From Spirochaetales bacterium (GTDB taxonomy: Bacteria; Spirochaetota; Spirochaetia; Sphaerochaetales; Sphaerochaetaceae), in NCBI GenBank assembly GCA_018433865.1, contig JAHDQJ010000006.1, forward strand, positions 248,001-312,000: DNA of 64,000 bases, written 5' to 3'. The position numbers were made by a program, and so were the translations under genes. The notes beneath the pieces are model-generated. The model had not been told where the DNA came from and made no database searches. It was given only the letters and a program-made list of their open reading frames with translations. Within the stretch, counting starts at the first letter, position 1. Each line of letters starts with the position of its first letter. Positions 1 to 64,000 of this stretch are shown in pieces.

Positions 1-1
1 G

Positions 2-271
2 GCTGAGATAGGCCTATCCATGGAAGGGCACCATGCAAAACGGGCGCAAGAGTATATTGACCGCAAGGAAGAATTCGACTATGTGGTTACGGTCTGTGAT
101 GAAAGCAGCGCAGAGCGGTGCCCGATGTTTCCCGGCAAGCACCAGCGCTTGCACTGGGGTTTCCCCGACCCGAGTGCGATCCAAGGAACCGATGAGGAGA
201 AGTTGGTTGGCATTCGGGTGATCCGGGATGCGATCAAGACCAAGGTTGAGTCCTGGCTCGATCAGACCTGA
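2..271 (+). CDS. arsC: Arsenate reductase, C-terminal part (5' end outside window)
   Basis: This is the C-terminal ~89 residues of a thioredoxin-coupled arsenate reductase of the low-molecular-weight tyrosine phosphatase fold, which reduces arsenate to arsenite in the cytoplasm. The frame is open to the left edge, so the P-loop with the first catalytic cysteine is missing. The visible part has the second and third redox cysteines (VVTVCDESSAERCPMFPG) and the family's HWGFPDPS block, followed by the usual terminal helix (VIRDAIKTKVESWL). The spacing between the two cysteines is one residue longer than in the Staphylococcus enzyme. The downstream gene on the same strand is an arsenite exporter, which supports the call. 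Confidence 0.9.
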   Translation, partial: AEIGLSMEGHHAKRAQEYIDRKEEFDYVVTVCDESSAERCPMFPGKHQRLHWGFPDPSAIQGTDEEKLVGIRVIRDAIKTKVESWLDQT

Positions 272-712
272 TCTTCGGATGTGGTGCCACTCTTTCTTTG
301 ATACAGTGGATGCTGTCGCGATGATCGAGAGTATCCGGTCTGTCGGAGGCGCGTTTCATGGAGCGCAAGAGAACGGTTGGGATGGCAAGCCTCATGCAAG
401 TGAGGGTGCTGGGACTCGGATGCATGGCATCGGATTGCACGCAGAACCACTGTGTGAGTGCGAGATCCTCGCAACCCCGACATCGGGGTACCCTTTGAGG
501 ATGCTTGGTGAACGTTCATGGGGTGACTTTCGACGGGAAGGCAGGGGCATGCACCCGTCGCCCGATCTCTCGAATCACCACAGGTTGCTGGCGTGCCTGA
601 TGCACGTGTCCGGACCGGGAAACAGACCTGGGTCGATCATGGGAAAGGATGTGCGCATGGCCGAAAGATATCGGAGTGCTGATACGGTATCAGTAAGACC
701 CGGAGGTAAGAT
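272..712. other. Intergenic region, no supported gene
   Basis: This 441-bp gap separates the arsenate reductase from the arsenite exporter. A 179-codon frame crosses it (228-767), but it overlaps both flanking genes, has no ribosome site and reads as low-complexity R/G/S-rich sequence without family features. Apart from the small palindrome at 679-693 I see no element in it. It may be remnant sequence of a lost gene. Confidence 0.6.
679..693. promoter_or_regulatory. Perfect 15-bp inverted repeat before acr3
   Basis: CTGATAC-G-GTATCAG is a perfect palindrome ending about 20 bp upstream of the exporter ATG and just before its CGGAGG ribosome site. It could be an operator or a small leader hairpin. 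It does not look like a classical ArsR site, and no arsR gene is visible. Confidence 0.4.
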
Positions 713-1786
713 ATGGGAAAGAAATCCGGCACGAGACAGGGTATGGGGTTCTTTGAGCGGTATCTGACACTGTGGGTGCTTCTCTGCATGGCTATCGGGG
801 TGTTGATCGGCGTGTATCTGCCGCAAATTCCCGGATTCCTCTCGCGTTTCGAGTATGCGAATGTTTCCATTCCCGTTGCGGTCCTCATCTGGCTCATGAT
901 CTACCCGATGATGCTCAAGGTAGATTTTCACAGCATCCGACAGGTAGGGCAGAATCCTCGTGGCCTGATCATCACGTGGATTACGAATTGGTTGATCAAA
1001 CCGTTCACCATGTATGCGATCGCGATGTTTTTCTTTTATGTCGTGTATCGTTCGATCATCCCCAAGGATCTTGCGAGACAGTATCTTGCCGGCGCGGTGC
1101 TGTTGGGAGCTGCTCCGTGTACTGCCATGGTCTTCGTATGGAGCCATCTCACCAAAGGGAATCCTGCCTATACCTTGGTACAGGTTGCTACGAACGACCT
1201 CATCATCCTTGCTGCATTCGTGCCGATCGTGGCACTGTTGTTGGGCATCTCCGGTATTTCGATACCGTGGATGACGCTTTTCCTCTCTGTCGTCCTCTTC
1301 GTGGTCATTCCTCTCGGTGCAGGGTGGTTTTCCCGTGTGATCATCACGAGAAAACGTGGATCGGACTATTTCGAACAGACATTCATTCCGAAGTTCTCAC
1401 AAGTCACCATCACCGGACTGTTGCTCACGCTCATCATCATATTCTCATTCCAGGGACAGACCATCGTGGACAATCCCTTGAACATCGTCCTCATCGCGAT
1501 TCCTTTGGTCATACAGACTTTCCTCATCTTTTTCGTGGCATACCTCTGGGCAAAGGCCTGGAAACTCCCGCATGAGATCGCAGCACCCGCAGGGATGATC
1601 GGGGCTTCGAACTTCTTTGAGCTGGCAGTGGCAGTCGCCATCTCTGTGTTCGGCTTGAGTTCTCCTGCAACAGTCACGACAGTCGTGGGCGTATTGGTGG
1701 AAGTTCCGGTCATGCTTACCTTGGTCAAGATTGCCAACAGTACCTTCCATTGGTTCAAGGAGCATCCTGAACCAACAACCCTGTAG
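713..1786 (+). CDS. acr3: ACR3-family arsenite efflux permease
   Basis: This 357-residue, roughly ten-helix inner-membrane protein exports arsenite (and possibly antimonite) using the proton motive force. Family hallmarks are visible: LIWLMIYPMMLKVDF near residue 65, the conserved cysteine in LLGAAPCTAMVFVW (about residue 137), ATNDLIILAAFVP, and the C-terminal SNFFELAVAVAISVFG block. The ATG is preceded by CGGAGG at a good distance. It follows arsC on the same strand, giving a reduce-and-export pair, but the 441-bp gap suggests separate transcription or a deletion between them. The length is normal for ACR3. Confidence 0.93.
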   Translation: MGKKSGTRQGMGFFERYLTLWVLLCMAIGVLIGVYLPQIPGFLSRFEYANVSIPVAVLIWLMIYPMMLKVDFHSIRQVGQNPRGLIITWITNWLIKPFTMYAIAMFFFYVVYRSIIPKDLARQYLAGAVLLGAAPCTAMVFVWSHLTKGNPAYTLVQVATNDLIILAAFVPIVALLLGISGISIPWMTLFLSVVLFVVIPLGAGWFSRVIITRKRGSDYFEQTFIPKFSQVTITGLLLTLIIIFSFQGQTIVDNPLNIVLIAIPLVIQTFLIFFVAYLWAKAWKLPHEIAAPAGMIGASNFFELAVAVAISVFGLSSPATVTTVVGVLVEVPVMLTLVKIANSTFHWFKEHPEPTTL

Positions 1787-1797
1787 CAAAGAACCGA

Positions 1798-1845
1798 TTG
1801 ACAGTATATATACCTAGCACTACAATGCATTGTAGTGCTAGGTAT
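1798..1845 (+). promoter_or_regulatory. padR promoter covered by a 36-bp perfect palindrome
   Basis: The promoter has TTGACA (1798-1803), a 17-bp spacer and TACAAT (1821-1826). A perfect 36-bp inverted repeat spans 1810-1845 and buries the -10 box and the presumed start site; its inner part reads ACTACAATGCATTGTAGT. PadR regulators bind long palindromes of this sort in their own promoters, so this is very probably the autoregulatory operator of the PadR gene that begins 20 bp further on. Confidence 0.8.
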
Positions 1846-1864
1846 GAGGCACGATGGGAGAATC

Positions 1865-2212
1865 ATGGTACTGCCAAAGGATCTGGTTGCAGCTTCAGCC
1901 ACTCCGATCATCCTCGCGTTGCTCAAGAAGGGTGACAGCTATGGATATGAGATCATCGGGAAGGTCCGAGAGGTATCCGATGATCATATCGCATGGACCG
2001 ATGGGATGCTCTATCCGGTATTGCACCGGATGGAGGGAGCGGGATTCATAGAATCCTACTGGAAGCAATCCGATTCAGGAAGGAAGCGCAAGTATTATCA
2101 CATCACCGATGCAGGGATGGCTGAGTATGAAATACTACGTTCACAGTGGTTCGTCGTACACCGGGCCCTGCAGATCCTCGAAGACGCACCGCAGGAGCAC
2201 ATTCATGTTTGA
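1865..2212 (+). CDS. PadR-family transcriptional regulator
   Basis: This 115-residue cytoplasmic DNA-binding repressor has the PadR winged helix: ILALLKKGDSYGYEII, a segment ending in DGMLYPVLHRMEGAGFI, and the wing ...SGRKRKYYHITDAG. I start it at the ATG at 1865, which has GGGAG about 8 bp upstream, rather than at an in-frame ATG at 1835 that lies inside the operator palindrome. The stop overlaps the next start by 8 bp, so the two genes are translationally coupled. PadR genes coupled to a HAAS-domain membrane protein form a recognised pair, and the membrane protein is probably the regulated target. Confidence 0.92.
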   Translation: MVLPKDLVAASATPIILALLKKGDSYGYEIIGKVREVSDDHIAWTDGMLYPVLHRMEGAGFIESYWKQSDSGRKRKYYHITDAGMAEYEILRSQWFVVHRALQILEDAPQEHIHV

Positions 2213-3593
2213 TCTGGAATCGCAGCTGAGGATATGGAAATCCCACATGGTGTCGTTAGGATCCATCGGATTCGAAGATGTGCAGGAGTTGGAGAATCAC
2301 CTGCGGGATACTATCGAAGACTTGGTCGCGCGGGGTCTTGGGGAGGAAGAAGCCTTCCTACTCGCGGTGAAGCGGCTTGGTGATGCCTCGAGCGTGCAGG
2401 AAGAGTTCCGCAAGGTCTCCACGGAGGATCTGTGGCTCCAGCTGTTGGTCCGGTCCGACAGCCCTGCGCTCAGGCGAAGGGATCGTTCCGAATTGGTCTT
2501 CGTGATCGGCCTGGCATTGCTGGGAGGATTGTTGGCAAAGATTCCTGCGCTCTTCGGATTCGGCGACATCGATGCGCATGGGATGATCTACCTGCGCAAT
2601 GCGGGAATATTCGCATGCTTTCCTGTCGCGCTCTATTTCATGCGCAAGCGTTCGCTCCCCATGTGGCGAAGCGTTGCAGCATTGACGGTCTTCATGGCCT
2701 ATGCAACGATTGTCAACGTCTATCCTTCTTTCGAACCCCATCATACGGCAATGCTTGGCGCAGTGCATGCGCCAATACTGTTCCTCTATCTGCTGATGTA
2801 CTTCTACGGAGGTCCCGACGTGGCACCAAGGGGAGAAAAGAAGTCTTACAACGGGTGGAGGAGTGCGAACACACGGTTGAATTTCATCCGGTTTGCAGGA
2901 GAGTCGTTCATCTACGGAGTACTCATCGGACTTGGTGGAATAGTCTTGATCCTTCTCACGATGGGAACATTCTCCCTGGTCGGCATCGATGTCGAATTCT
3001 TCGTGAACGATTGGATGGTGCCGATGGGCTTGTTCGGGATCTTGCCCGTGGCAGCCTATCTGGTGGATAAGAAAAAGAGTCTGATCGAGAGCATCGCTCC
3101 GGTTCTCGCGAAGATTTTCACGCCACTGTTTCTCATGGTCCTCGTGAGCCTGGTCGTGGCCTTCATGATGAATTCCTTGGCTCCCGGTGACAACCGCATG
3201 ATGTTGATCTGGTTCGACCTCGTGCTTGCGGTGGTGTTGGGACTCGCGCTCTATGTGATGAGTTCGAAGGACCCGTCGCACGGCGTATCCCTCTGGGATC
3301 ATCTCACCCTCGCTCTGATCATCGTGGCGATCATCGTCGACATGATTGCGTTCACAGGCTTGCTCGCGCGCTTCTTTTCAGGTGGATTCACCGCGAACAA
3401 GAGCGCAGCGCTCGGGGAGAATATCCTTTTGCTCGGGAACCTCGTGATGATGGCATTCGGATATGTACGCTACATGTACTGCAAACGGTCTTTCCAGGAT
3501 ATCGTGGTCATGCAGATGCGGTATCTCGACCTCTATGCCCTGTGGGCGATCGTGGTGATCGTGCTGTTTCCCCCCATCTTTTCCTTCCGTTAG
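2205..3593 (+). CDS. HAAS-domain (permease prefix domain) integral membrane protein
   Basis: The 462-residue protein has a soluble N-terminal helical segment (about residues 1-75; FEDVQELENHLRDTIEDL and EEEAFLLAVKRLGD) matching the HAAS/permease-prefix domain that accompanies PadR regulators. About ten hydrophobic segments fill the rest. No transport or catalytic motif is recognisable. The start at 2205 is inside the padR gene (8-bp overlap). Known PadR-HAAS pairs respond to envelope stress or amphipathic compounds; the ligand here is unknown. No clear terminator follows. Confidence 0.8.
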   Translation: MFDLESQLRIWKSHMVSLGSIGFEDVQELENHLRDTIEDLVARGLGEEEAFLLAVKRLGDASSVQEEFRKVSTEDLWLQLLVRSDSPALRRRDRSELVFVIGLALLGGLLAKIPALFGFGDIDAHGMIYLRNAGIFACFPVALYFMRKRSLPMWRSVAALTVFMAYATIVNVYPSFEPHHTAMLGAVHAPILFLYLLMYFYGGPDVAPRGEKKSYNGWRSANTRLNFIRFAGESFIYGVLIGLGGIVLILLTMGTFSLVGIDVEFFVNDWMVPMGLFGILPVAAYLVDKKKSLIESIAPVLAKIFTPLFLMVLVSLVVAFMMNSLAPGDNRMMLIWFDLVLAVVLGLALYVMSSKDPSHGVSLWDHLTLALIIVAIIVDMIAFTGLLARFFSGGFTANKSAALGENILLLGNLVMMAFGYVRYMYCKRSFQDIVVMQMRYLDLYALWAIVVIVLFPPIFSFR

Positions 3594-3604
3594 GAGCGAG
3601 GGGG

Positions 3605-3633
3605 TTGACGCATCGGATTTGTCGGCATACCAT
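3605..3633 (+). promoter_or_regulatory. Promoter for the 129-residue hypothetical gene
   Basis: TTGACG (3605-3610), a 17-bp spacer and TACCAT (3628-3633) lie about 70 bp upstream of the next start codon. Confidence 0.5.
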
Positions 3634-3699
3634 GTGCGGACGACGTGATTTAACACCAACTTGCAGCGTCGAAAAACAAATCGCTAAAAGGAGCATTCC

Positions 3700-4089
3700 A
3701 TGCACTACACACAGGTTGTTGTCTCTACAAAAGAGCGGATCAGCGAGATCTATCCCGTTGATGGAGTTTCCTATGCCGCTGAGCTTGAAATCCATTCGAT
3801 CGGTTGTATCGGGGGGATGGCAGGTCTGGATGAACATGTCATCACGCTCTCGCTTGCACAAGGTGAGACCCAGATAGGTTCCTTGAGGCTTGAGTTCCCC
3901 ACCGTACGAAGGACAGAAGGAGGACAGGGCGAAAGGATGCTCATTGCACAACAGGGAACGACGAAGGAGCGACGATTCACCCCTTGGGCTGAACAGCGTA
4001 TCCGAGAAGCGGTCGTACAGTACGTGAGGATGCGAACAAGTTGCCATGCGTGGAAAAGCGAGCTTTCAGCCGTCACGATGAGGCTGTGA
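3700..4089 (+). CDS. Hypothetical cytoplasmic protein, 129 aa
   Basis: I do not recognise the family. The ATG has a strong AAAAGGAG ribosome site, and a promoter-like sequence lies upstream, so this is a convincing single-gene unit. The product is soluble, with no signal peptide or membrane segment. Its first ~70 residues look beta-rich (VVVSTKERISEIYP, HVITLSLAQGETQIGSLRL), followed by a charged helix (RRFTPWAEQRIREAVVQYV). Confidence 0.7.
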   Translation: MHYTQVVVSTKERISEIYPVDGVSYAAELEIHSIGCIGGMAGLDEHVITLSLAQGETQIGSLRLEFPTVRRTEGGQGERMLIAQQGTTKERRFTPWAEQRIREAVVQYVRMRTSCHAWKSELSAVTMRL

Positions 4090-4403
4090 TGCGGGTCCCC
4101 GGGTCCGCTTGAAATCATGTCCGATTGTTTCTGTATTGAAAAAGGCCCCTTCCGAAGAATTACGGTCCCTGGGGTGCAACAACTTGAGGACTCTTGTTCT
4201 TGCCTCTATTTCCTCTGTCATTGCACTTTATTACTTTCTGATACAATATCTCATGAAAATATTGTGAAATATTTATCCTTAAAACTTGAACTCGTGTCAA
4301 TAATTATGTGTATGGAAGGTGTGAAAGTCTTTCTGGCCGCGTTGACGCCTGCGGGCCCTCATGATAGTGTTGCAGGTAGCTCAATCACCAATTTGGAGGT
4401 AGT
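4090..4403 (+). promoter_or_regulatory. Leader of the iron ABC operon: promoter and inverted repeat
   Basis: The 314-bp gap contains no gene. A promoter fits TTGACG (4342-4347), 17 bp, TAGTGT (4365-4370). Upstream is an AT-rich tract with a perfect interrupted repeat, ACAATAT-N9-ATATTGT (4243-4265). That repeat could be an operator for a metal-responsive regulator such as a Fur or DtxR family protein. No consensus Fur box is certain. Confidence 0.5.
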
Positions 4404-5423
4404 ATGAAACTCAGGAAGATCATGATTGCCATGGCACTTCTCTTGACAGTGTCCCTGGCGCTCTTCGGCGCGGGTACCGGCGAAAAACCAGCGGCCGCGA
4501 AAGCTGACGAACCGTTGACAGGAAAGGTCTCGCTCTATGCGAGCATCACTTCGATCGAGCCCATCATGGCCGATTTCAAGGCGAAGGTCGGTGTCGACGC
4601 GGAATATACCCGCCTTTCGACCGCCCGCTTCATCTCTACGGTCCTGACCGAGTACCAGGCGAACAAGCTCATGGCCGATGTCGTACAAGGTCCGCTCCCG
4701 ATCCTCGAGATACTGAAGGAACAAGGCGTGCTGGCGAATTACCAGGCAAAGGCAGCCGAAGGGTATCCCGACTGGGCGAAGAGGGACGGCATCTACCTGT
4801 TCGGCATCGAATATGTGGGACTGATCTATAACACCGATCTGGTCTCGAAGGAAGAGGCTCCGAAGCGCTATGAGGATCTTGCGGATCCGAAATGGAAGGG
4901 ACACATCGTCATGGCGAACCCCGCGAGCCATGCAACGACGATCAGCTGGTTGGTCGGTCTCAAGGAGAACGTCTTCGCCACGGAAGCCGAGTGGATGGCC
5001 TTCGTCCGCGGTCTTGCTGCCAATGAGCCGATGTTCGTAGCATCATTCGGTCCGACTCCCGCTCCGATTGCCAGCGGTGAGAAGAAGATCGGAATCTCGA
5101 TGCCGAAGTACATCGTGACCAACGCCCCCGCACCGCTCGACTATGCAAAGCTCTCCCAGCCGATGCTCGGGTCTCCCCGTGCGATCGCAATCACCAGCGA
5201 TGCGCCGAATCCCCGTGCTGCGGAGGCTTTCCTCGAGTACTGGCTCAGCGACGGTGCGATGGGAATCCTCGCGAACGACGTAGGCGAGTATGTGCTCACC
5301 CCGGGCGTCTATCCCCCGATACCGGGCATCTCCGAGACGGAAGTCATTCCCATCAGGGAACTCTCCGACGAAGAGATCCAGAAATGGGGCGCCGAGTTCG
5401 AAAAGATTTTCGCACTCAAGTAA
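4404..5423 (+). CDS. Iron(III)-type ABC transporter substrate-binding protein
   Basis: This 339-residue exported binding protein has an N-terminal signal segment (MKLRKIMIAMALLLTVSLA) followed by LFGAGTGEKPAAAKAD, a form common in spirochaete exported proteins. There is no lipobox cysteine. The mature part is a class II periplasmic binding fold like AfuA/FbpA (GKVSLYASITSIEPIM, YVGLIYNTDLV, LADPKWKGHIVMANP, SPRAIAITSDAPNP, AEAFLEYWLS). The ATG has GGAGGT. ATPase and permease genes follow within 30 and 9 bp. Ferric iron is the family's usual ligand, but phosphonate or polyol-type ligands cannot be excluded from sequence alone. Confidence 0.87.
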   Translation: MKLRKIMIAMALLLTVSLALFGAGTGEKPAAAKADEPLTGKVSLYASITSIEPIMADFKAKVGVDAEYTRLSTARFISTVLTEYQANKLMADVVQGPLPILEILKEQGVLANYQAKAAEGYPDWAKRDGIYLFGIEYVGLIYNTDLVSKEEAPKRYEDLADPKWKGHIVMANPASHATTISWLVGLKENVFATEAEWMAFVRGLAANEPMFVASFGPTPAPIASGEKKIGISMPKYIVTNAPAPLDYAKLSQPMLGSPRAIAITSDAPNPRAAEAFLEYWLSDGAMGILANDVGEYVLTPGVYPPIPGISETEVIPIRELSDEEIQKWGAEFEKIFALK

Positions 5424-5452
5424 CAATACAGTACCATAAGGCAGGGTAGGCG

Positions 5453-6532
5453 ATGCAAATCACCATTACAGGATTGAAAAAACATTATCATTCCGAAGGG
5501 AAGACCATTCGGGCACTGGACGGTGTGAACCTCACGATAGAAGCGAACAAGATCTTCACCCTCTTGGGACCCAGCGGATGCGGCAAGACGACGCTCTTGC
5601 GTTGCATTGTCGGGTTGGAGACTCCCGATGAAGGAGAGATCAAGATCGGCGACACGATCGTATGGTCCAACGAGAAGAATATCTATGTCCCCACCGAAAA
5701 GCGGGAACTTGGCATGGTGTTCCAGACGTATGCCATCTGGCCCCACATGAATGTGTTCAACAACGTCGCCTACCCCTTGCAAAACATGAAGATGCCCAAG
5801 GACGAGATTGCGAAGCGTGTCGCAAAGACGCTGAAGTTCGTGCAGCTGGAAGGTTTCGAGAACCGTCCGGCAACAAGACTCTCCGGTGGTCAGCAGCAAC
5901 GTGTCGCGCTCGCCAGGGCGTTGGTTGCGGAGCCGAAGGTCATTCTCTTCGACGAACCGCTTTCGAACCTTGATGCGAAGCTCCGCGAGGAGACCCGGAA
6001 GGAGCTTCGCATGTTCCTGGGAGAACTCGGCATCACCGCGGTCTATGTGACACACGATCGGGTGGAAGCGCTTGCGCTTTCCGACATGATCGGTGTCATG
6101 CGGGCGGGCAATATCGTGGAGTTGGGAACTCCGAAGAAAATCTACTTTGATGCCGATCATCAGTTCGTCGCTGATTTCATCGGAAGGGCAAACCTGATTC
6201 CTGCAAAAGTGACCGAGGAGACTTCCGAGCATTCGCTGGTCACGACCGCGATCGGGTCCGTTGTTTGCCAAAAGAGGAGTTTCGATCCCTCGGATGAGCT
6301 GACCCTTTGCATCCGGCCGGAGTTCCTCGACTTCAAGCCTGCGTCCGATGCCATCAACCGCATCACCGGTGTCGTGGAACAGATGGTGTTCGTCGGAGAG
6401 GTCTATGAGAGCGAGATCAGGGTGGGTACCGAGCTCATCTTCGCGAAGCTGGATCCGCAAACCACGCTCAAGGAGGGGGACCACGTCACCTTCAGCATGA
6501 AACCGGAGCATTGTCTCTTGGTTTCCCGATAG
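5453..6532 (+). CDS. Iron(III)-type ABC transporter ATP-binding protein
   Basis: This 359-residue cytoplasmic ATPase energises the importer encoded around it. It has Walker A GPSGCGKTT (about residues 39-47), the signature LSGGQQQR, Walker B VILFDEP, D-loop SNLDAKL and H-loop VYVTHD. After residue ~240 there is a TOBE-type regulatory domain (LCIRPEFLDF, GDHVTFSMKPEHCLL), as in FbpC/PotA-type proteins. It lies between the binding-protein and permease genes in one operon. Confidence 0.93.
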   Translation: MQITITGLKKHYHSEGKTIRALDGVNLTIEANKIFTLLGPSGCGKTTLLRCIVGLETPDEGEIKIGDTIVWSNEKNIYVPTEKRELGMVFQTYAIWPHMNVFNNVAYPLQNMKMPKDEIAKRVAKTLKFVQLEGFENRPATRLSGGQQQRVALARALVAEPKVILFDEPLSNLDAKLREETRKELRMFLGELGITAVYVTHDRVEALALSDMIGVMRAGNIVELGTPKKIYFDADHQFVADFIGRANLIPAKVTEETSEHSLVTTAIGSVVCQKRSFDPSDELTLCIRPEFLDFKPASDAINRITGVVEQMVFVGEVYESEIRVGTELIFAKLDPQTTLKEGDHVTFSMKPEHCLLVSR

Positions 6533-6541
6533 GGGGCGGTC

Positions 6542-8239
6542 ATGGAACGGCGTCACTCGAGACTCACCTACACCCTGATCACGATAGTCAGCCTGCTTAC
6601 CGTCGCTCCGGTGGTCATGCTGGTCATCGGGAGTTTTTCGAAGAATCTCCGCGCGTTCGGAGATTTCACCCTCAGCAAGTATATCGCGGTGTATACGGAT
6701 CCCATGCTCGTGGAGACCGCAGGCAATACCTTGGTGTTCGTCCTCGGATCCGCAGCGTTCGCCACGGTCCTCGCGCTATTCCTCGCTTACTTGAACAACC
6801 GAACGAACATCCCGTTCAAATTCCTCTTCAAGGTCCTTTCCGTAGTGCCGATGATGATTCCTCACGTGTTGTTCGCAGTCAGCTGGGCTTTGCTCCTCAA
6901 TCCTTCGAACGGAATCTTGAACATGTGGCTCCAGCAGTTGTTCGGACTGGCCAAGGCTCCGTTCAATATCTATTCGATGCCCGGCATGATCATGGTGGAG
7001 GGCCTGCTCGACCTGCCCATCGCGTATCTGATCATCTCTCCCGCCATGGCATCATTCGATGTCTCGCTCGAGGAATCCTCACGGGTATTCAAGGGCGGAC
7101 CGATGCGCACCCTGTTCAAGATCACGCTCCCGGTGCTTCGGCCGGCGATTCTCGCCGCCTTCATCCTCTGCATCGTGCGTGTGCTCGCATCCTTCGCCGT
7201 TCCCTCGGTTCTGGGAATGCCCGGCCGGATTTATGTGCTGAGCACGTACATCTACCGGACGGTGACGATGAGTCTCATCGCCGACTATGGAAAGGCCGCG
7301 GCGATCGGGATGAGCATCCTGGTACTCTCGATCACCCTGATCTACATCTACCGCTACTACACCCGGTTCAGTGACAAGTACGTGACGATCAGCAGCCGCG
7401 GATTCAAGCCTGCGGTCGTGGAATTGCGCAAGGGGAAGATTCCTCTCTTCATCATGCTCATCATCATCTCTTTCATCCTGATCGTACTCCCGGTTCTCGT
7501 GCTTCTCTACACCTCGTTCATCCCCTATATCATGGTACCGAACGGCCAGGCATTCGCCGCGATGAGTCTCGCGAACTGGAGAACCGTCATCAGCGATCCT
7601 ATTTCCATCAAATCATTAGGCAACAGCCTCTTCTTGGGAATCGTCGGTGCGACGGTCGGTTCCTTCCTCTCCATCCTCGTGGCGTATGTGATCGTGAAGG
7701 TGAAGACGAAGGCTTCCGGGTTCCTCGAATCGATCAGTTTCCTCTCATTCTCCTTCCCCGGCATCGTCATCGGTATCGGGTTCATGTGGTTTTTCGTACG
7801 TACACCGCTGTATGCAACCATCTGGGCCCTGTTCTTCGGGTACATCGCCACCTATTTGCCGTACGGCATCAGGCCGATGACCAGTGCGTTCGTCCAGATC
7901 CACGGGAGCCTGGAGGAATCGTCCCTCGTCTGTGGCGCATCGTTCGCCACGACCATGAGAAGGGTAGTGATTCCCCTGCTCGTCCCCGGCATCGTAAGCG
8001 GGTGGGTGCTCATGGCAACCATGTTCTTCCGTGAACTGTCGTTATCGGTGGTGCTCAGCAGACCCGGTACCGAAGTCCTTGCCGTGCAGATCCTGCGGTT
8101 CTCCGAGGACGGACAGTGGGGCAAGCTTTCCGCGCTCGGCCTGATCATGATCTTCTTCTCGACATTGATGGTCGTGGGAGTGAACCTGATCGGAAACCGA
8201 TTCAAACCGGGTGAAGCGAAAGACAGGAAACCTGCATGA
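6542..8239 (+). CDS. Iron(III)-type ABC transporter permease, two fused permease domains
   Basis: This 565-residue inner-membrane protein has two binding-protein-dependent permease modules in tandem, roughly residues 1-270 and 295-560, about twelve helices in all. Each half has an EAA-type cytoplasmic loop (LEESSRVFKGGPMRTLFKITLPVLRP in the first; LEESSLVCGASFATTMRRVVIPLLVPG in the second, both shown only by their landmarks). Such fused permeases are typical of FbpB/AfuB iron importers. The start lies 9 bp after the ATPase stop, and the operon ends at the terminator directly downstream. Confidence 0.92.
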   Translation: MERRHSRLTYTLITIVSLLTVAPVVMLVIGSFSKNLRAFGDFTLSKYIAVYTDPMLVETAGNTLVFVLGSAAFATVLALFLAYLNNRTNIPFKFLFKVLSVVPMMIPHVLFAVSWALLLNPSNGILNMWLQQLFGLAKAPFNIYSMPGMIMVEGLLDLPIAYLIISPAMASFDVSLEESSRVFKGGPMRTLFKITLPVLRPAILAAFILCIVRVLASFAVPSVLGMPGRIYVLSTYIYRTVTMSLIADYGKAAAIGMSILVLSITLIYIYRYYTRFSDKYVTISSRGFKPAVVELRKGKIPLFIMLIIISFILIVLPVLVLLYTSFIPYIMVPNGQAFAAMSLANWRTVISDPISIKSLGNSLFLGIVGATVGSFLSILVAYVIVKVKTKASGFLESISFLSFSFPGIVIGIGFMWFFVRTPLYATIWALFFGYIATYLPYGIRPMTSAFVQIHGSLEESSLVCGASFATTMRRVVIPLLVPGIVSGWVLMATMFFRELSLSVVLSRPGTEVLAVQILRFSEDGQWGKLSALGLIMIFFSTLMVVGVNLIGNRFKPGEAKDRKPA

Positions 8240-8246
8240 TCAACAC

Positions 8247-8280
8247 AAGGAGGCGACCGCAAGGCGCCTCCTTCTTATTG
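8247..8280 (+). terminator. Intrinsic terminator of the iron ABC operon
   Basis: AAGGAGGCG / CGCCTCCTT forms a 9-bp perfect stem with a 9-nt loop, followed by a T-rich tail (CTTATT). Confidence 0.8.
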
Positions 8281-8367
8281 CTGGAGTGCTTCGGACCTCC
8301 ATGTCCAATGAGATCGGTCATACGAATGTTTGTTTCATGATGTGAACCGTTTGCCTGCATCTAGCGG

Positions 8368-8395
8368 TTGCCAAAGCTCGGATTTGATTTATAAT
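8368..8395 (+). promoter_or_regulatory. Promoter for the EAL-domain response regulator
   Basis: TTGCCA (8368-8373), a 16-bp spacer and a perfect TATAAT (8390-8395) lie about 80 bp upstream of the start codon. Confidence 0.6.
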
Positions 8396-8476
8396 TGTAT
8401 GATGAACCCTGCAGGATAGCACTCTTTGTGCAATTCATGGAAAGTGCGGCTATGTGAGATATGGACAGGAGTACGG

Positions 8477-10969
8477 ATGGGAAATGCAACAATATTGGTC
8501 ATCGGTGTATCTGACTCCGACCTTTCCCGGATTTCGGAGAGTTTGGCAGCATACAGGATCCTTGCCGCGTGTGATGTGACGCAAGCCTACGGGATGCTCG
8601 AAAGACAGCAGACGATCCAGATCGTGATCATTGATCTCGACATGCCCGATTCGCGTGGCATGCAGCTCCTTGCCATGGTGAAATCCGAACCCAGGTTCTC
8701 CTCCACTCACGTCATCATCCTGACCCGTAGCGATGATCCTGACCAGGAAATTTCCGGATTGCGGCTCGGTGCGGACGACTATCTGCGCAAGCCGATCCTG
8801 AAGGAGACGCTTCGGGCACGGATCGACATGCATTTCGAGCTTGCCAAGCAAAAAGTCCTGGAACAGCAGCTCAAGGACCAAGGACAGCTGTTCAATGCCA
8901 TCTTCCAGCAAGCTCCCATCGGTATTACGATCTCCCATGACAGTGAACCGCGCAGCGATGGGAGTGACGACCTGTTCGATGTGAATCCGCTGTTCGAGCG
9001 GATCACCGGAAGAAGCAAGGACGAGCTCATCAGTCTCGGATGGTTGAATATCACCCACCCGGATGATCGTGCACGGGACCTGCAGTACTACATGCAACTG
9101 CAGGAGGGACAGATTCCCAGTTATGAGATGGAGAAACGGTACCTGAGGCCCGATGGCTCAAGCGTATGGGTACAGATGATCGTAGCTCCGCTCAAGGTAT
9201 CGGGAACGAAATCGTTCAACCATATTTGCCTCGTCCAGGATATCTCGAAACGGAAGGAGATCGAACAGACCTTGGCTGAGAGCGAACGGAGCAAGTCGGT
9301 ACTGCTCGCACATCTGCCCGGGATGGCATATCGGTGCAACTATGATCATGATTGGACGATGCAATTCGTCAGCGAAGGTTGTCATGAGCTGACCGGGTAT
9401 GCCTCGGATGAGTTGTTGCACAACAGGAGCATCTCGTACAATGAGTTGATCGCTCCGGAGTACCGTGACTACCTGTGGCAAAAGTGGGAGTTGACGCTTT
9501 CCCACCGGGAACAATTCAGAAGCGAGTATGAGATCATCACTGCTCGGGGCATCCGCAAGTGGGTCCTCGAGCTGGGGCAGGGAATCTTCAACGGACAGGG
9601 AGAGATCGATGCCCTCGAGGGGATCATCCTTGATATATCCGAGCAGAAGCGGGTCGAGGATGAGTTGACCTACCACACCGAGCATGAAATCTGGACCGGA
9701 TTATACAACCGCCGCTATTTCGAGAGCCTGCTTCGTCACGATGCGATTGTCTTCAACGAAGGCTCGCGGGCGGTCATCTCGGTCAATCTCAGTTCGGTGC
9801 AGATCCTGAGCATGAGCTACGGTTTCCAGTACAGCCAGGATATCATCCGACGTGCAGCCGACGCTTTGAAGGAACTGTGCAGCACTTCCGTCCAACTGTT
9901 CAATACCTACGAATCACGATTCGTTTTCTACGTGAAGGGGTATGCCGGCAGAGCACAACTGCATGCCTTGTGTACGAAGGTCAATGACATGCTTGCTTCC
10001 CTGTTGGCCATTGAGCGGATAGGGTGGGGAATCGGAGTCATCGAGATTGACGATTGGAACAAACATGATGTGGACTTGTTGCTGAAAAACCTGCTCATCG
10101 CATCTGAGAAATCGCTTGCCAACTTCGAGCAGGATATCGGAATCGTCTACTTCGACAAGGTGATGGAGAAACAGATTGCCCGTGAGGAAGAAATCACCTC
10201 CGAACTCTTCCGGATAGCAGATGGCGAAGCTCCCGGGAATCTCTTCCTTCACTATCAACCGATCATTGATCTTGCATCAGATACCATTTGCGGATTCGAG
10301 GCTCTCGCCCGCATGAGAAGCGAGGCGTTGGGCAATGTGCCTCCGCTTGAATTCATCCCGATCGCGGAGAAGACCAAACTCATCATACCGCTCGGTGAGA
10401 TGATCATCCTCCAGGCCTTCCGATTCCTCAATGAACTGGCGGTGCATGGACACGGATCAGTTGCTGTCTCGATCAATATCTCTGCGCTCCAACTGCTTCA
10501 CAAAGGGTTCGTCGACAAGCTTTTCACCATGATCCACGACACCAAGGTTGATCCTCGGAACGTCAGCCTGGAGATCACGGAGTCGATCCTCGTCTCGAAT
10601 TATCAGGAGATCAATCGGGTTCTCGGCCAGATCCAGCATCTGGGCATCCAAATTGCTCTCGATGATTTCGGTACCGGCTACTCTTCTCTCTCGAGGGAGC
10701 GTGAGCTGAATGTGAGTTGCATCAAGATAGACAAGTATTTCATTGATAAGCTCCTTATCTTGAGCCATGAGGAGTCCATCACCGGAGATATCATCTCCAT
10801 GGCACACAAGATGGGGCATTGTGTCGTCGCAGAAGGCATCGAACATGAGAGGCAGATGCACTACTTGAGGATGTTCGGTTGTGACAAGATCCAAGGGTAC
10901 CTGATCAGCAAGCCGGTCGGTTCCCGGGAAGCGCTCAAGCTGCTTGGGGACCAGAAGTGCGACACGTGA
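8477..10969 (+). CDS. Response regulator with two PAS domains, degenerate GGDEF and active-looking EAL domain
   Basis: This 830-residue cytoplasmic signalling protein probably hydrolyses cyclic di-GMP. The receiver domain (1-125) keeps the acidic pocket and phosphoacceptor D53 (IIDLDMPDS). Two PAS modules follow (about 145-270 and 280-400; each ends in a DIS(K/E) linker). The GGDEF domain (405-560) has YESRF where the GGDEF motif should be, so it cannot make c-di-GMP. The EAL domain (575-825) keeps FEALARM, the SINIS asparagine, LEITES, ALDDFGTGYSSL, KIDKYF, VAEGIE and IQGYLISKP. Start at 8477 is preferred over 8426 because AGGAG lies 6 bp upstream and the receiver begins there. No sensor kinase is adjacent. 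Confidence 0.92.
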   Translation: MGNATILVIGVSDSDLSRISESLAAYRILAACDVTQAYGMLERQQTIQIVIIDLDMPDSRGMQLLAMVKSEPRFSSTHVIILTRSDDPDQEISGLRLGADDYLRKPILKETLRARIDMHFELAKQKVLEQQLKDQGQLFNAIFQQAPIGITISHDSEPRSDGSDDLFDVNPLFERITGRSKDELISLGWLNITHPDDRARDLQYYMQLQEGQIPSYEMEKRYLRPDGSSVWVQMIVAPLKVSGTKSFNHICLVQDISKRKEIEQTLAESERSKSVLLAHLPGMAYRCNYDHDWTMQFVSEGCHELTGYASDELLHNRSISYNELIAPEYRDYLWQKWELTLSHREQFRSEYEIITARGIRKWVLELGQGIFNGQGEIDALEGIILDISEQKRVEDELTYHTEHEIWTGLYNRRYFESLLRHDAIVFNEGSRAVISVNLSSVQILSMSYGFQYSQDIIRRAADALKELCSTSVQLFNTYESRFVFYVKGYAGRAQLHALCTKVNDMLASLLAIERIGWGIGVIEIDDWNKHDVDLLLKNLLIASEKSLANFEQDIGIVYFDKVMEKQIAREEEITSELFRIADGEAPGNLFLHYQPIIDLASDTICGFEALARMRSEALGNVPPLEFIPIAEKTKLIIPLGEMIILQAFRFLNELAVHGHGSVAVSINISALQLLHKGFVDKLFTMIHDTKVDPRNVSLEITESILVSNYQEINRVLGQIQHLGIQIALDDFGTGYSSLSRERELNVSCIKIDKYFIDKLLILSHEESITGDIISMAHKMGHCVVAEGIEHERQMHYLRMFGCDKIQGYLISKPVGSREALKLLGDQKCDT

Positions 10970-11045
10970 GCCATTAGTGGGTAACACCGGAAAAAATCCT
11001 TGTCTGCGCGTCAAGTACCTGTCAATATGGATTTGGGGTAAGCGT

Positions 11046-11573
11046 GTGGTCATCAAGAGACGGTTGGCGGTGGCGATTTTCCTTGTGTGTGCATGCCAAG
11101 TCGTGTTCCCAGGTTCTTCGGACCGTTCCATCGGCTTCGGGGCTTCAGTGTTCTCCAGCACAGTGACGCTACGATATGCCATCGGGAAAGTCGCACTGGA
11201 TGCCTCGGTGCAGTACCCAATCGTTCCGGCCCTCGTGGTGATGGCCATGGAGGGGACATGCATGCCCGCGCTTTTCGTGTGGAGCCTCGGTGCATATGGC
11301 GAGGTGTACGAGGGTAATCGCTTCTCCCTTTGGGCAGGTCCCTCCGTATGGACGATCACGAAGGCGTTCGCGCGTATGGTGGTCACTACCTATGGTGTGG
11401 ACGTGCAGTTGGTTTTTGATCCTCGGAAGGATTCGGAATACTGGTCGCTCGGATTCATGATTCCGATGATATTGCAGGGGGAGATGGTACATTCCGATTC
11501 TTCGGTTGCATGGGCTTGGGAGGAGTTCGGTCTTGCCATTGTCCCGACCGTACGGGTGATGTGGAGATTCTAG
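11046..11573 (+). CDS. Predicted exported outer-membrane-type protein, 175 aa
   Basis: I place the start at a GTG with GGGGTA upstream, which gives a clear signal peptide (VVIKRRLAVAIFLVCACQVV). The rest alternates hydrophobic and polar residues with glycine and aromatic residues (SLGAYGEVYEGNRFSLWAGP) and ends in VRVMWRF. A terminal aromatic is typical of small beta-barrel or autotransporter-like outer membrane proteins. The family is not recognised. The gene resembles in style the 186-residue protein at 18915-19475. Confidence 0.6.
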   Translation: MVIKRRLAVAIFLVCACQVVFPGSSDRSIGFGASVFSSTVTLRYAIGKVALDASVQYPIVPALVVMAMEGTCMPALFVWSLGAYGEVYEGNRFSLWAGPSVWTITKAFARMVVTTYGVDVQLVFDPRKDSEYWSLGFMIPMILQGEMVHSDSSVAWAWEEFGLAIVPTVRVMWRF

Positions 11574-11630
11574 GAAGCTTCGACACACCTGGATTGTTCC
11601 CGTACGGAATGTGTTCGGACAGGAGGGAGT

Positions 11631-12164
11631 ATGAAAAAAGTAGGTGTGCGTATCTTGGTGGTGTTGTTGTGCATGCCCATGGTATTCGCAAATCCGACCG
11701 AGACCGACTCTTTACCGGAGGGGATGCCAAAGGCGCAAGAGTTCACGCGTGTGACCATCGGCCTCACCTCGGTGCTGTATGTGGCACTTGCAGAGTTCTC
11801 CTACATGATGGGGGAGGAAATTCCCGGTATGTCCGGCTCTGTGGACTTCATGGGAAACACCACGGATGTCTCATGGAGCGACTGCGATCTCGGTGCACTC
11901 TTCAGTGAAGATCCTTCGGATGCAGGCAGCATGATCATCAAGCATGGGACACACAAGGTGCACATCGCAGGGGATACGCTGGAGAATATGATCGATGTGA
12001 CCATCTCCTATCACCAGGATGATGAGCTCGGGGGAACCTACCATATCGAGTATCTGTCCCGGACAGTGCATTACGGTGAGGAGGGGGAACACGAGGAGGT
12101 CGTCGCCTTCCTGGTGGATGGCAAGGACATCCAGGATTCGATCGAGGCTCTTGAGAACTTGTGA
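11631..12164 (+). CDS. Hypothetical exported protein, 177 aa
   Basis: The ATG has an AGGAGGG ribosome site. The N-terminus is a signal peptide (MKKVGVRILVVLLCMPMVFA) with a probable cleavage at VFA-NPTE. The mature protein is acidic and beta-rich, with no known motif. It is 57 bp downstream of another exported protein and may share its transcript. The helicase gene converges on it from the other strand. Confidence 0.7.
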   Translation: MKKVGVRILVVLLCMPMVFANPTETDSLPEGMPKAQEFTRVTIGLTSVLYVALAEFSYMMGEEIPGMSGSVDFMGNTTDVSWSDCDLGALFSEDPSDAGSMIIKHGTHKVHIAGDTLENMIDVTISYHQDDELGGTYHIEYLSRTVHYGEEGEHEEVVAFLVDGKDIQDSIEALENL

Positions 12165-12200
12165 CATGCAGCCTGATGGTTCTGGGCATCGGAAGGAATA

Positions 12201-13814
12201 TCAACACGTACCGTTCGCCCGTGCAACTCGCAGACGTGCCATGCGGACCATGCAGATCAAATAGTTGTGTTCTGACCGGTTCTTTGCCTGTTCCGCCCTG
12301 TGTTCCAAAGTAGCTACATCAAGGAGCCAGTCAGTCCTGAGTTTTCCCATCCCAAGGAAAGCCTTCAACCACATCATGTGATTCTCCGGAAGTTGTTTGC
12401 TTGACTCCACCTCAATGATCTCATTGACCAGATCATCATACCGTGGGAATCGCATGGTTGCGCTACTGTCCGAATAATACAGCTCCTGTACACATAATCC
12501 TTCCTGGTTATCAAGGAATCTCCCATCATCCTCGACGGTTTCCATGAGATACAGGAGGAACAGGCTGGCAAGGTCCTTCCCTTCGGATTTCCTCACGATA
12601 CGACCCAGGCGTTGGACTCGTTGCCGTTCGGCTGAGGTTCCGGATGTAATGATTCCGATGTCAGCTGCAGGAACGTCGAATCCCTCGTCAAGAGCTTTGC
12701 AGCACACAAGTATTCTGGCCGATGCAAACTTGTACCGCTCCATGGCTTGACTCTTCGCTTGTTCTCCCATCTGGCTATGATACCGCACTACCTCCCCAGG
12801 GTATCGTGCTTCCAGCATCAGAAAAAGTTCTTCTGTCTGACGTATCCTTTCCGTGAAGATGATGATCTTCGAAGTGGGATCCGCTGCGTCGATGATGTCG
12901 AGCGTACAATCTATCCGGATGGTTGACTCATGAAGCACCGCTCTCCGCTTATACAGGAGAATCAGCAGTTTCCTCGCATCCGAAGCCATGACCATATCCT
13001 GTGAGCGGGCCACGCGACGCACCACCATGAGAAACTCCTGTCGGTCGATATGTTTGGGCATGAGCCTCTTTTTCAGTCGGTTTGTCAGTTTGTTTATCGC
13101 GAATGTGAGTCGTTCATAGAGATCCAGGTCATTGGGAGGCAATGCTATGCCGACCCGATAGAGTACGCATCCGGTGATGATCTGTTGGCGAATTGCATCA
13201 GAGAAATCGTAACTGAAGATCAGGGGGCCCAAGGCAGGAACGAGAATTCTTTCGAAATCCTCTGTCTGTGGGGTGGCGGAAAGACCGATGGTGTACAACC
13301 TATCCGATTGTTCCTTCCGCAATCCGGGAATGAACTCGAAGATCCTTCTGTTCTCCTCGCTTGCATAGTGGTGACACTCGTCGGCAATGATCAATACCGG
13401 AGCTCCTGAGCGAAGCAATGCAAGCATATGCAAGGAAAACGTTTGCCTGGCTGAGTTGATGACATAGAGCATGATCTTCCTGTCAGGCGAATCTTTATGA
13501 CTCCCCTGCCAAATGCCGATGTCCTTTCGAGAGATTCCCAAGGAACCCCCTTGTTCCAAGATCACATTTCTCCATTGCTTGACCATGAATAGTTTCGGAA
13601 GGATGATTCGGACCTTCAAGCATCCTCCATGAACCTTGTCAAGTTCACGAAAGCCTCCCAATGCCATGAAAGTCTTTCCGGCTCCGGTGACGACTTGCAC
13701 GATTCCACGCCCACCGTGTTCCAACCACGTTTCGATGCACTCTGTCTGCCATCGATAGGGTGATAGATCCACGGCAATTTCCTCCCCGGTACGGCTTTTA
13801 TACTGTGGTATCAT
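12201..13814 (-). CDS. Superfamily 2 DEAD/DEAH-type helicase (RadD-like)
   Basis: This 537-residue helicase has Walker A VVTGAGKT (about residue 40), motif II DECHH, motif III LSATP, and in the second RecA domain IIIFTER, GFDVPAADI and motif VI QRVQRLGRIVRKS. The N-terminal YRWQTECIETWL is a Q-motif-like segment. It is transcribed away from a three-gene ATPase operon that begins about 70 bp beyond its start. A TATAAT box for it lies on the minus strand at 13843-13838. No good ribosome site precedes the ATG, so the message may be nearly leaderless. I infer that it is the helicase component of the adjacent system. Confidence 0.88.
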   Translation of the reverse strand: MIPQYKSRTGEEIAVDLSPYRWQTECIETWLEHGGRGIVQVVTGAGKTFMALGGFRELDKVHGGCLKVRIILPKLFMVKQWRNVILEQGGSLGISRKDIGIWQGSHKDSPDRKIMLYVINSARQTFSLHMLALLRSGAPVLIIADECHHYASEENRRIFEFIPGLRKEQSDRLYTIGLSATPQTEDFERILVPALGPLIFSYDFSDAIRQQIITGCVLYRVGIALPPNDLDLYERLTFAINKLTNRLKKRLMPKHIDRQEFLMVVRRVARSQDMVMASDARKLLILLYKRRAVLHESTIRIDCTLDIIDAADPTSKIIIFTERIRQTEELFLMLEARYPGEVVRYHSQMGEQAKSQAMERYKFASARILVCCKALDEGFDVPAADIGIITSGTSAERQRVQRLGRIVRKSEGKDLASLFLLYLMETVEDDGRFLDNQEGLCVQELYYSDSSATMRFPRYDDLVNEIIEVESSKQLPENHMMWLKAFLGMGKLRTDWLLDVATLEHRAEQAKNRSEHNYLICMVRMARLRVARANGTC

Positions 13815-13886
13815 TCATGATACTTGCATTGACACGGATTATAGCATAGCATCAAAAATCATTCTTACATGAAAAAGAGGTCGCCG

Positions 13887-14654
13887 ATGGATTATGAGAT
13901 GCTGTATGCACAGACTCAACAGCTTTTGAAAAAGTGGAAGGACACATCTTCCTTGATGGCAAAATATCAAAGGAGCTTGGCAAAGGCATTCGAATCGGGA
14001 GATCTCAAGGCCGCGAACAGGGATATCGAGTCAGTGACAGCAGTTGCAAGAGAAGCTTCCGATATGCTCGGACTGATGGAACACACGTTGGATGGATTTG
14101 ATCCCAAAGCATATCTGGAGAGTGGTGATTACACTGAGCATCTGCTCGCAGCATGTCGTGAGCAAGGTGTCGATGTAGTCGGTACGTTTCCAAACTTTGA
14201 GATGTTCCCTTTCAAAGTCAGGATCGATGTGGAAAATCAGGATATCTATCTTGATCGGAAGAAGATTTCTTGCATGAGGCCGCAGCATTTTGTACAGACG
14301 GTCAAGACGGGCAGGGATCGCCTGATGAAGGTTTCGTTCAATGCCAGTCAATTCGTTCACGAATTGTCCACTGTATATGATATCGCGGTGATGAAGCTCG
14401 GCAAGCATGCGGATGCAGACATATACTTGAGCACTCTCTATAAGTTCTTGGTCCCGATGAGTCGTGCACGGAAGGAGTATGACCTTCAAAGCTTTGCGTT
14501 CGATCTGGCCAGATTATATGACGCGGAACCGGTGATGACGAAAGATGGCCGATCCTATCAATTCGGGCCGAGCAGACAGAATGCGAAGGCCATCAGGATC
14601 TTGGATCGGGAAGGTCATGAAGAGTATTTGGCCACGATTCGATTCTATGCCTGA
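13887..14654 (+). CDS. Hypothetical protein, first gene of the helicase/ATPase system
   Basis: This 255-residue soluble protein is not recognised. Residues 1-75 are predicted helical and coiled-coil-like (LYAQTQQLLKKWKD, KYQRSLAKAFESGD). A mixed middle region follows (DVVGTFPNFEMFPFKVRID, DIYLDRKKISCM), then a charged helical part and a C-terminal stretch ending YLATIRFYA. I use the ATG at 13887 because AAGAGG lies 6 bp upstream; an in-frame ATG at 13869 has none. The stop overlaps the ATPase reading frame by a few bases. It occupies the place held by the TerB-like gene in Shango-type loci, but I see no TerB motif. It could be a scaffold or DNA-end-binding subunit. Confidence 0.78.
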   Translation: MDYEMLYAQTQQLLKKWKDTSSLMAKYQRSLAKAFESGDLKAANRDIESVTAVAREASDMLGLMEHTLDGFDPKAYLESGDYTEHLLAACREQGVDVVGTFPNFEMFPFKVRIDVENQDIYLDRKKISCMRPQHFVQTVKTGRDRLMKVSFNASQFVHELSTVYDIAVMKLGKHADADIYLSTLYKFLVPMSRARKEYDLQSFAFDLARLYDAEPVMTKDGRSYQFGPSRQNAKAIRILDREGHEEYLATIRFYA

Positions 14655-14671
14655 TGCGTGCGGGAGGTTGC

Positions 14672-15922
14672 ATGGAAACAGGAACTAGTGCGGGGTATCT
14701 GGATCAGCATAATTCGACCATAGTCAGACTGACACAAGGTGAGGCTCCGGAAGGAGATTCCCTCCTTGCGCAACTTTCAGTGGGAACAGACTTCATCGGT
14801 GATTTCTTGCGGGACAGGTACCTCCGGGAATTCCTCCCGGCAGGCGGGAGCAAGATAAAGTTCCTGACGGGACAGCCGGGAAGTGGCAAGACACATACGT
14901 TGCATATGATTTCCATGATGGCGAGACAAGAAGGATTCGTCACCATACGATTCTCAGCGAGAAACACTTGGTTGCATGATTTCAAGGAAATCTACCTTGA
15001 GATACTCAGGCAATCGGATCTTGATGCATTGCTGGCTTCTTGCAGTCGAATCATCATCGAATCACTGGGATTCGATCCCAACGATATTCCCGAAGGTACC
15101 ACATTCATCGATTACTTGGGACAACGGGGACAAGGTGATGCGCTGACTCGACGCGAAATTCGGCTTCAATTGAGAAAGTTGTTCATGGACAACAAACTTC
15201 TGGACAACAATTTCGCACTCGCCTGCAGCCTACTCTGCGGAGGGATGCTTGGGCATCCATTCTTGGAGAACCAAAGCAGAATGACGTTGCTCGGATGGTT
15301 GCATGGTGACAAGTCGATCAAACTGGCCGCCTTGCGACCCTTGGGCCTTTCCGCTTCGCGAGTCACCAAGTTCAATGCCCGTCATATGCTTCGTTCACTG
15401 TCCGAAGTCGTTCGGTTCAGTGGACACAAGGGATTGCTGGTCTGTATCGACAATCTGGAAGTCTTGGTGGATAAGTCCAGCCTGAATCCCATGCATTACA
15501 CGAAAATGAAGCGTGATGATACGTATGAGAGCTTTCGGCAATTGATCGATGACATTGACAATTTCAGGAACATCATGTTCCTCATGGCGTTTGACAAGGC
15601 TCTGTTGGACAATGAGAATACTGGTATCAAATCGTATCAAGCGCTTTGGATGCGGATCCAGAATGAGATTACGGGCGACCGCATCAATCGGTTCAGTGAT
15701 ATCCTGGATCTCGACGCCGTGGCACTGCAAGTATATTCTCCCCAGATGCTCGTTGAGATGTCGAGAAAACTCGCTCAGGTAGTGAATGGCATCGAAGTAC
15801 AGGCACAGCCTATTGACGAGCGGAAGGCTATGGAGGTATTGCGAATGGCACGGCTGGGAGGAGCCTCGATCCCCAGGCTGGTCAATCGCATGACCATGGA
15901 AACCACCGGAGGAGCATCATGA
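14672..15922 (+). CDS. P-loop ATPase, BREX/DUF2791-like, subunit 1
   Basis: This 416-residue AAA-like ATPase has Walker A LTGQPGSGKTHTLH (near residue 75) and a Walker B strand LLVCIDNLEVLV (near residue 260), followed by a regulatory helix and a C-terminal winged-helix-like tail (MEVLRMARLGGASIPRLV). The pattern of hydrophobic strand, long alpha segment and FMAFDKALLDN resembles BrxD/DUF2791 ATPases, but more distantly than the next gene. GGGAGG precedes the ATG. The stop overlaps the next gene in an ATGA junction, so the two ATPases are made together and probably form a complex. Confidence 0.8.
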   Translation: METGTSAGYLDQHNSTIVRLTQGEAPEGDSLLAQLSVGTDFIGDFLRDRYLREFLPAGGSKIKFLTGQPGSGKTHTLHMISMMARQEGFVTIRFSARNTWLHDFKEIYLEILRQSDLDALLASCSRIIIESLGFDPNDIPEGTTFIDYLGQRGQGDALTRREIRLQLRKLFMDNKLLDNNFALACSLLCGGMLGHPFLENQSRMTLLGWLHGDKSIKLAALRPLGLSASRVTKFNARHMLRSLSEVVRFSGHKGLLVCIDNLEVLVDKSSLNPMHYTKMKRDDTYESFRQLIDDIDNFRNIMFLMAFDKALLDNENTGIKSYQALWMRIQNEITGDRINRFSDILDLDAVALQVYSPQMLVEMSRKLAQVVNGIEVQAQPIDERKAMEVLRMARLGGASIPRLVNRMTMETTGGAS

Positions 15923-17124
15923 CGTTCGATTATCCAGCCCGACATATGATAGAAGCATTACGATCCGGCATTCCTTCCCGGGCAGTAGGCCGCTATTTTT
16001 CCGAATCTCGCGGAGAAATCTTGCAAGAGATCATCCACGATCTTGATGGTGTACGTACCAGCGGAGTTTCCAAAGGCAGAGTCATCAATGGCAAGTACGG
16101 CGAGGGAAAGACCCACCTCCTGAATACCGTTTTCAGTCTTGCTCATTCACATAACATGGTGGTATCGATGATCTCTTTGAGCAAAGAGACTCCTTTTGAC
16201 AAGCTGTATCATGTATATAAGAGTATCGTTAACAATACGTATCTGCCTAACCACATACAACCGGGTTTCATGGAAGAATTCGAAGCCTTGACCCCTAGCA
16301 GCCAACAGAGCAATGAATTGTTGCTGTATGCTGCAAAGCAACTTGAGACTGATCGTCTGTACTATGTGCTCAGGGCTTTTCTCAACTCGGACGATCAGGA
16401 TGAGCGTTACTTGCTGCAAACGGATCTTGAGGGAGATTTTGTTGCAAACCTGCAGGTTAAGCAAATCTACGGCAGGATATTCGGAGAGAAGATAAAATTC
16501 TCGGTGAACTTTGTGAAATCTCAGCATTACCAGGATTATTTTGCGTTCTTGAGCCGTTTCTTTCTCAGTTTGGGATACTCGGGATGGGTGTTGCTGTTCG
16601 ATGAGACTGAACTGACCGGGAGACTTGGAAAGAAGACACGTCTGAAAGCCTATGCAAACATGGCCGAGTTCCTCTTCCCCAACAAGAGGTTCTCATCTAT
16701 GTACAGTCTTTTTGCTATCAGCTCCTCATACACGGAAGATGTGATAGAAGGCAAACACGAGTTCGAGAGCTTGCAGGAATGGTATCCCGGTGAATCGGGC
16801 AAACCTATCCGCCTAGTGCTGGAGGCACTGTCCAACTCGACCCAGCTTGTTCCGCTCACAAAATCCGAGATACGTGAAATCGTGCTGCGACTCATTGATT
16901 TTCATGGTCGCTCCTATGCGTGGACACCTCAAGTGGATATTGACGATCTCTTGCAGGTAGTGGATTCGAGCGGATATCTCCTTCGGACGAAAATCCGTTC
17001 TGCCATCGAATACCTGGATCAGTTGTACCAGTACGGAGACGCCGGTTCCTCATCAGTACAGTCGGTCTATAGTGGAACACTCGATGAGGATGATATGCCT
17101 GAGTTGGATGATATCTTGCAGTGA
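15919..17124 (+). CDS. BREX-type ATP-binding protein (DUF2791/BrxD-like), subunit 2
   Basis: This 401-residue protein has the DUF2791 pattern: an N-terminal segment IEALRSGIPSRAVGRYFSE, Walker A GKYGEGKTHLLN (about residue 60), SLSKETPFDKLYHVYKSIV, and Walker B GWVLLFDETELTG (about residue 230). This is the ATPase family found in BREX (BrxD) and in the Shango defence system (SngB). It overlaps the preceding ATPase by 4 bp (ATGA). The C-terminus is acidic. Together with the divergent helicase it defines a candidate DNA-targeting defence module. Confidence 0.85.
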   Translation: MTFDYPARHMIEALRSGIPSRAVGRYFSESRGEILQEIIHDLDGVRTSGVSKGRVINGKYGEGKTHLLNTVFSLAHSHNMVVSMISLSKETPFDKLYHVYKSIVNNTYLPNHIQPGFMEEFEALTPSSQQSNELLLYAAKQLETDRLYYVLRAFLNSDDQDERYLLQTDLEGDFVANLQVKQIYGRIFGEKIKFSVNFVKSQHYQDYFAFLSRFFLSLGYSGWVLLFDETELTGRLGKKTRLKAYANMAEFLFPNKRFSSMYSLFAISSSYTEDVIEGKHEFESLQEWYPGESGKPIRLVLEALSNSTQLVPLTKSEIREIVLRLIDFHGRSYAWTPQVDIDDLLQVVDSSGYLLRTKIRSAIEYLDQLYQYGDAGSSSVQSVYSGTLDEDDMPELDDILQ

Positions 17125-17305
17125 TTCGATAGCAACCTGGAATTCTCCGGTACGCTTGATCGAATCTGATTCCGAATGAGCGGTGAAAGTCCGCAAGCCA
17201 TGTCCATCCCTGAGGATAGGAAAGCATAGGTAGCCTCGACACAGTTGTGTGTATCAGCGCTTCAGTACACGATATGCAGTTCTTCTCCCAACAGAGACCA
17301 ACCGT

Positions 17306-17659
17306 TCATGGGCGGCTGCCGGTTGCTGGATCATAGGCGAACTCATGGTGCATGTGTATGTCCTTCACCTGAAGATGCAAGGTCTTTCCCTCGAGGAAAC
17401 AACACTTGAGCAGGGGCCTGCCGTTGCTCATGCGCAGCGTGATCCCTTCGGACAGACGCCGCATGTCATGCTCGTCATGAGAGATCCTCTTTCCGGTGAA
17501 CGGGCTGTACGTCGGTTTCAGGTGATCTTGTGAGATCACGGAATCATCATTCTCGATCGAGATGGTGATGCGTACTTCATCCTGGTACGGATAGACGTAG
17601 GCCCGAAGGTAGGTTCTCATGTCCAAGGCAATCTGAAGCACCGGGAGATCTTCATCCAT
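17306..17659 (-). CDS. Hypothetical protein, 117 aa
   Basis: The family is not recognised. The product is soluble and beta-rich in its first half (YLRAYVYPYQDEVRITISI), with a basic, charged centre and several histidines near the end (HLQVKDIHMHHEF). A GGAAAG sequence is a modest ribosome site. It lies between the end of the ATPase operon and the prenyltransferase-like gene. A competing plus-strand frame at 17249-17533 has poorer composition. Confidence 0.5.
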   Translation of the reverse strand: MDEDLPVLQIALDMRTYLRAYVYPYQDEVRITISIENDDSVISQDHLKPTYSPFTGKRISHDEHDMRRLSEGITLRMSNGRPLLKCCFLEGKTLHLQVKDIHMHHEFAYDPATGSRP

Positions 17660-17763
17660 GGCTTTCCATCATAGTGATGTAATCGAAGAGTGTCAAAAGA
17701 CAAGATTCCCTGAAACAGGGAAAATTCACACAATGAGCCGAATGCAGGGGTGCCTTGGTGCGC

Positions 17764-18705
17764 TCATGATGCACGGTAGCGATCGAGTATCCGGAGAGCT
17801 CGCAAGGTATTCCAACGGCTTTCCGAAGGATTCTCCTCGATCTTTCCATAGGTAGCACCGACTTGGCTCTTCAATGCCCACCGTCCGTTGCGTCGGGCCT
17901 TGGATTCCAGCAACACAAGCGCGTCATCCATCCTTGCGTCGTAGGGGATGGAGAACTCACGGAAAAGATCGAGAGCTCTCATCACATCGTATTTGTAGCG
18001 GACGGGGAAACAGAACTGAGCGAAATCATCCCTTATTCGTTCCTTCGTGGGATGGCTTTCCACCATCCTGTGGTCCAAGAGAAAGGTGATACCTCGCTCG
18101 ATGGCCTGTTCGCACGTGCCGTGGCTCTCCTCTTCCGAAAAAGCATGCCGATAGCGGAGCAGACCCTCCAGGACGGCAATCGTGGTGTGCAGGGAGGAAC
18201 ACGATTCATCCTCCCTGAACGCAGAATTCCACCCGCCATCAGACAGTTGTGTCTTGAGCAGGAAGTCACATATCATGGACGAACGTACGCTGTCCCGGTT
18301 CGTGCAGGAGGTGATGGCAAGCAGGGTACCGTTGATCGCCACATCACTGTATGGGACGGTCTTCGCATAGTTCACTCCGCCATCCGAGCCATCCGGATAC
18401 TGCAACAGCGTTGAGACCGCCCTGTGCAGGTCCGGATGATCGGAGGGGAATCCCAACTGCAACAACTCATATGCCACATAGTGGGTACAGGTCCACTTCG
18501 GCCCATATGCGTCACGCCCCCAACTGCCATCCGCCTTTTGCTGTCCCAACAGTACCTTTGCCCAACCGCCGAAGGGGATCGAGCGTTGAAGCATGACCAG
18601 CTTGTCTTCCGATGTACCGAGTAGATCGCGTTCGATCTGATAGCGCAACGCCGGATCCTCACCGTCGAGCAACCACGTCAGTTGTCGTTTTATCTCTTCG
18701 CGCAT
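17764..18705 (-). CDS. Prenyltransferase/squalene-oxidase-repeat protein
   Basis: This 313-residue protein has alpha/alpha-barrel repeats like those of squalene cyclase and prenyltransferase families: LGQQKADGSWGRDAYG, LLKTQLSDGGWNSAFRED and LESKARRNGRWALKS are QW-type repeats. It lacks the DxDD cyclase motif and has no zinc site that I can identify, so an enzymatic terpene function is doubtful. It begins with MREEIKRQLTWLLDGEDPALRYQI, an opening common in stand-alone bacterial members of unknown function. GGAGG lies upstream of the ATG. Confidence 0.78.
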   Translation of the reverse strand: MREEIKRQLTWLLDGEDPALRYQIERDLLGTSEDKLVMLQRSIPFGGWAKVLLGQQKADGSWGRDAYGPKWTCTHYVAYELLQLGFPSDHPDLHRAVSTLLQYPDGSDGGVNYAKTVPYSDVAINGTLLAITSCTNRDSVRSSMICDFLLKTQLSDGGWNSAFREDESCSSLHTTIAVLEGLLRYRHAFSEEESHGTCEQAIERGITFLLDHRMVESHPTKERIRDDFAQFCFPVRYKYDVMRALDLFREFSIPYDARMDDALVLLESKARRNGRWALKSQVGATYGKIEENPSESRWNTLRALRILDRYRAS

Positions 18706-18914
18706 GTTGCCCTCCAGGCCGATGATACTCCCTGTGTCCTATGCATGCAATCGATGCCGACCCGGTTTCTCCGGATATGCATTGATTTCCTGTACCTGAA
18801 GGTGTAAGGTGATGGCATACGTGCAACAAGCCTTTGTCCCGATACAGATTACCTGCGCACTCGAGAGGTGTGGCAACACCTCCTCGGTTGCGTGTGACAG
18901 ACAGGGAGATTGCA

Positions 18915-19475
18915 ATGCATCGTAACGTAGGGAGTACAAGATTTCTCGCGTATGGGTTGGTACTCATGCTGTTGTTGGGATCGCATCGACTGTCAGCAGG
19001 ATTCTCAGTCGGAGCGGAAATCACTCCGGTACTCTCATGGGGACTCAACGCAGCATATGAGTACGGTCCCATACGCGGTGAGATCGGTGCGCACTATTTC
19101 ATCCTCGGTTACTTGAACACATTGATGACCGAAGGGGGATTTCGTGAAGCCGGGACTATCGATGCAGCGTACAAGGGGGTACTTGCCGCCAAATTCACCC
19201 CATGGGAGAACCACGCATTCTATGGAGGGGTAGGTGCTTTCTGTGAGTTGGATCGGGAATATGATCACTACGCGGTGAGCGTGGGTCCTGCACTCCAGTA
19301 TTCATGGAAGTTCCCCTCAAGGAAATTGGAATTGGGTATCGATCTTCTGGTGCCGCTGTATATGCTCCATGATTACGAGATCGATCCTGAGAATGACTTG
19401 CCCTCATCAGCGGGTATGCTCGGGGTGTTGTTTCTCCTCATGGGACCGTCCATAGGCATCAGTTGGACATTATGA
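18915..19475 (+). CDS. Predicted exported beta-barrel-like protein, 186 aa
   Basis: The ATG at 18915 has GGGAG 7 bp upstream and opens a signal peptide ([20 protein letters not shown]). An in-frame upstream ATG at 18834 would hide it. The mature part has repeated amphipathic strands with glycine and aromatic residues ([43 protein letters not shown]), consistent with a small outer-membrane barrel. The family is not recognised. Confidence 0.65.
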
Positions 19476-19515
19476 GATGAGCCGGCAGTATCATCGGAGG
19501 GAACGGGGTGGAGCG

Positions 19516-19803
19516 ATGAATCCGAAACGGTACCGGTTCGAAGCGGTGATCAGGAAAGTTCCTGATCAGGATGGTGCGTACATCGAGTTTCCGGATGACG
19601 TGCGATGTGAGTTCGGCAAAGGACGTGTGGCCGTCAGTGCGACATTCGACGGTGTTCCCTATGAGGGGAGTCTTGTCAACATGGGCATCAAGCATCCCGA
19701 CGGATCTGTCTGCCACATCATCGGAATTCGCAAGGACATCCGTTCAAGGATTGGAAAGCAACCGGGTGATGTGGTCTCGGTGGTGCTCTGGGAACGTGAG
19801 TGA
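19516..19803 (+). CDS. DUF1905 domain protein
   Basis: This 95-residue protein matches the small DUF1905 barrel: [37 protein letters not shown], and the terminal [16 protein letters not shown]. It contains only this domain, whereas relatives often carry a YdeI/OmpD-associated extension. The start at 19516 follows GGTGGAG. No function is established. Confidence 0.85.
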
Positions 19804-19846
19804 AACCCGGAGGGTATAGAGGAAAGAGGAAAGCGGTTCCTGTCTC

Positions 19847-20941
19847 TCACATCTTCTGCAGTTCGGTTCCCAAGGCTTCATCGATGAAGGAATCGATTGC
19901 ATGCATGAGCGTCGGTTCCAACCTGGAAAGATCGATCCGATCGATTCCTTGGTAGAACGCTCTCCTGATTTCCAAGGGAATGTTTCCTCCATGCTGTTCG
20001 TACAGCTGGCGATATGTTGCATTCACCTGTTCAATGGTCTCTATCGCCTCATCTGTTCGGAACAGGTTGTCATGGCCGTTGCGACCGTTCGCATATGAGG
20101 TGATATAGCTGACCCGAGGATTGGTGATCGCATTCCGGAATGCGATGATGGCACTCTCGTGATAGGAAACCAATTCATCTTCTGCGCCATGTATGATGAG
20201 CACGGGTGTCGAAGTCCCATTTATTGCCGAGACCGCATCGGAAGAAGCGACCGACCCGAACAACATGAGCTGGTACAACCGGATGAACGGCAACTGAGTG
20301 TGGATCAGCGGTCCCATCAAGGTCCTTCCCTGCTCCCTGATCATATCCATCGCAGAGTTCACCCCTGAGACACTGATCACCCCGGCGACTTCATGCGGAT
20401 AGGCAAGGATGTTCGCCACCGCGTATCCTCCCCAGCTGTGGCCGAACAGCAGTACGGGCAAGCGTTCAAGTTCCTCTTGGCTTCCGATGAACGTCAGCGC
20501 TGCATGCAGGTCCAGGATCGATTGGGGGAATCCTTTCGTGCTTGCCCCCTCACTGTCGTGGCTGCCGGTACAGTCGTAGGCGAAGACACGCAATCCACGA
20601 TCGACGAAATGGGTGATCTGACTCAGGTAACTGTCTGCTCCTCCTCCCAGTCCATGAGCGATCACCATCAATCCGCGATCATTCTGAGAGCCATACAGGT
20701 ACCCGTGCAGCTTGTGCTCCCCGGAGGGGAATGTGAGGGAAATCCGAGGATAGTCCCCTGCGATATCCGCGTGACGAAGTGAGGCTGACAGCGTTTCATC
20801 GGTTCGATCATAGCGTGGGAACTGCTTGTCATACACTATTTTGGAGGTAAAGAACGATACGAGGAGGTACAGCAAGATCACCGAACCGATCGTGATGTTG
20901 ATCTTCTTTGCCCGATGGTTTCTCCTTGTCCTTCCCTCCAC
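19847..20941 (-). CDS. Membrane-anchored alpha/beta hydrolase
   Basis: This 364-residue serine hydrolase has one N-terminal membrane helix (INITIGSVILLYLLVSFFTS), so the catalytic domain is probably outside the cytoplasmic membrane. The oxyanion-hole segment VIAHGLGGG, nucleophile elbow LFGHSWGGYA, acid strand PVLIIHGAEDELV and late histidine (NGRNGHDNLF) complete the triad. It starts at GTG (20941) with AAGGAG 6 bp upstream; there is no in-frame ATG nearby. Substrate unknown; esterase or lysophospholipase-like activity is likely. Confidence 0.85.
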   Translation of the reverse strand: MEGRTRRNHRAKKINITIGSVILLYLLVSFFTSKIVYDKQFPRYDRTDETLSASLRHADIAGDYPRISLTFPSGEHKLHGYLYGSQNDRGLMVIAHGLGGGADSYLSQITHFVDRGLRVFAYDCTGSHDSEGASTKGFPQSILDLHAALTFIGSQEELERLPVLLFGHSWGGYAVANILAYPHEVAGVISVSGVNSAMDMIREQGRTLMGPLIHTQLPFIRLYQLMLFGSVASSDAVSAINGTSTPVLIIHGAEDELVSYHESAIIAFRNAITNPRVSYITSYANGRNGHDNLFRTDEAIETIEQVNATYRQLYEQHGGNIPLEIRRAFYQGIDRIDLSRLEPTLMHAIDSFIDEALGTELQKM

Positions 20942-21075
20942 GCCATTTCTCCTTGTGATGAAGATGCAATCATGATGACATGCGTACTTTTTGCACTGTA
21001 TGATGTATCAGGATTCGTTGCAAGGTGAATTTTCCCCCTCCATAATAGTTCAGTGATTGCAGTACCTTTTCAAGC

Positions 21076-21171
21076 AAGAGAGAGACCAAGCGGTTGGCGG
21101 TGATAGAACAAGTGTTGGAGAAGCTGATCACGCAAAAGCGGGCAGCGGAGGCTTTGGGACTGGGTGTGTCC
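21076..21171 (+). pseudogene. Transposase remnant (helix-turn-helix N-terminus)
   Basis: Thirty-odd codons read RETKRLAVIEQVLEKLITQ...RAAEALGLGV, the helix-turn-helix start of ISNCY-type transposases. The similarity stops at about 21171, where the usual SxRQV/KR segment should follow. It abuts the 3' end of the HNH nuclease gene, so it marks an old rearrangement point. Confidence 0.65.
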
Positions 21172-21217
21172 GGGGCCGGGGTATTGTGCCGGGCCGTCCG
21201 GATAATCCGGATGCGAA

Positions 21218-22372
21218 CTACCTGGAGGTCAGCGGCATCTCCCACCCGTGGGGGAAGCCTTGTGAAGACGCAAGGGCATGAAGCGGCTCGATCATGGTCC
21301 GCAATCCCGCGGCAAGCTTGCCCGGATCCAGGATATCCTCCGAGGTGAGTCTCAGATCTGCCACATAGGGTTCTGCGATCCGCCTCCAAGGAATCTTACC
21401 CGGGTTTCCACGATAGAGGAGAAGAGCTTGGTGTTGCATCCTGACAAACTGTGTGAAATACCGGGCCAAGGAGGGGAGGTTGTCGGATTTCGATGCGTTG
21501 ATGCTCTGGGAAACGGGGATGAGGTTCCACAGCTGGTCATGTGCGACGAACGACCAGGGAAGGAAGTGATCCAATGAGAAATCCTCTGCCGACAACCTCT
21601 GGCCGCTGTAGATGCAGTGAAATGTTTGCTGCTGCAATACGGTTCTGTAAAACTCAGTCTGCACGGTCAGCGTTCCCCTCGAGTGCGGGGGAAACAGTTT
21701 CAACTGTATGTTGGGAACTGCAGGATTGCGTCGTTGCATGTAGGTGAGCCAGTTCCACGAGATGAACGATTTCACCAGCTTGAGATTCTCATGGAAATAA
21801 AGCATCCACTCATGGTGCAGAATGATCGATCGGCAATCCCCCGTGAAACAATAGAATGGCCTGACAGACTCGAATCGGCTCTCTGCCAGATGCAGTATCA
21901 TGCGATTGCGCTCGGCATCTCTCTTGCCGCGCAGTTCCTGTGCGAAGAACGGAGCGATCAGGCGGTAGGGGACCAACGCAAGCAAGGAGTTGTCCGTATA
22001 ATCGCAGCTTGCGATCGCTGAACGCAATCGCGCCTCCGCAGAAGCTCCCGTACGATTGTTGATCGACAGGTGTCGTCCCAACCGATCCAACTCCTGGGCT
22101 ATGCGGTCGTTCGCTCCGAAGGAAAGGCGGAAATAGGCATGCGGGTAGTATGCACGTACGAGCATCTGCAGGAGAATCCGGTCGAGTCTGAGCACCCGGC
22201 TTGTGAACCTCTCTTCCTCCAGGACCTCCAACAGTGAGAGGAAGAACAGGTACTTGTAGGAACTTGAAGTGCTAGAGAAGGCCTGCAGAAGGATCGGAAT
22301 GCTTACACGGTTCGAATAAGGCAACTCGTTGCGGTAATCAGCGATGTTCCATTGCTCGAATTGGTCCGGCAT
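21218..22372 (-). CDS. HNH endonuclease domain protein
   Basis: This 384-residue protein has an HNH nuclease domain at about residues 260-315: FHCIYSGQRL, then DHFLPWSFVAHDQLWNLIP, then ASKSDNLPS. The conserved D-H, N and second-helix residues are all present. The long N-terminal part is helical and unrecognised (YLFFLSLLEVLEEERFTSRV). I start at the ATG at 22372 with AGAGGTCA upstream; an upstream extension to 22423 lacks support. HNH proteins of this layout occur in defence islands and phages. The 3' end abuts a transposase remnant, so the last ~20 residues may be foreign. Confidence 0.83.
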   Translation of the reverse strand: MPDQFEQWNIADYRNELPYSNRVSIPILLQAFSSTSSSYKYLFFLSLLEVLEEERFTSRVLRLDRILLQMLVRAYYPHAYFRLSFGANDRIAQELDRLGRHLSINNRTGASAEARLRSAIASCDYTDNSLLALVPYRLIAPFFAQELRGKRDAERNRMILHLAESRFESVRPFYCFTGDCRSIILHHEWMLYFHENLKLVKSFISWNWLTYMQRRNPAVPNIQLKLFPPHSRGTLTVQTEFYRTVLQQQTFHCIYSGQRLSAEDFSLDHFLPWSFVAHDQLWNLIPVSQSINASKSDNLPSLARYFTQFVRMQHQALLLYRGNPGKIPWRRIAEPYVADLRLTSEDILDPGKLAAGLRTMIEPLHALASSQGFPHGWEMPLTSR

Positions 22373-22440
22373 CTCGTGACCTCTCTTGCCCCGGCAGGGG
22401 TTTGGACCTGTGAGCCTCCCCATTCCTTGCCCTCATGTGT

Positions 22441-22716
22441 TCATGCATGTGCCGGCGTATCGGCAGCATCTTCAGATTCTGCGGATGGATGGAGAAGCCG
22501 TTCGATGTGCAGCAGATGCTCGCGGTTCATCCCTGCGACGAACAGCAAGAGTCCTGCCTGTCCGATTACATACCCCGAGAGCAACCATACGACCGAGTTG
22601 ATGATTCCTTGGACATCGACGATCAGTTTCTTCTCTTTCGGAAGGAGGATCACTCCGATCATCAGGCATATGATGCAGAGGACGAGCAACCCCAAGCCGA
22701 TTCTCTTCCTGTTCAT
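22441..22716 (-). CDS. Small membrane protein, 91 aa
   Basis: The product has two hydrophobic segments (GLGLLVLCIICLMIGVILL and VWLLSGYVIGQAGLLLFVAG) joined by a short charged loop, and a histidine-rich acidic tail. The ATG at 22716 has GGAGGTACAGGA upstream. It lies 68 bp upstream of the HNH gene on the same strand. Function unknown. Confidence 0.7.
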   Translation of the reverse strand: MNRKRIGLGLLVLCIICLMIGVILLPKEKKLIVDVQGIINSVVWLLSGYVIGQAGLLLFVAGMNREHLLHIERLLHPSAESEDAADTPAHA

Positions 22717-22862
22717 TCCTGTACCTCCCGTGAAGACGGTCGTCACCGATTCCGTTCGCTACGATCTTACCACGTGACGCTTTGGAATCAAAGGGGAAGA
22801 TCGGGTTGTCGATTCCCAACTCCCTGGGTATTGTCATGACAAGATGCGAGGAGGAACCGGTC

Positions 22863-23774
22863 ATGGCCCTACAGAAGATCATCCCGAACCTATGGTTCGA
22901 CCGCGAGGCTTTCGAGGCAGTTCGCTTCTACACAAACCTCTTTCCCGATGGTCGCATCATCAGTTCGGTGACATTGCATGATACTCCCTCTCGAGATACC
23001 GATATCGTGACATTCGAACTTGCAGGATATACATTCATGGGTATCAACGGGGGACCTCACTTCACGAAGAACCCTTCGATTTCGTTTTTCGTGAATTTCG
23101 ATCCCGCGCGGGATCCTCATGCACGGGAGCGGTTGGATCATCTATGGGGCGGACTTTCCCAAGGGGGAAGAATCTTGATGCCATTGCAAGCGTATCCGTT
23201 CAGCTCACACTATGGGTGGATCCAGGACCGATATGACGTGAGTTGGCAATTGATCCTGACGGATCCTGAGGGGGAGGAGCGACCATGCATCATCCCTTCA
23301 TTGCTGTTCACCGGCTCGGTCGCAGGGAAGGCCGAAGAGGCTCTCCGGTTCCATCTGGAGACTTTCCCACACAGCCGGTTGGGTTCGTTGGTCCGATATC
23401 CCGAGGGGATGGAACACGAGGTGTCCGCTACGTTGATGTTCAGCGACTACATGCTGGAGAACCAGTGGTTCACGGCAATGGACAGCGGGCATCCTCATGG
23501 ATTCCAGTTCACCGAGGGAATCTCCCTCATGGTGCAGTGTGACACGCAGCAAGAGATCGATGTTCTCTGGAGGCGCCTCTCGGCTGACGCTGATGCTGAG
23601 CAGTGCGGTTGGTTGAAAGACCGCTACGGGATATCGTGGCAGATCGTTCCGACAAGCCTGGGGCAGCTATTGGAAACAGGAAATCCCGCACAAGTCGATC
23701 GGGTGACCAAGGCTGTGTTGGAGATGAAGAAATTGGATACAGCACTGCTTCACCAAGCGTTCGATGGCGATTGA
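22863..23774 (+). CDS. PhnB-like VOC protein, two tandem domains
   Basis: This 303-residue protein contains two PhnB/glyoxalase-like modules (about 1-135 and 145-290). Each shows the family's KIIPNLWFD...A..FY...FP and GISWQIVPT-type ending (VSWQLILTD in the first). AGGAGGAACC precedes the ATG at 22863. Related proteins are often mislabelled 3-demethylubiquinone methyltransferases; there is no methyltransferase motif. Function unknown. Confidence 0.85.
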   Translation: MALQKIIPNLWFDREAFEAVRFYTNLFPDGRIISSVTLHDTPSRDTDIVTFELAGYTFMGINGGPHFTKNPSISFFVNFDPARDPHARERLDHLWGGLSQGGRILMPLQAYPFSSHYGWIQDRYDVSWQLILTDPEGEERPCIIPSLLFTGSVAGKAEEALRFHLETFPHSRLGSLVRYPEGMEHEVSATLMFSDYMLENQWFTAMDSGHPHGFQFTEGISLMVQCDTQQEIDVLWRRLSADADAEQCGWLKDRYGISWQIVPTSLGQLLETGNPAQVDRVTKAVLEMKKLDTALLHQAFDGD

Positions 23775-23790
23775 ATGCCCGAAGTTCTGC

Positions 23791-24657
23791 TCATCCTGTT
23801 TTCCTGACCGGTACCCAGACCTCACTGTATGCAAAATTCTCCTTGTCAGCGTGCATCCTGGTGAATGAGAAGGACGGTGCATCGATCAACTCATAGGGGG
23901 AAGAGGTCAGCCATTCGGCATAGATACGTGCCATCGTATCCTGAAGTGTCTTGGGAAAAGGCCCGTCGTTGGGGAAGACTGCCCACGTGCACGCACGGAA
24001 GGTGACCGTCTGCAACAGCTCGGGAATATCCTGGTTGGTCGTCAATACACCGATCATGTGCGTGAGACTCCCTTCTTCCCTCAGGAACTGAGCATCCGCT
24101 TCATAGGATGCGTTCACGATCTCACGCGGATCCATGTCCTGCAATCCATGCATTGCACGACGTTGCGCCTCGGTGATGCTGCAGGCAAGCTTGACGATCT
24201 CCTGGTTTACTCCCTCGAACTGCATGGGGACACGCTTGCTGACACCTGCGATGGTGAATGACGGTTTTTCTTCGATCCTGTATTCCATGGGATTCCCTCC
24301 TGTAACCGATATGATGAAGGTAAGCTTCGGACAGGATCTGATCGTATGACCCTTGCGCAGTTCGGACGGAAGCATCCCGCTGAAATTCTTGAAAGCCCGG
24401 GTGAATCCGTCCAACGATGCATACCCGTAGGTGAATGCCACATCGGTGACCCGTGCACCGTGCAGCAGGTCTACACTCGCTCTCGAGAGTCTCCGGTCCC
24501 TGATATAGTCGCTCAGCGTCATGCCGGAAAGAAAGAAGAATAGCTTCCTGAAGTGAAAATCGGACACCCCTGCATATCGTGCGATCTGTTCGAGTGTCAG
24601 GTTATCCGACAGATGTTCTTCGATATATTCGATCACCCGGTTCAGTGTCTTGACCAT
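23791..24657 (-). CDS. AraC-family regulator with GyrI-like effector domain
   Basis: This 288-residue regulator has the AraC DNA-binding domain at the N-terminus (residues 5-105; LTLEQIARYAGVSDFHFRKL, VAFTYGYASLDGFTRAFKN) and a GyrI/SOUL-like small-molecule-binding domain at the C-terminus (130-288; CTWAVFPNDGPFPKTLQ, SFSFTRMHADKENFAYSEVW). This layout is that of Rob/BmrR-like drug or toxin responders. It converges with the VOC gene. No effector is deducible. Confidence 0.9.
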   Translation of the reverse strand: MVKTLNRVIEYIEEHLSDNLTLEQIARYAGVSDFHFRKLFFFLSGMTLSDYIRDRRLSRASVDLLHGARVTDVAFTYGYASLDGFTRAFKNFSGMLPSELRKGHTIRSCPKLTFIISVTGGNPMEYRIEEKPSFTIAGVSKRVPMQFEGVNQEIVKLACSITEAQRRAMHGLQDMDPREIVNASYEADAQFLREEGSLTHMIGVLTTNQDIPELLQTVTFRACTWAVFPNDGPFPKTLQDTMARIYAEWLTSSPYELIDAPSFSFTRMHADKENFAYSEVWVPVRKTG

Positions 24658-24837
24658 GCGCGTCTCCCTTCATCGAGCATAGCATACCGGCTTGACTTCC
24701 GTCGTGCTCGACAAAAGTACTCCGAGAAATATCGGATGTGATCTGATCAAGCACCGGCGGTCATCTTTGGCATCGTGATGTAAGGAATCGTATGGGTGAG
24801 GCTGTTTCACAAGACGGAACAACGCCAATCTCCCCTG

Positions 24838-25437
24838 TCACTGAGTGATCAACATGTTGTCATGCAAGACTGTCCAGCAATCGAACATGGTGTCATATAC
24901 GAACACGGTGAGGGAACAGGGATCGATCCTGAACAGATGTCGCCGATAGGGAGGGAGGCCCAACACGGAACAGAGCAGAATCCTGATCAAGCCTTCGTGG
25001 GTAACGAGGATGTGGTTCTTTTGTGTGTCGAGCGAATCGAAGAGGCTTCGGATCCTGGCTGCAGCTTCCTCGCCGCTCTCACCTCCGGGCATCCTGAACT
25101 CACGGTCCCTCGAGATGTATGCATCCCAGAATTCAGGATATCCTTTTCTGACTTCCTTATCCGGCATGTCTTCGATGTAACCTACGTCGATTTCATTCAA
25201 CCTATGGTCGATCGAAGGGAGGATCCCCTTGGATGTGCATACGTGAGCAATGGTCTGTCTTGTCCTGAGGTACCCGCTTGCATGGATGGATCCGATGTCG
25301 ATCGGATCGAAGTAGCACACCAGCTTGCGAGCCTTCTCCGCACCGATCGCCGTGATGGGTTGGTCATTGAATTTCAATGCTTTGTGATGAAAATCTCCGT
25401 ATGCCTTGTCTGCATGGCGTATGACATAGATACTCAT
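24838..25437 (-). CDS. Histidine phosphatase family protein
   Basis: This 199-residue protein has the phosphoglycerate-mutase-like core: YVIRHADKAYG near the N-terminus (RHA instead of the usual RHG), LRTRQTIAH, the acid EIDVGYIED, and the second histidine in LVTHEGLIR. Substrate is not predictable. Its ATG overlaps the stop of the preceding small gene in an ATGA junction, so the two are translationally coupled. Confidence 0.85.
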   Translation of the reverse strand: MSIYVIRHADKAYGDFHHKALKFNDQPITAIGAEKARKLVCYFDPIDIGSIHASGYLRTRQTIAHVCTSKGILPSIDHRLNEIDVGYIEDMPDKEVRKGYPEFWDAYISRDREFRMPGGESGEEAAARIRSLFDSLDTQKNHILVTHEGLIRILLCSVLGLPPYRRHLFRIDPCSLTVFVYDTMFDCWTVLHDNMLITQ

Positions 25438-25727
25438 GTGATTCCCCGATTCCCGTGAAATCGGAGTCCGGCTTTCAAGAGAGCCGATCTCAGCTTGGGA
25501 ATCGATGCCGGCCCCATCCCATGCAGCCTCAGGATTTCTGATTCCGTATGGTTCGCCAGTTCCTGCAGATCGGTGATCCCTGCACTTTCAAGGGCTCTGG
25601 AGGCAGGAGCAGAGAGTATCGTACGGAAAGGTCCATCAGTCTTCATCTGCTCACAGACCGGACAGACGGGACAGTCGGTACTTTTCGTATACCTGTGTCC
25701 TTTCTTGCAGGTTCGCACCGTATTCAT
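25434..25727 (-). CDS. Zinc-ribbon plus RNA polymerase alpha-CTD-like helical protein
   Basis: This 97-residue protein starts with a cysteine-rich knuckle (CKKGHRYTKSTDCPVCPVC), probably zinc-binding. The C-terminal part (about 40-95) is a helix-hairpin-helix like the alpha C-terminal domain of RNA polymerase (PASRALESAGITDLQELA, LHGMGPASIPKLRSALLKAG). It is too short to be an alpha subunit and may bind nucleic acid. I use the ATG at 25727; in-frame TTG codons at 25736 and 25742 near AGAGGG are alternatives. It is coupled to the phosphatase gene by a 4-bp overlap. Confidence 0.78.
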   Translation of the reverse strand: MNTVRTCKKGHRYTKSTDCPVCPVCEQMKTDGPFRTILSAPASRALESAGITDLQELANHTESEILRLHGMGPASIPKLRSALLKAGLRFHGNRGIT

Positions 25728-25836
25728 TCTTTTCAATGGCAACCCTCTTGTCTGAAAAGTATTGCCCGTTCTTTGCCGAAGTGCAAGTCGCCATACACGC
25801 AGGAGTGAACGGTAGTCGAGAAGGTGAGGTTTCGAT

Positions 25837-25957
25837 CATCCCCAGCGTTCATACGCGTGGGTAAGAATGTTGCTCCTCAGTTGGCTTTTCATGTGCGATG
25901 GCATGTAGGGCTGGAAGCCATGTCCACGTTTGTTTCGTATCAGGCGGATTCCCTCTG
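25837..25957. repeat. Direct repeat copy 1 (IS-associated)
   Basis: The first ~93 bp match the copy at 32571-32691 with eight mismatches (about 91% identity) in the same orientation, and weaker similarity continues to 25957. Read on the minus strand both copies contain RGH(G/S)LQPYM-like codons ending in THAYERWG, suggesting decayed coding sequence of a mobile element. The pair brackets the TRAP island. Confidence 0.75.
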
Positions 25958-26284
25958 CTTTGACACCTGGTTTGCATTCATCTGAAAACCAAGCCATTCG
26001 GTGCCTTGGTCACGCAGTCGCCTCGCCAACTTCTGGTAGCCGGTTGCCGGAGGGTCGGTCCGCCAATCCGGGACCGCTTGCACCAGATTGTACTTGGCAT
26101 CATTGGCGATAATGGCATCCTTGTTCCCGGGCCACCAATAGTGGCTGCTCCGGGAGACTCCCAGGAACCGGCATTGCTTGCTCATGCCCATCGTGAACAC
26201 CTTGCCGTGCACCTCGACCGAAAGTCCGGGCATGATGAGCCACCTGTGGAAAAATTCTGAGAACTTTTTCTTGACAGTTGGCAA
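25940..26284 (-). pseudogene. IS3-family transposase OrfB remnant, internally deleted
   Basis: The frame reads the N-terminal part of an IS3-type OrfB (MSKQCRFLGVSRSSHYWW, then TGYQKLARRLRDQGTEW) and then jumps to sequence like the far C-terminus (LGFQMNANQ). A similar GGTTTGCATTCAT...GAAAA block lies at the end of the other remnant near 32350. The whole DDE integrase core is absent, so this is a dead fragment. The -35 box of the adjacent FadR-type gene lies inside it. Confidence 0.75.
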
Positions 26285-26330
26285 TTCAGGGGATAGAGTC
26301 GGTTATAGGACGAGGGACGTAGGACGTCCT
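26271..26330 (+). promoter_or_regulatory. Promoter and probable operator of the TRAP operon regulator
   Basis: TTGACA (26271-26276), 17 bp, TAGAGT (26294-26299). Immediately downstream are three tandem heptamers TAGGACG-AGGGACG-TAGGACG (26306-26326), the last forming a perfect AGGACGTCCT palindrome (26321-26330). These lie on the expected transcription start, a good place for repression by the FadR-type product encoded next. Confidence 0.6.
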
Positions 26331-26353
26331 AACAGTTTGCAAGGAGGATTCCA

Positions 26354-27076
26354 TTGAACGCTGAAGCTTTGTCTGTGTTCTTTACCAATTCACAGGGGAA
26401 TTCATTGAAACGTGAATCGGTCCCTTCATCGATTGCGAACATGATCATCGACTACATCACCGCGAAGAAACTCAAGCCCGGGGATCAACTGCCTACCGAA
26501 CAGGAGTTCATGACCTACTTGGGAGTGGGAAGGAACTCCGTGCGGGAGGCGATCAAGATGCTTTCATTTTTGGGAGTCGTCGAGATCCGCAAGGGTATCG
26601 GTTCCTATATCTCCGACAGCATATCCTCATCTGCATTGAATCCTCTGGTGTTGAGCTTGGCGTTTGAGCAGGGTCTCTCCATGGATTTGATAGAGCTGAG
26701 GGTACTTATCGACAGTGGCGTCGGATCCATCGTAATCGACAAGGTGGACGATGCGGGAATCATGTTGCTTGAAGAAACCAATGAACAGATTGGGAATTCG
26801 GTACGGCATGCTGATGAGGATACCCTTCCGTTGAAGGAGCTTGATTTCGCTTTCCATGAGGCGATGTTCAAACTTGCTGAGAATCCATTGGTAGAGAAGA
26901 TCGGCATGGCAGTTTACAAATTGTTCAATTTCGCCATGGAGAAATCCATGGTCGCCGATCCTGAGCAAGCCTATTTGAACCATAAACTCATCATCGAGGC
27001 GATCAGGGCACGTGACAAAGCGAAACTGATCGAGAATACACGCAAATCATTGGCTGTTTGGAGCCAATACGTCTGA
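26354..27076 (+). CDS. FadR/GntR-family transcriptional regulator
   Basis: This 240-residue regulator begins at TTG, with AAGGAGG 6 bp upstream; the first in-frame ATG would remove much of the DNA-binding domain. The N-terminal winged helix (about 20-90) has LKPGDQLPTEQEFMTYLGVG and SVREAIKMLSFLGVVEIRKG. The C-terminal FCD domain (about 115-235) has ELRVLIDSG, ELDFAFHEAMFKLAENP and NHKLIIEAIRARD, whose Asp/His residues usually bind a metal and a sugar acid. It opens the operon of cupin, isomerase and TRAP genes and probably controls it. Confidence 0.9.
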   Translation: MNAEALSVFFTNSQGNSLKRESVPSSIANMIIDYITAKKLKPGDQLPTEQEFMTYLGVGRNSVREAIKMLSFLGVVEIRKGIGSYISDSISSSALNPLVLSLAFEQGLSMDLIELRVLIDSGVGSIVIDKVDDAGIMLLEETNEQIGNSVRHADEDTLPLKELDFAFHEAMFKLAENPLVEKIGMAVYKLFNFAMEKSMVADPEQAYLNHKLIIEAIRARDKAKLIENTRKSLAVWSQYV

Positions 27077-27147
27077 ACGACGATAGAGAAACCATAATGA
27101 CGGTATCCATGGAAATGGGTTGCCAAAGAGACCTGAGGAGGTACGAG

Positions 27148-27537
27148 ATGGAAGTTGTGAAGTGTTGGGAAGAACCTGGAGTAACCATTCCCGCTCCCTA
27201 TGAGCGGCATATAAAGGTATTTTTCTCTCCTGACAAACGGGATGTGCCTGAGATGACGTTCACCCATGCGCTGTTGTATCCGAACAGCATGACAGATTAC
27301 CACACCCATGATAAGCCGGAGCTCATCCAGATCGTTTCCGGGCATGGGAAAGCTATCTGTGATGGTGTCGAGATCGAGGTCGGACCCGATATGGCACTAT
27401 ATGTGCGTGCCGGGGAGAAGCATCAGATGATCAATACCGGTGAAGAGACACTCAAGTTGGCGACGGTGTTCGTTCCAGGATTCAACTCCCAGGAAAATAT
27501 CGACCGTTGTTTGAATGCGGCAAAGGTCCAAGGGTAG
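27148..27537 (+). CDS. Cupin-domain protein
   Basis: This 129-residue single-domain cupin has motif 1 PNSMTDYHTHDKPELIQIVSG and motif 2 GPDMALYVRAGEKHQMINTG, giving a two- or three-histidine metal site. The ATG at 27148 follows TGAGGAGGT; an in-frame upstream ATG at 27058 lies inside the regulator gene. Such cupins in sugar-acid operons are often isomerases or lactone-handling proteins; which applies here is not clear. Confidence 0.85.
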   Translation: MEVVKCWEEPGVTIPAPYERHIKVFFSPDKRDVPEMTFTHALLYPNSMTDYHTHDKPELIQIVSGHGKAICDGVEIEVGPDMALYVRAGEKHQMINTGEETLKLATVFVPGFNSQENIDRCLNAAKVQG

Positions 27538-27547
27538 GAAGCGCTTG

Positions 27548-28405
27548 ATGCAACTGCCAGAGATCGCAGTCAACTTGTTGGTGTTCAATCAAATTCCATT
27601 GGCCCAAGCGCTCGATGCGGTCAGGGATGCGGGGTGTTCCGTAATCGAACTCGCCTATACCGCAGGGTATGCAACCTTCGACGAACACTACGCGTTCACC
27701 GAAGAAGCGGCCGACAGGATAGTGGATGAGTTGCGCCTACGATGCTTGACCTGCCGTTCCGTGGCAGCCCACATCGATCTCGGTGAAAAGGATGCACTCG
27801 AGCGCTTCACACGCAGGCTGAAGTTCGCCCATCGTGTCGGTGCTTCGATCATCATCAGCAATACATCGACTGTGGACAAGCGGGAGGTCTTTGGAAAGAA
27901 CATCGTCGAACTGTCGAAAGTGGCAGCTTCCTTGGATTTGACCATTGCGTTGGAGAATCCGGGTGATGGTGCTGGAAATCTGTTGGATAGTGGCGTTGGC
28001 GGGGCCCGCCTGGTCGATGGTTTGTCATTGTCCAACGTACGGCTCAACTACGACTACAGCAATGCGATTTCCTATGCAGGCATGGATCTCGCTGTACAAG
28101 AGGATTGTGCAGCTGCGGTTCCCCGTTCGGTGAACTTGCATCTCAAGGACCTGAAGCGTGATGAGGCGGCGGGAGTTTGGAACTTCTGCGCCATCGGCGA
28201 GGGAGACCACGACTATGCTGTTTTGCTCAGAGAGGTGAAACGGCAGGATCGTCCCCCCTATGTGAGCTTGGAATTGCCCCTCCATATGCGACGTGGACCC
28301 GATTTGCTCATGCAACGGAAGGAGACGGCGATGGATCGGGAAGGGTGTGTCCAGGCGATTAAGCAGTCTGTGCGGAATATCGCGAGGATATGGCGGACTG
28401 TATGA
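27548..28405 (+). CDS. Sugar phosphate isomerase/epimerase-like TIM-barrel protein
   Basis: This 285-residue protein of the xylose-isomerase-like TIM barrel family shows the metal and substrate residues at the strand ends: VIELAY, AAHIDLG, ALENPGDG, YDYSNAISY, NLHLKDLKRD and VSLELPLHM. It starts 10 bp after the cupin gene with AGGAAG upstream. It probably isomerises or epimerises the sugar or sugar acid imported by the TRAP system. A second, different member lies at the end of the operon. Confidence 0.85.
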   Translation: MQLPEIAVNLLVFNQIPLAQALDAVRDAGCSVIELAYTAGYATFDEHYAFTEEAADRIVDELRLRCLTCRSVAAHIDLGEKDALERFTRRLKFAHRVGASIIISNTSTVDKREVFGKNIVELSKVAASLDLTIALENPGDGAGNLLDSGVGGARLVDGLSLSNVRLNYDYSNAISYAGMDLAVQEDCAAAVPRSVNLHLKDLKRDEAAGVWNFCAIGEGDHDYAVLLREVKRQDRPPYVSLELPLHMRRGPDLLMQRKETAMDREGCVQAIKQSVRNIARIWRTV

Positions 28406-28484
28406 TTTGTAAGAAAAGGATGCCTCTTGTCGGCAGAATGACCGACAGAGTATTCGAAAAAAAGGAACCATAAGGAGGTTTATT

Positions 28485-29519
28485 ATGGTTGCAAAGAGAA
28501 CAAGCTCGTTGGTGGCTGTGATGATCATCACGTTGATCTTCGTAAGCTCGGTTTCCGGATTGTTCGCCGCGGGGGCTAAAGAGGCGGATTCGACAGAACA
28601 GAAAGCCATGACATTGCGTCTGGCCCATATCTCTGATGAAGGACACCCGTCACACAAGGCTTCCCTGTTGTTCAAGGAACTTGTCGAAGAGAAGACAGGT
28701 GGTGTGGTAAAAGTGGAGGTTTTCTCGAACTCGAGTCTCGGTTCCGCTCCCGAGTATACCGAACAGTTGCAGTTGGGCGCGCTCGAACTTGGTTTGGTCA
28801 CCAGTGGCCAGCTACAGGTATGGGTTCCCGAATATGGTGCGGTCATGATTCCGTTCCTTTTCGAAGGATATGAGCATGCCCATCGCGCACTCGACGGAGA
28901 AGCTGGTGAATTGCTCGCCGATTATGCGGCTGAGAAGGGTTTTGTGGTCCTGGGCAACTGGGAATGGGGCTTCAGGCAACTTTCGAACCGGCTGATGAAA
29001 GTTGAGAAGCCGGCCGATGTGGCACGGTTGAAGATGCGGGTTCCGAACGAAATCCAGCTCGAAGCCATGTACAAGACACTCGGAGCCACCACTTCGATCA
29101 TCTCCTTCCCGGAACTCTATATGGCTCTGGCACAGGGTGTCGTCGATGGTCAGTGCAACCCCTTGTCGACCATCTATTACCAAAAGCTTTATGAAGTGCA
29201 GCCGTATGTCACGATCTTGAACCACGTGTACAACACGCAGATGTTGGTAGCCAGCCAGAAGGCTTGGGATTCGATGACCGAAGAGACCAAGCAGATTGTG
29301 CTCGACGCATCCGCCGAAGCTGGAAAGTTGGCGCGCGAGCTCACCATCGATTCCGAAGAGGAATTGATTGCCATGCTCAAGAAAGCTGGAGTTGATGTGA
29401 GCTATCCGGACTTGGCTCCTTTCCGGGACAAGATGGGTCCTGCCATCAAGATAATCAGTGATTTCTCGGGTAATGCATTCACCGAGCAGTTTGTGAAGTT
29501 TGTCGAAGCAGCTCGCTGA
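28485..29519 (+). CDS. dctP: TRAP transporter substrate-binding protein DctP
   Basis: This 344-residue periplasmic binding protein has a signal peptide (SLVAVMIITLIFVSSVSG) and the spirochaete-type mature start LFAAGAKEADS. DctP family features include LRLAHISDEGHPSHKAS, the ligand-binding arginine segment LKMRVPNEIQLEAM, and SFPELYMALAQGVVDGQCNP. The AAGGAGG ribosome site is strong. It captures an organic acid, probably a sugar acid given the isomerases and FadR-type regulator nearby. Confidence 0.93.
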   Translation: MVAKRTSSLVAVMIITLIFVSSVSGLFAAGAKEADSTEQKAMTLRLAHISDEGHPSHKASLLFKELVEEKTGGVVKVEVFSNSSLGSAPEYTEQLQLGALELGLVTSGQLQVWVPEYGAVMIPFLFEGYEHAHRALDGEAGELLADYAAEKGFVVLGNWEWGFRQLSNRLMKVEKPADVARLKMRVPNEIQLEAMYKTLGATTSIISFPELYMALAQGVVDGQCNPLSTIYYQKLYEVQPYVTILNHVYNTQMLVASQKAWDSMTEETKQIVLDASAEAGKLARELTIDSEEELIAMLKKAGVDVSYPDLAPFRDKMGPAIKIISDFSGNAFTEQFVKFVEAAR

Positions 29520-29541
29520 CCCCTGCGTTCTATGATCGGAT

Positions 29542-29567
29542 TTCCCGTGGGAATTTTCCCACGGGAA
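29542..29567 (+). terminator. Perfect 12-bp hairpin between dctP and dctM
   Basis: TTCCCGTGGGAA-TT-TTCCCACGGGAA. There is no proper U-tract, so it is more likely a partial terminator or 3' stabiliser allowing more binding protein than permease to be made. Confidence 0.6.
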
Positions 29568-29614
29568 TCATGTGATATTTGCATCCGTTCCGCGCGGATG
29601 TGTAGGTTCAGGTT

Positions 29615-30898
29615 ATGGATATCATACTGGTTTTCGGGTCACTCGTCCTGCTTATCCTCCTTGGCATACCTGTAGCTTTCAGCATGGGCCTGGCGACACT
29701 GATCGCCTTCACCATCCATGACAGCTGGGGTATGATCATCGTCATCGCCCAAAGAATGTACTCGGGCAGCACCTCATTCGTCTTGCTTGCCATCCCGTTC
29801 TACATCCTCTCCGGTTTGTTGATGAATGGAGGAGGACTCACCAGACATATCCTCCATTCCGCGGAGATGCTTGTCGGACGTGTCCACGGCGGGCTTGGTC
29901 ATGTCAATGTCCTTGTCAGCATGCTCTTTTCAGGTATGTCGGGATCCTCGGTCGCCGATGCCAGTGGTATGGGTGTGGTAGAGATGGAAATGATGGAAAA
30001 GGGGGGGTACGACAAGAAGTTCAGTGCAGCTATCACGGCAGCCTCTGCCACCATCGGCCCGATCATCCCTCCGAGTATTCCGTTCGTCATTTACGGTGCC
30101 CTCACCGGTGCTTCTGTCGGGAAACTGTTCATGGCCGGACTCATTCCAGGAGTCTTCATGGGCATCGCATTGATGATAACGGTGTACATCCTGGCCAAAA
30201 GGCGGTCATACCCACGCTCTGACAAGCGTTACACTTCGAAAGAGAAGCTTTTCGGTCTGCTGAATGCCTTGGTTCCACTGGGAAGTTTCTTCATCATCAT
30301 CGGCGGTATCTCCTTCGGTGTCTTCACACCGACCGAGGCTGCGATCGTCGCTTGTGTCTATGGATTGATCATCGGATTCCTGGTCTACAAGGATTTGAAT
30401 CTCAACAAATTGCCCGCTATCCTTACTGAAACGATCAAAGGATCCATCCGCGTGATCTTCATCATCGCAGTGGCTGCGGCGTATGCCTATGCGCTGACGA
30501 TCATGCGAGTACCGCAACGATTGTCCGCTGCCCTGGTCACCGTGGCCGAACATCCATGGTTGTTCTTGTTGGCCGTCAATGCACTGTTGTTGCTGTTAGG
30601 TTGTTTCATGGAGACTATCAGTATCATGACCTTGGTGGTTCCGATCCTGCTTCCCATCATCAAGAGCATCGGTATCGATCCCATCCACTTCGGTGTCGTG
30701 ATAACGTTGAACTTGATGATCGGTCAGCTTACACCGCCTATGGGTGTGTGTCTCTATAGTGTGGCAAGTATCACGAACTTGAGCATCAAGGATATCATCA
30801 GCGAGTTGTGGCCATATCTGCTGGCCCTGTTCGTCGTGTTGCTCATCATCACCTTCGTCCCATCGATCGTGATGTTCTTGCCGAACCTCATGCCATAG
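29615..30898 (+). CDS. dctM: TRAP transporter large permease DctM
   Basis: This 427-residue membrane protein has about twelve helices and the DctM signatures GLTRHILHSAEMLVGRVHGG, FSGMSGSSVADASGMG, AASATIGPIIPPSIPFVIYG and LLLGCFMETISIMTLVVPI. It drives uptake by a sodium or proton gradient with DctP and DctQ. The ribosome site is weak (AGGTTCAGGTT). It precedes dctQ, the reverse of the common P-Q-M order. Confidence 0.94.
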   Translation: MDIILVFGSLVLLILLGIPVAFSMGLATLIAFTIHDSWGMIIVIAQRMYSGSTSFVLLAIPFYILSGLLMNGGGLTRHILHSAEMLVGRVHGGLGHVNVLVSMLFSGMSGSSVADASGMGVVEMEMMEKGGYDKKFSAAITAASATIGPIIPPSIPFVIYGALTGASVGKLFMAGLIPGVFMGIALMITVYILAKRRSYPRSDKRYTSKEKLFGLLNALVPLGSFFIIIGGISFGVFTPTEAAIVACVYGLIIGFLVYKDLNLNKLPAILTETIKGSIRVIFIIAVAAAYAYALTIMRVPQRLSAALVTVAEHPWLFLLAVNALLLLLGCFMETISIMTLVVPILLPIIKSIGIDPIHFGVVITLNLMIGQLTPPMGVCLYSVASITNLSIKDIISELWPYLLALFVVLLIITFVPSIVMFLPNLMP

Positions 30899-30909
30899 GA
30901 GGTGTCCAT

Positions 30910-31425
30910 ATGATCACTTTATTGAAGAAAATCGACAAACTAGTCGCCAAAGCACTCTATATCTTGATACAAGGCAGTATCGTCATCCTGTTGGTCCTCC
31001 TCTCCGCCCAGGTGATTGCTCGCTACTTCAGGATCCAAGCCCTCGCACCACAGGATGAGATCATCAATCTGTTCTTCGCTTGGTTCGTGTTCATCGGCAT
31101 TGCCTTGTTGTTCCGTGAAGACGGACACCTCCGCGTGGAATTCGTCGATGGGTTCTTGAGCACCAGGCCACGGTTGGAAGCTGTGTATCATCTGTTTTCC
31201 ATCGTATTGCGTGGTATTTTCATAGCTATACTCCTCTCCAGCAGTTTCAACCTGTACGTGACCAGCGGTCCACGATCCAGCCCGATGTTGCATCTTCCCC
31301 AACGCTATTGGTACGGATCCATCCTCGTAGCTTCGATCCTCATGAGTGTCCACTGTGTGGTCAAGCTGATCGTACAGGTCGATGTCCTGATCAAGGCGAT
31401 GAAACACAAGGAACTCGTGGTATGA
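30910..31425 (+). CDS. dctQ: TRAP transporter small permease DctQ
   Basis: This 171-residue protein has four membrane helices, with the family's FFAWFVFIGIALLFREDGHL between helices two and three. The ATG at 30910 has AGGAGGT that overlaps the end of dctM. Its stop overlaps the next start as ATGA. It completes the tripartite transporter. Confidence 0.92.
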   Translation: MITLLKKIDKLVAKALYILIQGSIVILLVLLSAQVIARYFRIQALAPQDEIINLFFAWFVFIGIALLFREDGHLRVEFVDGFLSTRPRLEAVYHLFSIVLRGIFIAILLSSSFNLYVTSGPRSSPMLHLPQRYWYGSILVASILMSVHCVVKLIVQVDVLIKAMKHKELVV

Positions 31426-32273
31426 CCATCGGTGTATCGCCCGCTTATTTCCTCTCGAAGTTCGGTGAGCATTTCACTGTGGATGATGTGGTCGGAGAGG
31501 TTCCCCTGCTCAAGGAGATGGGATTTTCGAATTTGCAACTCGAGATTACCCATCTTGAGCATCTCGATGATTGGGACGCTTCTGCACTTCTCAATCTCCG
31601 TTCGGTATGCGAAGAGCACAGGATGACCGTTTCCCAGTTGGTGGCCCATTTTTGGATCGGTGCCTTTGCCGATCGGAGAGCGATTGAGGTGGGAATCGAC
31701 GATCACCAGATTGCTCGGTGCGTCGCACTTGCAGAGAACTTGCCCGGTTGCGAGATCATCACCGTTCCTTTCGGCAAGTTTTGCATGGCTTGGGGGGAGT
31801 TCTTCTCGTTCGAGTCGTATCACTCGTTGGAACGGAACCTGCTACATACCATGAAGAAGATGTGTACAGCCGCAGGGGAAAAGGGTCTTGCTCTCGCCAT
31901 GGAATTGCAGCCGGGTGCGGTCATCGCTGGGATTTCCGGGGCATTGCGTATCATGGAGATGATGGATTTCCCGGCGAACCTCGGCTACAATTTCGATACC
32001 GGTCATGCCAATGCCATGCGGGAGATCGTCGAACTTGTCCCCTCTCGAATGGATGGACGCCTCATAGGTACCCACCTGTGTGACAACGATGGAGCGGTCA
32101 ATCTGTCACTCGCTGTCGGTGCCGGTTCAATCGATTGGACGAAGACCATAGCCGCGTTGGAAGGGTGTGGTTACCACGGTTCCTATGATTTGGAGATCAT
32201 GTGTCCACCGGAAGAGGTCGAACGGCAATATCTGGAAGGCAAACGGAATTTGATGCAATTCATGAACACTTGA
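31422..32273 (+). CDS. Second sugar phosphate isomerase/epimerase-like protein
   Basis: This 283-residue TIM-barrel protein of the xylose-isomerase-like family starts by ATGA overlap with dctQ. Landmarks are LQLEITHLEHLDDWD, EIITVPFGKF, LALAMELQPG, NLGYNFDTGHANAM, GTHLCDNDG and SYDLEIMCP. It differs clearly from the family member at 27548. Being co-translated with the transporter suggests it acts on the imported substrate. The operon ends here, next to an IS remnant. Confidence 0.84.
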   Translation: MTIGVSPAYFLSKFGEHFTVDDVVGEVPLLKEMGFSNLQLEITHLEHLDDWDASALLNLRSVCEEHRMTVSQLVAHFWIGAFADRRAIEVGIDDHQIARCVALAENLPGCEIITVPFGKFCMAWGEFFSFESYHSLERNLLHTMKKMCTAAGEKGLALAMELQPGAVIAGISGALRIMEMMDFPANLGYNFDTGHANAMREIVELVPSRMDGRLIGTHLCDNDGAVNLSLAVGAGSIDWTKTIAALEGCGYHGSYDLEIMCPPEEVERQYLEGKRNLMQFMNT

Positions 32274-32349
32274 AACAGCAACGAAATTACTCTGTTCCAC
32301 TCGCCAGTCGATGGCACTTTTACCTTGAATCTTATGTCCAGACACATGG

Positions 32350-32560
32350 TTTGCATTCATTCGAAAATCAAATCACTCGTTTCCCCATATCCCTGACAGG
32401 AAAAGTTCCGCAATACACTGCATCAGATGTCTGAAAATCGGGTCCTTGATGCAATCGTTCGCGATCAAAGAAATCGATGAGCTTCTTCAGTCCCCTCCCG
32501 AATTCCGGTATTCGTGCAGGAATACGTGTGCGTACTTCAACGGCCGACCCCATCCATGCT
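32350..32560 (-). pseudogene. IS3-family transposase OrfB C-terminal remnant, frameshifted
   Basis: On the minus strand two frames together read the C-terminal part of an IS3 integrase core: RPLKYAHVFLHEYR in one frame, then LKKLIDFFDRERLHQG and DAVYCGTFPVRD in another. A frameshift near 32500 separates them. The N-terminal part is absent. It pairs with the N-terminal remnant at 25940-26284, in the same orientation, on the other side of the TRAP operon. Confidence 0.75.
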
Positions 32561-32570
32561 GGTCATTCTA

Positions 32571-32691
32571 TCATCCCCAACGTTCATACGCGTGGGTAAG
32601 AATGCTGCTCCTCAGCTGGCTTCTCATGTGCGGTAGCATGTAGGGCTGCAAGCTATGTCCACGCCTATTGTATATCAGAAAGATTCTATCA
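32571..32691. repeat. Direct repeat copy 2 (IS-associated)
   Basis: Matches 25837-25957, closely over the first ~93 bp and loosely over the rest. Here it lies on the other side of the transposase fragment relative to copy 1, so the two sites are not simple copies of one element. Confidence 0.75.
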
Positions 32692-32761
32692 TTACAGATG
32701 TTAAAAATAAAAATAAAGGAAATATTGATGACAAATATTATAAAATTAAAAGATATAATAC

Positions 32762-32789
32762 TTGACGTAGTATCTCGTCAGTCTACAAT
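32762..32789 (+). promoter_or_regulatory. Promoter of the lipoprotein gene
   Basis: TTGACG (32762-32767), 16 bp, TACAAT (32784-32789), preceded by a very AT-rich stretch (about 32690-32760) that may act as an upstream element. Confidence 0.6.
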
Positions 32790-32877
32790 CAACGTAGAGC
32801 GGTAGTGAGGTATGGAAACTTGGGTAGGGTAAACCCTTATACGTCTGCCCAATACAAATGGAAGGAGGATATTTGCC

Positions 32878-33651
32878 ATGAAGAAGTTGATTGCGGTGCT
32901 TGTGCTGATAGTCAGTTCGTTGATGCTGTTCACTTCCTGTGATCTGATTCTGTGAGTTGTCGGAGAGACAGGCCTCGTGACGGGATATGTCTATGACGCC
33001 GATACCGATTTGGGGTTGAGTGGTGTCGTGGTCCCTGCGACCGGAGCCGATTCGAGTGTTACGACGAACAGCAGCGGCTATTTTACGATTGAAGCAGAAT
33101 CCGGCTTGCAGACATTGTCTTTCACTAAATCGGGATATGTGTTCTATGATGTCTATGTGATCGTCATCGCGGATGAGACGGTATCACTGTATGAAGATGT
33201 CGTCGGATATGATCCGCTAGCTAGCGATGAGATCCGGATCGTCCTGACCTGGGGCAGCTCCCCCGAGGACCTTGATTCGCACTTGTTCGTGCCCGTCATC
33301 AACGAGGAAGTGTATTACTACGATGATATCGCCTCAGATAATTCTGCGTATCTGGATTGGGATGATACGACTGGATATGGTCCGGAGACGATCACCATCT
33401 CCAGTCAACATCCGGGAGATTACTATTATTCAGTCTTCAATTATGATCAAGATGGATCATTCATCACAACCAAAGCTGTCGTCAAGGTATACAACTCCTC
33501 CGGGTTGTGGAGGACATACGAGGCAGAGGACCTCTCAGGAGACGGCACGCAAGATTGGTGGAGAGTCTTCCGACTCAACGGATCGACGATTACCACGATC
33601 AATACCTTCAACGAAACTGCCGGTGACACGTGGCTAGGTGATGAGGATTGA
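32878..33651 (+). pseudogene. Lipoprotein gene with in-frame TGA (carboxypeptidase-regulatory-like domain)
   Basis: A strong AAGGAGG site leads into MKKLIAVLVLIVSSLMLFTS followed by C, a clear lipoprotein signal. Codon 26 (32953-32955) is TGA, after which the same frame stays open for 231 codons. The downstream part starts with a CarboxypepD_reg-like fold (GLVTGYVYDADTDLGLSGVV, SSGYFTIEAESG), followed by a region like DUF2135/YfaP (IRIVLTWGSSPEDLDSHLF, DDTTGYGPETITI). The normal reading would be a 257-residue surface lipoprotein. Either it is a recent nonsense pseudogene, the TGA is read through, or there is a sequencing error. A GTG at 32977 could restart translation, but without a signal peptide. 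Confidence 0.75.
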
Positions 33652-33705
33652 TACGAATTATCCGTAGTCTTGTCCGATGATCACGGTTACTGGCTACCGA
33701 CCATG

Positions 33706-33738
33706 TGATACCCGCATCCATGAAAGATGCGGGTATCA
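33706..33738 (+). terminator. Terminator after the lipoprotein gene
   Basis: TGATACCCGCATC and GATGCGGGTATCA form a 13-bp perfect stem with a 7-nt loop; a T-rich tail follows (TGATGTTCTTTC). It could also serve the convergent minus-strand operon. Confidence 0.75.
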
Positions 33739-33776
33739 TGATGTTCTTTCAATTTCGGATCTGATTGTGGTGTGTT

Positions 33777-34580
33777 TCATCCGGTGATGAACGATTGGGT
33801 GAACTGTTCCTGTATGCTTCGCAGGGTATCATCCAGATAGGAAAGGGCCGTGGTCTTGATTGCCGCGGGGATACCGAATACCGCTTCGGCGATTCCGCCT
33901 GCGATTGTACCGATGGTATCGGAATCACCACCGATGCTCATGCAGTTCCTGATGCAGTCTTCATAATCCTTCGCCTCATGAAGACAGACATACGCAGCCT
34001 GGCACGTCTGGTCACATACCGAACTCCACCGGTAATTCTCCTGAAGCCATTCCATGTCATAGGTAATGGGGTAGTAATGTGTCTGTTCAAAATCATGTAG
34101 TTCCTCCGATGATGCGCCGTTACGGGCCAGGTATATGAGTACGGCGGTCGCTTCGGCCCCCATGATTCCATCGGGATGGTCATGTGTGACCGCGGTGACG
34201 GCGTTGCTCATCGCAATGCACTCGTCGAGCGATCTTGCAGCCCAACCGACAGGGGATACTCGCATGGCACTGCCATTCCCGCAACTGTGGTACGGCCCCA
34301 TGTTCTTGTCATCCAACCACTGTTGGAAATGGCCCCCATAGCCTCTGCCGGGATATGCCGATCCGAATTCACGCATGTAGGTGATCGTCAGTTCGGAAAG
34401 TCTTCCAAAGGAGGGGCGCCCTTCCGAGTCCCATTCCAGGATTGCTTGTGCGATGGCACAAGTCATCACGGTGTCGTCGGTGAACGTGCACGTGTGATGA
34501 AAGAACTTGAACTTTTTCGTAGTGATATTGTGCCACTCGAACCTCGACCCTACGATATCTCCGATGATTGCTCCCAACAT
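33777..34580 (-). CDS. ADP-ribosylglycohydrolase family protein
   Basis: This 267-residue enzyme of the DraG/ARH family probably removes ADP-ribose from a protein, nucleic acid or small molecule. Both metal-binding motifs are present: TFTDDTVMTCAIAQ (about residue 33) and GGDSDTIGTIAGGIAEAVFG (about residue 220). The start at 34580 follows GGAGAA; the longer frame to 35030 overlaps the vWA gene and is not used. It is the last gene of a minus-strand set with vWA and macro-domain proteins. Confidence 0.92.
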   Translation of the reverse strand: MLGAIIGDIVGSRFEWHNITTKKFKFFHHTCTFTDDTVMTCAIAQAILEWDSEGRPSFGRLSELTITYMREFGSAYPGRGYGGHFQQWLDDKNMGPYHSCGNGSAMRVSPVGWAARSLDECIAMSNAVTAVTHDHPDGIMGAEATAVLIYLARNGASSEELHDFEQTHYYPITYDMEWLQENYRWSSVCDQTCQAAYVCLHEAKDYEDCIRNCMSIGGDSDTIGTIAGGIAEAVFGIPAAIKTTALSYLDDTLRSIQEQFTQSFITG

Positions 34581-34626
34581 GCGCGTACTTCTCCTTCCTT
34601 CTCTCTTCAAGTACAGTTCTTGTGAT

Positions 34627-35277
34627 TCATGATCGCTTTCGCGAAGCATAATCCTTCTCCGCACGCTCTTTCCATGAGCGATCAAGTTCCCGGCCTGACC
34701 TGACGCAATGGATCGCCTCCTGTACGATTTTGCAGTTGATGTCCACCCCTTGCGAATCGTTGTGGAATCGCACGGTCGTTCTCTCGTCGATTCCGTAGGT
34801 GCGGGCAGTTTCCACCGCATCGATGTTCGCTCCCAAGAACAGGAACTCCCATCCGTACTTGATCTTCTGTCGCTCCACCATATACCGGACACTTGGTGCG
34901 CTGTAGCGGGAACTTGCGTTCTCCATCCCGTCGGTCGTGATGATGAACATAGTATGTGCAGGTCGGTCACTCTCGCGTGCATACTTATGCACATTGCCGA
35001 TATGGTGGATCGCACCCCCCATCGCATCAAGCAGTGCGGTCGTGCCGCTCGGCCGATACTCCTTCTCGCCCAAGGGGGGAATCATGGTGAGCGCGACACG
35101 GTCGAAGAGCACCTTCTGTGTCTGGTTGAACAGTACCACAGAGACCAGACACTCTCCCTCCAAAAGTTTCTGCTGTTCGATCAACGAGTTGAAGCCCCCG
35201 ATGGTGTCGGCAACGAGATCGTGCATGGAACCGCTTTCGTCGAGGATGAATACCAATTCGGTAAGATTTTCTTGCAT
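34627..35277 (-). CDS. von Willebrand factor A (vWA) domain protein
   Basis: This 216-residue protein is essentially one vWA domain with a complete MIDAS metal site: FILDESGSM, the threonine in PSGTTALLDAMGG, and TTDGMEN. There is no signal peptide, so it is cytoplasmic. GGAGG precedes the ATG. It sits between the ADP-ribosylglycohydrolase and the macro-domain gene on the same strand. Stand-alone vWA proteins of this kind often serve as scaffolds for ATPases or modifying enzymes; the partner here is unknown. Confidence 0.9.
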   Translation of the reverse strand: MQENLTELVFILDESGSMHDLVADTIGGFNSLIEQQKLLEGECLVSVVLFNQTQKVLFDRVALTMIPPLGEKEYRPSGTTALLDAMGGAIHHIGNVHKYARESDRPAHTMFIITTDGMENASSRYSAPSVRYMVERQKIKYGWEFLFLGANIDAVETARTYGIDERTTVRFHNDSQGVDINCKIVQEAIHCVRSGRELDRSWKERAEKDYASRKRS

Positions 35278-35349
35278 GATGTACCTCCGCTTTTCATATC
35301 TGCATCGTACAGCAAAGCGGTGGTGCGCCGGATTAACTGCCAGTTACGG

Positions 35350-36444
35350 TCAGTCGATGATCGCTCCGGGCAGCAGTTGGAGGTCGAGTGCATAGAGAAG
35401 GCTGTCCATCGCATACCGATCATACATCTTTTTGCGTATCAGACCGGCGATGATGACATCCTGCAGTGAGGAGGGATTGATCGCATACCCTGCTTTCAGG
35501 AGCATGTCATTCGTCTCTTCGATGGAGAGTCGCAAGGCTACCGCAAGACCGAAGACTGTCAGTTTCGACGGATTGCTCTTTCCTTTGAGAAGTTTCCAGA
35601 ACCCGACACCCGACATTCCCAGCTCATCACGTACCTGTGCATGCTTCAACTCCCGTTCGGTGATGATTCGGGCGAGCAACTGCGCAAAACTTTCGTCAAT
35701 CGGAATCTTGTCGAGGTTTTTCTGCGTCGGGTGGGTCAGCAATGCATCGATCAGGTGATCGATATCGTCATCGGCAGTTTTGGATTTCTTTTGAGCCGGT
35801 CCGGTTTCACTTGCATCGTCGAACATGATCGAGAGCTGGAGCTTCCGGGAGATGCGGCTGTCACCACCATCATCAATTTCCCCGAGGGCAGGGCTTTCGA
35901 AGAATTCCCCGCCCGGCCGATAATCCTGTTCGATGATATGCTGGATCTCGGGGAAGAGGCTCTCGGATAGTTGCTTGATGCGATCCGTATAGAGCACAAG
36001 GTAGACTGCGATGTCATCACGATCTCTCATTGAGGCGAGTATTGCGTTGACCGCGACCGTGAGCGCAGTCGATTTGGGAAATCCATTTGTCTGGGAGGAG
36101 ATCAGGGGGAAGGCGATCGACTTGCATCCTTTCTCCCGGGCGAGGGCGATGCTGTGGCGATAACAGTATGCAAGCAGTTCCGATTCACGATTCGAACCTC
36201 CCTTCCAATAGGGTCCACGGGTGTGGAAGATATACTTTACCGGAATCTTGTAGGCTTCGGTCGCCTTGACCTGCCCCTGATGGAGCCTGCCAAGATATCC
36301 GCAGGCCTCGAAGAGCTCGGGACCCGCAGCTTTGTGGATCGCTTGGTCGACTCCGCCGCCGCCACTGTAATACTCGTTCGTGGTATTCACGATGACATCG
36401 GTCCTCATCGTAGTCAGATCCTGCTGGATGATGGAAAACGGCAT
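35350..36444 (-). CDS. Macro domain fused to helix-turn-helix domain
   Basis: This 364-residue protein has an N-terminal macro domain (about 1-165) with the ADP-ribose pocket VIVNTTNEYYSGGGGVDQAI and FPLISSQTNGFP. A charged linker follows, then a C-terminal region (about 250-340) with an XRE-like helix-turn-helix (LKHAQVRDELGMSGVGFWKLLKG, FGLAVALRLSIEETNDML). It could link ADP-ribose or its derivatives to transcription of this cluster. GAGAGG precedes the ATG. The gene is first in the minus-strand set that also encodes vWA and ADP-ribosylglycohydrolase. Confidence 0.88.
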   Translation of the reverse strand: MPFSIIQQDLTTMRTDVIVNTTNEYYSGGGGVDQAIHKAAGPELFEACGYLGRLHQGQVKATEAYKIPVKYIFHTRGPYWKGGSNRESELLAYCYRHSIALAREKGCKSIAFPLISSQTNGFPKSTALTVAVNAILASMRDRDDIAVYLVLYTDRIKQLSESLFPEIQHIIEQDYRPGGEFFESPALGEIDDGGDSRISRKLQLSIMFDDASETGPAQKKSKTADDDIDHLIDALLTHPTQKNLDKIPIDESFAQLLARIITERELKHAQVRDELGMSGVGFWKLLKGKSNPSKLTVFGLAVALRLSIEETNDMLLKAGYAINPSSLQDVIIAGLIRKKMYDRYAMDSLLYALDLQLLPGAIID

Positions 36445-36691
36445 ATCCTCTCCATGTGCGTACGGTTGTCCGGTTCGTCATCGAACTGACGGATCATCCC
36501 TTTCAGTATACTACACAATCGGTGCGATTGCGACGGACTTCGGGTCATGCGGACCATGCCCTGAGATTTCCGTGCGTCTTCGGGCGGCAATGACAACCGA
36601 AAAGATGTGTGAATCTTGATGCAGGTCAAATTATCATTTCCCAATCAATGCTACGGTACATCCGTACACTACGGAAGACAAGGAGCCGATA

Positions 36692-36994
36692 ATGTCTGAA
36701 CATGTATCATTTGCCGAAGCGAAACGACGTCATTTCAAAACCCTGGAACAGTATGTACCCATCGTTGCGAGGGTCCACGGTCCCAGTCACCCTGAATTTC
36801 ATGATGTACGCTCTGTTTTCGATGCGATCGTCGGGAAAGTCAAGGAAGCGGGGAAGCATGCACCTGACTTACATGAGGAATTCTCCCGGTTGCGAGAGAT
36901 CACGCATGGGTATCAGGTGCCTGCGGATGTATGTGAGACGTATGAGGCTGTCTACAGGATGCTCGCACAACTCGATGAAGCGTACCACGAGTAG
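36692..36994 (+). CDS. Hypothetical protein upstream of the metal ATPase
   Basis: This 100-residue helical protein has CAAGGAG upstream and lies 32 bp before the metal ATPase gene. It contains several histidines (ARVHGPSHPEFHDV, GKHAPDLHEEF), which suggests a metal- or haem-related role. The family is not recognised with certainty. It may be a soluble metal-binding partner of the ATPase. Confidence 0.65.
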   Translation: MSEHVSFAEAKRRHFKTLEQYVPIVARVHGPSHPEFHDVRSVFDAIVGKVKEAGKHAPDLHEEFSRLREITHGYQVPADVCETYEAVYRMLAQLDEAYHE

Positions 36995-37026
36995 ATGCCT
37001 ATGACCGGATATGGGGAGGAATTGTC

Positions 37027-38883
37027 ATGCAAAGATTCATACTGAGCAAGAAGCATCACATCGCGCTGGTCAGCGCGTTGCTGATCATCATCGGCTTCAC
37101 CAGTGAACTGGGATTCCATCAGGAACGGATCGCAGAATGGTCGTTGGCCATCGCTTCGGTACTGGGAGTGGCACCGATCGCCATCCAAGCGTATCAGGCA
37201 CTGCGCGTCAAGGTCGTCAGCATTGACGTGCTGGTGACCATCGCGGTGATCGGTGCGTTTCTGTTGAGGAACTTCGAAGAATCCTCCATCGTGACATTCT
37301 TGTTCCTGTTCGGAGCATTCCTGGAGCAACGGACATTGCACAAGACCCGTTCTGCGATCAAGGAGTTGACCGAGATGGCTCCCGAAAGTGCGTGGAAACA
37401 GATGGCAGGCGGTGAGTTCGAGGAAGTTGGACTCGATGCGGTCGATGTCGGGGACATCCTGCTGGTGAAGACCGGTGCGAAAGTTCCTGTCGACGGCATC
37501 GTCCTGGCGGGCGAAGGTCATGTGAATGAGGCGAGCATCACAGGTGAAGCCGCTGCGGTCGCCAAGGAGCAGGACTCACGGGTGTTCGCAGGCACTATCG
37601 TAGAGAACGGAACGCTCCGGATTGTCGCCGAGCGTGTCGGTGAGGACACTACCTTCGGAAGGATCATCGAACTGGTCGAGGAGGCTCAGGATTCCAAGTC
37701 CGAGGCGGAACGGTTCATCGACAGATTCTCACGATACTACACCCCTGCGGTCCTGGTGCTTGCAGCGATCGTCTGGTTGGTTTCCCGTGATGTGGAACTG
37801 GCGATCACCATCCTGGTCTTGGGCTGTCCCGGGGCATTGGTGATCGGAGTCCCGGTTTCCCATGTAGCCGGCATCGGTAACGGAGCGCGGCACGGAGTGT
37901 TGCTGAAGGGTAGTGAGGTAATCCATGATTTCAGCAAGGTCGACACCATCGTCTTCGACAAGACAGGGACCCTGACGATCGGAAATCCGAAAGTTGCCGA
38001 CATCGAATTCTATGTGCAGCAGCAACAGTCGGCTCTGGAGTATCTTGCCAGCGTGGAGAAGGAATCGGACCATCCGCTTGCCAAGGCGATCGTGGAACAT
38101 CTGGGTGAGGTGCGAACCTATCCTGTCGGGACCACCGAGGTAGTCAAAGGAGGCGGCATCATCGCAGAAGTCGATGGACATACGATAGCGGTGGGGAATC
38201 TGGCGTTGATGGAACATGCTCACGTGCAGGTTCCCGAGCGGGCCAAGGAAGCTATGGCACGATTCGCAGGGAGGGGAGACTCCCTGGTATTGACTGCGGT
38301 TGATGGGGAACTGTGCGTGTTGATGGGAATCCGTGACCAGATACGCCCGAACGTGAAAGAAGATCTCGGAAGATTGAAAAAGATGGGAGTGAAACACTTG
38401 GTCGTCCTTTCGGGAGACAACCAGGGAACGGTGGACTTGGTAGCGCGAGAGCTGGGACTGACCGAGGCGCATGGTCACATGCTGCCGCAGGACAAGTCTG
38501 CGTATATCAAGAAACTGCAAGCTGAACGCCGTATAGTGGCATTCGTGGGTGATGGCGTGAATGACAGTCCGTCGCTTGCCTTGGCAGAGATCGGCATCGC
38601 GATGGGCAGCGGTACCGATGTCGCGATCGAGACTTCCGACATCGTGCTCATGAATTCCGATTTCAGTCGGTTGCCGCACGCGCTCGGTCTGGCCAAGGCG
38701 ACTGCGAACAACATGAAACAGAACATCGCCATCGCGATAGGGGTGGTATTGGTTCTCCTGTTCAGTGTGTTTTTCAGTGAGTGGATGAACATGTCGGTCG
38801 GCATGCTGGTGCATGAGGCGAGCATCCTGGTCGTGATCCTGAACGGCATGCGGCTGCTCCGGTATGGACGGAGAAAATCTTGA
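37027..38883 (+). CDS. Heavy-metal P1B-type ATPase with CPG motif
   Basis: This 618-residue inner-membrane pump has the A-domain SITGEAAAV, phosphorylation site FDKTGTLTIG, the HP-type motif in SDHPLAKAI and hinge VGDGVNDSPSLA. The transmembrane metal site reads LGCPGALVIGVPVSHVAG, so the family CPx motif is CPG instead of CPC. There is no N-terminal metal-binding domain; a separate HMA protein is encoded 80 bp downstream. The transported metal cannot be inferred from the CPG motif. Confidence 0.92.
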   Translation: MQRFILSKKHHIALVSALLIIIGFTSELGFHQERIAEWSLAIASVLGVAPIAIQAYQALRVKVVSIDVLVTIAVIGAFLLRNFEESSIVTFLFLFGAFLEQRTLHKTRSAIKELTEMAPESAWKQMAGGEFEEVGLDAVDVGDILLVKTGAKVPVDGIVLAGEGHVNEASITGEAAAVAKEQDSRVFAGTIVENGTLRIVAERVGEDTTFGRIIELVEEAQDSKSEAERFIDRFSRYYTPAVLVLAAIVWLVSRDVELAITILVLGCPGALVIGVPVSHVAGIGNGARHGVLLKGSEVIHDFSKVDTIVFDKTGTLTIGNPKVADIEFYVQQQQSALEYLASVEKESDHPLAKAIVEHLGEVRTYPVGTTEVVKGGGIIAEVDGHTIAVGNLALMEHAHVQVPERAKEAMARFAGRGDSLVLTAVDGELCVLMGIRDQIRPNVKEDLGRLKKMGVKHLVVLSGDNQGTVDLVARELGLTEAHGHMLPQDKSAYIKKLQAERRIVAFVGDGVNDSPSLALAEIGIAMGSGTDVAIETSDIVLMNSDFSRLPHALGLAKATANNMKQNIAIAIGVVLVLLFSVFFSEWMNMSVGMLVHEASILVVILNGMRLLRYGRRKS

Positions 38884-38963
38884 CGAAATTTGATCCTGGT
38901 CACATACGGATCGGGAGCATGAAGTTATGATGTACGTGAATACGTACCAAAGGAGTGAAGACC

Positions 38964-39197
38964 ATGAAAAAAGCTACGATCCAACTGGAAACATTGACCT
39001 GTCCCTCGTGCTTGCAGAAAATCGAGAACGCGACGAAATCGCTGAAAGGCGTACAGAGAGAGAGCGTGAAGGTGTTGTTCAACGCAAGCAAGGTCAAGCT
39101 TGAGTTCGATGGCGAGCTCATCAGTATCGACCAGATAGAAAACGCCATCAGTACTTTGGGTTACGAAGTGAAGAAATCGCAGGTTTCCGCTTCGTAA
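38964..39197 (+). CDS. HMA-domain metal-binding protein
   Basis: This 77-residue ferredoxin-fold protein has the metal-binding motif LTCPSC (residues ~11-15) and the typical IENAISTLGYEV ending. It is a stand-alone version of the domain normally attached to P1B ATPases and probably delivers metal to, or regulates, the pump encoded just upstream. AAGGAG precedes the ATG. Confidence 0.9.
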   Translation: MKKATIQLETLTCPSCLQKIENATKSLKGVQRESVKVLFNASKVKLEFDGELISIDQIENAISTLGYEVKKSQVSAS

Positions 39198-39210
39198 GTG
39201 ATGCACCGGA

Positions 39211-39250
39211 CCTCCTTGCCATGCAGGATATTCATCGCAAGGCAAGGAGG
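39211..39250 (+). terminator. Inverted repeat after the metal pump operon
   Basis: CCTCCTTGCC and GGCAAGGAGG form a perfect 10-bp stem with a 20-nt loop. There is no U-tract, so termination efficiency is uncertain. Confidence 0.45.
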
Positions 39251-39345
39251 AGCTGCTGCGACGGATCCGATCAGAATTGATTATCCTCTTGTATTCCTTA
39301 TAGTTGTCAAATACACGAAGTTTTTATCGATTTGAAAAATTGTGC

Positions 39346-39398
39346 TTGACAGAACGGCGAAACTGGCTGACAATATATTCAACTATCGATAATCGAGA
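39346..39398 (+). promoter_or_regulatory. Promoter and TATCGATAATCGA operator before the PEP-synthase-like gene
   Basis: TTGACA (39346-39351), 17 bp, GACAAT (39369-39374), then the operator TATCGATAATCGAGA at 39384-39398, on or just after the expected start of transcription. It is one of a family of sites shared across the regulon. Confidence 0.8.
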
Positions 39399-39415
39399 TT
39401 CTATAAGGAGGTCTT

Positions 39416-41098
39416 ATGGATAATTCCAAAGTGCTCGCTCAATTCTTGGGCGACAAGAGTTTCCCCGTTCAATGGAAGAACGAGGAAGAGAAGAAATTGT
39501 TCTGGTGGTTCGATGACAACCACTGCCCGTTCCCTGTCTCTCCCATGTATTTCAGCCTCGACGGCTGGTGGGGCCCGACTTGTGAATACCTCTTCCGCCG
39601 CTTTGATGTACCCAGTGGCATAACCTGGGAAGCCAAGCGGATCAACGGCTACGTCTACACTGCGATCGAAGGCCGTGATGCCAAGGATGCCGAGGAAGCA
39701 GGCAAGTACTATGGATGGATCATGCCGACCTATGCCACCAACTTCCTTGACTGGTGGGAGAATCGCTATCTGCCTGAAGTCTTCACCAACTTCAAGTACA
39801 TCGACGAGTTCGATGCAGAGAATGCGACCCTTCCCGAATTGATGATCTATCTCGAAGAGATGATCGACATCCAGGAACGCAACTTCAGGCTCCACTGGGT
39901 CCTCAACTGGGCACAGTTCCAGGCCTCGATGGGCTTCAATGGTGTGGTCAATTCCTTGATCGGCAATGTCGACCAGGATCTCCTCGGCAAGGTCAACGTC
40001 TCCCGCAAGGACCGCAACTGGGACAGCCTCAAGGCCCTGTACCAACTGAAGGAAGAGGTCAAGAAGGATGCGGAGCTGAAGAAACTCTTCACCGAGATCG
40101 AAGTCCCCGCAGACATCGAAGCAGCTCTCAAGAAGACTGCCAAGGGCAAGGCGTTCCTCAACGATGTATTCGAGTACGCAAAGGAATTCGGATACAAAGC
40201 GATCTACACGCACGAGTATGTGTTCCCCCTCTACATCGAGGACCAGAAGCCCATCCTCGAGCAGATCAAGAGCTACCTCGCCACCGACTTCAACTACCAC
40301 GATGTATACAACAACTGCATCGCTGAGCAGGATCGTGCCATCGCGTATCTGCGCGACCAGATCAAGAACAAGAGTGCCGAAGACAAGGCGAAGTTCGAGG
40401 ATGCCCTCGCACTGAACCTCGCGATGCTGCCTTTGACTCCTGACCACCACTTCTACTTCGACCAGGGAACCTACGCCCGCATGCGCCTCGTGCTCTTGCG
40501 CGTTGCCAGGAAGATGGTCAAGGAAGGTCTGCTGGACGATCAGGAAGACATCATGATGCTCGAGTACGAGCAGCTCCGCCGCTATGTGGCTGATCCGAAG
40601 AACTATCCCGGTCGCAAGCTCATCGCCGATGCGAAGGCTGAGATCGAGAAAGCCCACAAGATCACCCCGCGCGACTGGGTGGGAACCGTCACACAGGCCA
40701 ACATGTACGAAGAGCCGTACCACACCCTGTGGGGATATCCCGAGAAGTTCGAGCGTGAGAACGACGTCAAGGTGAAGGGAACCATCCAGGGTCTCCCCGC
40801 TTCTCCCGGAGTCGTCGAAGGTATCGCTCGTGTCGTGAAGAGCCCCGCTGAGTTCAACGACGTAAAGCGCGGCGAGATCCTGGTATGTATCATGACCAAC
40901 CCCGCTTGGGTCGTCGTGTTCTCCAAGATCGCCGGTATTGTCACTGACAGCGGTGGTGTGCTGAGCCACTCTGCGGTCGTCGCCCGTGAGTTCATGATTC
41001 CGGCAGTCGTCGGAACCGGAACTGCAACCCGCGAGATCAAGAGCGGAGACAAGGTCCGTGTCGATGGAGACAAGGGCGTAGTCACCATCCTCAGCTAA
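39416..41098 (+). CDS. PEP-synthase-like phosphotransferase subunit with swivelling His domain (phenylphosphate synthase alpha-like)
   Basis: This 560-residue protein has the mobile phosphohistidine domain of PEP-utilising enzymes at its C-terminus: GIVTDSGGVLSHSAVVARE with the phospho-carrier at about His518, then FMIPAVVGTGTATREI. The first ~430 residues are helical, rich in tryptophan and aromatics, and resemble the substrate-binding part of PEP-synthase-like small-molecule kinases rather than the ATP-grasp domain. The ATP-grasp half is missing here but encoded separately at 58453-59427 under the same operator. That split (about 63 and 36 kDa) is the arrangement of phenylphosphate synthase alpha and beta. 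The PEP/pyruvate TIM barrel is absent, so the acceptor is a different molecule. Inference: ATP-dependent phosphorylation of a catabolic substrate. Confidence 0.82.
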   Translation: MDNSKVLAQFLGDKSFPVQWKNEEEKKLFWWFDDNHCPFPVSPMYFSLDGWWGPTCEYLFRRFDVPSGITWEAKRINGYVYTAIEGRDAKDAEEAGKYYGWIMPTYATNFLDWWENRYLPEVFTNFKYIDEFDAENATLPELMIYLEEMIDIQERNFRLHWVLNWAQFQASMGFNGVVNSLIGNVDQDLLGKVNVSRKDRNWDSLKALYQLKEEVKKDAELKKLFTEIEVPADIEAALKKTAKGKAFLNDVFEYAKEFGYKAIYTHEYVFPLYIEDQKPILEQIKSYLATDFNYHDVYNNCIAEQDRAIAYLRDQIKNKSAEDKAKFEDALALNLAMLPLTPDHHFYFDQGTYARMRLVLLRVARKMVKEGLLDDQEDIMMLEYEQLRRYVADPKNYPGRKLIADAKAEIEKAHKITPRDWVGTVTQANMYEEPYHTLWGYPEKFERENDVKVKGTIQGLPASPGVVEGIARVVKSPAEFNDVKRGEILVCIMTNPAWVVVFSKIAGIVTDSGGVLSHSAVVAREFMIPAVVGTGTATREIKSGDKVRVDGDKGVVTILS

Positions 41099-41135
41099 GT
41101 CCTGATTGATCAGGCTGGAAAGCGAATGTAACACT

Positions 41136-41169
41136 CTTGATGGTGCCGTTGACAAGCGGCACCATCAAG
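41136..41169 (+). terminator. Perfect 13-bp hairpin between PEP-synthase-like and transaldolase genes
   Basis: CTTGATGGTGCCG and CGGCACCATCAAG pair fully around an 8-nt loop. No U-tract follows, and the next gene lacks an obvious promoter, so it may attenuate or process the message. Confidence 0.6.
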
Positions 41170-41239
41170 TCATGAGATACCTTTGCATATGCCATTTGCA
41201 TGACATATACATGGATATCTCACAATAATAGGAGCTGAA

Positions 41240-42265
41240 ATGAACGAGTATCTCACTTGGTTGTCAAACGCTACGAAGAGCGCCTGGTGGAATGATTCCG
41301 CCGATTTTTCCGAACTCGATGCCGCACTCGCCAGTGGTGCCGTCGGAGTCACGACCAATCCCGTGCTGGTATGCAAAGCCCTCTATGACAAGCCGGAGTT
41401 CTGGAAACCGTATCTGGCGGACATGGACAAGAGCCTTTCCGGAGAGGCGAGGACCGAAGAGCTCATCCGCCGGGTCACGGTTGCGGTCGCGGAAAAATTC
41501 CTGCCGCTGTACAAAGAGGGCGGGAGTACCGGTCTCGTGTGCGCACAGGTCAATCCGACCAAAGCCGGAGACCGCGAGACGATGCTTTCCATGGCGCGCC
41601 GTTTGCACGCATGGGCTCCGAACATCGCAGTGAAACTCCCCGTGACCGCAGCAGGTCTTGATGTGCTCGAAGAGTGCGCGGCAGAGGGCATCACCGTCAC
41701 CGCGACTGTCAGCTTCACGCTTCCGCAGGTTCTTGCCGTCGGCGATCGATACCAGAAGGGGCTCGAGCGCTGCAGGCGTGCCGGGAAGAAAGCGGGCAAG
41801 TGTTTCGCCGTCGTGATGGTCGGACGCATCGATGATTATATCCGCGATGTCGTGCATGACAGCAAGCTCGACAACGTACGTGAATCGGATATCATCCAAG
41901 CGGGAAGCGCGATCATGAAGCGGGCGATCGCCATCTTCGCAGAGCGCAAGTATGAAGCGATCATGATGCCGGCCGGCATGCGCGGGGCGTATCACGTGAC
42001 CGATCTTTCCGGCGCGGACATCACGATGTCGATCCACCCGAAGATCCAGAAACTTCTGACGAAGGTGGAGAAACCCTACGTCGAGCAACACCTCGAGCAG
42101 GTCGATCCCGAAGCGATCAAGCGCTTGATGACCGTCAGGGAGTTTGTCAGGGCCTACGAACCCGAAGTCATGCCTCCCGAAGAATTCATCACCTTCGGTG
42201 TGGTGCAGAAGACGCTCGCCCAGTTCACGGAGAACTGGAACAGCATCGGTGCCTTCACTGTCTGA
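41240..42265 (+). CDS. Transaldolase-family protein
   Basis: This 341-residue aldolase-type TIM barrel has the transaldolase features VTTNPVLVCKAL, ALY-like LVCAQVNPTKAGD, the Schiff-base lysine strand NIAVKLPVTAAGL, and VTATVSFTLPQVL. An insertion-rich C-terminal half (VVMVGRIDDYIRDV, MMPAGMRGAYHV) differs from TalB, so the substrate may not be sedoheptulose phosphate. AGGAG lies 7 bp before the ATG. With the transketolase of the regulon it suggests carbon-carbon cleavage of a keto-sugar-like intermediate. Confidence 0.87.
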   Translation: MNEYLTWLSNATKSAWWNDSADFSELDAALASGAVGVTTNPVLVCKALYDKPEFWKPYLADMDKSLSGEARTEELIRRVTVAVAEKFLPLYKEGGSTGLVCAQVNPTKAGDRETMLSMARRLHAWAPNIAVKLPVTAAGLDVLEECAAEGITVTATVSFTLPQVLAVGDRYQKGLERCRRAGKKAGKCFAVVMVGRIDDYIRDVVHDSKLDNVRESDIIQAGSAIMKRAIAIFAERKYEAIMMPAGMRGAYHVTDLSGADITMSIHPKIQKLLTKVEKPYVEQHLEQVDPEAIKRLMTVREFVRAYEPEVMPPEEFITFGVVQKTLAQFTENWNSIGAFTV

Positions 42266-42279
42266 TGGGCCAAGAGCAT

Positions 42280-42306
42280 GAAGGAGCGAGAAATCGCTCC
42301 TTCTTC
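42280..42306 (+). terminator. Intrinsic terminator after the transaldolase gene
   Basis: GAAGGAGCGA-GAAA-TCGCTCCTTC is a perfect 10-bp stem with a GAAA tetraloop, followed by TTCATT. Confidence 0.8.
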
Positions 42307-42307
42307 A

Positions 42308-42358
42308 TTGACAGGAACAGGGTATCGCGGTAATCTGTTAAAGAATCGATAATCGAAA
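42308..42358 (+). promoter_or_regulatory. Promoter and operator before the aldehyde dehydrogenase gene
   Basis: TTGACA (42308-42313), 17 bp, TAATCT (42331-42336), then the operator AATCGATAATCGAAA at 42344-42358. The distance from the -10 box is nearly the same as at the 39,346 promoter. Confidence 0.8.
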
Positions 42359-42407
42359 ATAAATATAGTATCGGCTTGCACTACGCGTGCGGGCGAAGGA
42401 GCGAAAG

Positions 42408-43808
42408 ATGGCAAGTGAAGAGGCGAGGACATATATAGCGGCGTTGGTGGCACGGGCGAGAGCGGCGCAGCGCGAGATCGAGTTCGCCACGCAGGAGACG
42501 GTGGATGCTGCGGCCGAGGCGATCTGCTGGGCTGCGGTGCAGCCGGCGTTCGCGCGCGAGCTCGCGCAACTGGCGGTGGCCGAGTCGCGCATGGGCGACG
42601 AGGAGAGCAAGTACGCCAAGATGATGAACAAGGTGCGCGGCGGGTGGTTCGACATGAAGGGTCAGGCCTCGGTGGGGATCCTTGAGGAGGACCACGTGAA
42701 CGGCCTGGTGAAGATCGCCAAGCCTGTGGGAGTGCTTGGGGCCCTGGTTCCGTGCACGAACTGCGAGGCGACCCCGGTGCTGAAGGCGGCGTGGGCAGTC
42801 AAGACCCGCAACGCGGTGATCCTTGCCCCTCACCCGAGGACGAGGAAGACGAACGCGCGGGTGGTTGCGATGATGAGAAGCGTGCTGGCCAAGCAAGGCC
42901 TGCCCGAGGACCTGGTGATCGACATGTCGGAAGTCTCGGTGGAGAACAGCGGCGAGCTGATGGCGCAGTGCGACCTGATCCTGGCGACAGGCGGGCCGGG
43001 GATGGTGGCGGCTGCCTATTCGAGCGGTACTCCGGCCTATGGGGTGGGCGCGGGCAACGCGGTGACGGTGGTGGACGACACGCAGCCGATGGCATCGGTG
43101 GCGGAGAAGATCCGGCGCTCCAAGACATTCGACCAGGCGACCAGCTGCTCAAGCGAGAACAGTGCGGTAATACAGTCCGGCGTGTACGGCGAGTTCGTCG
43201 CGGCGATGGAGAAGGAAGGGGGATACCTGTGCAGCGCCGGGGAGAAGGCCCGGCTGCAGCAGGCGATGTGGCCCGATGGCAAGACGCTGAACCGTGACGT
43301 GGTCGCCCAGTCGGCCGCGAAGATCGCGCAGGTCGCCAAGATCGCGCTTCCTGCCGGCAAGACGTTCCTGATGGTCGAGGAGTCGGGCATCGGCGAAGGC
43401 TTTCCGTTCAGCGGGGAGAAGCTTTCGGTGGTGATCACCCTGTACCGGTGGGAGTCGTTCGACGAGGCGGTCGAGCTGGTGAACCGGATCACGACGCACT
43501 CGGGTGCGGGACACTCCTGCGGCATCCACACCTCGGATCGCGAGCGCGCGCTGAAGCTTGCAGCGAAGGTGCGCGTGTCGCGCGTGATGGTGAACCAGCC
43601 GCAGAGCCTGAGCAACAGCGGCGCATGGACGAACGGGATGCCGGTGACCCTCACGCTGGGATGCGGGACCTGGGGAGGGAACATCGCCAGCGAGAACATC
43701 ACGTGGAAGCACCTGCTGAACACGACGTGGGTCAGTTTCCCGCTCGCGAACAAGCAACCTTCGGACGAAGTGCTGTTCAGTGAAGCGGTGCGCAAAGGCG
43801 CCAACTGA
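42408..43808 (+). CDS. CoA-acylating aldehyde dehydrogenase, sulfoacetaldehyde dehydrogenase-like
   Basis: This 466-residue protein belongs to the acylating aldehyde dehydrogenases that turn an aldehyde, NAD(P) and CoA into acyl-CoA. The catalytic cysteine lies in KTFDQATSCSSENSAVI, a form typical of the SauS-type sulfoacetaldehyde dehydrogenases. NAD-binding landmarks are VGVLGALVPCTNCEATP and GGPGMVAAAYSSGTPAYGVG. AAGGAG lies 6 bp before the ATG. Codon use is far more GC-rich than in the neighbours, a trait shared with the next gene, which suggests these two arrived together by transfer. The real aldehyde is unknown. Confidence 0.86.
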   Translation: MASEEARTYIAALVARARAAQREIEFATQETVDAAAEAICWAAVQPAFARELAQLAVAESRMGDEESKYAKMMNKVRGGWFDMKGQASVGILEEDHVNGLVKIAKPVGVLGALVPCTNCEATPVLKAAWAVKTRNAVILAPHPRTRKTNARVVAMMRSVLAKQGLPEDLVIDMSEVSVENSGELMAQCDLILATGGPGMVAAAYSSGTPAYGVGAGNAVTVVDDTQPMASVAEKIRRSKTFDQATSCSSENSAVIQSGVYGEFVAAMEKEGGYLCSAGEKARLQQAMWPDGKTLNRDVVAQSAAKIAQVAKIALPAGKTFLMVEESGIGEGFPFSGEKLSVVITLYRWESFDEAVELVNRITTHSGAGHSCGIHTSDRERALKLAAKVRVSRVMVNQPQSLSNSGAWTNGMPVTLTLGCGTWGGNIASENITWKHLLNTTWVSFPLANKQPSDEVLFSEAVRKGAN

Positions 43809-43867
43809 GGTATGATGGAATCGTACGGGATGCCTGCGGGTGTCCCGGACATAGGGGGTATGCAACG

Positions 43868-45403
43868 ATGGATGACCGGCTCGGACAGATGAGGAATCGC
43901 TCGCAGGAAGGCGGGGGCGAAGAACGCGTGGCGGCACAGCATGCGAAGGGCAAGCTGACCGCGCGGGAACGGATCGCGATGCTGGCGGATCCCGGATCAT
44001 TCATCGAGTACAACCCGTACATGACCAGCCGTGCCGTCGAGTTCGGCATGGAAAGGCACCGCCTGCCGGGCGACGGAGTCGTCACGGGAACCGTGCTGGT
44101 GGACGGCCGCCAGGTCTGGGTCTCCTCCCAGGACTTCACGGTGCTGGGGGGTTCGCTCGGCGAGCAGCAGGCCGAGAAGATCGCCCGCGTGCAGGAGCTT
44201 GCGTTGCAGACCGGATGTCCGTTCATCCAGATCAACGACTCGGGCGGAGCGCGCATCCAGGAGGGAGTGTACTCCCTCGACGGGTACGGGAAGATCTTCC
44301 GGAACAACATCCTCGCTTCGGGTGTCATCCCGCAGATCTCCCTGATCCTCGGTCCCTGCGCGGGTGGGGCGGCCTACTCGCCTGCGATCACCGATTTCGT
44401 GTACATGGTCGACGGTGTCAGCCAGATGTACATCACCGGACCCGATGTCATCAAGGCCGTCACGGGGGAGGACGTCACCCACGAGGACCTGGGGGGTGCG
44501 TCAGCGCATGCGCGCAAAAGCGGGAACGCCCATTTCCACCTCGCCGACGAGGCAAGCGTGTTCGCGCACGTGAGGCGGCTGCTCGCATACCTGCCAGCCA
44601 ACAACAGGCAGCCGGCGCCTGTGGAGGACACGGGGGCGGGTACACCGCAACCGACCGGGAAGATCGGGGAGATCCTCTCCGGGAGGGCGACGAAGGCCTA
44701 TGACATGCATGATGTCATCGACGAGCTGTTCGACGCCGGTTCCTTCCTGGAGGTCCACAAGGAATATGCGCCGAGCATCCTGGTCGGGTTCGCCCGGCTG
44801 GAAGGCCGGCCGGTGGGAATCATCGCGAACCAGCCCAAGTTCCTCTCGGGCACCCTGGACATCAACTCGTCCGACAAGGGTGCGCGGTTCGTCCGGTTCT
44901 GCGATGCGTTCAACATCCCCGTCATCTCCCTGGTGGACGTCCCGGGCTACATGCCTGGCACCAACCAGGAGTGGAACGGGATCATCCGGCACGGGGCGAA
45001 GCTGCTGTACGCGATCGGGGAGGCGACCGTACCGAAGATCGCCCTGATCGTCCGCAAGGCTTACGGGGGTGCATACATCGCCATGTCCTCGCGCACGCTG
45101 GGGTACGACCGTGTCCTGTCCTTCCCCACGGCTGAGGTCGCCGTGATGGGGGCGGAGGGGGCGGCGAACATCATCTTCCGCAAGGAGATCGCCGGTGCCT
45201 CCGATCCCGTGGCGGTGCGAGGCCAGAAGATCGAGGAGTTCCGGGAGAACTCGATGAACCCCTTCGTCTCGGCCGCCGGGGGTATGGTCGACGATGTCAT
45301 CGCGCCCGGCGAGGCGAGGCAGGCGCTGTTCAGGTCGCTCGAGTCGCTTTCGGGCAAGCGGGAGTCCCGCCCCCAGAAGAAACACGGGAACATCCCCCTG
45401 TGA
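43868..45403 (+). CDS. mmdA: Acyl-CoA carboxyltransferase, methylmalonyl-CoA decarboxylase alpha / propionyl-CoA carboxylase beta-like
   Basis: This 511-residue two-domain crotonase-fold carboxyltransferase has the family segments GKLTARERI, INDSGGARIQEGV, LGPCAGGAAYSPAITDF, FIRFCD-like VRFCDAFNIPVISLVDVPG and RKAYGGAYIAMSS. It moves or removes the carboxyl of a malonyl- or methylmalonyl-type CoA ester. A small membrane protein follows at once, as in the sodium-pumping decarboxylases, but no biotin carrier or beta subunit is in this window. The gene shares the very GC-rich codon use of the aldehyde dehydrogenase before it. Confidence 0.9.
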   Translation: MDDRLGQMRNRSQEGGGEERVAAQHAKGKLTARERIAMLADPGSFIEYNPYMTSRAVEFGMERHRLPGDGVVTGTVLVDGRQVWVSSQDFTVLGGSLGEQQAEKIARVQELALQTGCPFIQINDSGGARIQEGVYSLDGYGKIFRNNILASGVIPQISLILGPCAGGAAYSPAITDFVYMVDGVSQMYITGPDVIKAVTGEDVTHEDLGGASAHARKSGNAHFHLADEASVFAHVRRLLAYLPANNRQPAPVEDTGAGTPQPTGKIGEILSGRATKAYDMHDVIDELFDAGSFLEVHKEYAPSILVGFARLEGRPVGIIANQPKFLSGTLDINSSDKGARFVRFCDAFNIPVISLVDVPGYMPGTNQEWNGIIRHGAKLLYAIGEATVPKIALIVRKAYGGAYIAMSSRTLGYDRVLSFPTAEVAVMGAEGAANIIFRKEIAGASDPVAVRGQKIEEFRENSMNPFVSAAGGMVDDVIAPGEARQALFRSLESLSGKRESRPQKKHGNIPL

Positions 45404-45636
45404 TGTGGTATCTTGTCGGTCTCGCCGTGATTGTCGCCATCGTGGTGATATGCACGGCCACCAAGCGCAAGGGAAATACCGCTCCGTGCGAAACCATCGG
45501 AACGGGTGCTTCCCCTGATGATCCTTGGCTATGTTCGCGTGCGCCGGATGTCGGGGATGATACCCAGCTGTTGCCAGAGGACGATGCTGATGAAATGCTG
45601 TTGCCTTGGAAGGAGAGTCGGCCATGGATACAATGA
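45403..45636 (+). CDS. Small membrane protein, possible decarboxylase gamma (OadG-like) subunit
   Basis: This 77-residue protein has one N-terminal helix (MWYLVGLAVIVAIVVICTATKR) and an acidic tail. The ATG overlaps the carboxyltransferase stop by one base. The position after MmdA and the layout match the gamma subunit that anchors sodium-pumping decarboxylases, although the proline/alanine-rich tail of true OadG is not seen. Call by context only. Confidence 0.55.
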   Translation: MWYLVGLAVIVAIVVICTATKRKGNTAPCETIGTGASPDDPWLCSRAPDVGDDTQLLPEDDADEMLLPWKESRPWIQ

Positions 45637-46430
45637 AGAGCATACGGTTCGGCATGCCTACGCCGATGGAGTGCAAGAGTCACGATGCATTGTTGGCGTT
45701 CTGTGTCGAGACCGGATTCGATTTCATCGAGCTGAACACCAACTTTCCCCTCTACACCCGGGAAGCCATGATCTCCCGTCGTCTCTTGTCGCGATTGGCA
45801 GCTGAGGGAATCGGCTACTCGATCCACCTTCCTGAAGTCCTGGATCTCGGTTCGCTGCAATCCGAGTTCCGTGATGCGGCTCTTTCGATGATCGCTTCAT
45901 TGGTTTCGGAGGTGGAGGAGGGAACCCGCTTCGTCTGCCACATGAACAGCGGCATCAAGGTATCGTTGCCACAAGGAGGAGTGCACATCTACGAACGGTA
46001 TGAGCATGAGTATCTCGATTCCCTGGAGACGATATTCGGTGCCTTGGACATGGTCCTTGCTGACAGCGGCTGCAAGCTTTGCATGGAAAACCTGGGGAAC
46101 TTCAATCTTCCGTTCATCCAAAAGGGATTGCAGATGCTCCTTTCCTCGGAACATATCGGGCTCACATGGGACTTCGGTCACGATACGACGGCAAAGCTCG
46201 TCGACTCGCCGTTCTTCGAGCAGCACTCGGGCAAGGTGTTCGAAATTCATCTGCACGACTCGAAAGACGGTTCCGATCATCGTGCCCTGTACACCGGTAA
46301 CACGAACATCGACAAGGCGCTCACCTTGGCACGTGGTCAGGACATCCCCGTGGTCGTCGAGGTGAAAACCTTGGATGGATTACGCTCCAGTTACAGGTCT
46401 TTGCAGGAACGCGGATTCATTCGATCCTGA
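45624..46430 (+). CDS. Sugar phosphate isomerase/epimerase-like TIM-barrel protein
   Basis: This 268-residue xylose-isomerase-like TIM-barrel protein shows FDFIELNTNFPLYT, YSIHLPEVLDLG, RFVCHMNSGI, KLCMENLGNFNLP, IGLTWDFGHD, FEIHLHDSKDG and VVVEVKTLDG, with metal-binding Glu/Asp/His at the strand ends. AAGGAG lies 8 bp before the ATG, within the preceding gene's last codons. It ends one base before the convergent GntR gene. Likely an isomerase for an intermediate of the regulon. Confidence 0.85.
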   Translation: MDTMKSIRFGMPTPMECKSHDALLAFCVETGFDFIELNTNFPLYTREAMISRRLLSRLAAEGIGYSIHLPEVLDLGSLQSEFRDAALSMIASLVSEVEEGTRFVCHMNSGIKVSLPQGGVHIYERYEHEYLDSLETIFGALDMVLADSGCKLCMENLGNFNLPFIQKGLQMLLSSEHIGLTWDFGHDTTAKLVDSPFFEQHSGKVFEIHLHDSKDGSDHRALYTGNTNIDKALTLARGQDIPVVVEVKTLDGLRSSYRSLQERGFIRS

Positions 46431-46431
46431 G

Positions 46432-47136
46432 CTATTTTGACTTTGCCTGCTTCTTCTCTTCCGCTTCCTGGGCCTCGAGGTTCTTCATCAATCCCTTGAA
46501 GCTGTTCAGGATGTGGTCGCGCATCACCTGTTCGGCCTTGTCCGGATCTCCGCTGCGCAAAGAATCGATGATCAAGGTATGGCGTTGTGCGATGCCGATG
46601 TGGTCCATGCTCGTCAAGGTTCCGCTGGTGTGGGACCAGGAGGCGAAACGCAGATTCCTCGATAGACGTGCGATCAGTTTGTTTCCTGATGCCTTGATGA
46701 TCGTATCATGGAACTGATTGTTGTATGAGGTCCGGTTGACGATATCTCCGCTCTTCGCCGCCTCAAGCATGTACCCGAGGACCTCTTCCAGCTTCTTGAT
46801 TTCCTCTTCCGTGATGCGCTCGGCAGCCAGGCGGGCAGCCAGGGACTCAAGCGCAGCCCGTACAAGGAAGACTTCGCTGAGGTCATCCGTGGTGAAGGAC
46901 CGGACCGTAATGCCTTTGTAGGGCTCGAAATCGAGCAGTTCCATCTCCACCAAGCTTTTGATAGCCTCGCGGACGGGCGCCTGACTCACATTGAATTCCC
47001 TCGCGATGGCGCTCTCCACCAAGCGGTCTCCCGCCTTGTATTTCTTATGGAGCAAGTCCTCCATCAACTGTTCCTTGATTTGTTCACTCAAGACTTTCTT
47101 AATAAACCCAGGCCTGCTGTTTCCAACTTTTGTCAT
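46432..47136 (-). CDS. FCD-type GntR transcriptional regulator, probable master regulator
   Basis: This 234-residue regulator has the GntR winged helix (about 25-85; KAGDRLVESAIAREFNVSQA, VREAIKSLVEMELLDFEPYK) and the FCD effector domain (about 95-215; VFLVRAALESLAARLAAERI, NNQFHDTIIKASGN, RHTLIIDSLRSGDP, VMRDHI), whose Asp and His residues bind a metal and carboxylate ligand. It is the only regulator encoded within the 39-62 kb catabolic block, so I infer it binds the repeated TATCGATAATCGATA sites. A palindrome over its own -10 box suggests autoregulation. Confidence 0.9.
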   Translation of the reverse strand: MTKVGNSRPGFIKKVLSEQIKEQLMEDLLHKKYKAGDRLVESAIAREFNVSQAPVREAIKSLVEMELLDFEPYKGITVRSFTTDDLSEVFLVRAALESLAARLAAERITEEEIKKLEEVLGYMLEAAKSGDIVNRTSYNNQFHDTIIKASGNKLIARLSRNLRFASWSHTSGTLTSMDHIGIAQRHTLIIDSLRSGDPDKAEQVMRDHILNSFKGLMKNLEAQEAEEKKQAKSK

Positions 47137-47174
47137 TTTCGATTCCTATGATTATCACTAGACTTCTTATGTTG

Positions 47175-47210
47175 CAGTAATAGATTACTGTACCGAAATT
47201 GTCATGTCAA
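47175..47210 (-). promoter_or_regulatory. Promoter and palindromic site of the GntR gene
   Basis: Read on the minus strand: TTGACA (47210-47205), 17 bp, TAATCT (47187-47182). The palindrome CAGTAAT-AG-ATTACTG (47175-47190) covers the -10 box. Confidence 0.75.
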
Positions 47211-47225
47211 CAAGATATTTTACAT

Positions 47226-47284
47226 GCTCGATAATAGATTTTCTATTAATTATCTTGTATTTTCGAGAGTTCTCCCTATATAAT
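47226..47284 (+). promoter_or_regulatory. Promoter of the MBL-fold hydrolase gene with a degenerate operator
   Basis: TTGTAT (47255-47260), 18 bp, TATAAT (47279-47284). A weaker version of the operator (CTCGATAATAGATT, about 47227-47240) lies upstream of the -35 box, and AATAGA-TTT-TCTATT is a further inverted repeat here. The site could serve both this gene and the divergent GntR gene. Confidence 0.6.
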
Positions 47285-47450
47285 AGCATATCATGACCGA
47301 CAGTGTGCTTGCATCATCGGAAAAGTTATCCGATTATTCCAGCCGATTGCAGCGGGATGTTTTTACAGTGGGTCGGTTTCCTAGCTACCAAACCAGGTTG
47401 CAGCGCACCTGATAACAACCAGAGGGAAGAAGCCCTCGCAGGAGGACTGA

Positions 47451-48329
47451 ATGGAACAGATTTCCAAGAATGTATTCGTAGAGACCAAGGTGCGGGGCTG
47501 CAATCCCGCTTTCGTGATCACCAGCGATGGTGTCGTGGTGATCGATACGCCTCAGTTGCCCACCAGGGCTGTCGAGATGTATCAGTTGGCCAAGTCTTAT
47601 GGGCCGATCAGGTATCTCATCAATACCGAGCAGCACGTCGACCACATCTTCGGCAACTATTATTTCGATGAGGTCGAGCACATCATCAGCCACCGGGCGA
47701 CGTTCGACAACTTCATGACCGTCTATCCGCAGATCAACCCGTACCTCTATGCAAAGGAGGCGATCCCCACCGATGATCCGGAAGGCGCGTCGATCTTCCC
47801 CGATGAGAAGACCTATTTTTCCAAACCCAACAAGCCGGACATCATCATCGACGGTGACATGGAGTTCAAGGTGGGAGACCACACGTTCCAGCTTCTGTGG
47901 ACCCCCGGTCACACTCCGGGCCAGCTGGCCGTAGTCGTTCCCGAGGAGCGCATGATGTTCGTCGGCGATACGATTTTCAACGGGTGCCAGACATGGCTCT
48001 ACACGTCGAACGTCGAGCAGTGGATCCGTTCCCTCGATCGTCTGCTTGAGGTGGATGTCGATATCGTCATTCCCGGACACGGACCGGTGTGCACCAAGCA
48101 GGAACTCTATGTCCAGCGTGCATTCTTGCTCGAGTGGGTCACCCAGATCGCCGTGGCGGTAGGGAAGGGCTGGTCCAAGGAAGAGTGTCTCGCGAAGCTT
48201 GGGTTCGCCGACCGTTTCCCCGTGGACATCGGTCAGGAATACATGCTCAATGACGTGACCGTGAACAACATCAACGCCCTGTATGACCAGCTGACCGTGA
48301 AGATGCCGGTCATGCCGAGAAAGAAGTGA
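47451..48329 (+). CDS. Metallo-beta-lactamase-fold hydrolase with altered metal motif
   Basis: This 292-residue MBL-fold protein has VVVIDTPQLPTRA, the metal motif TEQHVDHIFGN, LWTPGHTPGQLAV, FVGDTIF and VIPGHGPV. In the first motif the usual H-x-H-x-D-H reads E-Q-H-V-D-H, so a glutamate replaces the first histidine while the other ligands are kept. AGGAGG precedes the ATG. An SDR gene follows after 10 bp. A hydrolytic (lactone, thioester or ring-opening) role in the pathway is likely, with the precise reaction unknown. Confidence 0.87.
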   Translation: MEQISKNVFVETKVRGCNPAFVITSDGVVVIDTPQLPTRAVEMYQLAKSYGPIRYLINTEQHVDHIFGNYYFDEVEHIISHRATFDNFMTVYPQINPYLYAKEAIPTDDPEGASIFPDEKTYFSKPNKPDIIIDGDMEFKVGDHTFQLLWTPGHTPGQLAVVVPEERMMFVGDTIFNGCQTWLYTSNVEQWIRSLDRLLEVDVDIVIPGHGPVCTKQELYVQRAFLLEWVTQIAVAVGKGWSKEECLAKLGFADRFPVDIGQEYMLNDVTVNNINALYDQLTVKMPVMPRKK

Positions 48330-48339
48330 GGTTGCGAGG

Positions 48340-49131
48340 ATGGAACAGACATTGAGACAGTATACCGATCTCTTCTCCCTGAAGGGAAAGAAAGCCCTCG
48401 TCGCCGGTGGTGCCGGAGGCATCGGGACGGCGATCAGCGAAGCCCTGTGTGCTGCAGGCGCTACCGTCTACCTGAGCGCACGCGACATGGCCAAGGCGGA
48501 GAAGGCTGCCCAGGAGATTCGCAAGAAGGGTGGGGATGCGCATGCCGCAGTACTTGCTGTCGATGAGATTCCTGCCATGCAGGAGCAGGTGGCTGCCATC
48601 TGCAGGCAAGCGGACGGCATCGACATTGTCGTAAATAGTGTCGGCATGCACGTCGAGACCGCCGCCGAGGAGTACAAGGAAGCCGATTGGGACAAAGTCA
48701 TCGACGTGAATCTCAAGGCGGCATTCTATCTCTCCCAGGCGATAGCGAAGGATCAGTTGGCTCGCAAAATCAAGGGCAAGCACATCCATATCTCGTCGGT
48801 GAGAAGCATTCTCGCCCTCAGGCGGGGATACATCAGCTACTGTGCCAGCCGCGGCGGGATGAACATGATGATCAAGCAACTTGCCACCGAGTGGGGCAAG
48901 TATGGGATCACCGTCAACGGGATCGGCCCGACGTTCACCCGCACTTCGCTGGTAGCCGAGTACCTCGAGGATCCTGCATTCTACGAACCGTTGGTCGCCC
49001 GCATTCCCCTCGGACGGGTGTGCGAGCCTTCCGATGTCGCGGCATTGGCGATGTACCTTGCCAGTCCCGCCAGTGATTTCGTCACCGGTCAGATCGTGTT
49101 CGTGGACGGGGGGATCACCGCCTGTCAATGA
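48340..49131 (+). CDS. Short-chain dehydrogenase/reductase with Lys-to-Arg change
   Basis: This 263-residue classical SDR resembles gluconate 5-dehydrogenase: cofactor motif VAGGAGGIGTAISEAL, VNSVGMHVE, HISSVRS, C-terminal VTGQIVFVDGGI. The catalytic Y-x-x-x-K reads YCASR (in GYISYCASRGG), so arginine stands in place of the lysine. That could alter activity or specificity. It follows the MBL-fold gene closely, forming a two-gene unit ended by a terminator. Confidence 0.88.
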   Translation: MEQTLRQYTDLFSLKGKKALVAGGAGGIGTAISEALCAAGATVYLSARDMAKAEKAAQEIRKKGGDAHAAVLAVDEIPAMQEQVAAICRQADGIDIVVNSVGMHVETAAEEYKEADWDKVIDVNLKAAFYLSQAIAKDQLARKIKGKHIHISSVRSILALRRGYISYCASRGGMNMMIKQLATEWGKYGITVNGIGPTFTRTSLVAEYLEDPAFYEPLVARIPLGRVCEPSDVAALAMYLASPASDFVTGQIVFVDGGITACQ

Positions 49132-49153
49132 TATGGGATGTTTCGACCGGAAG

Positions 49154-49186
49154 TCCCCTTTTCCCTCGCGGGTAAGGGGATTTTCC
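49154..49186 (+). terminator. Intrinsic terminator after the SDR gene
   Basis: TCCCCTT pairs with AAGGGGA, with an inner CCC/GGG around TCGC, followed by TTTTCC. Confidence 0.75.
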
Positions 49187-49216
49187 ATATTTGCGTGTTT
49201 TTTCGATACTTTTTTC

Positions 49217-49272
49217 TTGACAAGTGGAAACACATCGACAATGATGTACTTATAGATTATCGAGAATGGATA
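49217..49272 (+). promoter_or_regulatory. Promoter and operator before the DUF1097 gene
   Basis: TTGACA (49217-49222), 17 bp, weak -10 AATGAT (49240-49245), then the operator variant TATCGAGAATGGATA at 49258-49272. Confidence 0.65.
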
Positions 49273-49496
49273 ATAGATTTTACAATGCCTTGGAATGTGC
49301 TTGGCACAATCATTCTGCTTGGGCAGGAAGGAGGGTGCTTGGGGGAGAGGATGCACTGGTTTGCCCGTGTGGGCAACGCAGGGCTGGCATGTGCGGATGC
49401 ACCTGCCAGGAATATTGAGAACAAGACGGAATCGGACCGCCTGCCGGACGACCGTCATGATCACGGAATTCGTGTGAGATAGAAAAGGAGTTTTGT
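49273..49496 (+). promoter_or_regulatory. Long structured leader of the DUF1097 gene
   Basis: About 220 nt lie between the operator and the start codon with no credible gene. It contains TTGCCC-GTGT-GGGCAA, a perfect hairpin (about 49367), followed by G/C-rich potential stems (AGGGCTGGCATGTGCGG, CGCCTGCCGGACGACCG). I do not recognise a known riboswitch. It could be a structured regulatory RNA or simply untranslated leader. Confidence 0.35.
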
Positions 49497-50030
49497 ATGG
49501 CAAAAAAGAACACCATCCCGTTTTGGCTCGCGGTTGCAATCACTGCTATCGTTTTCCTTCCCTTGACCATGTTCTTGGGCAAGTACAACATCCCGTTGTG
49601 GGTATCGTTCATCGTGTGGGCAGAGTTCTTCGCATTCGGCGCCAATGTCAAGGACGCCGGCAAGCTGATCCTTCCTGCGTTCCCCGCCGGAGCGATCATC
49701 TGCGGTCTCGGCTGGTCACTCTCATTCGCACTGCAACCGATACTCCCCGCAACCGGTGGTCTCTGGGCATACTGGATCGGCTTCGGTCTCTTCGTGGCGA
49801 TCCTCGTGAAGATCATGGACTTCGTCCCTGTCTTCCAGAAGGGTTCGTTGGCCTACTTCAACGGCATGACCATGTGTATCGCAGTCCTGTTCACCGGTTC
49901 GTTCCCCCCGCTCACCGAGAGTGCCGTGCTCTCTCCGCTGGTAGCGGCTCTCTGGACGATCATCGCCGGTCTGTTCGGTCTTTTCCTCGGCTGGTTCAAC
50001 ATGGCCATCACGTTCCCGCGCGAGGCATGA
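49497..50030 (+). CDS. DUF1097-family membrane protein
   Basis: This 177-residue protein has about five hydrophobic segments (FWLAVAITAIVFLPLTMF, SFIVWAEFFAFGANVKDAG, ILPAFPAGAIICGLGWSL, AALWTIIAGLFGLFLGWFN). It matches the small DUF1097 inner-membrane family. AAAAGGAG precedes the ATG. It has its own operator-bearing promoter and long leader. It is the only transporter-like gene in the 39-62 kb block, so it may take part in uptake of the substrate; that is inference. Confidence 0.82.
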   Translation: MAKKNTIPFWLAVAITAIVFLPLTMFLGKYNIPLWVSFIVWAEFFAFGANVKDAGKLILPAFPAGAIICGLGWSLSFALQPILPATGGLWAYWIGFGLFVAILVKIMDFVPVFQKGSLAYFNGMTMCIAVLFTGSFPPLTESAVLSPLVAALWTIIAGLFGLFLGWFNMAITFPREA

Positions 50031-50061
50031 CAAGAACTGTACCGAGTTAAATTCTTTATAC

Positions 50062-50116
50062 TTGACAACAGTGCCGAGCTACTATAGGATTGAGAGGAGA
50101 TTATCGATAATCGATA
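50062..50116 (+). promoter_or_regulatory. Promoter and canonical TATCGATAATCGATA operator
   Basis: TTGACA (50062-50067), 17 bp, TAGGAT (50085-50090), then a full operator TATCGATAATCGATA at 50102-50116 flanked by GGAGAT and GTCTCC arms. It drives the cupin-lactonase-alcohol dehydrogenase genes. Confidence 0.8.
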
Positions 50117-50146
50117 GTCTCCTCTTCAGTTTTCCAGGAGGCTGCC

Positions 50147-50545
50147 ATGAAAATCATTCACGAAACCGACGTCGTCGAGACAGCCGTTCCGGGTCGTTTC
50201 TTGCGCTGGATAGCCAAGGATGGAGTCGGTCTCGACCCCGAGTTCTGTTCCTGTTGCGTCATGCGTGTCGAACCGGGCAGCACGGTCTCCCCGGCACACT
50301 GCCATCCGGACGGTGAGGAGCTCATCTACATCATCGAAGGGGAAGGAAAGGTCTACGTCGACGGCATCATCAAGCCGATGCGTGCAGGAACCGCTGTGCT
50401 CTTCGAGAGAGGTTCCAAGCATATGGTGCGCAACAGCGGCAAGGAACCGATGAAAGTCATCTGCTTCTTCGCGCCGAAGACCAGCCTGGAACAATATGAG
50501 TTCCACCCCGAAATCAATTTTGATGATGGAGTAGAGCAATGCTGA
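50147..50545 (+). CDS. Cupin-domain protein
   Basis: This 132-residue single-domain cupin has motif 1 HCHPDGEELIYIIEGEGKV (the histidine-glutamate metal site) and motif 2 GTAVLFERGSKHMVRNSG. A CSCC cluster lies just before motif 1. CAGGAGG precedes the ATG. It overlaps the lactonase gene by 7 bp. Role may be a small-molecule isomerase or oxygen-independent accessory protein of the pathway. Confidence 0.85.
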   Translation: MKIIHETDVVETAVPGRFLRWIAKDGVGLDPEFCSCCVMRVEPGSTVSPAHCHPDGEELIYIIEGEGKVYVDGIIKPMRAGTAVLFERGSKHMVRNSGKEPMKVICFFAPKTSLEQYEFHPEINFDDGVEQC

Positions 50546-51588
50546 AGAACAATCCGTTGAAAGACTTCTTTCTCGAGCCCGACATGATCAGGACGATCGG
50601 GCATGACTTGCAGCGTCCCGAGTGCATCCTCGCCGAGCGTGACGGGAGCCTGTGGTCCGCGGATGCCCGCGGAGGTGTCGTGCATATCCAGCCAGATGGT
50701 TCTCAGCAGATCATCACCCAGAAGCATGCGGCCGGATTCGAACACGCGGACGACAAGGTGAACCGTTTCTTCCAAGGGACCCTTCCCAACGGTCTCGCGT
50801 TCGCCCGTAACGGAGACATCCTGATCAGCAACTTCGGTACCGATTGCCTTGAGGTGATGAAGCGTACCGGTGAGACGAAGGTCCTGATGGACAATGTGGA
50901 TGGCAAGAAAATCGGCAAGGTGAATTTCGTCCTCCGTGATTCGAAGGACCGCTTGTGGATCACCGTGACCACCCGGCTCACCAGTTGGCTCGAGGCGCTC
51001 GTGCCCGACTTGGATGATGGATACATCATCCGTTATGACGAACGAGGAGCACACATTGTCGCCGAAGGGTTGCATTTCACCAATGAGGTGCGTTTCGACG
51101 CCAAGGAAGAGTTCCTGTATGCAGTCGAGACCACCGGCGGCAAGATCCTCCGGTTCCGGGTCGATGCGAACGGAGACCTGCATGATCGTGAGGTCTTCGG
51201 ACCTGAGAGTCTCGGGCCGGGAGCATATCCCGACGGGATCGCGTTCGACTCATACGGGAACCTCTGGGGAACCATGGTCTATTCCGACAAGTTGTTCGCC
51301 CTTACTCCCGACGGAGAGCTCAAGATCCTTCTGGACGAGGGTGATCATGACAAGGTGAAACAGCTCGACGATGCGTTCTTCGCGAAGCGGGTAACGAACG
51401 AGATACTATTTCAGACAGGACGGGGCATCGCTCCGTGGATGGCAAGCGTGACCTTCGGGGGACCCGATCTCTCGACGATCTACATCGGTTGCCTTCGCGG
51501 CACGAATATCCCCTATTTCAAAGCCCCGGTGGCGGGACTTCCCATGGTCCACTGGAACGATCGTCATGAACACACTACGTGGAGGTAG
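50539..51588 (+). CDS. SMP-30/gluconolactonase-like beta-propeller hydrolase
   Basis: This 349-residue six-bladed propeller has ECILAERDGSLWSADARGG, PNGLAFARNGDILISNFG, the metal-binding FTNEVRFDAKEEFLYAVET, and YPDGIAFDSYGNLWGTM. Family members open sugar lactones. Overlap with the cupin gene and the start of the dehydrogenase just after its stop indicate one operon. Consistent with oxidation of a sugar or cyclitol to a lactone by the alcohol dehydrogenase that follows. Confidence 0.88.
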   Translation: MLKNNPLKDFFLEPDMIRTIGHDLQRPECILAERDGSLWSADARGGVVHIQPDGSQQIITQKHAAGFEHADDKVNRFFQGTLPNGLAFARNGDILISNFGTDCLEVMKRTGETKVLMDNVDGKKIGKVNFVLRDSKDRLWITVTTRLTSWLEALVPDLDDGYIIRYDERGAHIVAEGLHFTNEVRFDAKEEFLYAVETTGGKILRFRVDANGDLHDREVFGPESLGPGAYPDGIAFDSYGNLWGTMVYSDKLFALTPDGELKILLDEGDHDKVKQLDDAFFAKRVTNEILFQTGRGIAPWMASVTFGGPDLSTIYIGCLRGTNIPYFKAPVAGLPMVHWNDRHEHTTWR

Positions 51589-51592
51589 CAAA

Positions 51593-52663
51593 TTGGGCAC
51601 ACAGGATATGATGCATGCGGTGCGATTGAACGCACCTGAACAGTTGGAGTATTGCTCCATTCCGGTTCCGGTACCGGGGGACATGGAGGTCGTCTGCAGG
51701 GTCGAGTCGGTGGCGATATGCGGGACGGATCCCCATATCATCCATGGGGAATTCCCCAACTTCTGGCCGAAGGCTTTTCCATTGATTCCCGGACATGAGT
51801 GGGCCGGAGTGGTGGAGACCGTCGGTGAGAGCGCTGCTGCGCTCGGATGGAAGAAGGGAGATCGTGTCTGCGGCATCAGCCATGTCGGATGCGGCCACTG
51901 TGCCATGTGCATGCAGGGACGCTACACCCTCTGTGACAACTACGGACACGAGGAGTTCGGCCATCGTCAGTACGGTCACTACAGCCAGGGTGCATATGCC
52001 GAGTACATGCGTTCCAACGTCAAGGCGATCGCCAGGATTCCCGAGGATATGGATTTCAACGTCGCCTCCTGCATGGATCCGCTGAGCATCGCGCTGCACA
52101 TGGTGATGCGCAGCCGCATCCAGCCGGGTGATGATGTGCTCATCAACGGTTCCGGTGGTCAAGGTCTCATGGCGATCCTCTGCGCCCGTTCGCTCGGCGC
52201 AGGGAAGATCATGGTCAGCGGCAGCGGGTTCCGTCTCGAAGTCGCTCAGCAGTTCGGGGCGATCCCCATCAATTATCGTGATGAGGATGTGGTTGCCAAG
52301 GTGAAGGAGTTGACTGGCGGAAAGGGTGCGAAGCGCGTCATCGAATGCGCAGGGACCGCGGTAGGCATCCGTCAGGCGATCGATTCGGTTGCCAAGGGTG
52401 GTGTCGTCTCGATGGTGAGCCTTCCCGGTGGCGATATCCCGGTGCCGATCCGGCGGATCGTGCTCGAGGAGATAGAGCTGGTCGGCAACCGTGCCAACCC
52501 CAATACCTTGGAGAAGGCCATCTCGCTCGCAGCACAGTATCCTGCAGAGATGCAACGGCTGATCACCCACGAATTCCCGCTCAGCGAGTACGTGAAGGCG
52601 TTTGACATCTTCAACGGACGCAAGGACAATTCGTTGAAGGTCATCATGAAACCCCAGCTGTGA
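51593..52663 (+). CDS. Zinc-dependent medium-chain alcohol dehydrogenase
   Basis: This 356-residue enzyme of the sorbitol/threonine dehydrogenase type has the catalytic zinc ligand region SVAICGTDPHIIHGEF and GHEWAGVVE, the structural-zinc cysteines in CGHCAMCMQGRYTLC, and the NAD fold GSGGQGLMAILCARSLGAGK. I start at TTG (51593), 7 bp after GGAGG; an ATG at 51566 is farther upstream with no ribosome site. It overlaps nothing and follows the lactonase directly. Probably oxidises a polyol or sugar intermediate. Confidence 0.9.
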   Translation: MGTQDMMHAVRLNAPEQLEYCSIPVPVPGDMEVVCRVESVAICGTDPHIIHGEFPNFWPKAFPLIPGHEWAGVVETVGESAAALGWKKGDRVCGISHVGCGHCAMCMQGRYTLCDNYGHEEFGHRQYGHYSQGAYAEYMRSNVKAIARIPEDMDFNVASCMDPLSIALHMVMRSRIQPGDDVLINGSGGQGLMAILCARSLGAGKIMVSGSGFRLEVAQQFGAIPINYRDEDVVAKVKELTGGKGAKRVIECAGTAVGIRQAIDSVAKGGVVSMVSLPGGDIPVPIRRIVLEEIELVGNRANPNTLEKAISLAAQYPAEMQRLITHEFPLSEYVKAFDIFNGRKDNSLKVIMKPQL

Positions 52664-52707
52664 TCGCAGCTACGATATAATGATTTCGAAAACATAAGGA
52701 GAGAACC

Positions 52708-53607
52708 ATGAACCATTTCACTTCCGAATTCCGATGTGCGGATGCAGCTATCAGGGTGGACGTCATCGGCGGTCCCAAGCGGACTGCAGTCACCGAAGAC
52801 TCCACGTTCCTCAACTATCGCCTTGCAGCGGTTACCGTACACGCAGAGCCCTCCAAGGGCCGCGCGGACATCATCTGGAATTATGAGCGCCCCAAGAAGG
52901 CCATCAATTACATCGGCCGCCAGCTGATCCTCGATGGATTCTGGGAAGAGGGCGAGATCAACAAGATCCTCGTCAGCATGCTCGCGATGGAACTCAATCA
53001 CGTCGGCCTCTATCCGTTCCACTCCTCCATGGTCGTCTACAAGGGCAAGGGCATCCTCCTGCTCGGTGGTGAGAACAACCATGGAAAGAGCATGAGCCAG
53101 CTCGAAGGCTGCCGCCGCGGCGCACTGATGTTCTCCACCGAGACCACAGTGGTGAACGAGGACCACTTTGCGATCCTCGGTTCGAAGAACGTCTATATCA
53201 AGCACCGCGCGAAGGGAACCGAGCGCAGCGACCTGCCCGATCAGGACGAAGGCGTGGCAAAATTCTTCGACAAGGAGCCGACCTACGAATCCTACAACGA
53301 ACCCATCAAGATCAGCCTGATCGTCCAGCCGAGCATCGACGGCCACTTCGACACCAAGGTGCTTCCGATGGGCCAGTTCGAGAAAGCCTATCAGGGCCAC
53401 CACTCCATGATGAACTTCATGGGCCTGAACCAGCTGCTCAGCGGAGAGGATGGCTTGGTCATGCCGATCATCGACAATGATGCGCTTCGCCAGAAGAGGG
53501 GAGCTTTCCTCGCTGACTTGGTCCGCGATATTCCTTGCTACCTTGCTCGTGCGAAGACCCCGCAGATCATTTTCGACGAGATCGACAAGATTCTCGAAAA
53601 GATGTAA
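52708..53607 (+). CDS. HPr-kinase-like P-loop protein
   Basis: This 299-residue protein has an HPr kinase/PEP carboxykinase-like nucleotide site: FHSSMVVYKGKGILLLGGEN leads into the P-loop GGENNHGKS (residues 120-128), where asparagine and histidine replace the usual small residues. It lacks the N-terminal HprK domain. AAGGAG precedes the ATG. A kinase or phosphate-transfer role is inferred, with small molecule or protein as the target. It is the last gene of the operon, before a terminator. The family is not firmly recognised. Confidence 0.65.
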   Translation: MNHFTSEFRCADAAIRVDVIGGPKRTAVTEDSTFLNYRLAAVTVHAEPSKGRADIIWNYERPKKAINYIGRQLILDGFWEEGEINKILVSMLAMELNHVGLYPFHSSMVVYKGKGILLLGGENNHGKSMSQLEGCRRGALMFSTETTVVNEDHFAILGSKNVYIKHRAKGTERSDLPDQDEGVAKFFDKEPTYESYNEPIKISLIVQPSIDGHFDTKVLPMGQFEKAYQGHHSMMNFMGLNQLLSGEDGLVMPIIDNDALRQKRGAFLADLVRDIPCYLARAKTPQIIFDEIDKILEKM

Positions 53608-53655
53608 GCAACGGACTGCCGCACCCTGATTGCGTATGCGGCTGCCCTTTCTGAG

Positions 53656-53684
53656 ACGGTCTCGCCTTGTGCGAGGCCGTTTCG
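53656..53684 (+). terminator. Terminator after the HPr-kinase-like gene
   Basis: ACGGTCTCGC-CTTGT-GCGAGGCCGT forms a 10-bp stem with one G-U pair, followed by TTCG. Confidence 0.65.
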
Positions 53685-53804
53685 CTATGATGGGGTAGCA
53701 TTCCCACGTTTTTGCCTGTTCGCGTCCGAATATCCGCAACGTATCCCCACGGATCCGCCTGGTGCGTGAGGTTGGGGAAAATGCCGGGCCAGGGATAAAA
53801 AACA

Positions 53805-53845
53805 TTGACGGTATGGTGATACTAAACTATAATCGAAAATCGAGA
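53805..53845 (+). promoter_or_regulatory. Promoter and operator of the phosphoesterase/molybdenum hydroxylase operon
   Basis: TTGACG (53805-53810), 17 bp, perfect TATAAT (53828-53833). The operator AATCGAAAATCGAGA (53831-53845) overlaps the -10 box. Confidence 0.8.
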
Positions 53846-53933
53846 GTAGGTGGTCGCAATGTGCGCCTGCCATGATCACCACGAAACGATTACGGATGAG
53901 CAGGACCGATGGAACCATCGGGGGAGAGCGGGT

Positions 53934-54539
53934 GTGAGATTTGCAATATTGTCAGATATCCATGAGAACTATCACAACCTGTACCTCTGCATCGAGGACA
54001 TGCGAAAGCAGGAGATCGACCAAGTGTTGTTCCTCGGCGATTTCATGAACGCCGGGATCGCACGGATGCTCGCTACCGCAGGATTTCCCGTATTCGCCAT
54101 CTATGGGAACAACGATGGCGACAAGCTGGCCATCTACCGGGAATCGGTCAAGCGTGACAGTACCATGCAAGTCCACCCACGGACCTATGCGGAGTTTTCG
54201 CGTGACGGATATCGCTTTTTCCTGACCCACCACGACGACCTCGTGGAGACTGCCGTCTCCTCGGGCCGCTACGATGCGGTATGCTTCGGCCATACGCATC
54301 GCAGGTCCGTTGAGGAGCGCAACGGGTGCATCGTGGTGAATCCGGGAGAGCTGTCGGCCCATAAGTATGGGATGCCGACCTATGCAATATTGGATTCAAT
54401 GCAGAAAAATTGTATACTGGTTGAACTGGAAGGGGGTGTGACCGTCAGGACCGAAGCGGTCGCACTGCAGTACCATAAGTTGGGCTTCGATGAGCATTTC
54501 GGATTCACCAAGCCCAGGGAAGGGAGCACAGGAGCATAA
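53934..54539 (+). CDS. Calcineurin-like metallophosphoesterase (YfcE/MJ0936-type)
   Basis: This 201-residue phosphodiesterase has the motifs RFAILSDIHENYHN, VLFLGDFMN, IYGNNDG, FLTHHDD and CFGHTHRRS with all metal ligands. The best start is GTG at 53934, 7 bp after GGGGAG; an ATG at 53859 would add a His/Cys-rich N-terminus (MCACHDHHETITDEQDRW) that is otherwise unusual. It overlaps the ribosome site of the next gene and is co-transcribed with the hydroxylase subunits. Substrate unknown; a phosphorylated intermediate is possible. Confidence 0.87.
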   Translation: MRFAILSDIHENYHNLYLCIEDMRKQEIDQVLFLGDFMNAGIARMLATAGFPVFAIYGNNDGDKLAIYRESVKRDSTMQVHPRTYAEFSRDGYRFFLTHHDDLVETAVSSGRYDAVCFGHTHRRSVEERNGCIVVNPGELSAHKYGMPTYAILDSMQKNCILVELEGGVTVRTEAVALQYHKLGFDEHFGFTKPREGSTGA

Positions 54540-54540
54540 C

Positions 54541-56886
54541 ATGAGCGAATATACTGTGATCGGGAAACCTGCATTGCGCAAGGATTCCCATGACAAGGTT
54601 ACCGGGAGCGCGCAGTTCTGTGCGGACATCACCCTCACGGGTATGTTGCACGGCGCTGTGTTGCGTAGCAAGGTCCCCCATGGCATCATCAAGTCGATCG
54701 ATGTCTCGGCAGCGAAGGAAGCGGAAGGTGTGCGGGCGGTCGTGACCGGTGAGGAAGTTCCCTACCGTCTCGGTCGCTCGATCATGGACCAGACATTCCT
54801 CGCGATCGACAAGGTGCGCCATGAAGGCGAACCGATCGCATTGGTCGCCGCGGATACGCTCGAGCAAGCCTATGCCGCAGTACGGATGATCAAGGTCGAT
54901 ATCGAGCCACTGCCCGCGGTGAACGATGTGCTCGAGGCGATGAAGCCTGAGAGCGCGCTGGTGCACGACAGGCTGGAGGATTACTGGCATGTCGACACCA
55001 TCCGTCCGGTCAACGGGACGAACATCTATGACCATTTCACACTGCGCAAGGGCGATGTGGACAAAGCCTTCGCCGAAGCCGATGTGATCGTGGAGAATGA
55101 GTATGACTGTGCGATCTTGCATCACGCGGCAATCGAGAACCACCTGGCAATCGCGAAGGTGGACGGATCGGGAAAGATCACCGTGTGGTCTCCTGCCCAA
55201 TCTCCCTACTACATCCGAGGTGAGCTTTCCAGGGCGCTCAAGGTCCCTGAGAACAAGATCCGCGTCATCGTGCCCCCCATCGGAGGAGGGTTCGGCGGAA
55301 AGCTCGAAGCACGTGCGGAACAGCTGGCGATCGCGCTGGCAATGAAAACCCACGGACGACCGGTGAAGGTCGCATTCAGCCGTGAGGAAGATTTCCTTGC
55401 CGGAACGGTCCGCGCCGGTGTGCACTTCAAGATGCGCACAGCGGCACGCAAGGATGGCAAGATACTCGCCGTCGAGTCCACCAACTGGTGGGATTCCGGT
55501 GCCTATTCGACGATCAGCCCGACGGTCACCCTGAAGGCGAACGTCATTCTCGCCGGCCCCTACGAAGTCGACAATGTGAAGATGGACGGCTATTGTGTCG
55601 CGACCAACAAGCAGTTGGGAACGGCTCAGCGCGGTTTCGGTGTAGCAGAGGCTTCCTACGCGCATGAACAACAGATGGATGCGGTGGCGAAAGCGCTCGG
55701 GATGGATCCCTACGAATTGCGCATGAAGAACGTGATGGTCGACGGGTGCAAGGGTCATACCGGCGAAAAGATGTTTGCAGTCGGAATCAAGGAGTGCCTC
55801 AAGGAGGCTGCCGAAGGTCTCGGGTGGGAGGGTCATCCTACCAGCTGGATAACCGAAGATGGCAAGATCCGGGGGCGTGGGTTGGGAACATTCATGAAAT
55901 TCACCGGAACTCCCTCCTACACCTCTGCCACCATCAAGCTCAACTTCGATGGATCGGCGGTCGTTTCCTATTCCACCACCGAACTCGGACAGGGCGTCGG
56001 AATCGTCATTCCGCAGATCGTTGCCGAGGAATTGGGCATCCCGCTTGAGCTGATCAGCACCGTGCAGGTCGATACCGACCATACGCCGCTTGACAAGACG
56101 ACCACCAGCAGCCGTGCGACCTACCACCTCGGAAACGCCACGATCAAGGCCGCGGAGGATGCAAGGCGCCAGATATGTCAGTGGGTGGCTTTCAAGTGGA
56201 AGACCCCGGTGGAACGCATCGAATTCAAAAAGGGCGGCATCATCGTGCAACTTGATGAGCAGGGCAAGCCTACCGGCAAGCAAGCGCGGATGGATGAGTT
56301 GGCGAAGAACGGCCTGATCAAGAACGGGGAACCGATTCTGGGGTACGGCAGTTACGAGACGACCAACATCTGGCACAAGCCCGATCCGGAGACCTACCAG
56401 ACCGAGCGGTTGACTGCGATGTGGTTCTTCGGTGCGAATGCGGCTGAGGTCGAGATCGATCCCGATACCGCGAAGATCCGGGTCGTCAAGGTTGTCGCCG
56501 CTCACGACATCGGCAAGACGCTCAATCCGCTCGGCTGCCTGCAGCAGGTGGAAGGCGGTGTCATCATGGGTATCGGCAATACCTTGCTCGAGGAGTTCAT
56601 ACACCGTGACGGGTACTTGATGAACGGGAACATGGTGGACTTCAAGATACCGACGTCCATGGATTCCGATGTGGAGATCGAGATGCGCTTGATCGAATCC
56701 TCACCGCATCCCGAGGGTCCCTACGGAGCGAAGGGTATCGGGGAACCGGCGATGTGCGCCACGCAGTCGGCGGTCGCCTCTGCGGTCGCCCACGCTCTCG
56801 GTGTCCCGGTAGTCCACGTACCGATCAAGGGCGAGCATATTCTCGCTGCTTGCCGCAAGAGGTTGGAGGAAGCAAATGATCGCTAG
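54541..56886 (+). CDS. Molybdenum hydroxylase large subunit (xanthine dehydrogenase family)
   Basis: This 781-residue catalytic subunit binds molybdopterin. Landmarks are the N-terminal VTGSAQFCADITLTGMLHG, PPIGGGFGGKLEARAEQ, GTAQRGFGVAEASYAHEQQ, STTELGQGVGIVIPQIVAEEL, and the catalytic glutamate in KGIGEPAMCATQSAV. The gene starts one base after the phosphoesterase stop. AQRGFG stands where xanthine dehydrogenases have FRGFG, suggesting a different ring substrate. Works with the FAD and 2Fe-2S subunits that follow. The reaction would be hydroxylation of a carbon with water as oxygen source; substrate unknown. Confidence 0.93.
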   Translation: MSEYTVIGKPALRKDSHDKVTGSAQFCADITLTGMLHGAVLRSKVPHGIIKSIDVSAAKEAEGVRAVVTGEEVPYRLGRSIMDQTFLAIDKVRHEGEPIALVAADTLEQAYAAVRMIKVDIEPLPAVNDVLEAMKPESALVHDRLEDYWHVDTIRPVNGTNIYDHFTLRKGDVDKAFAEADVIVENEYDCAILHHAAIENHLAIAKVDGSGKITVWSPAQSPYYIRGELSRALKVPENKIRVIVPPIGGGFGGKLEARAEQLAIALAMKTHGRPVKVAFSREEDFLAGTVRAGVHFKMRTAARKDGKILAVESTNWWDSGAYSTISPTVTLKANVILAGPYEVDNVKMDGYCVATNKQLGTAQRGFGVAEASYAHEQQMDAVAKALGMDPYELRMKNVMVDGCKGHTGEKMFAVGIKECLKEAAEGLGWEGHPTSWITEDGKIRGRGLGTFMKFTGTPSYTSATIKLNFDGSAVVSYSTTELGQGVGIVIPQIVAEELGIPLELISTVQVDTDHTPLDKTTTSSRATYHLGNATIKAAEDARRQICQWVAFKWKTPVERIEFKKGGIIVQLDEQGKPTGKQARMDELAKNGLIKNGEPILGYGSYETTNIWHKPDPETYQTERLTAMWFFGANAAEVEIDPDTAKIRVVKVVAAHDIGKTLNPLGCLQQVEGGVIMGIGNTLLEEFIHRDGYLMNGNMVDFKIPTSMDSDVEIEMRLIESSPHPEGPYGAKGIGEPAMCATQSAVASAVAHALGVPVVHVPIKGEHILAACRKRLEEANDR

Positions 56887-57757
56887 ATTCGATTACCATG
56901 TGCCTGCCAGTTTGGATGAGGCCTGCGCACTCAAGAAAGAATATGGGAATACCGGAATCGTCGTAGCCGGCGGTTCTGATGTCTATGCCAAGATGCACCT
57001 TGGCGATCATCTCTACGACCATGTCATCGACATCAAGAAGATCGAAGACATGCAGGGTATCCGATGGTCGGAAACCGAGGGGCTTTCGCTCGGTGCTGCG
57101 GTGACGCACCACGAGATCGAGCGTCACCCGGTGATCAAGGAGCGCTACGACGTGTTGGTCCAAGGGGTGCGGACGATCGGGTCCCTGCAGGTCCGCAACC
57201 GCGGGACTATCGGGGGGAACATCTGTACCGCCGCTCCCTCGGCAGACGGAATCGGGCCTTTGCTCGTATTGGATGCCTCGTGTGTGATCCATGGACTCGG
57301 TGGCGAACGTACCGTCCCGCTGAAGGACTTCTTCACCGGACCGAAGCAGACCGTCCTGGCGGATGATGAGGTTTTGGTCAGGGTGACCGTTCCCACCCCG
57401 GCACCATCATACGGTGGGGCTTATTTCAAATACGGCCGGCGCAATGCGATGGAAATCGCCCTGCTGGGCATTTCGGTCTACCTGGAGGTTGCCGATGATG
57501 GCAAGACCTGCAGCGCGATGCGCATCGCCTTGGGCACCAGCGCGCCGATACCCATACGGGCACAGAAGACGGAAGCCTATTATATCGGCAAGGATTTGAG
57601 TGACAGACAGGTGGTGGAGGCGGCGAGCTCGATAATCCTTGAAGACGCCTCTCCGAGAAACAGCTGGAGAGCGGATGGCGAGTTCCGGCGCTCACTGCTG
57701 AAGCTGCTGGTACCGAGGACCGTACGGACCGCGTACGGCGCATTGACACGGGAGTAA
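56876..57757 (+). CDS. Molybdenum hydroxylase FAD-binding subunit
   Basis: This 293-residue medium subunit has the FAD site [33 protein letters not shown], and [17 protein letters not shown]. It overlaps the large-subunit gene by 11 bp, with TTGGAGG inside it as ribosome site. It passes electrons from the iron-sulfur subunit to the acceptor. Confidence 0.93.
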
Positions 57758-57761
57758 GTGC

Positions 57762-58238
57762 ATGTTCAAGAAAGAAATCAATATCATGGTGAATAATGAG
57801 CACTATGTGCGTGAAGTTGCGGTGAACCGGACCCTCCTGGAGTTCCTCCGGGAAGACCTCGGTCTCACCGGAGCGAAAGAGGGATGCAACGAGGGGGAGT
57901 GCGGGGCCTGTACCGTTCTGGTTGACGGGAAGCCGGTGAACTCCTGCCTCATGCTTGCAGTCGAGGCCGATGGCAGTTACATCCTGACAATCGAAGGCCT
58001 TGCGAAAGGCGATCTGTTGCACCCCTTGCAGCAGGCGTTCATCGACGAGGGTGCGGTCCAGTGTGGATTCTGTACCCCGGGGATGATCATGACCGCGAAG
58101 GCGATTCTCGACGAGTACGGCAATCCGAGCGAGAAAGAGATCCGCAAGCTCATGGAGGGGAACCTCTGCCGTTGCACCGGGTACACCCGCGTCATCAAGA
58201 CGGTGAAGAAGACCGCGGAAGCTTTGGCAGCAAAGTGA
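57762..58238 (+). CDS. Molybdenum hydroxylase 2Fe-2S subunit
   Basis: This 158-residue subunit has both iron-sulfur sites: the ferredoxin-like [21 protein letters not shown] and the C-terminal CGFCTPG...CRCTGYTRV. It is the last gene of the hydroxylase set. Length and layout are typical of the separate small subunit of xanthine-dehydrogenase-type enzymes. Confidence 0.94.
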
Positions 58239-58295
58239 TCGCATGATGGGCCGGTTTCCCGTGGGGGGGAATCGGCGCTGAGCGAATCGGTACGG

Positions 58296-58338
58296 TTGAC
58301 AGGTCCCATGGTCGGTGATAAACTATCGATAATCGATA
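58296..58338 (+). promoter_or_regulatory. Promoter and canonical operator before the ATP-grasp subunit gene
   Basis: TTGACA (58296-58301), 17 bp, TAAACT (58319-58324), with TATCGATAATCGATA at 58324-58338 beginning at the last base of the -10 box. The operator sequence is identical to that at 50102-50116. Confidence 0.82.
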
Positions 58339-58452
58339 ATTAATGCGCCAGGTGATGCCCCGACGCTGGTGAAGCAGGGTGGAGGTTCGGACCGCAGCAT
58401 TTTCGACGTGCCTCGGTACATGAAGGATGGATGCAATTCTGGGAGGAAACTC

Positions 58453-59427
58453 ATGGGATACCTGAGGAAAATCGCTGACCTGAGGAAGGACGAGGCAGTC
58501 ATCACCGGTGGAAAGGCAGCCAACCTCGGCGAGTTGACCCAGAACGGATTCCCAGTCCCCGAGGGGTTCAACGTGACAGGGCCTGCCCTCGACTACCTTT
58601 GTGAAGCCAACAACCTCATGCCTCGGATCCTGCAGGTACTCGGGACCATGGATTTCGAAGACTACCAGGATATCGAGGCAAAGTCAGACAGTATCAGGAG
58701 CATGATCACAGAGGCGACGATTCCCCGGGACCTGCTTGAAGAGATGAAGCGGGAAATCGCCTCACTGAGAGAACCGGGGGGTGATGATCCGTTCGTGGCG
58801 GTCCGCTCCTCCGTGTCGGTCAAGGATAGTGACATCACCAGCTTCCCCGGTATGATGGATACCTATCACTTCATCAAGGGTGAGGCACAGATCATCGAGC
58901 AGATTCGCAACTGCTGGGCTTCCCTGTATACCGCTCGCGCCATCTATCGCCGGCACCAGCAGGGTATCGGACAGGACAAGGGCGTCATTGCCCCGTTGGT
59001 GCAGCGGATGGTGAACGCGGATGTCGCGGGCGTGCTGTTCACTGCGAACCCGATCACCAGCAATCGTGGCGAGGTGGTCATCGAGGCCAACTGGGGTCTC
59101 GGGGAATCCTTGGTATCGGGTGAGGCGATCGTCGATTATTTCGTCGTCAGCAGGACCGATCCGATGCAGATCACCGTCAAGAAGGTGATGCGCAAGAATA
59201 TCATGGTCACCATCGACAGGGAAACGGGAGTCGGGCGCAAGAAGTACCCGCTGACCGGCAACCGGGTGACCGACTGCACATTGACCGACGAACAGTTGTT
59301 CGAGCTCGCCGACATGGGATTGCGGATCGAAACGGTGTTCGGCGTGCCACAGGATGTCGAATGGGCGTATGAGGATGGCGTGCTCTACCTGCTGCAGGCA
59401 AGGAAGATCAAGTCGTTGAAAGGATGA
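58453..59427 (+). CDS. PEP-synthase-like ATP-grasp subunit (phenylphosphate synthase beta-like)
   Basis: This 324-residue protein has only the nucleotide-binding half of PEP synthase: the KAANLGEL start, RSSVSVKDSDITSFPG, IAPLVQRMVNADVAGVLFT, the EANWGLGESLVSGEA loop and DVEWAYEDGVLYLLQAR. It would transfer phosphate from ATP to the histidine of the separate 560-residue subunit encoded at 39416-41098. GGGAGG precedes the ATG at 58453. The two genes share the same operator though 17 kb apart. Confidence 0.85.
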   Translation: MGYLRKIADLRKDEAVITGGKAANLGELTQNGFPVPEGFNVTGPALDYLCEANNLMPRILQVLGTMDFEDYQDIEAKSDSIRSMITEATIPRDLLEEMKREIASLREPGGDDPFVAVRSSVSVKDSDITSFPGMMDTYHFIKGEAQIIEQIRNCWASLYTARAIYRRHQQGIGQDKGVIAPLVQRMVNADVAGVLFTANPITSNRGEVVIEANWGLGESLVSGEAIVDYFVVSRTDPMQITVKKVMRKNIMVTIDRETGVGRKKYPLTGNRVTDCTLTDEQLFELADMGLRIETVFGVPQDVEWAYEDGVLYLLQARKIKSLKG

Positions 59428-59547
59428 TACGTACGGGGGAAAGCCGAATGCCTTTCCTTCGTCATCACGATAGACCGAGAACAGAGGCGACGGGAACTGA
59501 GGATTGAAGCCCTCCTGCCGCTTCCATCATGAATGAGGAGGACCCGG

Positions 59548-61614
59548 ATGGTCAAAAGAAATGTAGAGACCCGGCAGAACTACCGTGAAGGCCTGATCAA
59601 GCTGTTGGAATTGAAGGATTCGGATATCCGCATGTCGATCTTGCGCCAAGGCGCGAGTGCGATTGACAAGGGTGTCCATATCGGAGGCGCGTTCAGCGCC
59701 GTAGTGCCGCTGGTGTCGCTCTATTACGGTGGGGCCATGGACTACGATGTGCAGGATCCTACGCGGACTGACAAGGACCTGATGGTCCTGAGCAAGGGTC
59801 ATGCCGTGGCCGCACTTGCTTCCGTGTATGCGGATGTGGGGTATTTTCCTCCCGAGGTCCTCGTGAACTCCAGATCCCATGAGAGCATCCTCAATGGTCA
59901 CCCAGGTCCCATCCTTCCCGGAGTCGCGATCGCCACTGGCCCGCTCGGCCAAGGACTGGCGGTTGCGCAAGGGTTTGCGCTCTACGCCAAGAACCACACC
60001 TCCAGCCGTGTGTTCGCAGTCACCGGTGATGGTGAGTTGCAGGAAGGAATCGTCTGGGAGGCGTTCATGTTCGCCCCGCAGAAGCGCCTGGACAACTTCT
60101 GTGTCATCATCGACAAGAACCATGGTCAGTTGGATGACCACACGAAGCTTCATTTCAGCATGGATGGCCTCGACAGGCAGCTTGAAGCGTTCGGGTGGAA
60201 GGTCGTGCGTGTCGATGGGACGCGGTACAACCAGATTCTCAACGCCTTGGATGATTTCGTCAACGGCACACCCGACGGACGGCCTACGGTGATCATCAGC
60301 GAGACATGCAAGGGATTCGGTGCATTCTCCGCAGGGTTGGACAAGCACAAGATCACCCTCGCCAACGATGTCCTTGAGCAGGAGCTCGTGCTCCAGAAAC
60401 AGCGTCGTGATGCACGAGAGCACGCATACGTACAGTATCTCGCAGCACTTGAGAGCGCGGGGGAGCAGGAAGTTGCGAAGGCACTCGAGAAAAAACGGAT
60501 GGAGATCTACCAAGGACTTGGCTCCAAGGCGATATCGGCTCCTGTCCGCAACGGGAAGGTGCCTCCACGCCAGAAACACATCAAGCTGACCGGCGAGCTG
60601 CCGAAGTATGGCATGAGCGACAAGGTGATGGCGAGTGATGTGATCACCAAGTGCATGAAGCTCTATGCGAACGACAGCAGGGTCTACTCGGTGGACAGTG
60701 ATCTCGGTTCCACCAGCGGATTGCAGAGTGGGGTAGGCGCTGTCGACCAGAACCGCGCGATCAATGTCGGTATCGCGGAAGCGAACATGATGTGCATCGG
60801 CGAGGCGGTTGCTGCCAACGGCGGCAACGCATGGGTGAGCACATTCTGTCCCTTCTTCAACTGGCAGGTGATGCGCCGGATCGGTGTCAGCCAGCAGGAA
60901 CGGATCGAGGCGATGGAAGATCCGAAGAATTGGCTCTCCGAGGGACATGAGCTCGATCTGACATTCGTGGCCACCGCGGCGAACCTCGACACGCAAGTCA
61001 ACGGCGCCACGCACATGGGCAATGATGACAACCTGCTGTTCTCCACCATTCCCGGCCTCAAGATCATCGACGTTTCATGCCCCAACCAGCTCGTATCGAT
61101 CATCCGTTGGATCATGGAAGGCTCCAAGGGTCTGGTCTACCTTCGGATCATGCGTAGCGCATCGACGGCTCTCTATCCCGCGGGAACACAGTTCGTCTAT
61201 GGGAAGGCCCATCGGATCGCGGGTGCTGAGAACGCGAAGGTCGCGATCATCTCCAGCGGCAGGGGCAGCCATGAGGCGCTCGCCGCGGCAAAACTTCTTG
61301 AAGGACAGGGCATCGCAGCCAGTGCGTACGATATGCCGTCCTTCGATCCTGAGACCATCGAACACCTGCTCGCACATACCGACACCCAGCTTCTCTTTGC
61401 TGAGCAGAACAACGGATACCTGTGGAACGCGTGTGCCAAGCTCGTGCTCGATCGCAAGATCGCGTGCGATGTCTCACGCTTGCATGCAGTGAATCTGAAC
61501 AGGGAGGATGGTTCCTACCGGTTCATCCATTCGGCGACCTATGACGAATTGACCAAGCACTCGGCCCTCGACGCGACTTCCATCGCCAAGAAAGGTGCAG
61601 GATTGGTATCGTGA
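59548..61614 (+). CDS. Transketolase-family enzyme, full-length
   Basis: This 688-residue thiamine-diphosphate enzyme contains both transketolase halves: the N-terminal part with VLSKGHAVAALASVYADVGY, ATGPLGQGLAVAQG, the ThDP motif GDGELQEGIVWEA ... NHGQLDD, and the pyrimidine-binding half with INVGIAEANMMCIGEAVA. A basic linker of about 60 residues (near 310-350) joins them. GAGGAGG precedes the ATG. In this regulon it probably transfers a two-carbon unit from a keto intermediate; whether it is the cell's general transketolase is doubtful because it is regulated with the catabolic genes. Confidence 0.88.
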   Translation: MVKRNVETRQNYREGLIKLLELKDSDIRMSILRQGASAIDKGVHIGGAFSAVVPLVSLYYGGAMDYDVQDPTRTDKDLMVLSKGHAVAALASVYADVGYFPPEVLVNSRSHESILNGHPGPILPGVAIATGPLGQGLAVAQGFALYAKNHTSSRVFAVTGDGELQEGIVWEAFMFAPQKRLDNFCVIIDKNHGQLDDHTKLHFSMDGLDRQLEAFGWKVVRVDGTRYNQILNALDDFVNGTPDGRPTVIISETCKGFGAFSAGLDKHKITLANDVLEQELVLQKQRRDAREHAYVQYLAALESAGEQEVAKALEKKRMEIYQGLGSKAISAPVRNGKVPPRQKHIKLTGELPKYGMSDKVMASDVITKCMKLYANDSRVYSVDSDLGSTSGLQSGVGAVDQNRAINVGIAEANMMCIGEAVAANGGNAWVSTFCPFFNWQVMRRIGVSQQERIEAMEDPKNWLSEGHELDLTFVATAANLDTQVNGATHMGNDDNLLFSTIPGLKIIDVSCPNQLVSIIRWIMEGSKGLVYLRIMRSASTALYPAGTQFVYGKAHRIAGAENAKVAIISSGRGSHEALAAAKLLEGQGIAASAYDMPSFDPETIEHLLAHTDTQLLFAEQNNGYLWNACAKLVLDRKIACDVSRLHAVNLNREDGSYRFIHSATYDELTKHSALDATSIAKKGAGLVS

Positions 61615-61728
61615 TCACATTCGTGGCTAGACGGACAGAGGTGAAGTAAGCGAGGAACTCATTTCCCATGATCTTTGACACTCCAATCTCAAGATCGCCT
61701 GAACATCGAAGTCCGTAGCGCATATGTT

Positions 61729-61767
61729 CCCCTGGGGTCCCAACCTACCCCAGGGGATACTTTTCTT
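61729..61767. terminator. Terminator between transketolase and the dikinase gene
   Basis: CCCCTGGGGT and ACCCCAGGGG pair around an 8-nt loop; ATACTTTTCTT follows on the plus strand. It stands in the converging region and could serve both sides. Confidence 0.75.
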
Positions 61768-61906
61768 GAAGGTTCTTTGTCCGCTACAGCGTCACGTCCT
61801 GGCATGCATGATGAAATCGGCTGCCGTGTGGCAGCCGATTCCTTGCTCTCGATCGATATGTGTGTGGTGCACCTTGGCTTGGAGCTCTCTTGAGTGCGTC
61901 GCGCGT

Positions 61907-64000
61907 CTAGAAGCTGCCTTCCTCGGCCCTGTCGATTCCCTGCATCACCATGAGGTCTTCGTGCAGTTCCATCCAGACATCGTGGAATGATCCGCACATC
62001 ACTCCGGTAAACTGCTTGATCTCACCTGCGAACACACGACTGGCGGCACACTGGAGACGACCTTGGTATCGGGCAAGCCGCGGGAGGGCCTGCGCGAGCT
62101 TTCCGAGAATCGGCTGGATCCGATCATTGATCGACCTGAGCGCGTCGATCTGGATCTGGTCATAGGCGGCATCCCTGTGATCATTCACCACGCCGTTCTT
62201 CAACTGCCAGGTGTTGCACAACTCCTTGAACTCGGTATTGAGCGCAAGGAATTCCTTATAATTCGGGGAGAGGGCTTTGGAAAGCGCCGAGTCCTTGTGA
62301 GACTCCATCCTGCGCTGTTGTTCTTCGGTTCCTTCGACCGAGAGGGTATACATGTCGCGGCCTTCCATGTGGTCGACCAATCCCTTTCGCTCGAGGTCCG
62401 CCATGATCTCGGTGGGAATCCATCCCAAGCTATCCATCAATCCGTCGGGTGTGATGAATCCGCGAATCCGAAGCAGGTACAGGACAAAATCCTCATCGGC
62501 TGGCAGCACCAAGCCGGTCGGTGCGTCTGGATTCGGCGTCTCCGCCGCAGCGGAACAGCTTCCTCCGCTGCCGAAGGTGAACGGGACGTCCGCTGCCGAC
62601 ACGCGACCCGATGCGAGCAGTGCCTGGGCTGCCGCCAAGCGGCTGAGCGGAATCCTGAATGGCGAACAACTTACCGAATCCAACCCAGCCCGTACGAAGA
62701 AGTCGACAGACTCGGGATTGCCCGCATGCTCTCCGCACACACTCAGCTTGATCGATGGTTTTGCTTGTCGTGACAGCTTGCATCCCATCTCCACCAAAAC
62801 TCCGACACCGTCACGGTCCACGACTGCGAACGGGTTTTCCTTGAGGATTCCCTTCTTCGTGTAGGCGGGAAGCATGTTCGCTTCGACATCATCGCGGCTG
62901 AATGCAAACGTCATCTGCGTCAGGTCATTGGTCCCGAAGGAGAAAAATTCGGCATACTGTGCAAGAGCGTCGGCCACCAGCGCGGCTCTCGGCGTCTCAA
63001 GCATCGCGCCGATGGGGATGTCCATGTCTTTCAGTTCCGCGTGTCCCGCCTCTTCCAACGAGTCGGTCACCCACTTGCGGGCTATCGCCAACTCCTGCTC
63101 GTTGATCACCAGGGGAATCATGATCTCGATGTGGGGATCTTTGCCTTTGCGGACCAAATTCGCGGTTGCAGTCGCCAATGCACGGACCTGCATCTCATAC
63201 AGGCCGTTGCGGACCATGCCCAGGCGGACTCCCCTCGTGCCGATCATGGGGTTTTTCTCATGCAGCCGCCGTACGGCGATGAGTTCCTTCTTCTCGACTG
63301 CAGTCAAGGTGCCTTTCGCCTCCTTGGCCGTGAGCTCCAGGAGGTCGGGAAGGAATTCGTGCAACGGCGGATCGAGCAGGCGAACCTTCACCGGCAACCC
63401 GTCCATCGCATCAAGCACCTGCTCAAAGTCGGTGACCTGGGCCTGCTCAAGCTGGCACAGGCTCTCCTGTGCGTCTTCTTCGGTCTCACTCAGGATGAAA
63501 CGGCGCATCATCGGAAGCCGGTCGGGGGAAAGGAACATATGTTCCGTGCGGCACAGTCCGATGCCTCTTGCTCCCAAGGTCCGGCCCATTCTCGCGTCAA
63601 CTTGGGTATCGGCATTCACCCGGACTTCGAAGTTTCCGGCTTCCATGACCTGGTCGGCCCAATCAAGCAGCTGAATCAACTCAGGAGGGGCTTCATGGGA
63701 ACAGATTGCGAGTTTTCCGATATAGACCGCCCCGGAACCCCCGTCAATGGTGATGAAGTCGCCTTCCTTGACCATATTCCCATTGATTTCCACACCACCG
63801 GGAACGACGTGCACGTCGACGGCTCCGACCACAGCGGGCTTCCCCCAACCGCGGGCAACGATGGCCGCATGGGAACCCAAACCGCCGCGCGCAGTCAGGA
63901 TACCCTTGGAAGATTGCATGCCCAGGATGTCGTCGGGATTCGTTTCGGGCCGTACCAGGATGACTGGGCGACCTTGGTCAGCCAAGGCGATCGCGCGACT
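61907..64000 (-). CDS. ppdK: Pyruvate phosphate dikinase, C-terminal part with extra domain (5' end outside window)
   Basis: The frame is open to the right edge, so the ATP-binding N-terminus is missing; about 697 residues are visible. It starts inside the phosphohistidine domain (GGLGSHAAIVARGWGKP), followed by the PEP/pyruvate TIM barrel (RTEHMFLS, IEIMIPLV, FGTNDLTQMTFAFSRDD, and LSVCGEHAGNPES with the catalytic cysteine). The enzyme normally ends soon after CSPFRIPLSRLAAAQA, yet here about 200 more residues follow: a winged-helix-like segment (LRIRGFITPDGLMDSLGWIP) and a helical tail. The reaction interconverts pyruvate, ATP and phosphate with PEP, AMP and pyrophosphate. Confidence 0.92.
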   Translation of the reverse strand, partial: SRAIALADQGRPVILVRPETNPDDILGMQSSKGILTARGGLGSHAAIVARGWGKPAVVGAVDVHVVPGGVEINGNMVKEGDFITIDGGSGAVYIGKLAICSHEAPPELIQLLDWADQVMEAGNFEVRVNADTQVDARMGRTLGARGIGLCRTEHMFLSPDRLPMMRRFILSETEEDAQESLCQLEQAQVTDFEQVLDAMDGLPVKVRLLDPPLHEFLPDLLELTAKEAKGTLTAVEKKELIAVRRLHEKNPMIGTRGVRLGMVRNGLYEMQVRALATATANLVRKGKDPHIEIMIPLVINEQELAIARKWVTDSLEEAGHAELKDMDIPIGAMLETPRAALVADALAQYAEFFSFGTNDLTQMTFAFSRDDVEANMLPAYTKKGILKENPFAVVDRDGVGVLVEMGCKLSRQAKPSIKLSVCGEHAGNPESVDFFVRAGLDSVSCSPFRIPLSRLAAAQALLASGRVSAADVPFTFGSGGSCSAAAETPNPDAPTGLVLPADEDFVLYLLRIRGFITPDGLMDSLGWIPTEIMADLERKGLVDHMEGRDMYTLSVEGTEEQQRRMESHKDSALSKALSPNYKEFLALNTEFKELCNTWQLKNGVVNDHRDAAYDQIQIDALRSINDRIQPILGKLAQALPRLARYQGRLQCAASRVFAGEIKQFTGVMCGSFHDVWMELHEDLMVMQGIDRAEEGSF

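What the first reader, a model, noticed from the sequence alone, without database searches (positions are those of the whole stretch)
12201..17124. Candidate undescribed defence system: divergent helicase, unknown 255-aa protein and two BREX/Shango-like ATPases
The last gene is a clear DUF2791-type ATPase, the family of BREX BrxD and Shango SngB. Here it is coupled (ATGA) to a second, more divergent P-loop ATPase and to an unrecognised 255-residue protein, with an SF2 helicase read divergently from about 70 bp away. Shango has TerB-like protein, one ATPase and one helicase; this has two ATPases and no visible TerB domain. It may be a new variant or a new system.
Basis: partly seen in the sequence, partly recalled or inferred. 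Interest (0 to 1): 0.75.

Follow-up and report, generated by a model that had tools for sequence, protein, structure and literature searches.

The report
Paired-ATPase and helicase defence candidate
A four-gene cassette, found in scattered related genomes and in clostridia and made of one unknown protein, two sister ATPases (one of which looks unable to burn its fuel) and a DNA helicase, appears to be an undescribed relative of known phage-defence machines rather than a copy of any of them.

Summary
In detail: four genes at 12201-17124, an SF2 helicase divergent from an unknown 255-aa protein and two coupled ATPases. The set is conserved as a unit: in 101 relatives, helicase and trio co-occur in 10 genomes, with 2 and 2 exceptions (p=2e-10), and it recurs in Clostridia. 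It is not Shango (no SngA, separate ATPase clades, different helicase; both occur separately in three genomes) and not BREX (no PglZ in 16 carriers). The helicase is XPB/PbeA-like without the PbeA nuclease part. Defence is inferred: PADLOC matches are enriched beside the unit elsewhere (13/92 versus 1/127 proteins), but none lies within 5 kb in the window itself. Mechanism untested.

The parts
12201..13772 (-). SF2 helicase, XPB/PbeA-like, 523 aa from GTG 13772 (ORF open to ATG 13814, 537 aa); no nuclease domain found
   Evidence: Pfam ResIII 9e-17, Helicase_C 8e-15; PADLOC PbeA 1e-54 over PbeA 244-633 only; profile best matches XPBII/RAD25 1e-43; start by homologues and Shine-Dalgarno
13773..13886 (.). 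divergent intergenic region, about 114 bp, between the helicase and the operon
   Evidence: sequence; divergent order kept in most relatives; helicase codirectional in L031
13887..14654 (+). uncharacterised 255-aa protein ('U'): N-terminal helical hairpin, then mixed alpha/beta C-terminal part
   Evidence: no significant Pfam/NCBIfam/PADLOC/PHROG match; alignment A1; AF2 model pLDDT 77.6; distant homologues beside other tandem BrxD-like ATPases
14672..15922 (+). ATPase A, PF10923, 416 aa (ORF from 14654)
   Evidence: PF10923 4.9e-32, BrxD 3e-24; clade A of the tree
14870..14893 (+). ATPase A Walker A GQPGSGKT
   Evidence: alignment
15449..15454 (+). ATPase A Walker B Asp-Asn; the usual glutamate is missing (N/D/Q/H in all clade-A copies)
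15919..17124 (+). ATPase B, PF10923, 401 aa, ATGA overlap with ATPase A
   Evidence: PF10923 4.3e-25; clade B of the tree
16090..16113 (+). ATPase B Walker A GKYGEGKT, invariant apart from position 2
16600..16605 (+). ATPase B Walker B Asp-Glu, kept in all copies

Best explanation
A horizontally moving accessory module, most likely anti-invader (phage or plasmid). Its core is a trio: protein U plus two paralogous BrxD-like, ORC/Cdc6-type AAA+ ATPases A and B. The trio works with an SF2 helicase: XPB-like here, BrxHI-like in distant relatives. Proposed mechanism: U binds DNA or senses the invader and holds an A/B hetero-oligomer. A binds ATP but hydrolyses it poorly (structural or gating subunit); B hydrolyses and acts as the switch. 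On foreign or stalled DNA the A/B assembly loads or releases the helicase, which translocates and blocks replication or strips the DNA; no nuclease domain was recognised in the module. Shown by sequence: gene content, conservation as a unit, paralogy, the Walker-B asymmetry, helicase interchange. Inferred: DNA binding by U, hetero-oligomer, helicase loading, and defence itself.
For: Unit conserved in 12 of 101 relatives and in Clostridia; helicase co-occurs with the trio (10 both, 2 and 2 single, 87 neither; p 2e-10); distance matrices of all four proteins agree. Patchy within genera, GC 49.1% against 54.5% for the window, no shared flanking DNA outside one genus. First- and second-position ATPases form separate groups across divergent systems, with the least possible number of changes. 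Walker B: D-[N/D/Q/H] in all 17 clade-A copies, DE in all B, BrxD, SngB and plasmid copies. HMM of the U family finds, in a set of 1370 sequences, no further real ORFs except those upstream of tandem BrxD-like ATPases (the only other hit is a reversed decoy at E 0.001); hhalign 95.6%. PADLOC matches beside the unit 13/92 versus 1/127 in control regions, p 7e-5: Septu, PDC-M19, PDC-M12, PDC-M68, PDC-S01. BrxD-BrxHI as a linked pair with a proposed helicase-loading role: PMC12839542.
Against: No PADLOC match within 5 kb in this window; by locus, the enrichment is modest (7/15 versus 1/15, p 0.035; without PDC-S01 5/15 versus 1/15, not significant); PADLOC PDC families are themselves candidates. 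Control regions came from three genomes only. Three lineages have the trio without this helicase beside it (L026, L067, L106), so the helicase may be dispensable. DD at Walker B (7 of 17 copies) may still hydrolyse. The C-terminal model of U is weak (pLDDT 66) and no fold match was found.
Confidence: 0.5

Rival explanations
1. A non-defence accessory module for DNA repair, replication restart or chromosome maintenance, built from an XPB-like helicase and ORC-like ATPases.
For: Best solved relatives of the helicase are XPB/RAD25 repair proteins; most flanking genes look like metabolic or transport genes; SbcCD-like genes are next door in L014; trio without helicase in three lineages.
Against: Patchy within genera and in different surroundings between genera; enrichment of PADLOC matches beside it; the named relatives of the ATPases are defence proteins (BrxD, SngB).
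Confidence: 0.27
2. A divergent subtype of Shango (or a BREX type-2 fragment), working in the same way with replaced parts.
For: Both ATPases are PF10923 and match SngB and BrxD models; ATPase plus SF2 helicase is the Shango and BrxD-BrxHI layout; Aulosira carries a distant version directly after BREX type-2 genes.
Against: No TerB/SngA in the locus or in 16 of 19 carrier genomes; three carriers hold SngA elsewhere, separately from the unit; SngB is its own 100/100 clade; helicase is PbeA/XPB-like, SngC only E 0.03; no PglZ in 16 carriers.
Confidence: 0.15
3. A plasmid or mobile-element maintenance or transfer function that spread to chromosomes.
For: Distant versions lie on a small non-mobilizable plasmid near ParA and on a conjugative plasmid.
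Against: Close copies sit among genes without recognisable replication or transfer functions; no match in phages, IMG/VR or other plasmids for U or ATPase B.
Confidence: 0.07

Closest known systems
Shango (SngABC)
   Same: PF10923-family ATPase plus SF2 helicase plus an unrelated partner protein; no nuclease recognised
   Different: two paralogous ATPases instead of one, no TerB protein, XPB/PbeA-like instead of SngC-type helicase, mostly divergent helicase gene; both systems occur separately in the same genomes
BREX type 2 BrxD-BrxHI pair
   Same: ORC/Cdc6-type BrxD-like ATPase tied to an SF2 helicase; in the Desulfomonile and Aulosira versions the helicase itself is BrxHI-like
   Different: no PglZ in carriers; ATPases far under the BrxD cut-off (85 and 43 bits, cut-off 350); ATPase duplicated with one copy degenerate; extra protein U
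PbeABCD / Dnd-linked restriction helicases (PbeA, TIGR04095)
   Same: closest helicase models by score
   Different: N-terminal 243 residues of PbeA, where the HKD nuclease would lie, are absent; no PbeB-D or dnd genes recognised in the flanks examined; TIGR04095 130 bits against a cut-off of 600
XPB helicases of archaea and bacteria
   Same: best solved-structure matches of the helicase profile
   Different: far under the XPB equivalog cut-off (65 against 610 bits); different gene partners

Membership tests
Shango | TerB-domain protein SngA | tested here: not met
   U has no TerB or SngA match; hhalign to a Shango SngA 1.2%; no SngA in the window's genome, while genomes with Shango loci ring
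Shango | single SngB ATPase | tested here: not met
   two ATPases, both outside the 100/100 SngB clade
Shango | SngC helicase | tested here: not met
   SngC E 0.033 against PbeA 1e-54
BREX | PglZ present | tested here: not met
   0 of 16 carrier genomes, control genomes ring
BREX type 2 | BrxD at equivalog level and BrxHI helicase | tested here: not met
   85 and 43 bits against 350; BrxHI only 1e-5 on the helicase core
BREX | PglX/BrxX methyltransferase | not tested
   none recognised among the four genes; the genome was not searched for it
PF10923 BrxC_BrxD ATPases | score above the Pfam gathering cut-off | tested here: met
   112 and 89 bits against 22.2
PbeABCD | HKD nuclease fused to SF2 helicase (PbeA) | tested here: not met
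   match covers PbeA 244-633 only; PbeA described as HKD plus SF2 in PMC10853773
Dnd restriction helicase TIGR04095 | score above the curated cut-off | tested here: not met
   130 bits against 600
Anti-phage defence system in general | protects cells from phage or plasmid | not testable with these tools
   only neighbourhood enrichment available
Asymmetric AAA+ pair (as in ORC) | one subunit without Walker-B glutamate, partner intact, forming a hetero-oligomer | tested here: inconclusive
   sequence asymmetry shown; oligomer not testable here

The most novel reading that the evidence does not exclude
An undescribed class of defence system built on a conserved trio (protein U plus a catalytic and a degenerate BrxD-like ATPase) that has paired with at least two different SF2 helicase families and sometimes none, i.e. 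a sensor/loader core with exchangeable motor.
Probability: 0.5. Interest if true: 0.75.

Novelty: new variant of a known kind. Interest (0 to 1): 0.6.

Why it matters
What BrxD and SngB do beside their helicases is unknown; a loader role has only been suggested (PMC12839542). Here the ATPase has been duplicated, one copy's catalytic site altered and the helicase swapped, which isolates the conserved core and makes the loader idea directly testable with few proteins. It would also add a module that PADLOC (2023) and NCBIfam (2026) have no system model for.

Tried and rejected
TerB in protein U: no match, hhalign 1.2%. Nuclease in U or in the helicase: no Pfam nuclease match. Fold of U: Foldseek and VIA-align on the full model find only helical hairpins (helical-bundle Z values near 10-11 are not informative); the C-terminal domain alone modelled poorly and gave no match. 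A winged-helix reading of the C-terminus is my inference only. Weak JetA hit of U (E 0.02) taken as noise. Viral-contig, phage and most plasmid searches were empty. The two further helicase matches in relatives (G069, G052) lie in other surroundings and are not this unit. Direct repeats or attachment sites around the unit: none. Search for the window's own empty site in the same genus gave only a 26% match, not usable. L066 (two PF10923 ATPases plus a helicase) has a 295-aa neighbour that does not match the U family, so it was not counted as the same trio. Literature: no paper found on such a pair or on PF10923 outside BREX/Shango (bioRxiv and most subscription journals are not held).

Full report
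OBSERVATION. The four genes are present. Homologue alignments and Shine-Dalgarno sequences move two starts: the helicase to GTG 13772 and the first ATPase to ATG 14672; the 255-aa start at 13887 stands. The last two genes overlap by ATGA.

FAMILIES. The helicase has ResIII and Helicase_C domains and is nearest to PbeA among PADLOC models (1e-54, but only PbeA residues 244-633) and to XPB/RAD25 among solved structures (1e-43). PbeA is an HKD nuclease fused to an SF2 helicase according to PMC10853773; the region preceding the helicase core in PbeA is missing here. The 255-aa protein, called U here, matches no family significantly.

CONSERVATION AS A UNIT. U was found in 12 of 101 genomes (the window's own and relatives), in two named Clostridia MAGs and one more genome of that order. 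Fetched neighbourhoods show U, ATPase A and ATPase B adjacent in every one, and the helicase beside them, usually divergent, wherever the contig reaches far enough, except L026. In L031 all four are codirectional. The helicase profile is single-copy in carriers; across the 101 genomes it co-occurs with the trio in 10, with two trios lacking it (one of them at a contig end) and two helicases in other surroundings (Fisher 2e-10). Distances between the four proteins correlate with r 0.88-0.95 (Mantel 0/5000). The module is patchy within genera, lower in GC than the window (49.1 against 54.5%), and shares flanking DNA only among members of one genus.

RELATIVES OUTSIDE. A plasmid search with ATPase A led to Desulfomonile tiedjei pDESTI.01 and Aulosira laxa plasmid3. 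Both carry a 279-aa unannotated protein, two PF10923 ATPases and a roughly 700-aa helicase in one run of genes; the helicase there is BrxHI/SngC-like (4e-87 and 8e-98), not XPB-like. The 279-aa protein is a distant relative of U: hhalign 95.6%, E 1e-8, and a profile built from the U alignment A1 alone finds it, plus proteins in L067 and L106, as the only real non-members in a set of 1370 sequences including reversed decoys, the best decoy being E 0.001. All of these sit directly upstream of tandem BrxD-like ATPases, an independent check. In L067 and L106 the trio has no helicase beside it.

THE TWO ATPASES. A maximum-likelihood tree of 44 ATPases separates first-position from second-position copies with the least possible number of changes over five groups; clades A (99/99), B (98/98) and SngB (100/100) are distinct, though deep joins have moderate support and some branches are long. 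So A and B are old paralogues kept in order, not a recent duplication. In clade A the residue after the Walker-B aspartate is N, D, Q or H in all 17 copies, never E; clade B, BrxD, SngB and the plasmid copies all have DE. In the helicase-less L067 and L106 the first ATPase has lost Walker A too. This predicts a catalytic B and a gating or structural A; DD copies might still hydrolyse.

NOT SHANGO, NOT BREX. SngA was searched in 23 genomes: it rings in the four genomes with Shango-like loci, is absent from the window's genome and 15 other carriers, and in three carriers it is found elsewhere, apart from the unit. PglZ is absent from 16 carriers, with controls ringing. Four Shango loci in the same bacterial family have the ordinary SngA-SngB-SngC layout.

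DEFENCE CONTEXT. Within 5 kb of 15 copies, 13 of 92 flanking proteins match PADLOC models at 1e-20 (Septu PtuA/PtuB, PDC-M19A/B, PDC-M12A/B, PDC-M68 with an ABC-3C/SMEK partner, SoFic, four PDC-S01), matches to mad3, also common in the control (6 of 127), not counted; in 15 control regions of three carriers 1 of 127 does (p 7e-5; by locus 7/15 against 1/15, p 0.035). The window copy itself has no such neighbour recognised. Several of these models are candidates only.

MECHANISM. PMC12839542 classes BrxD as an ORC/Cdc6-type AAA+ protein, notes the BrxD-BrxHI linkage and suggests helicase loading. I extend this: U plus an A/B hetero-oligomer forms a DNA-responsive loader; ATP binding by A and hydrolysis by B gate an SF2 translocase. 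No nuclease was recognised, so blockage rather than cutting is the likelier outcome. Every step after the sequence facts is inference.

VERDICT. Real, conserved and not matched by the system models searched; best filed as a new variant of the BrxD-like-ATPase-plus-helicase kind, with defence likely but unproven.

Noticed in passing
L032:5183-10609 (Desulfomonile tiedjei plasmid pDESTI.01) and L035:5010-10404 (Aulosira laxa plasmid3): Same kind of trio with a BrxHI-like helicase; in Aulosira it follows directly after what look like PglZ, BrxD and BrxHI genes of BREX type 2.
   Followed up: yes
L067:5711-8718 and L106:5696-8753 (G068, G742): Trio without helicase whose first ATPase has lost the P-loop entirely.
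   Followed up: partly
L066:5270-13252 (G068): Two PF10923 ATPases with a large helicase-like protein, a 766-aa protein with P-loop and helicase-like motifs (no family search done) and a 295-aa protein unrelated to U by profile: perhaps another undescribed system.
   Followed up: partly
L068, L069, L070, L071: Ordinary Shango loci in members of the window's own family.
   Followed up: partly
L017:6254-7627, L020:12041-13291, L021:3703-5040 and 12955-14223: PDC-S01 (AAA_14/DUF4143-like by eye) ATPases repeatedly next to the unit.
   Followed up: partly
G373:C145:13702-18492: Three SngA matches in a row in very long open frames: possibly tandem or fused TerB proteins.
   Followed up: no
window:35350-36444: Protein that looks by eye like a macro-domain (ADP-ribose) protein; not searched.
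   Followed up: no
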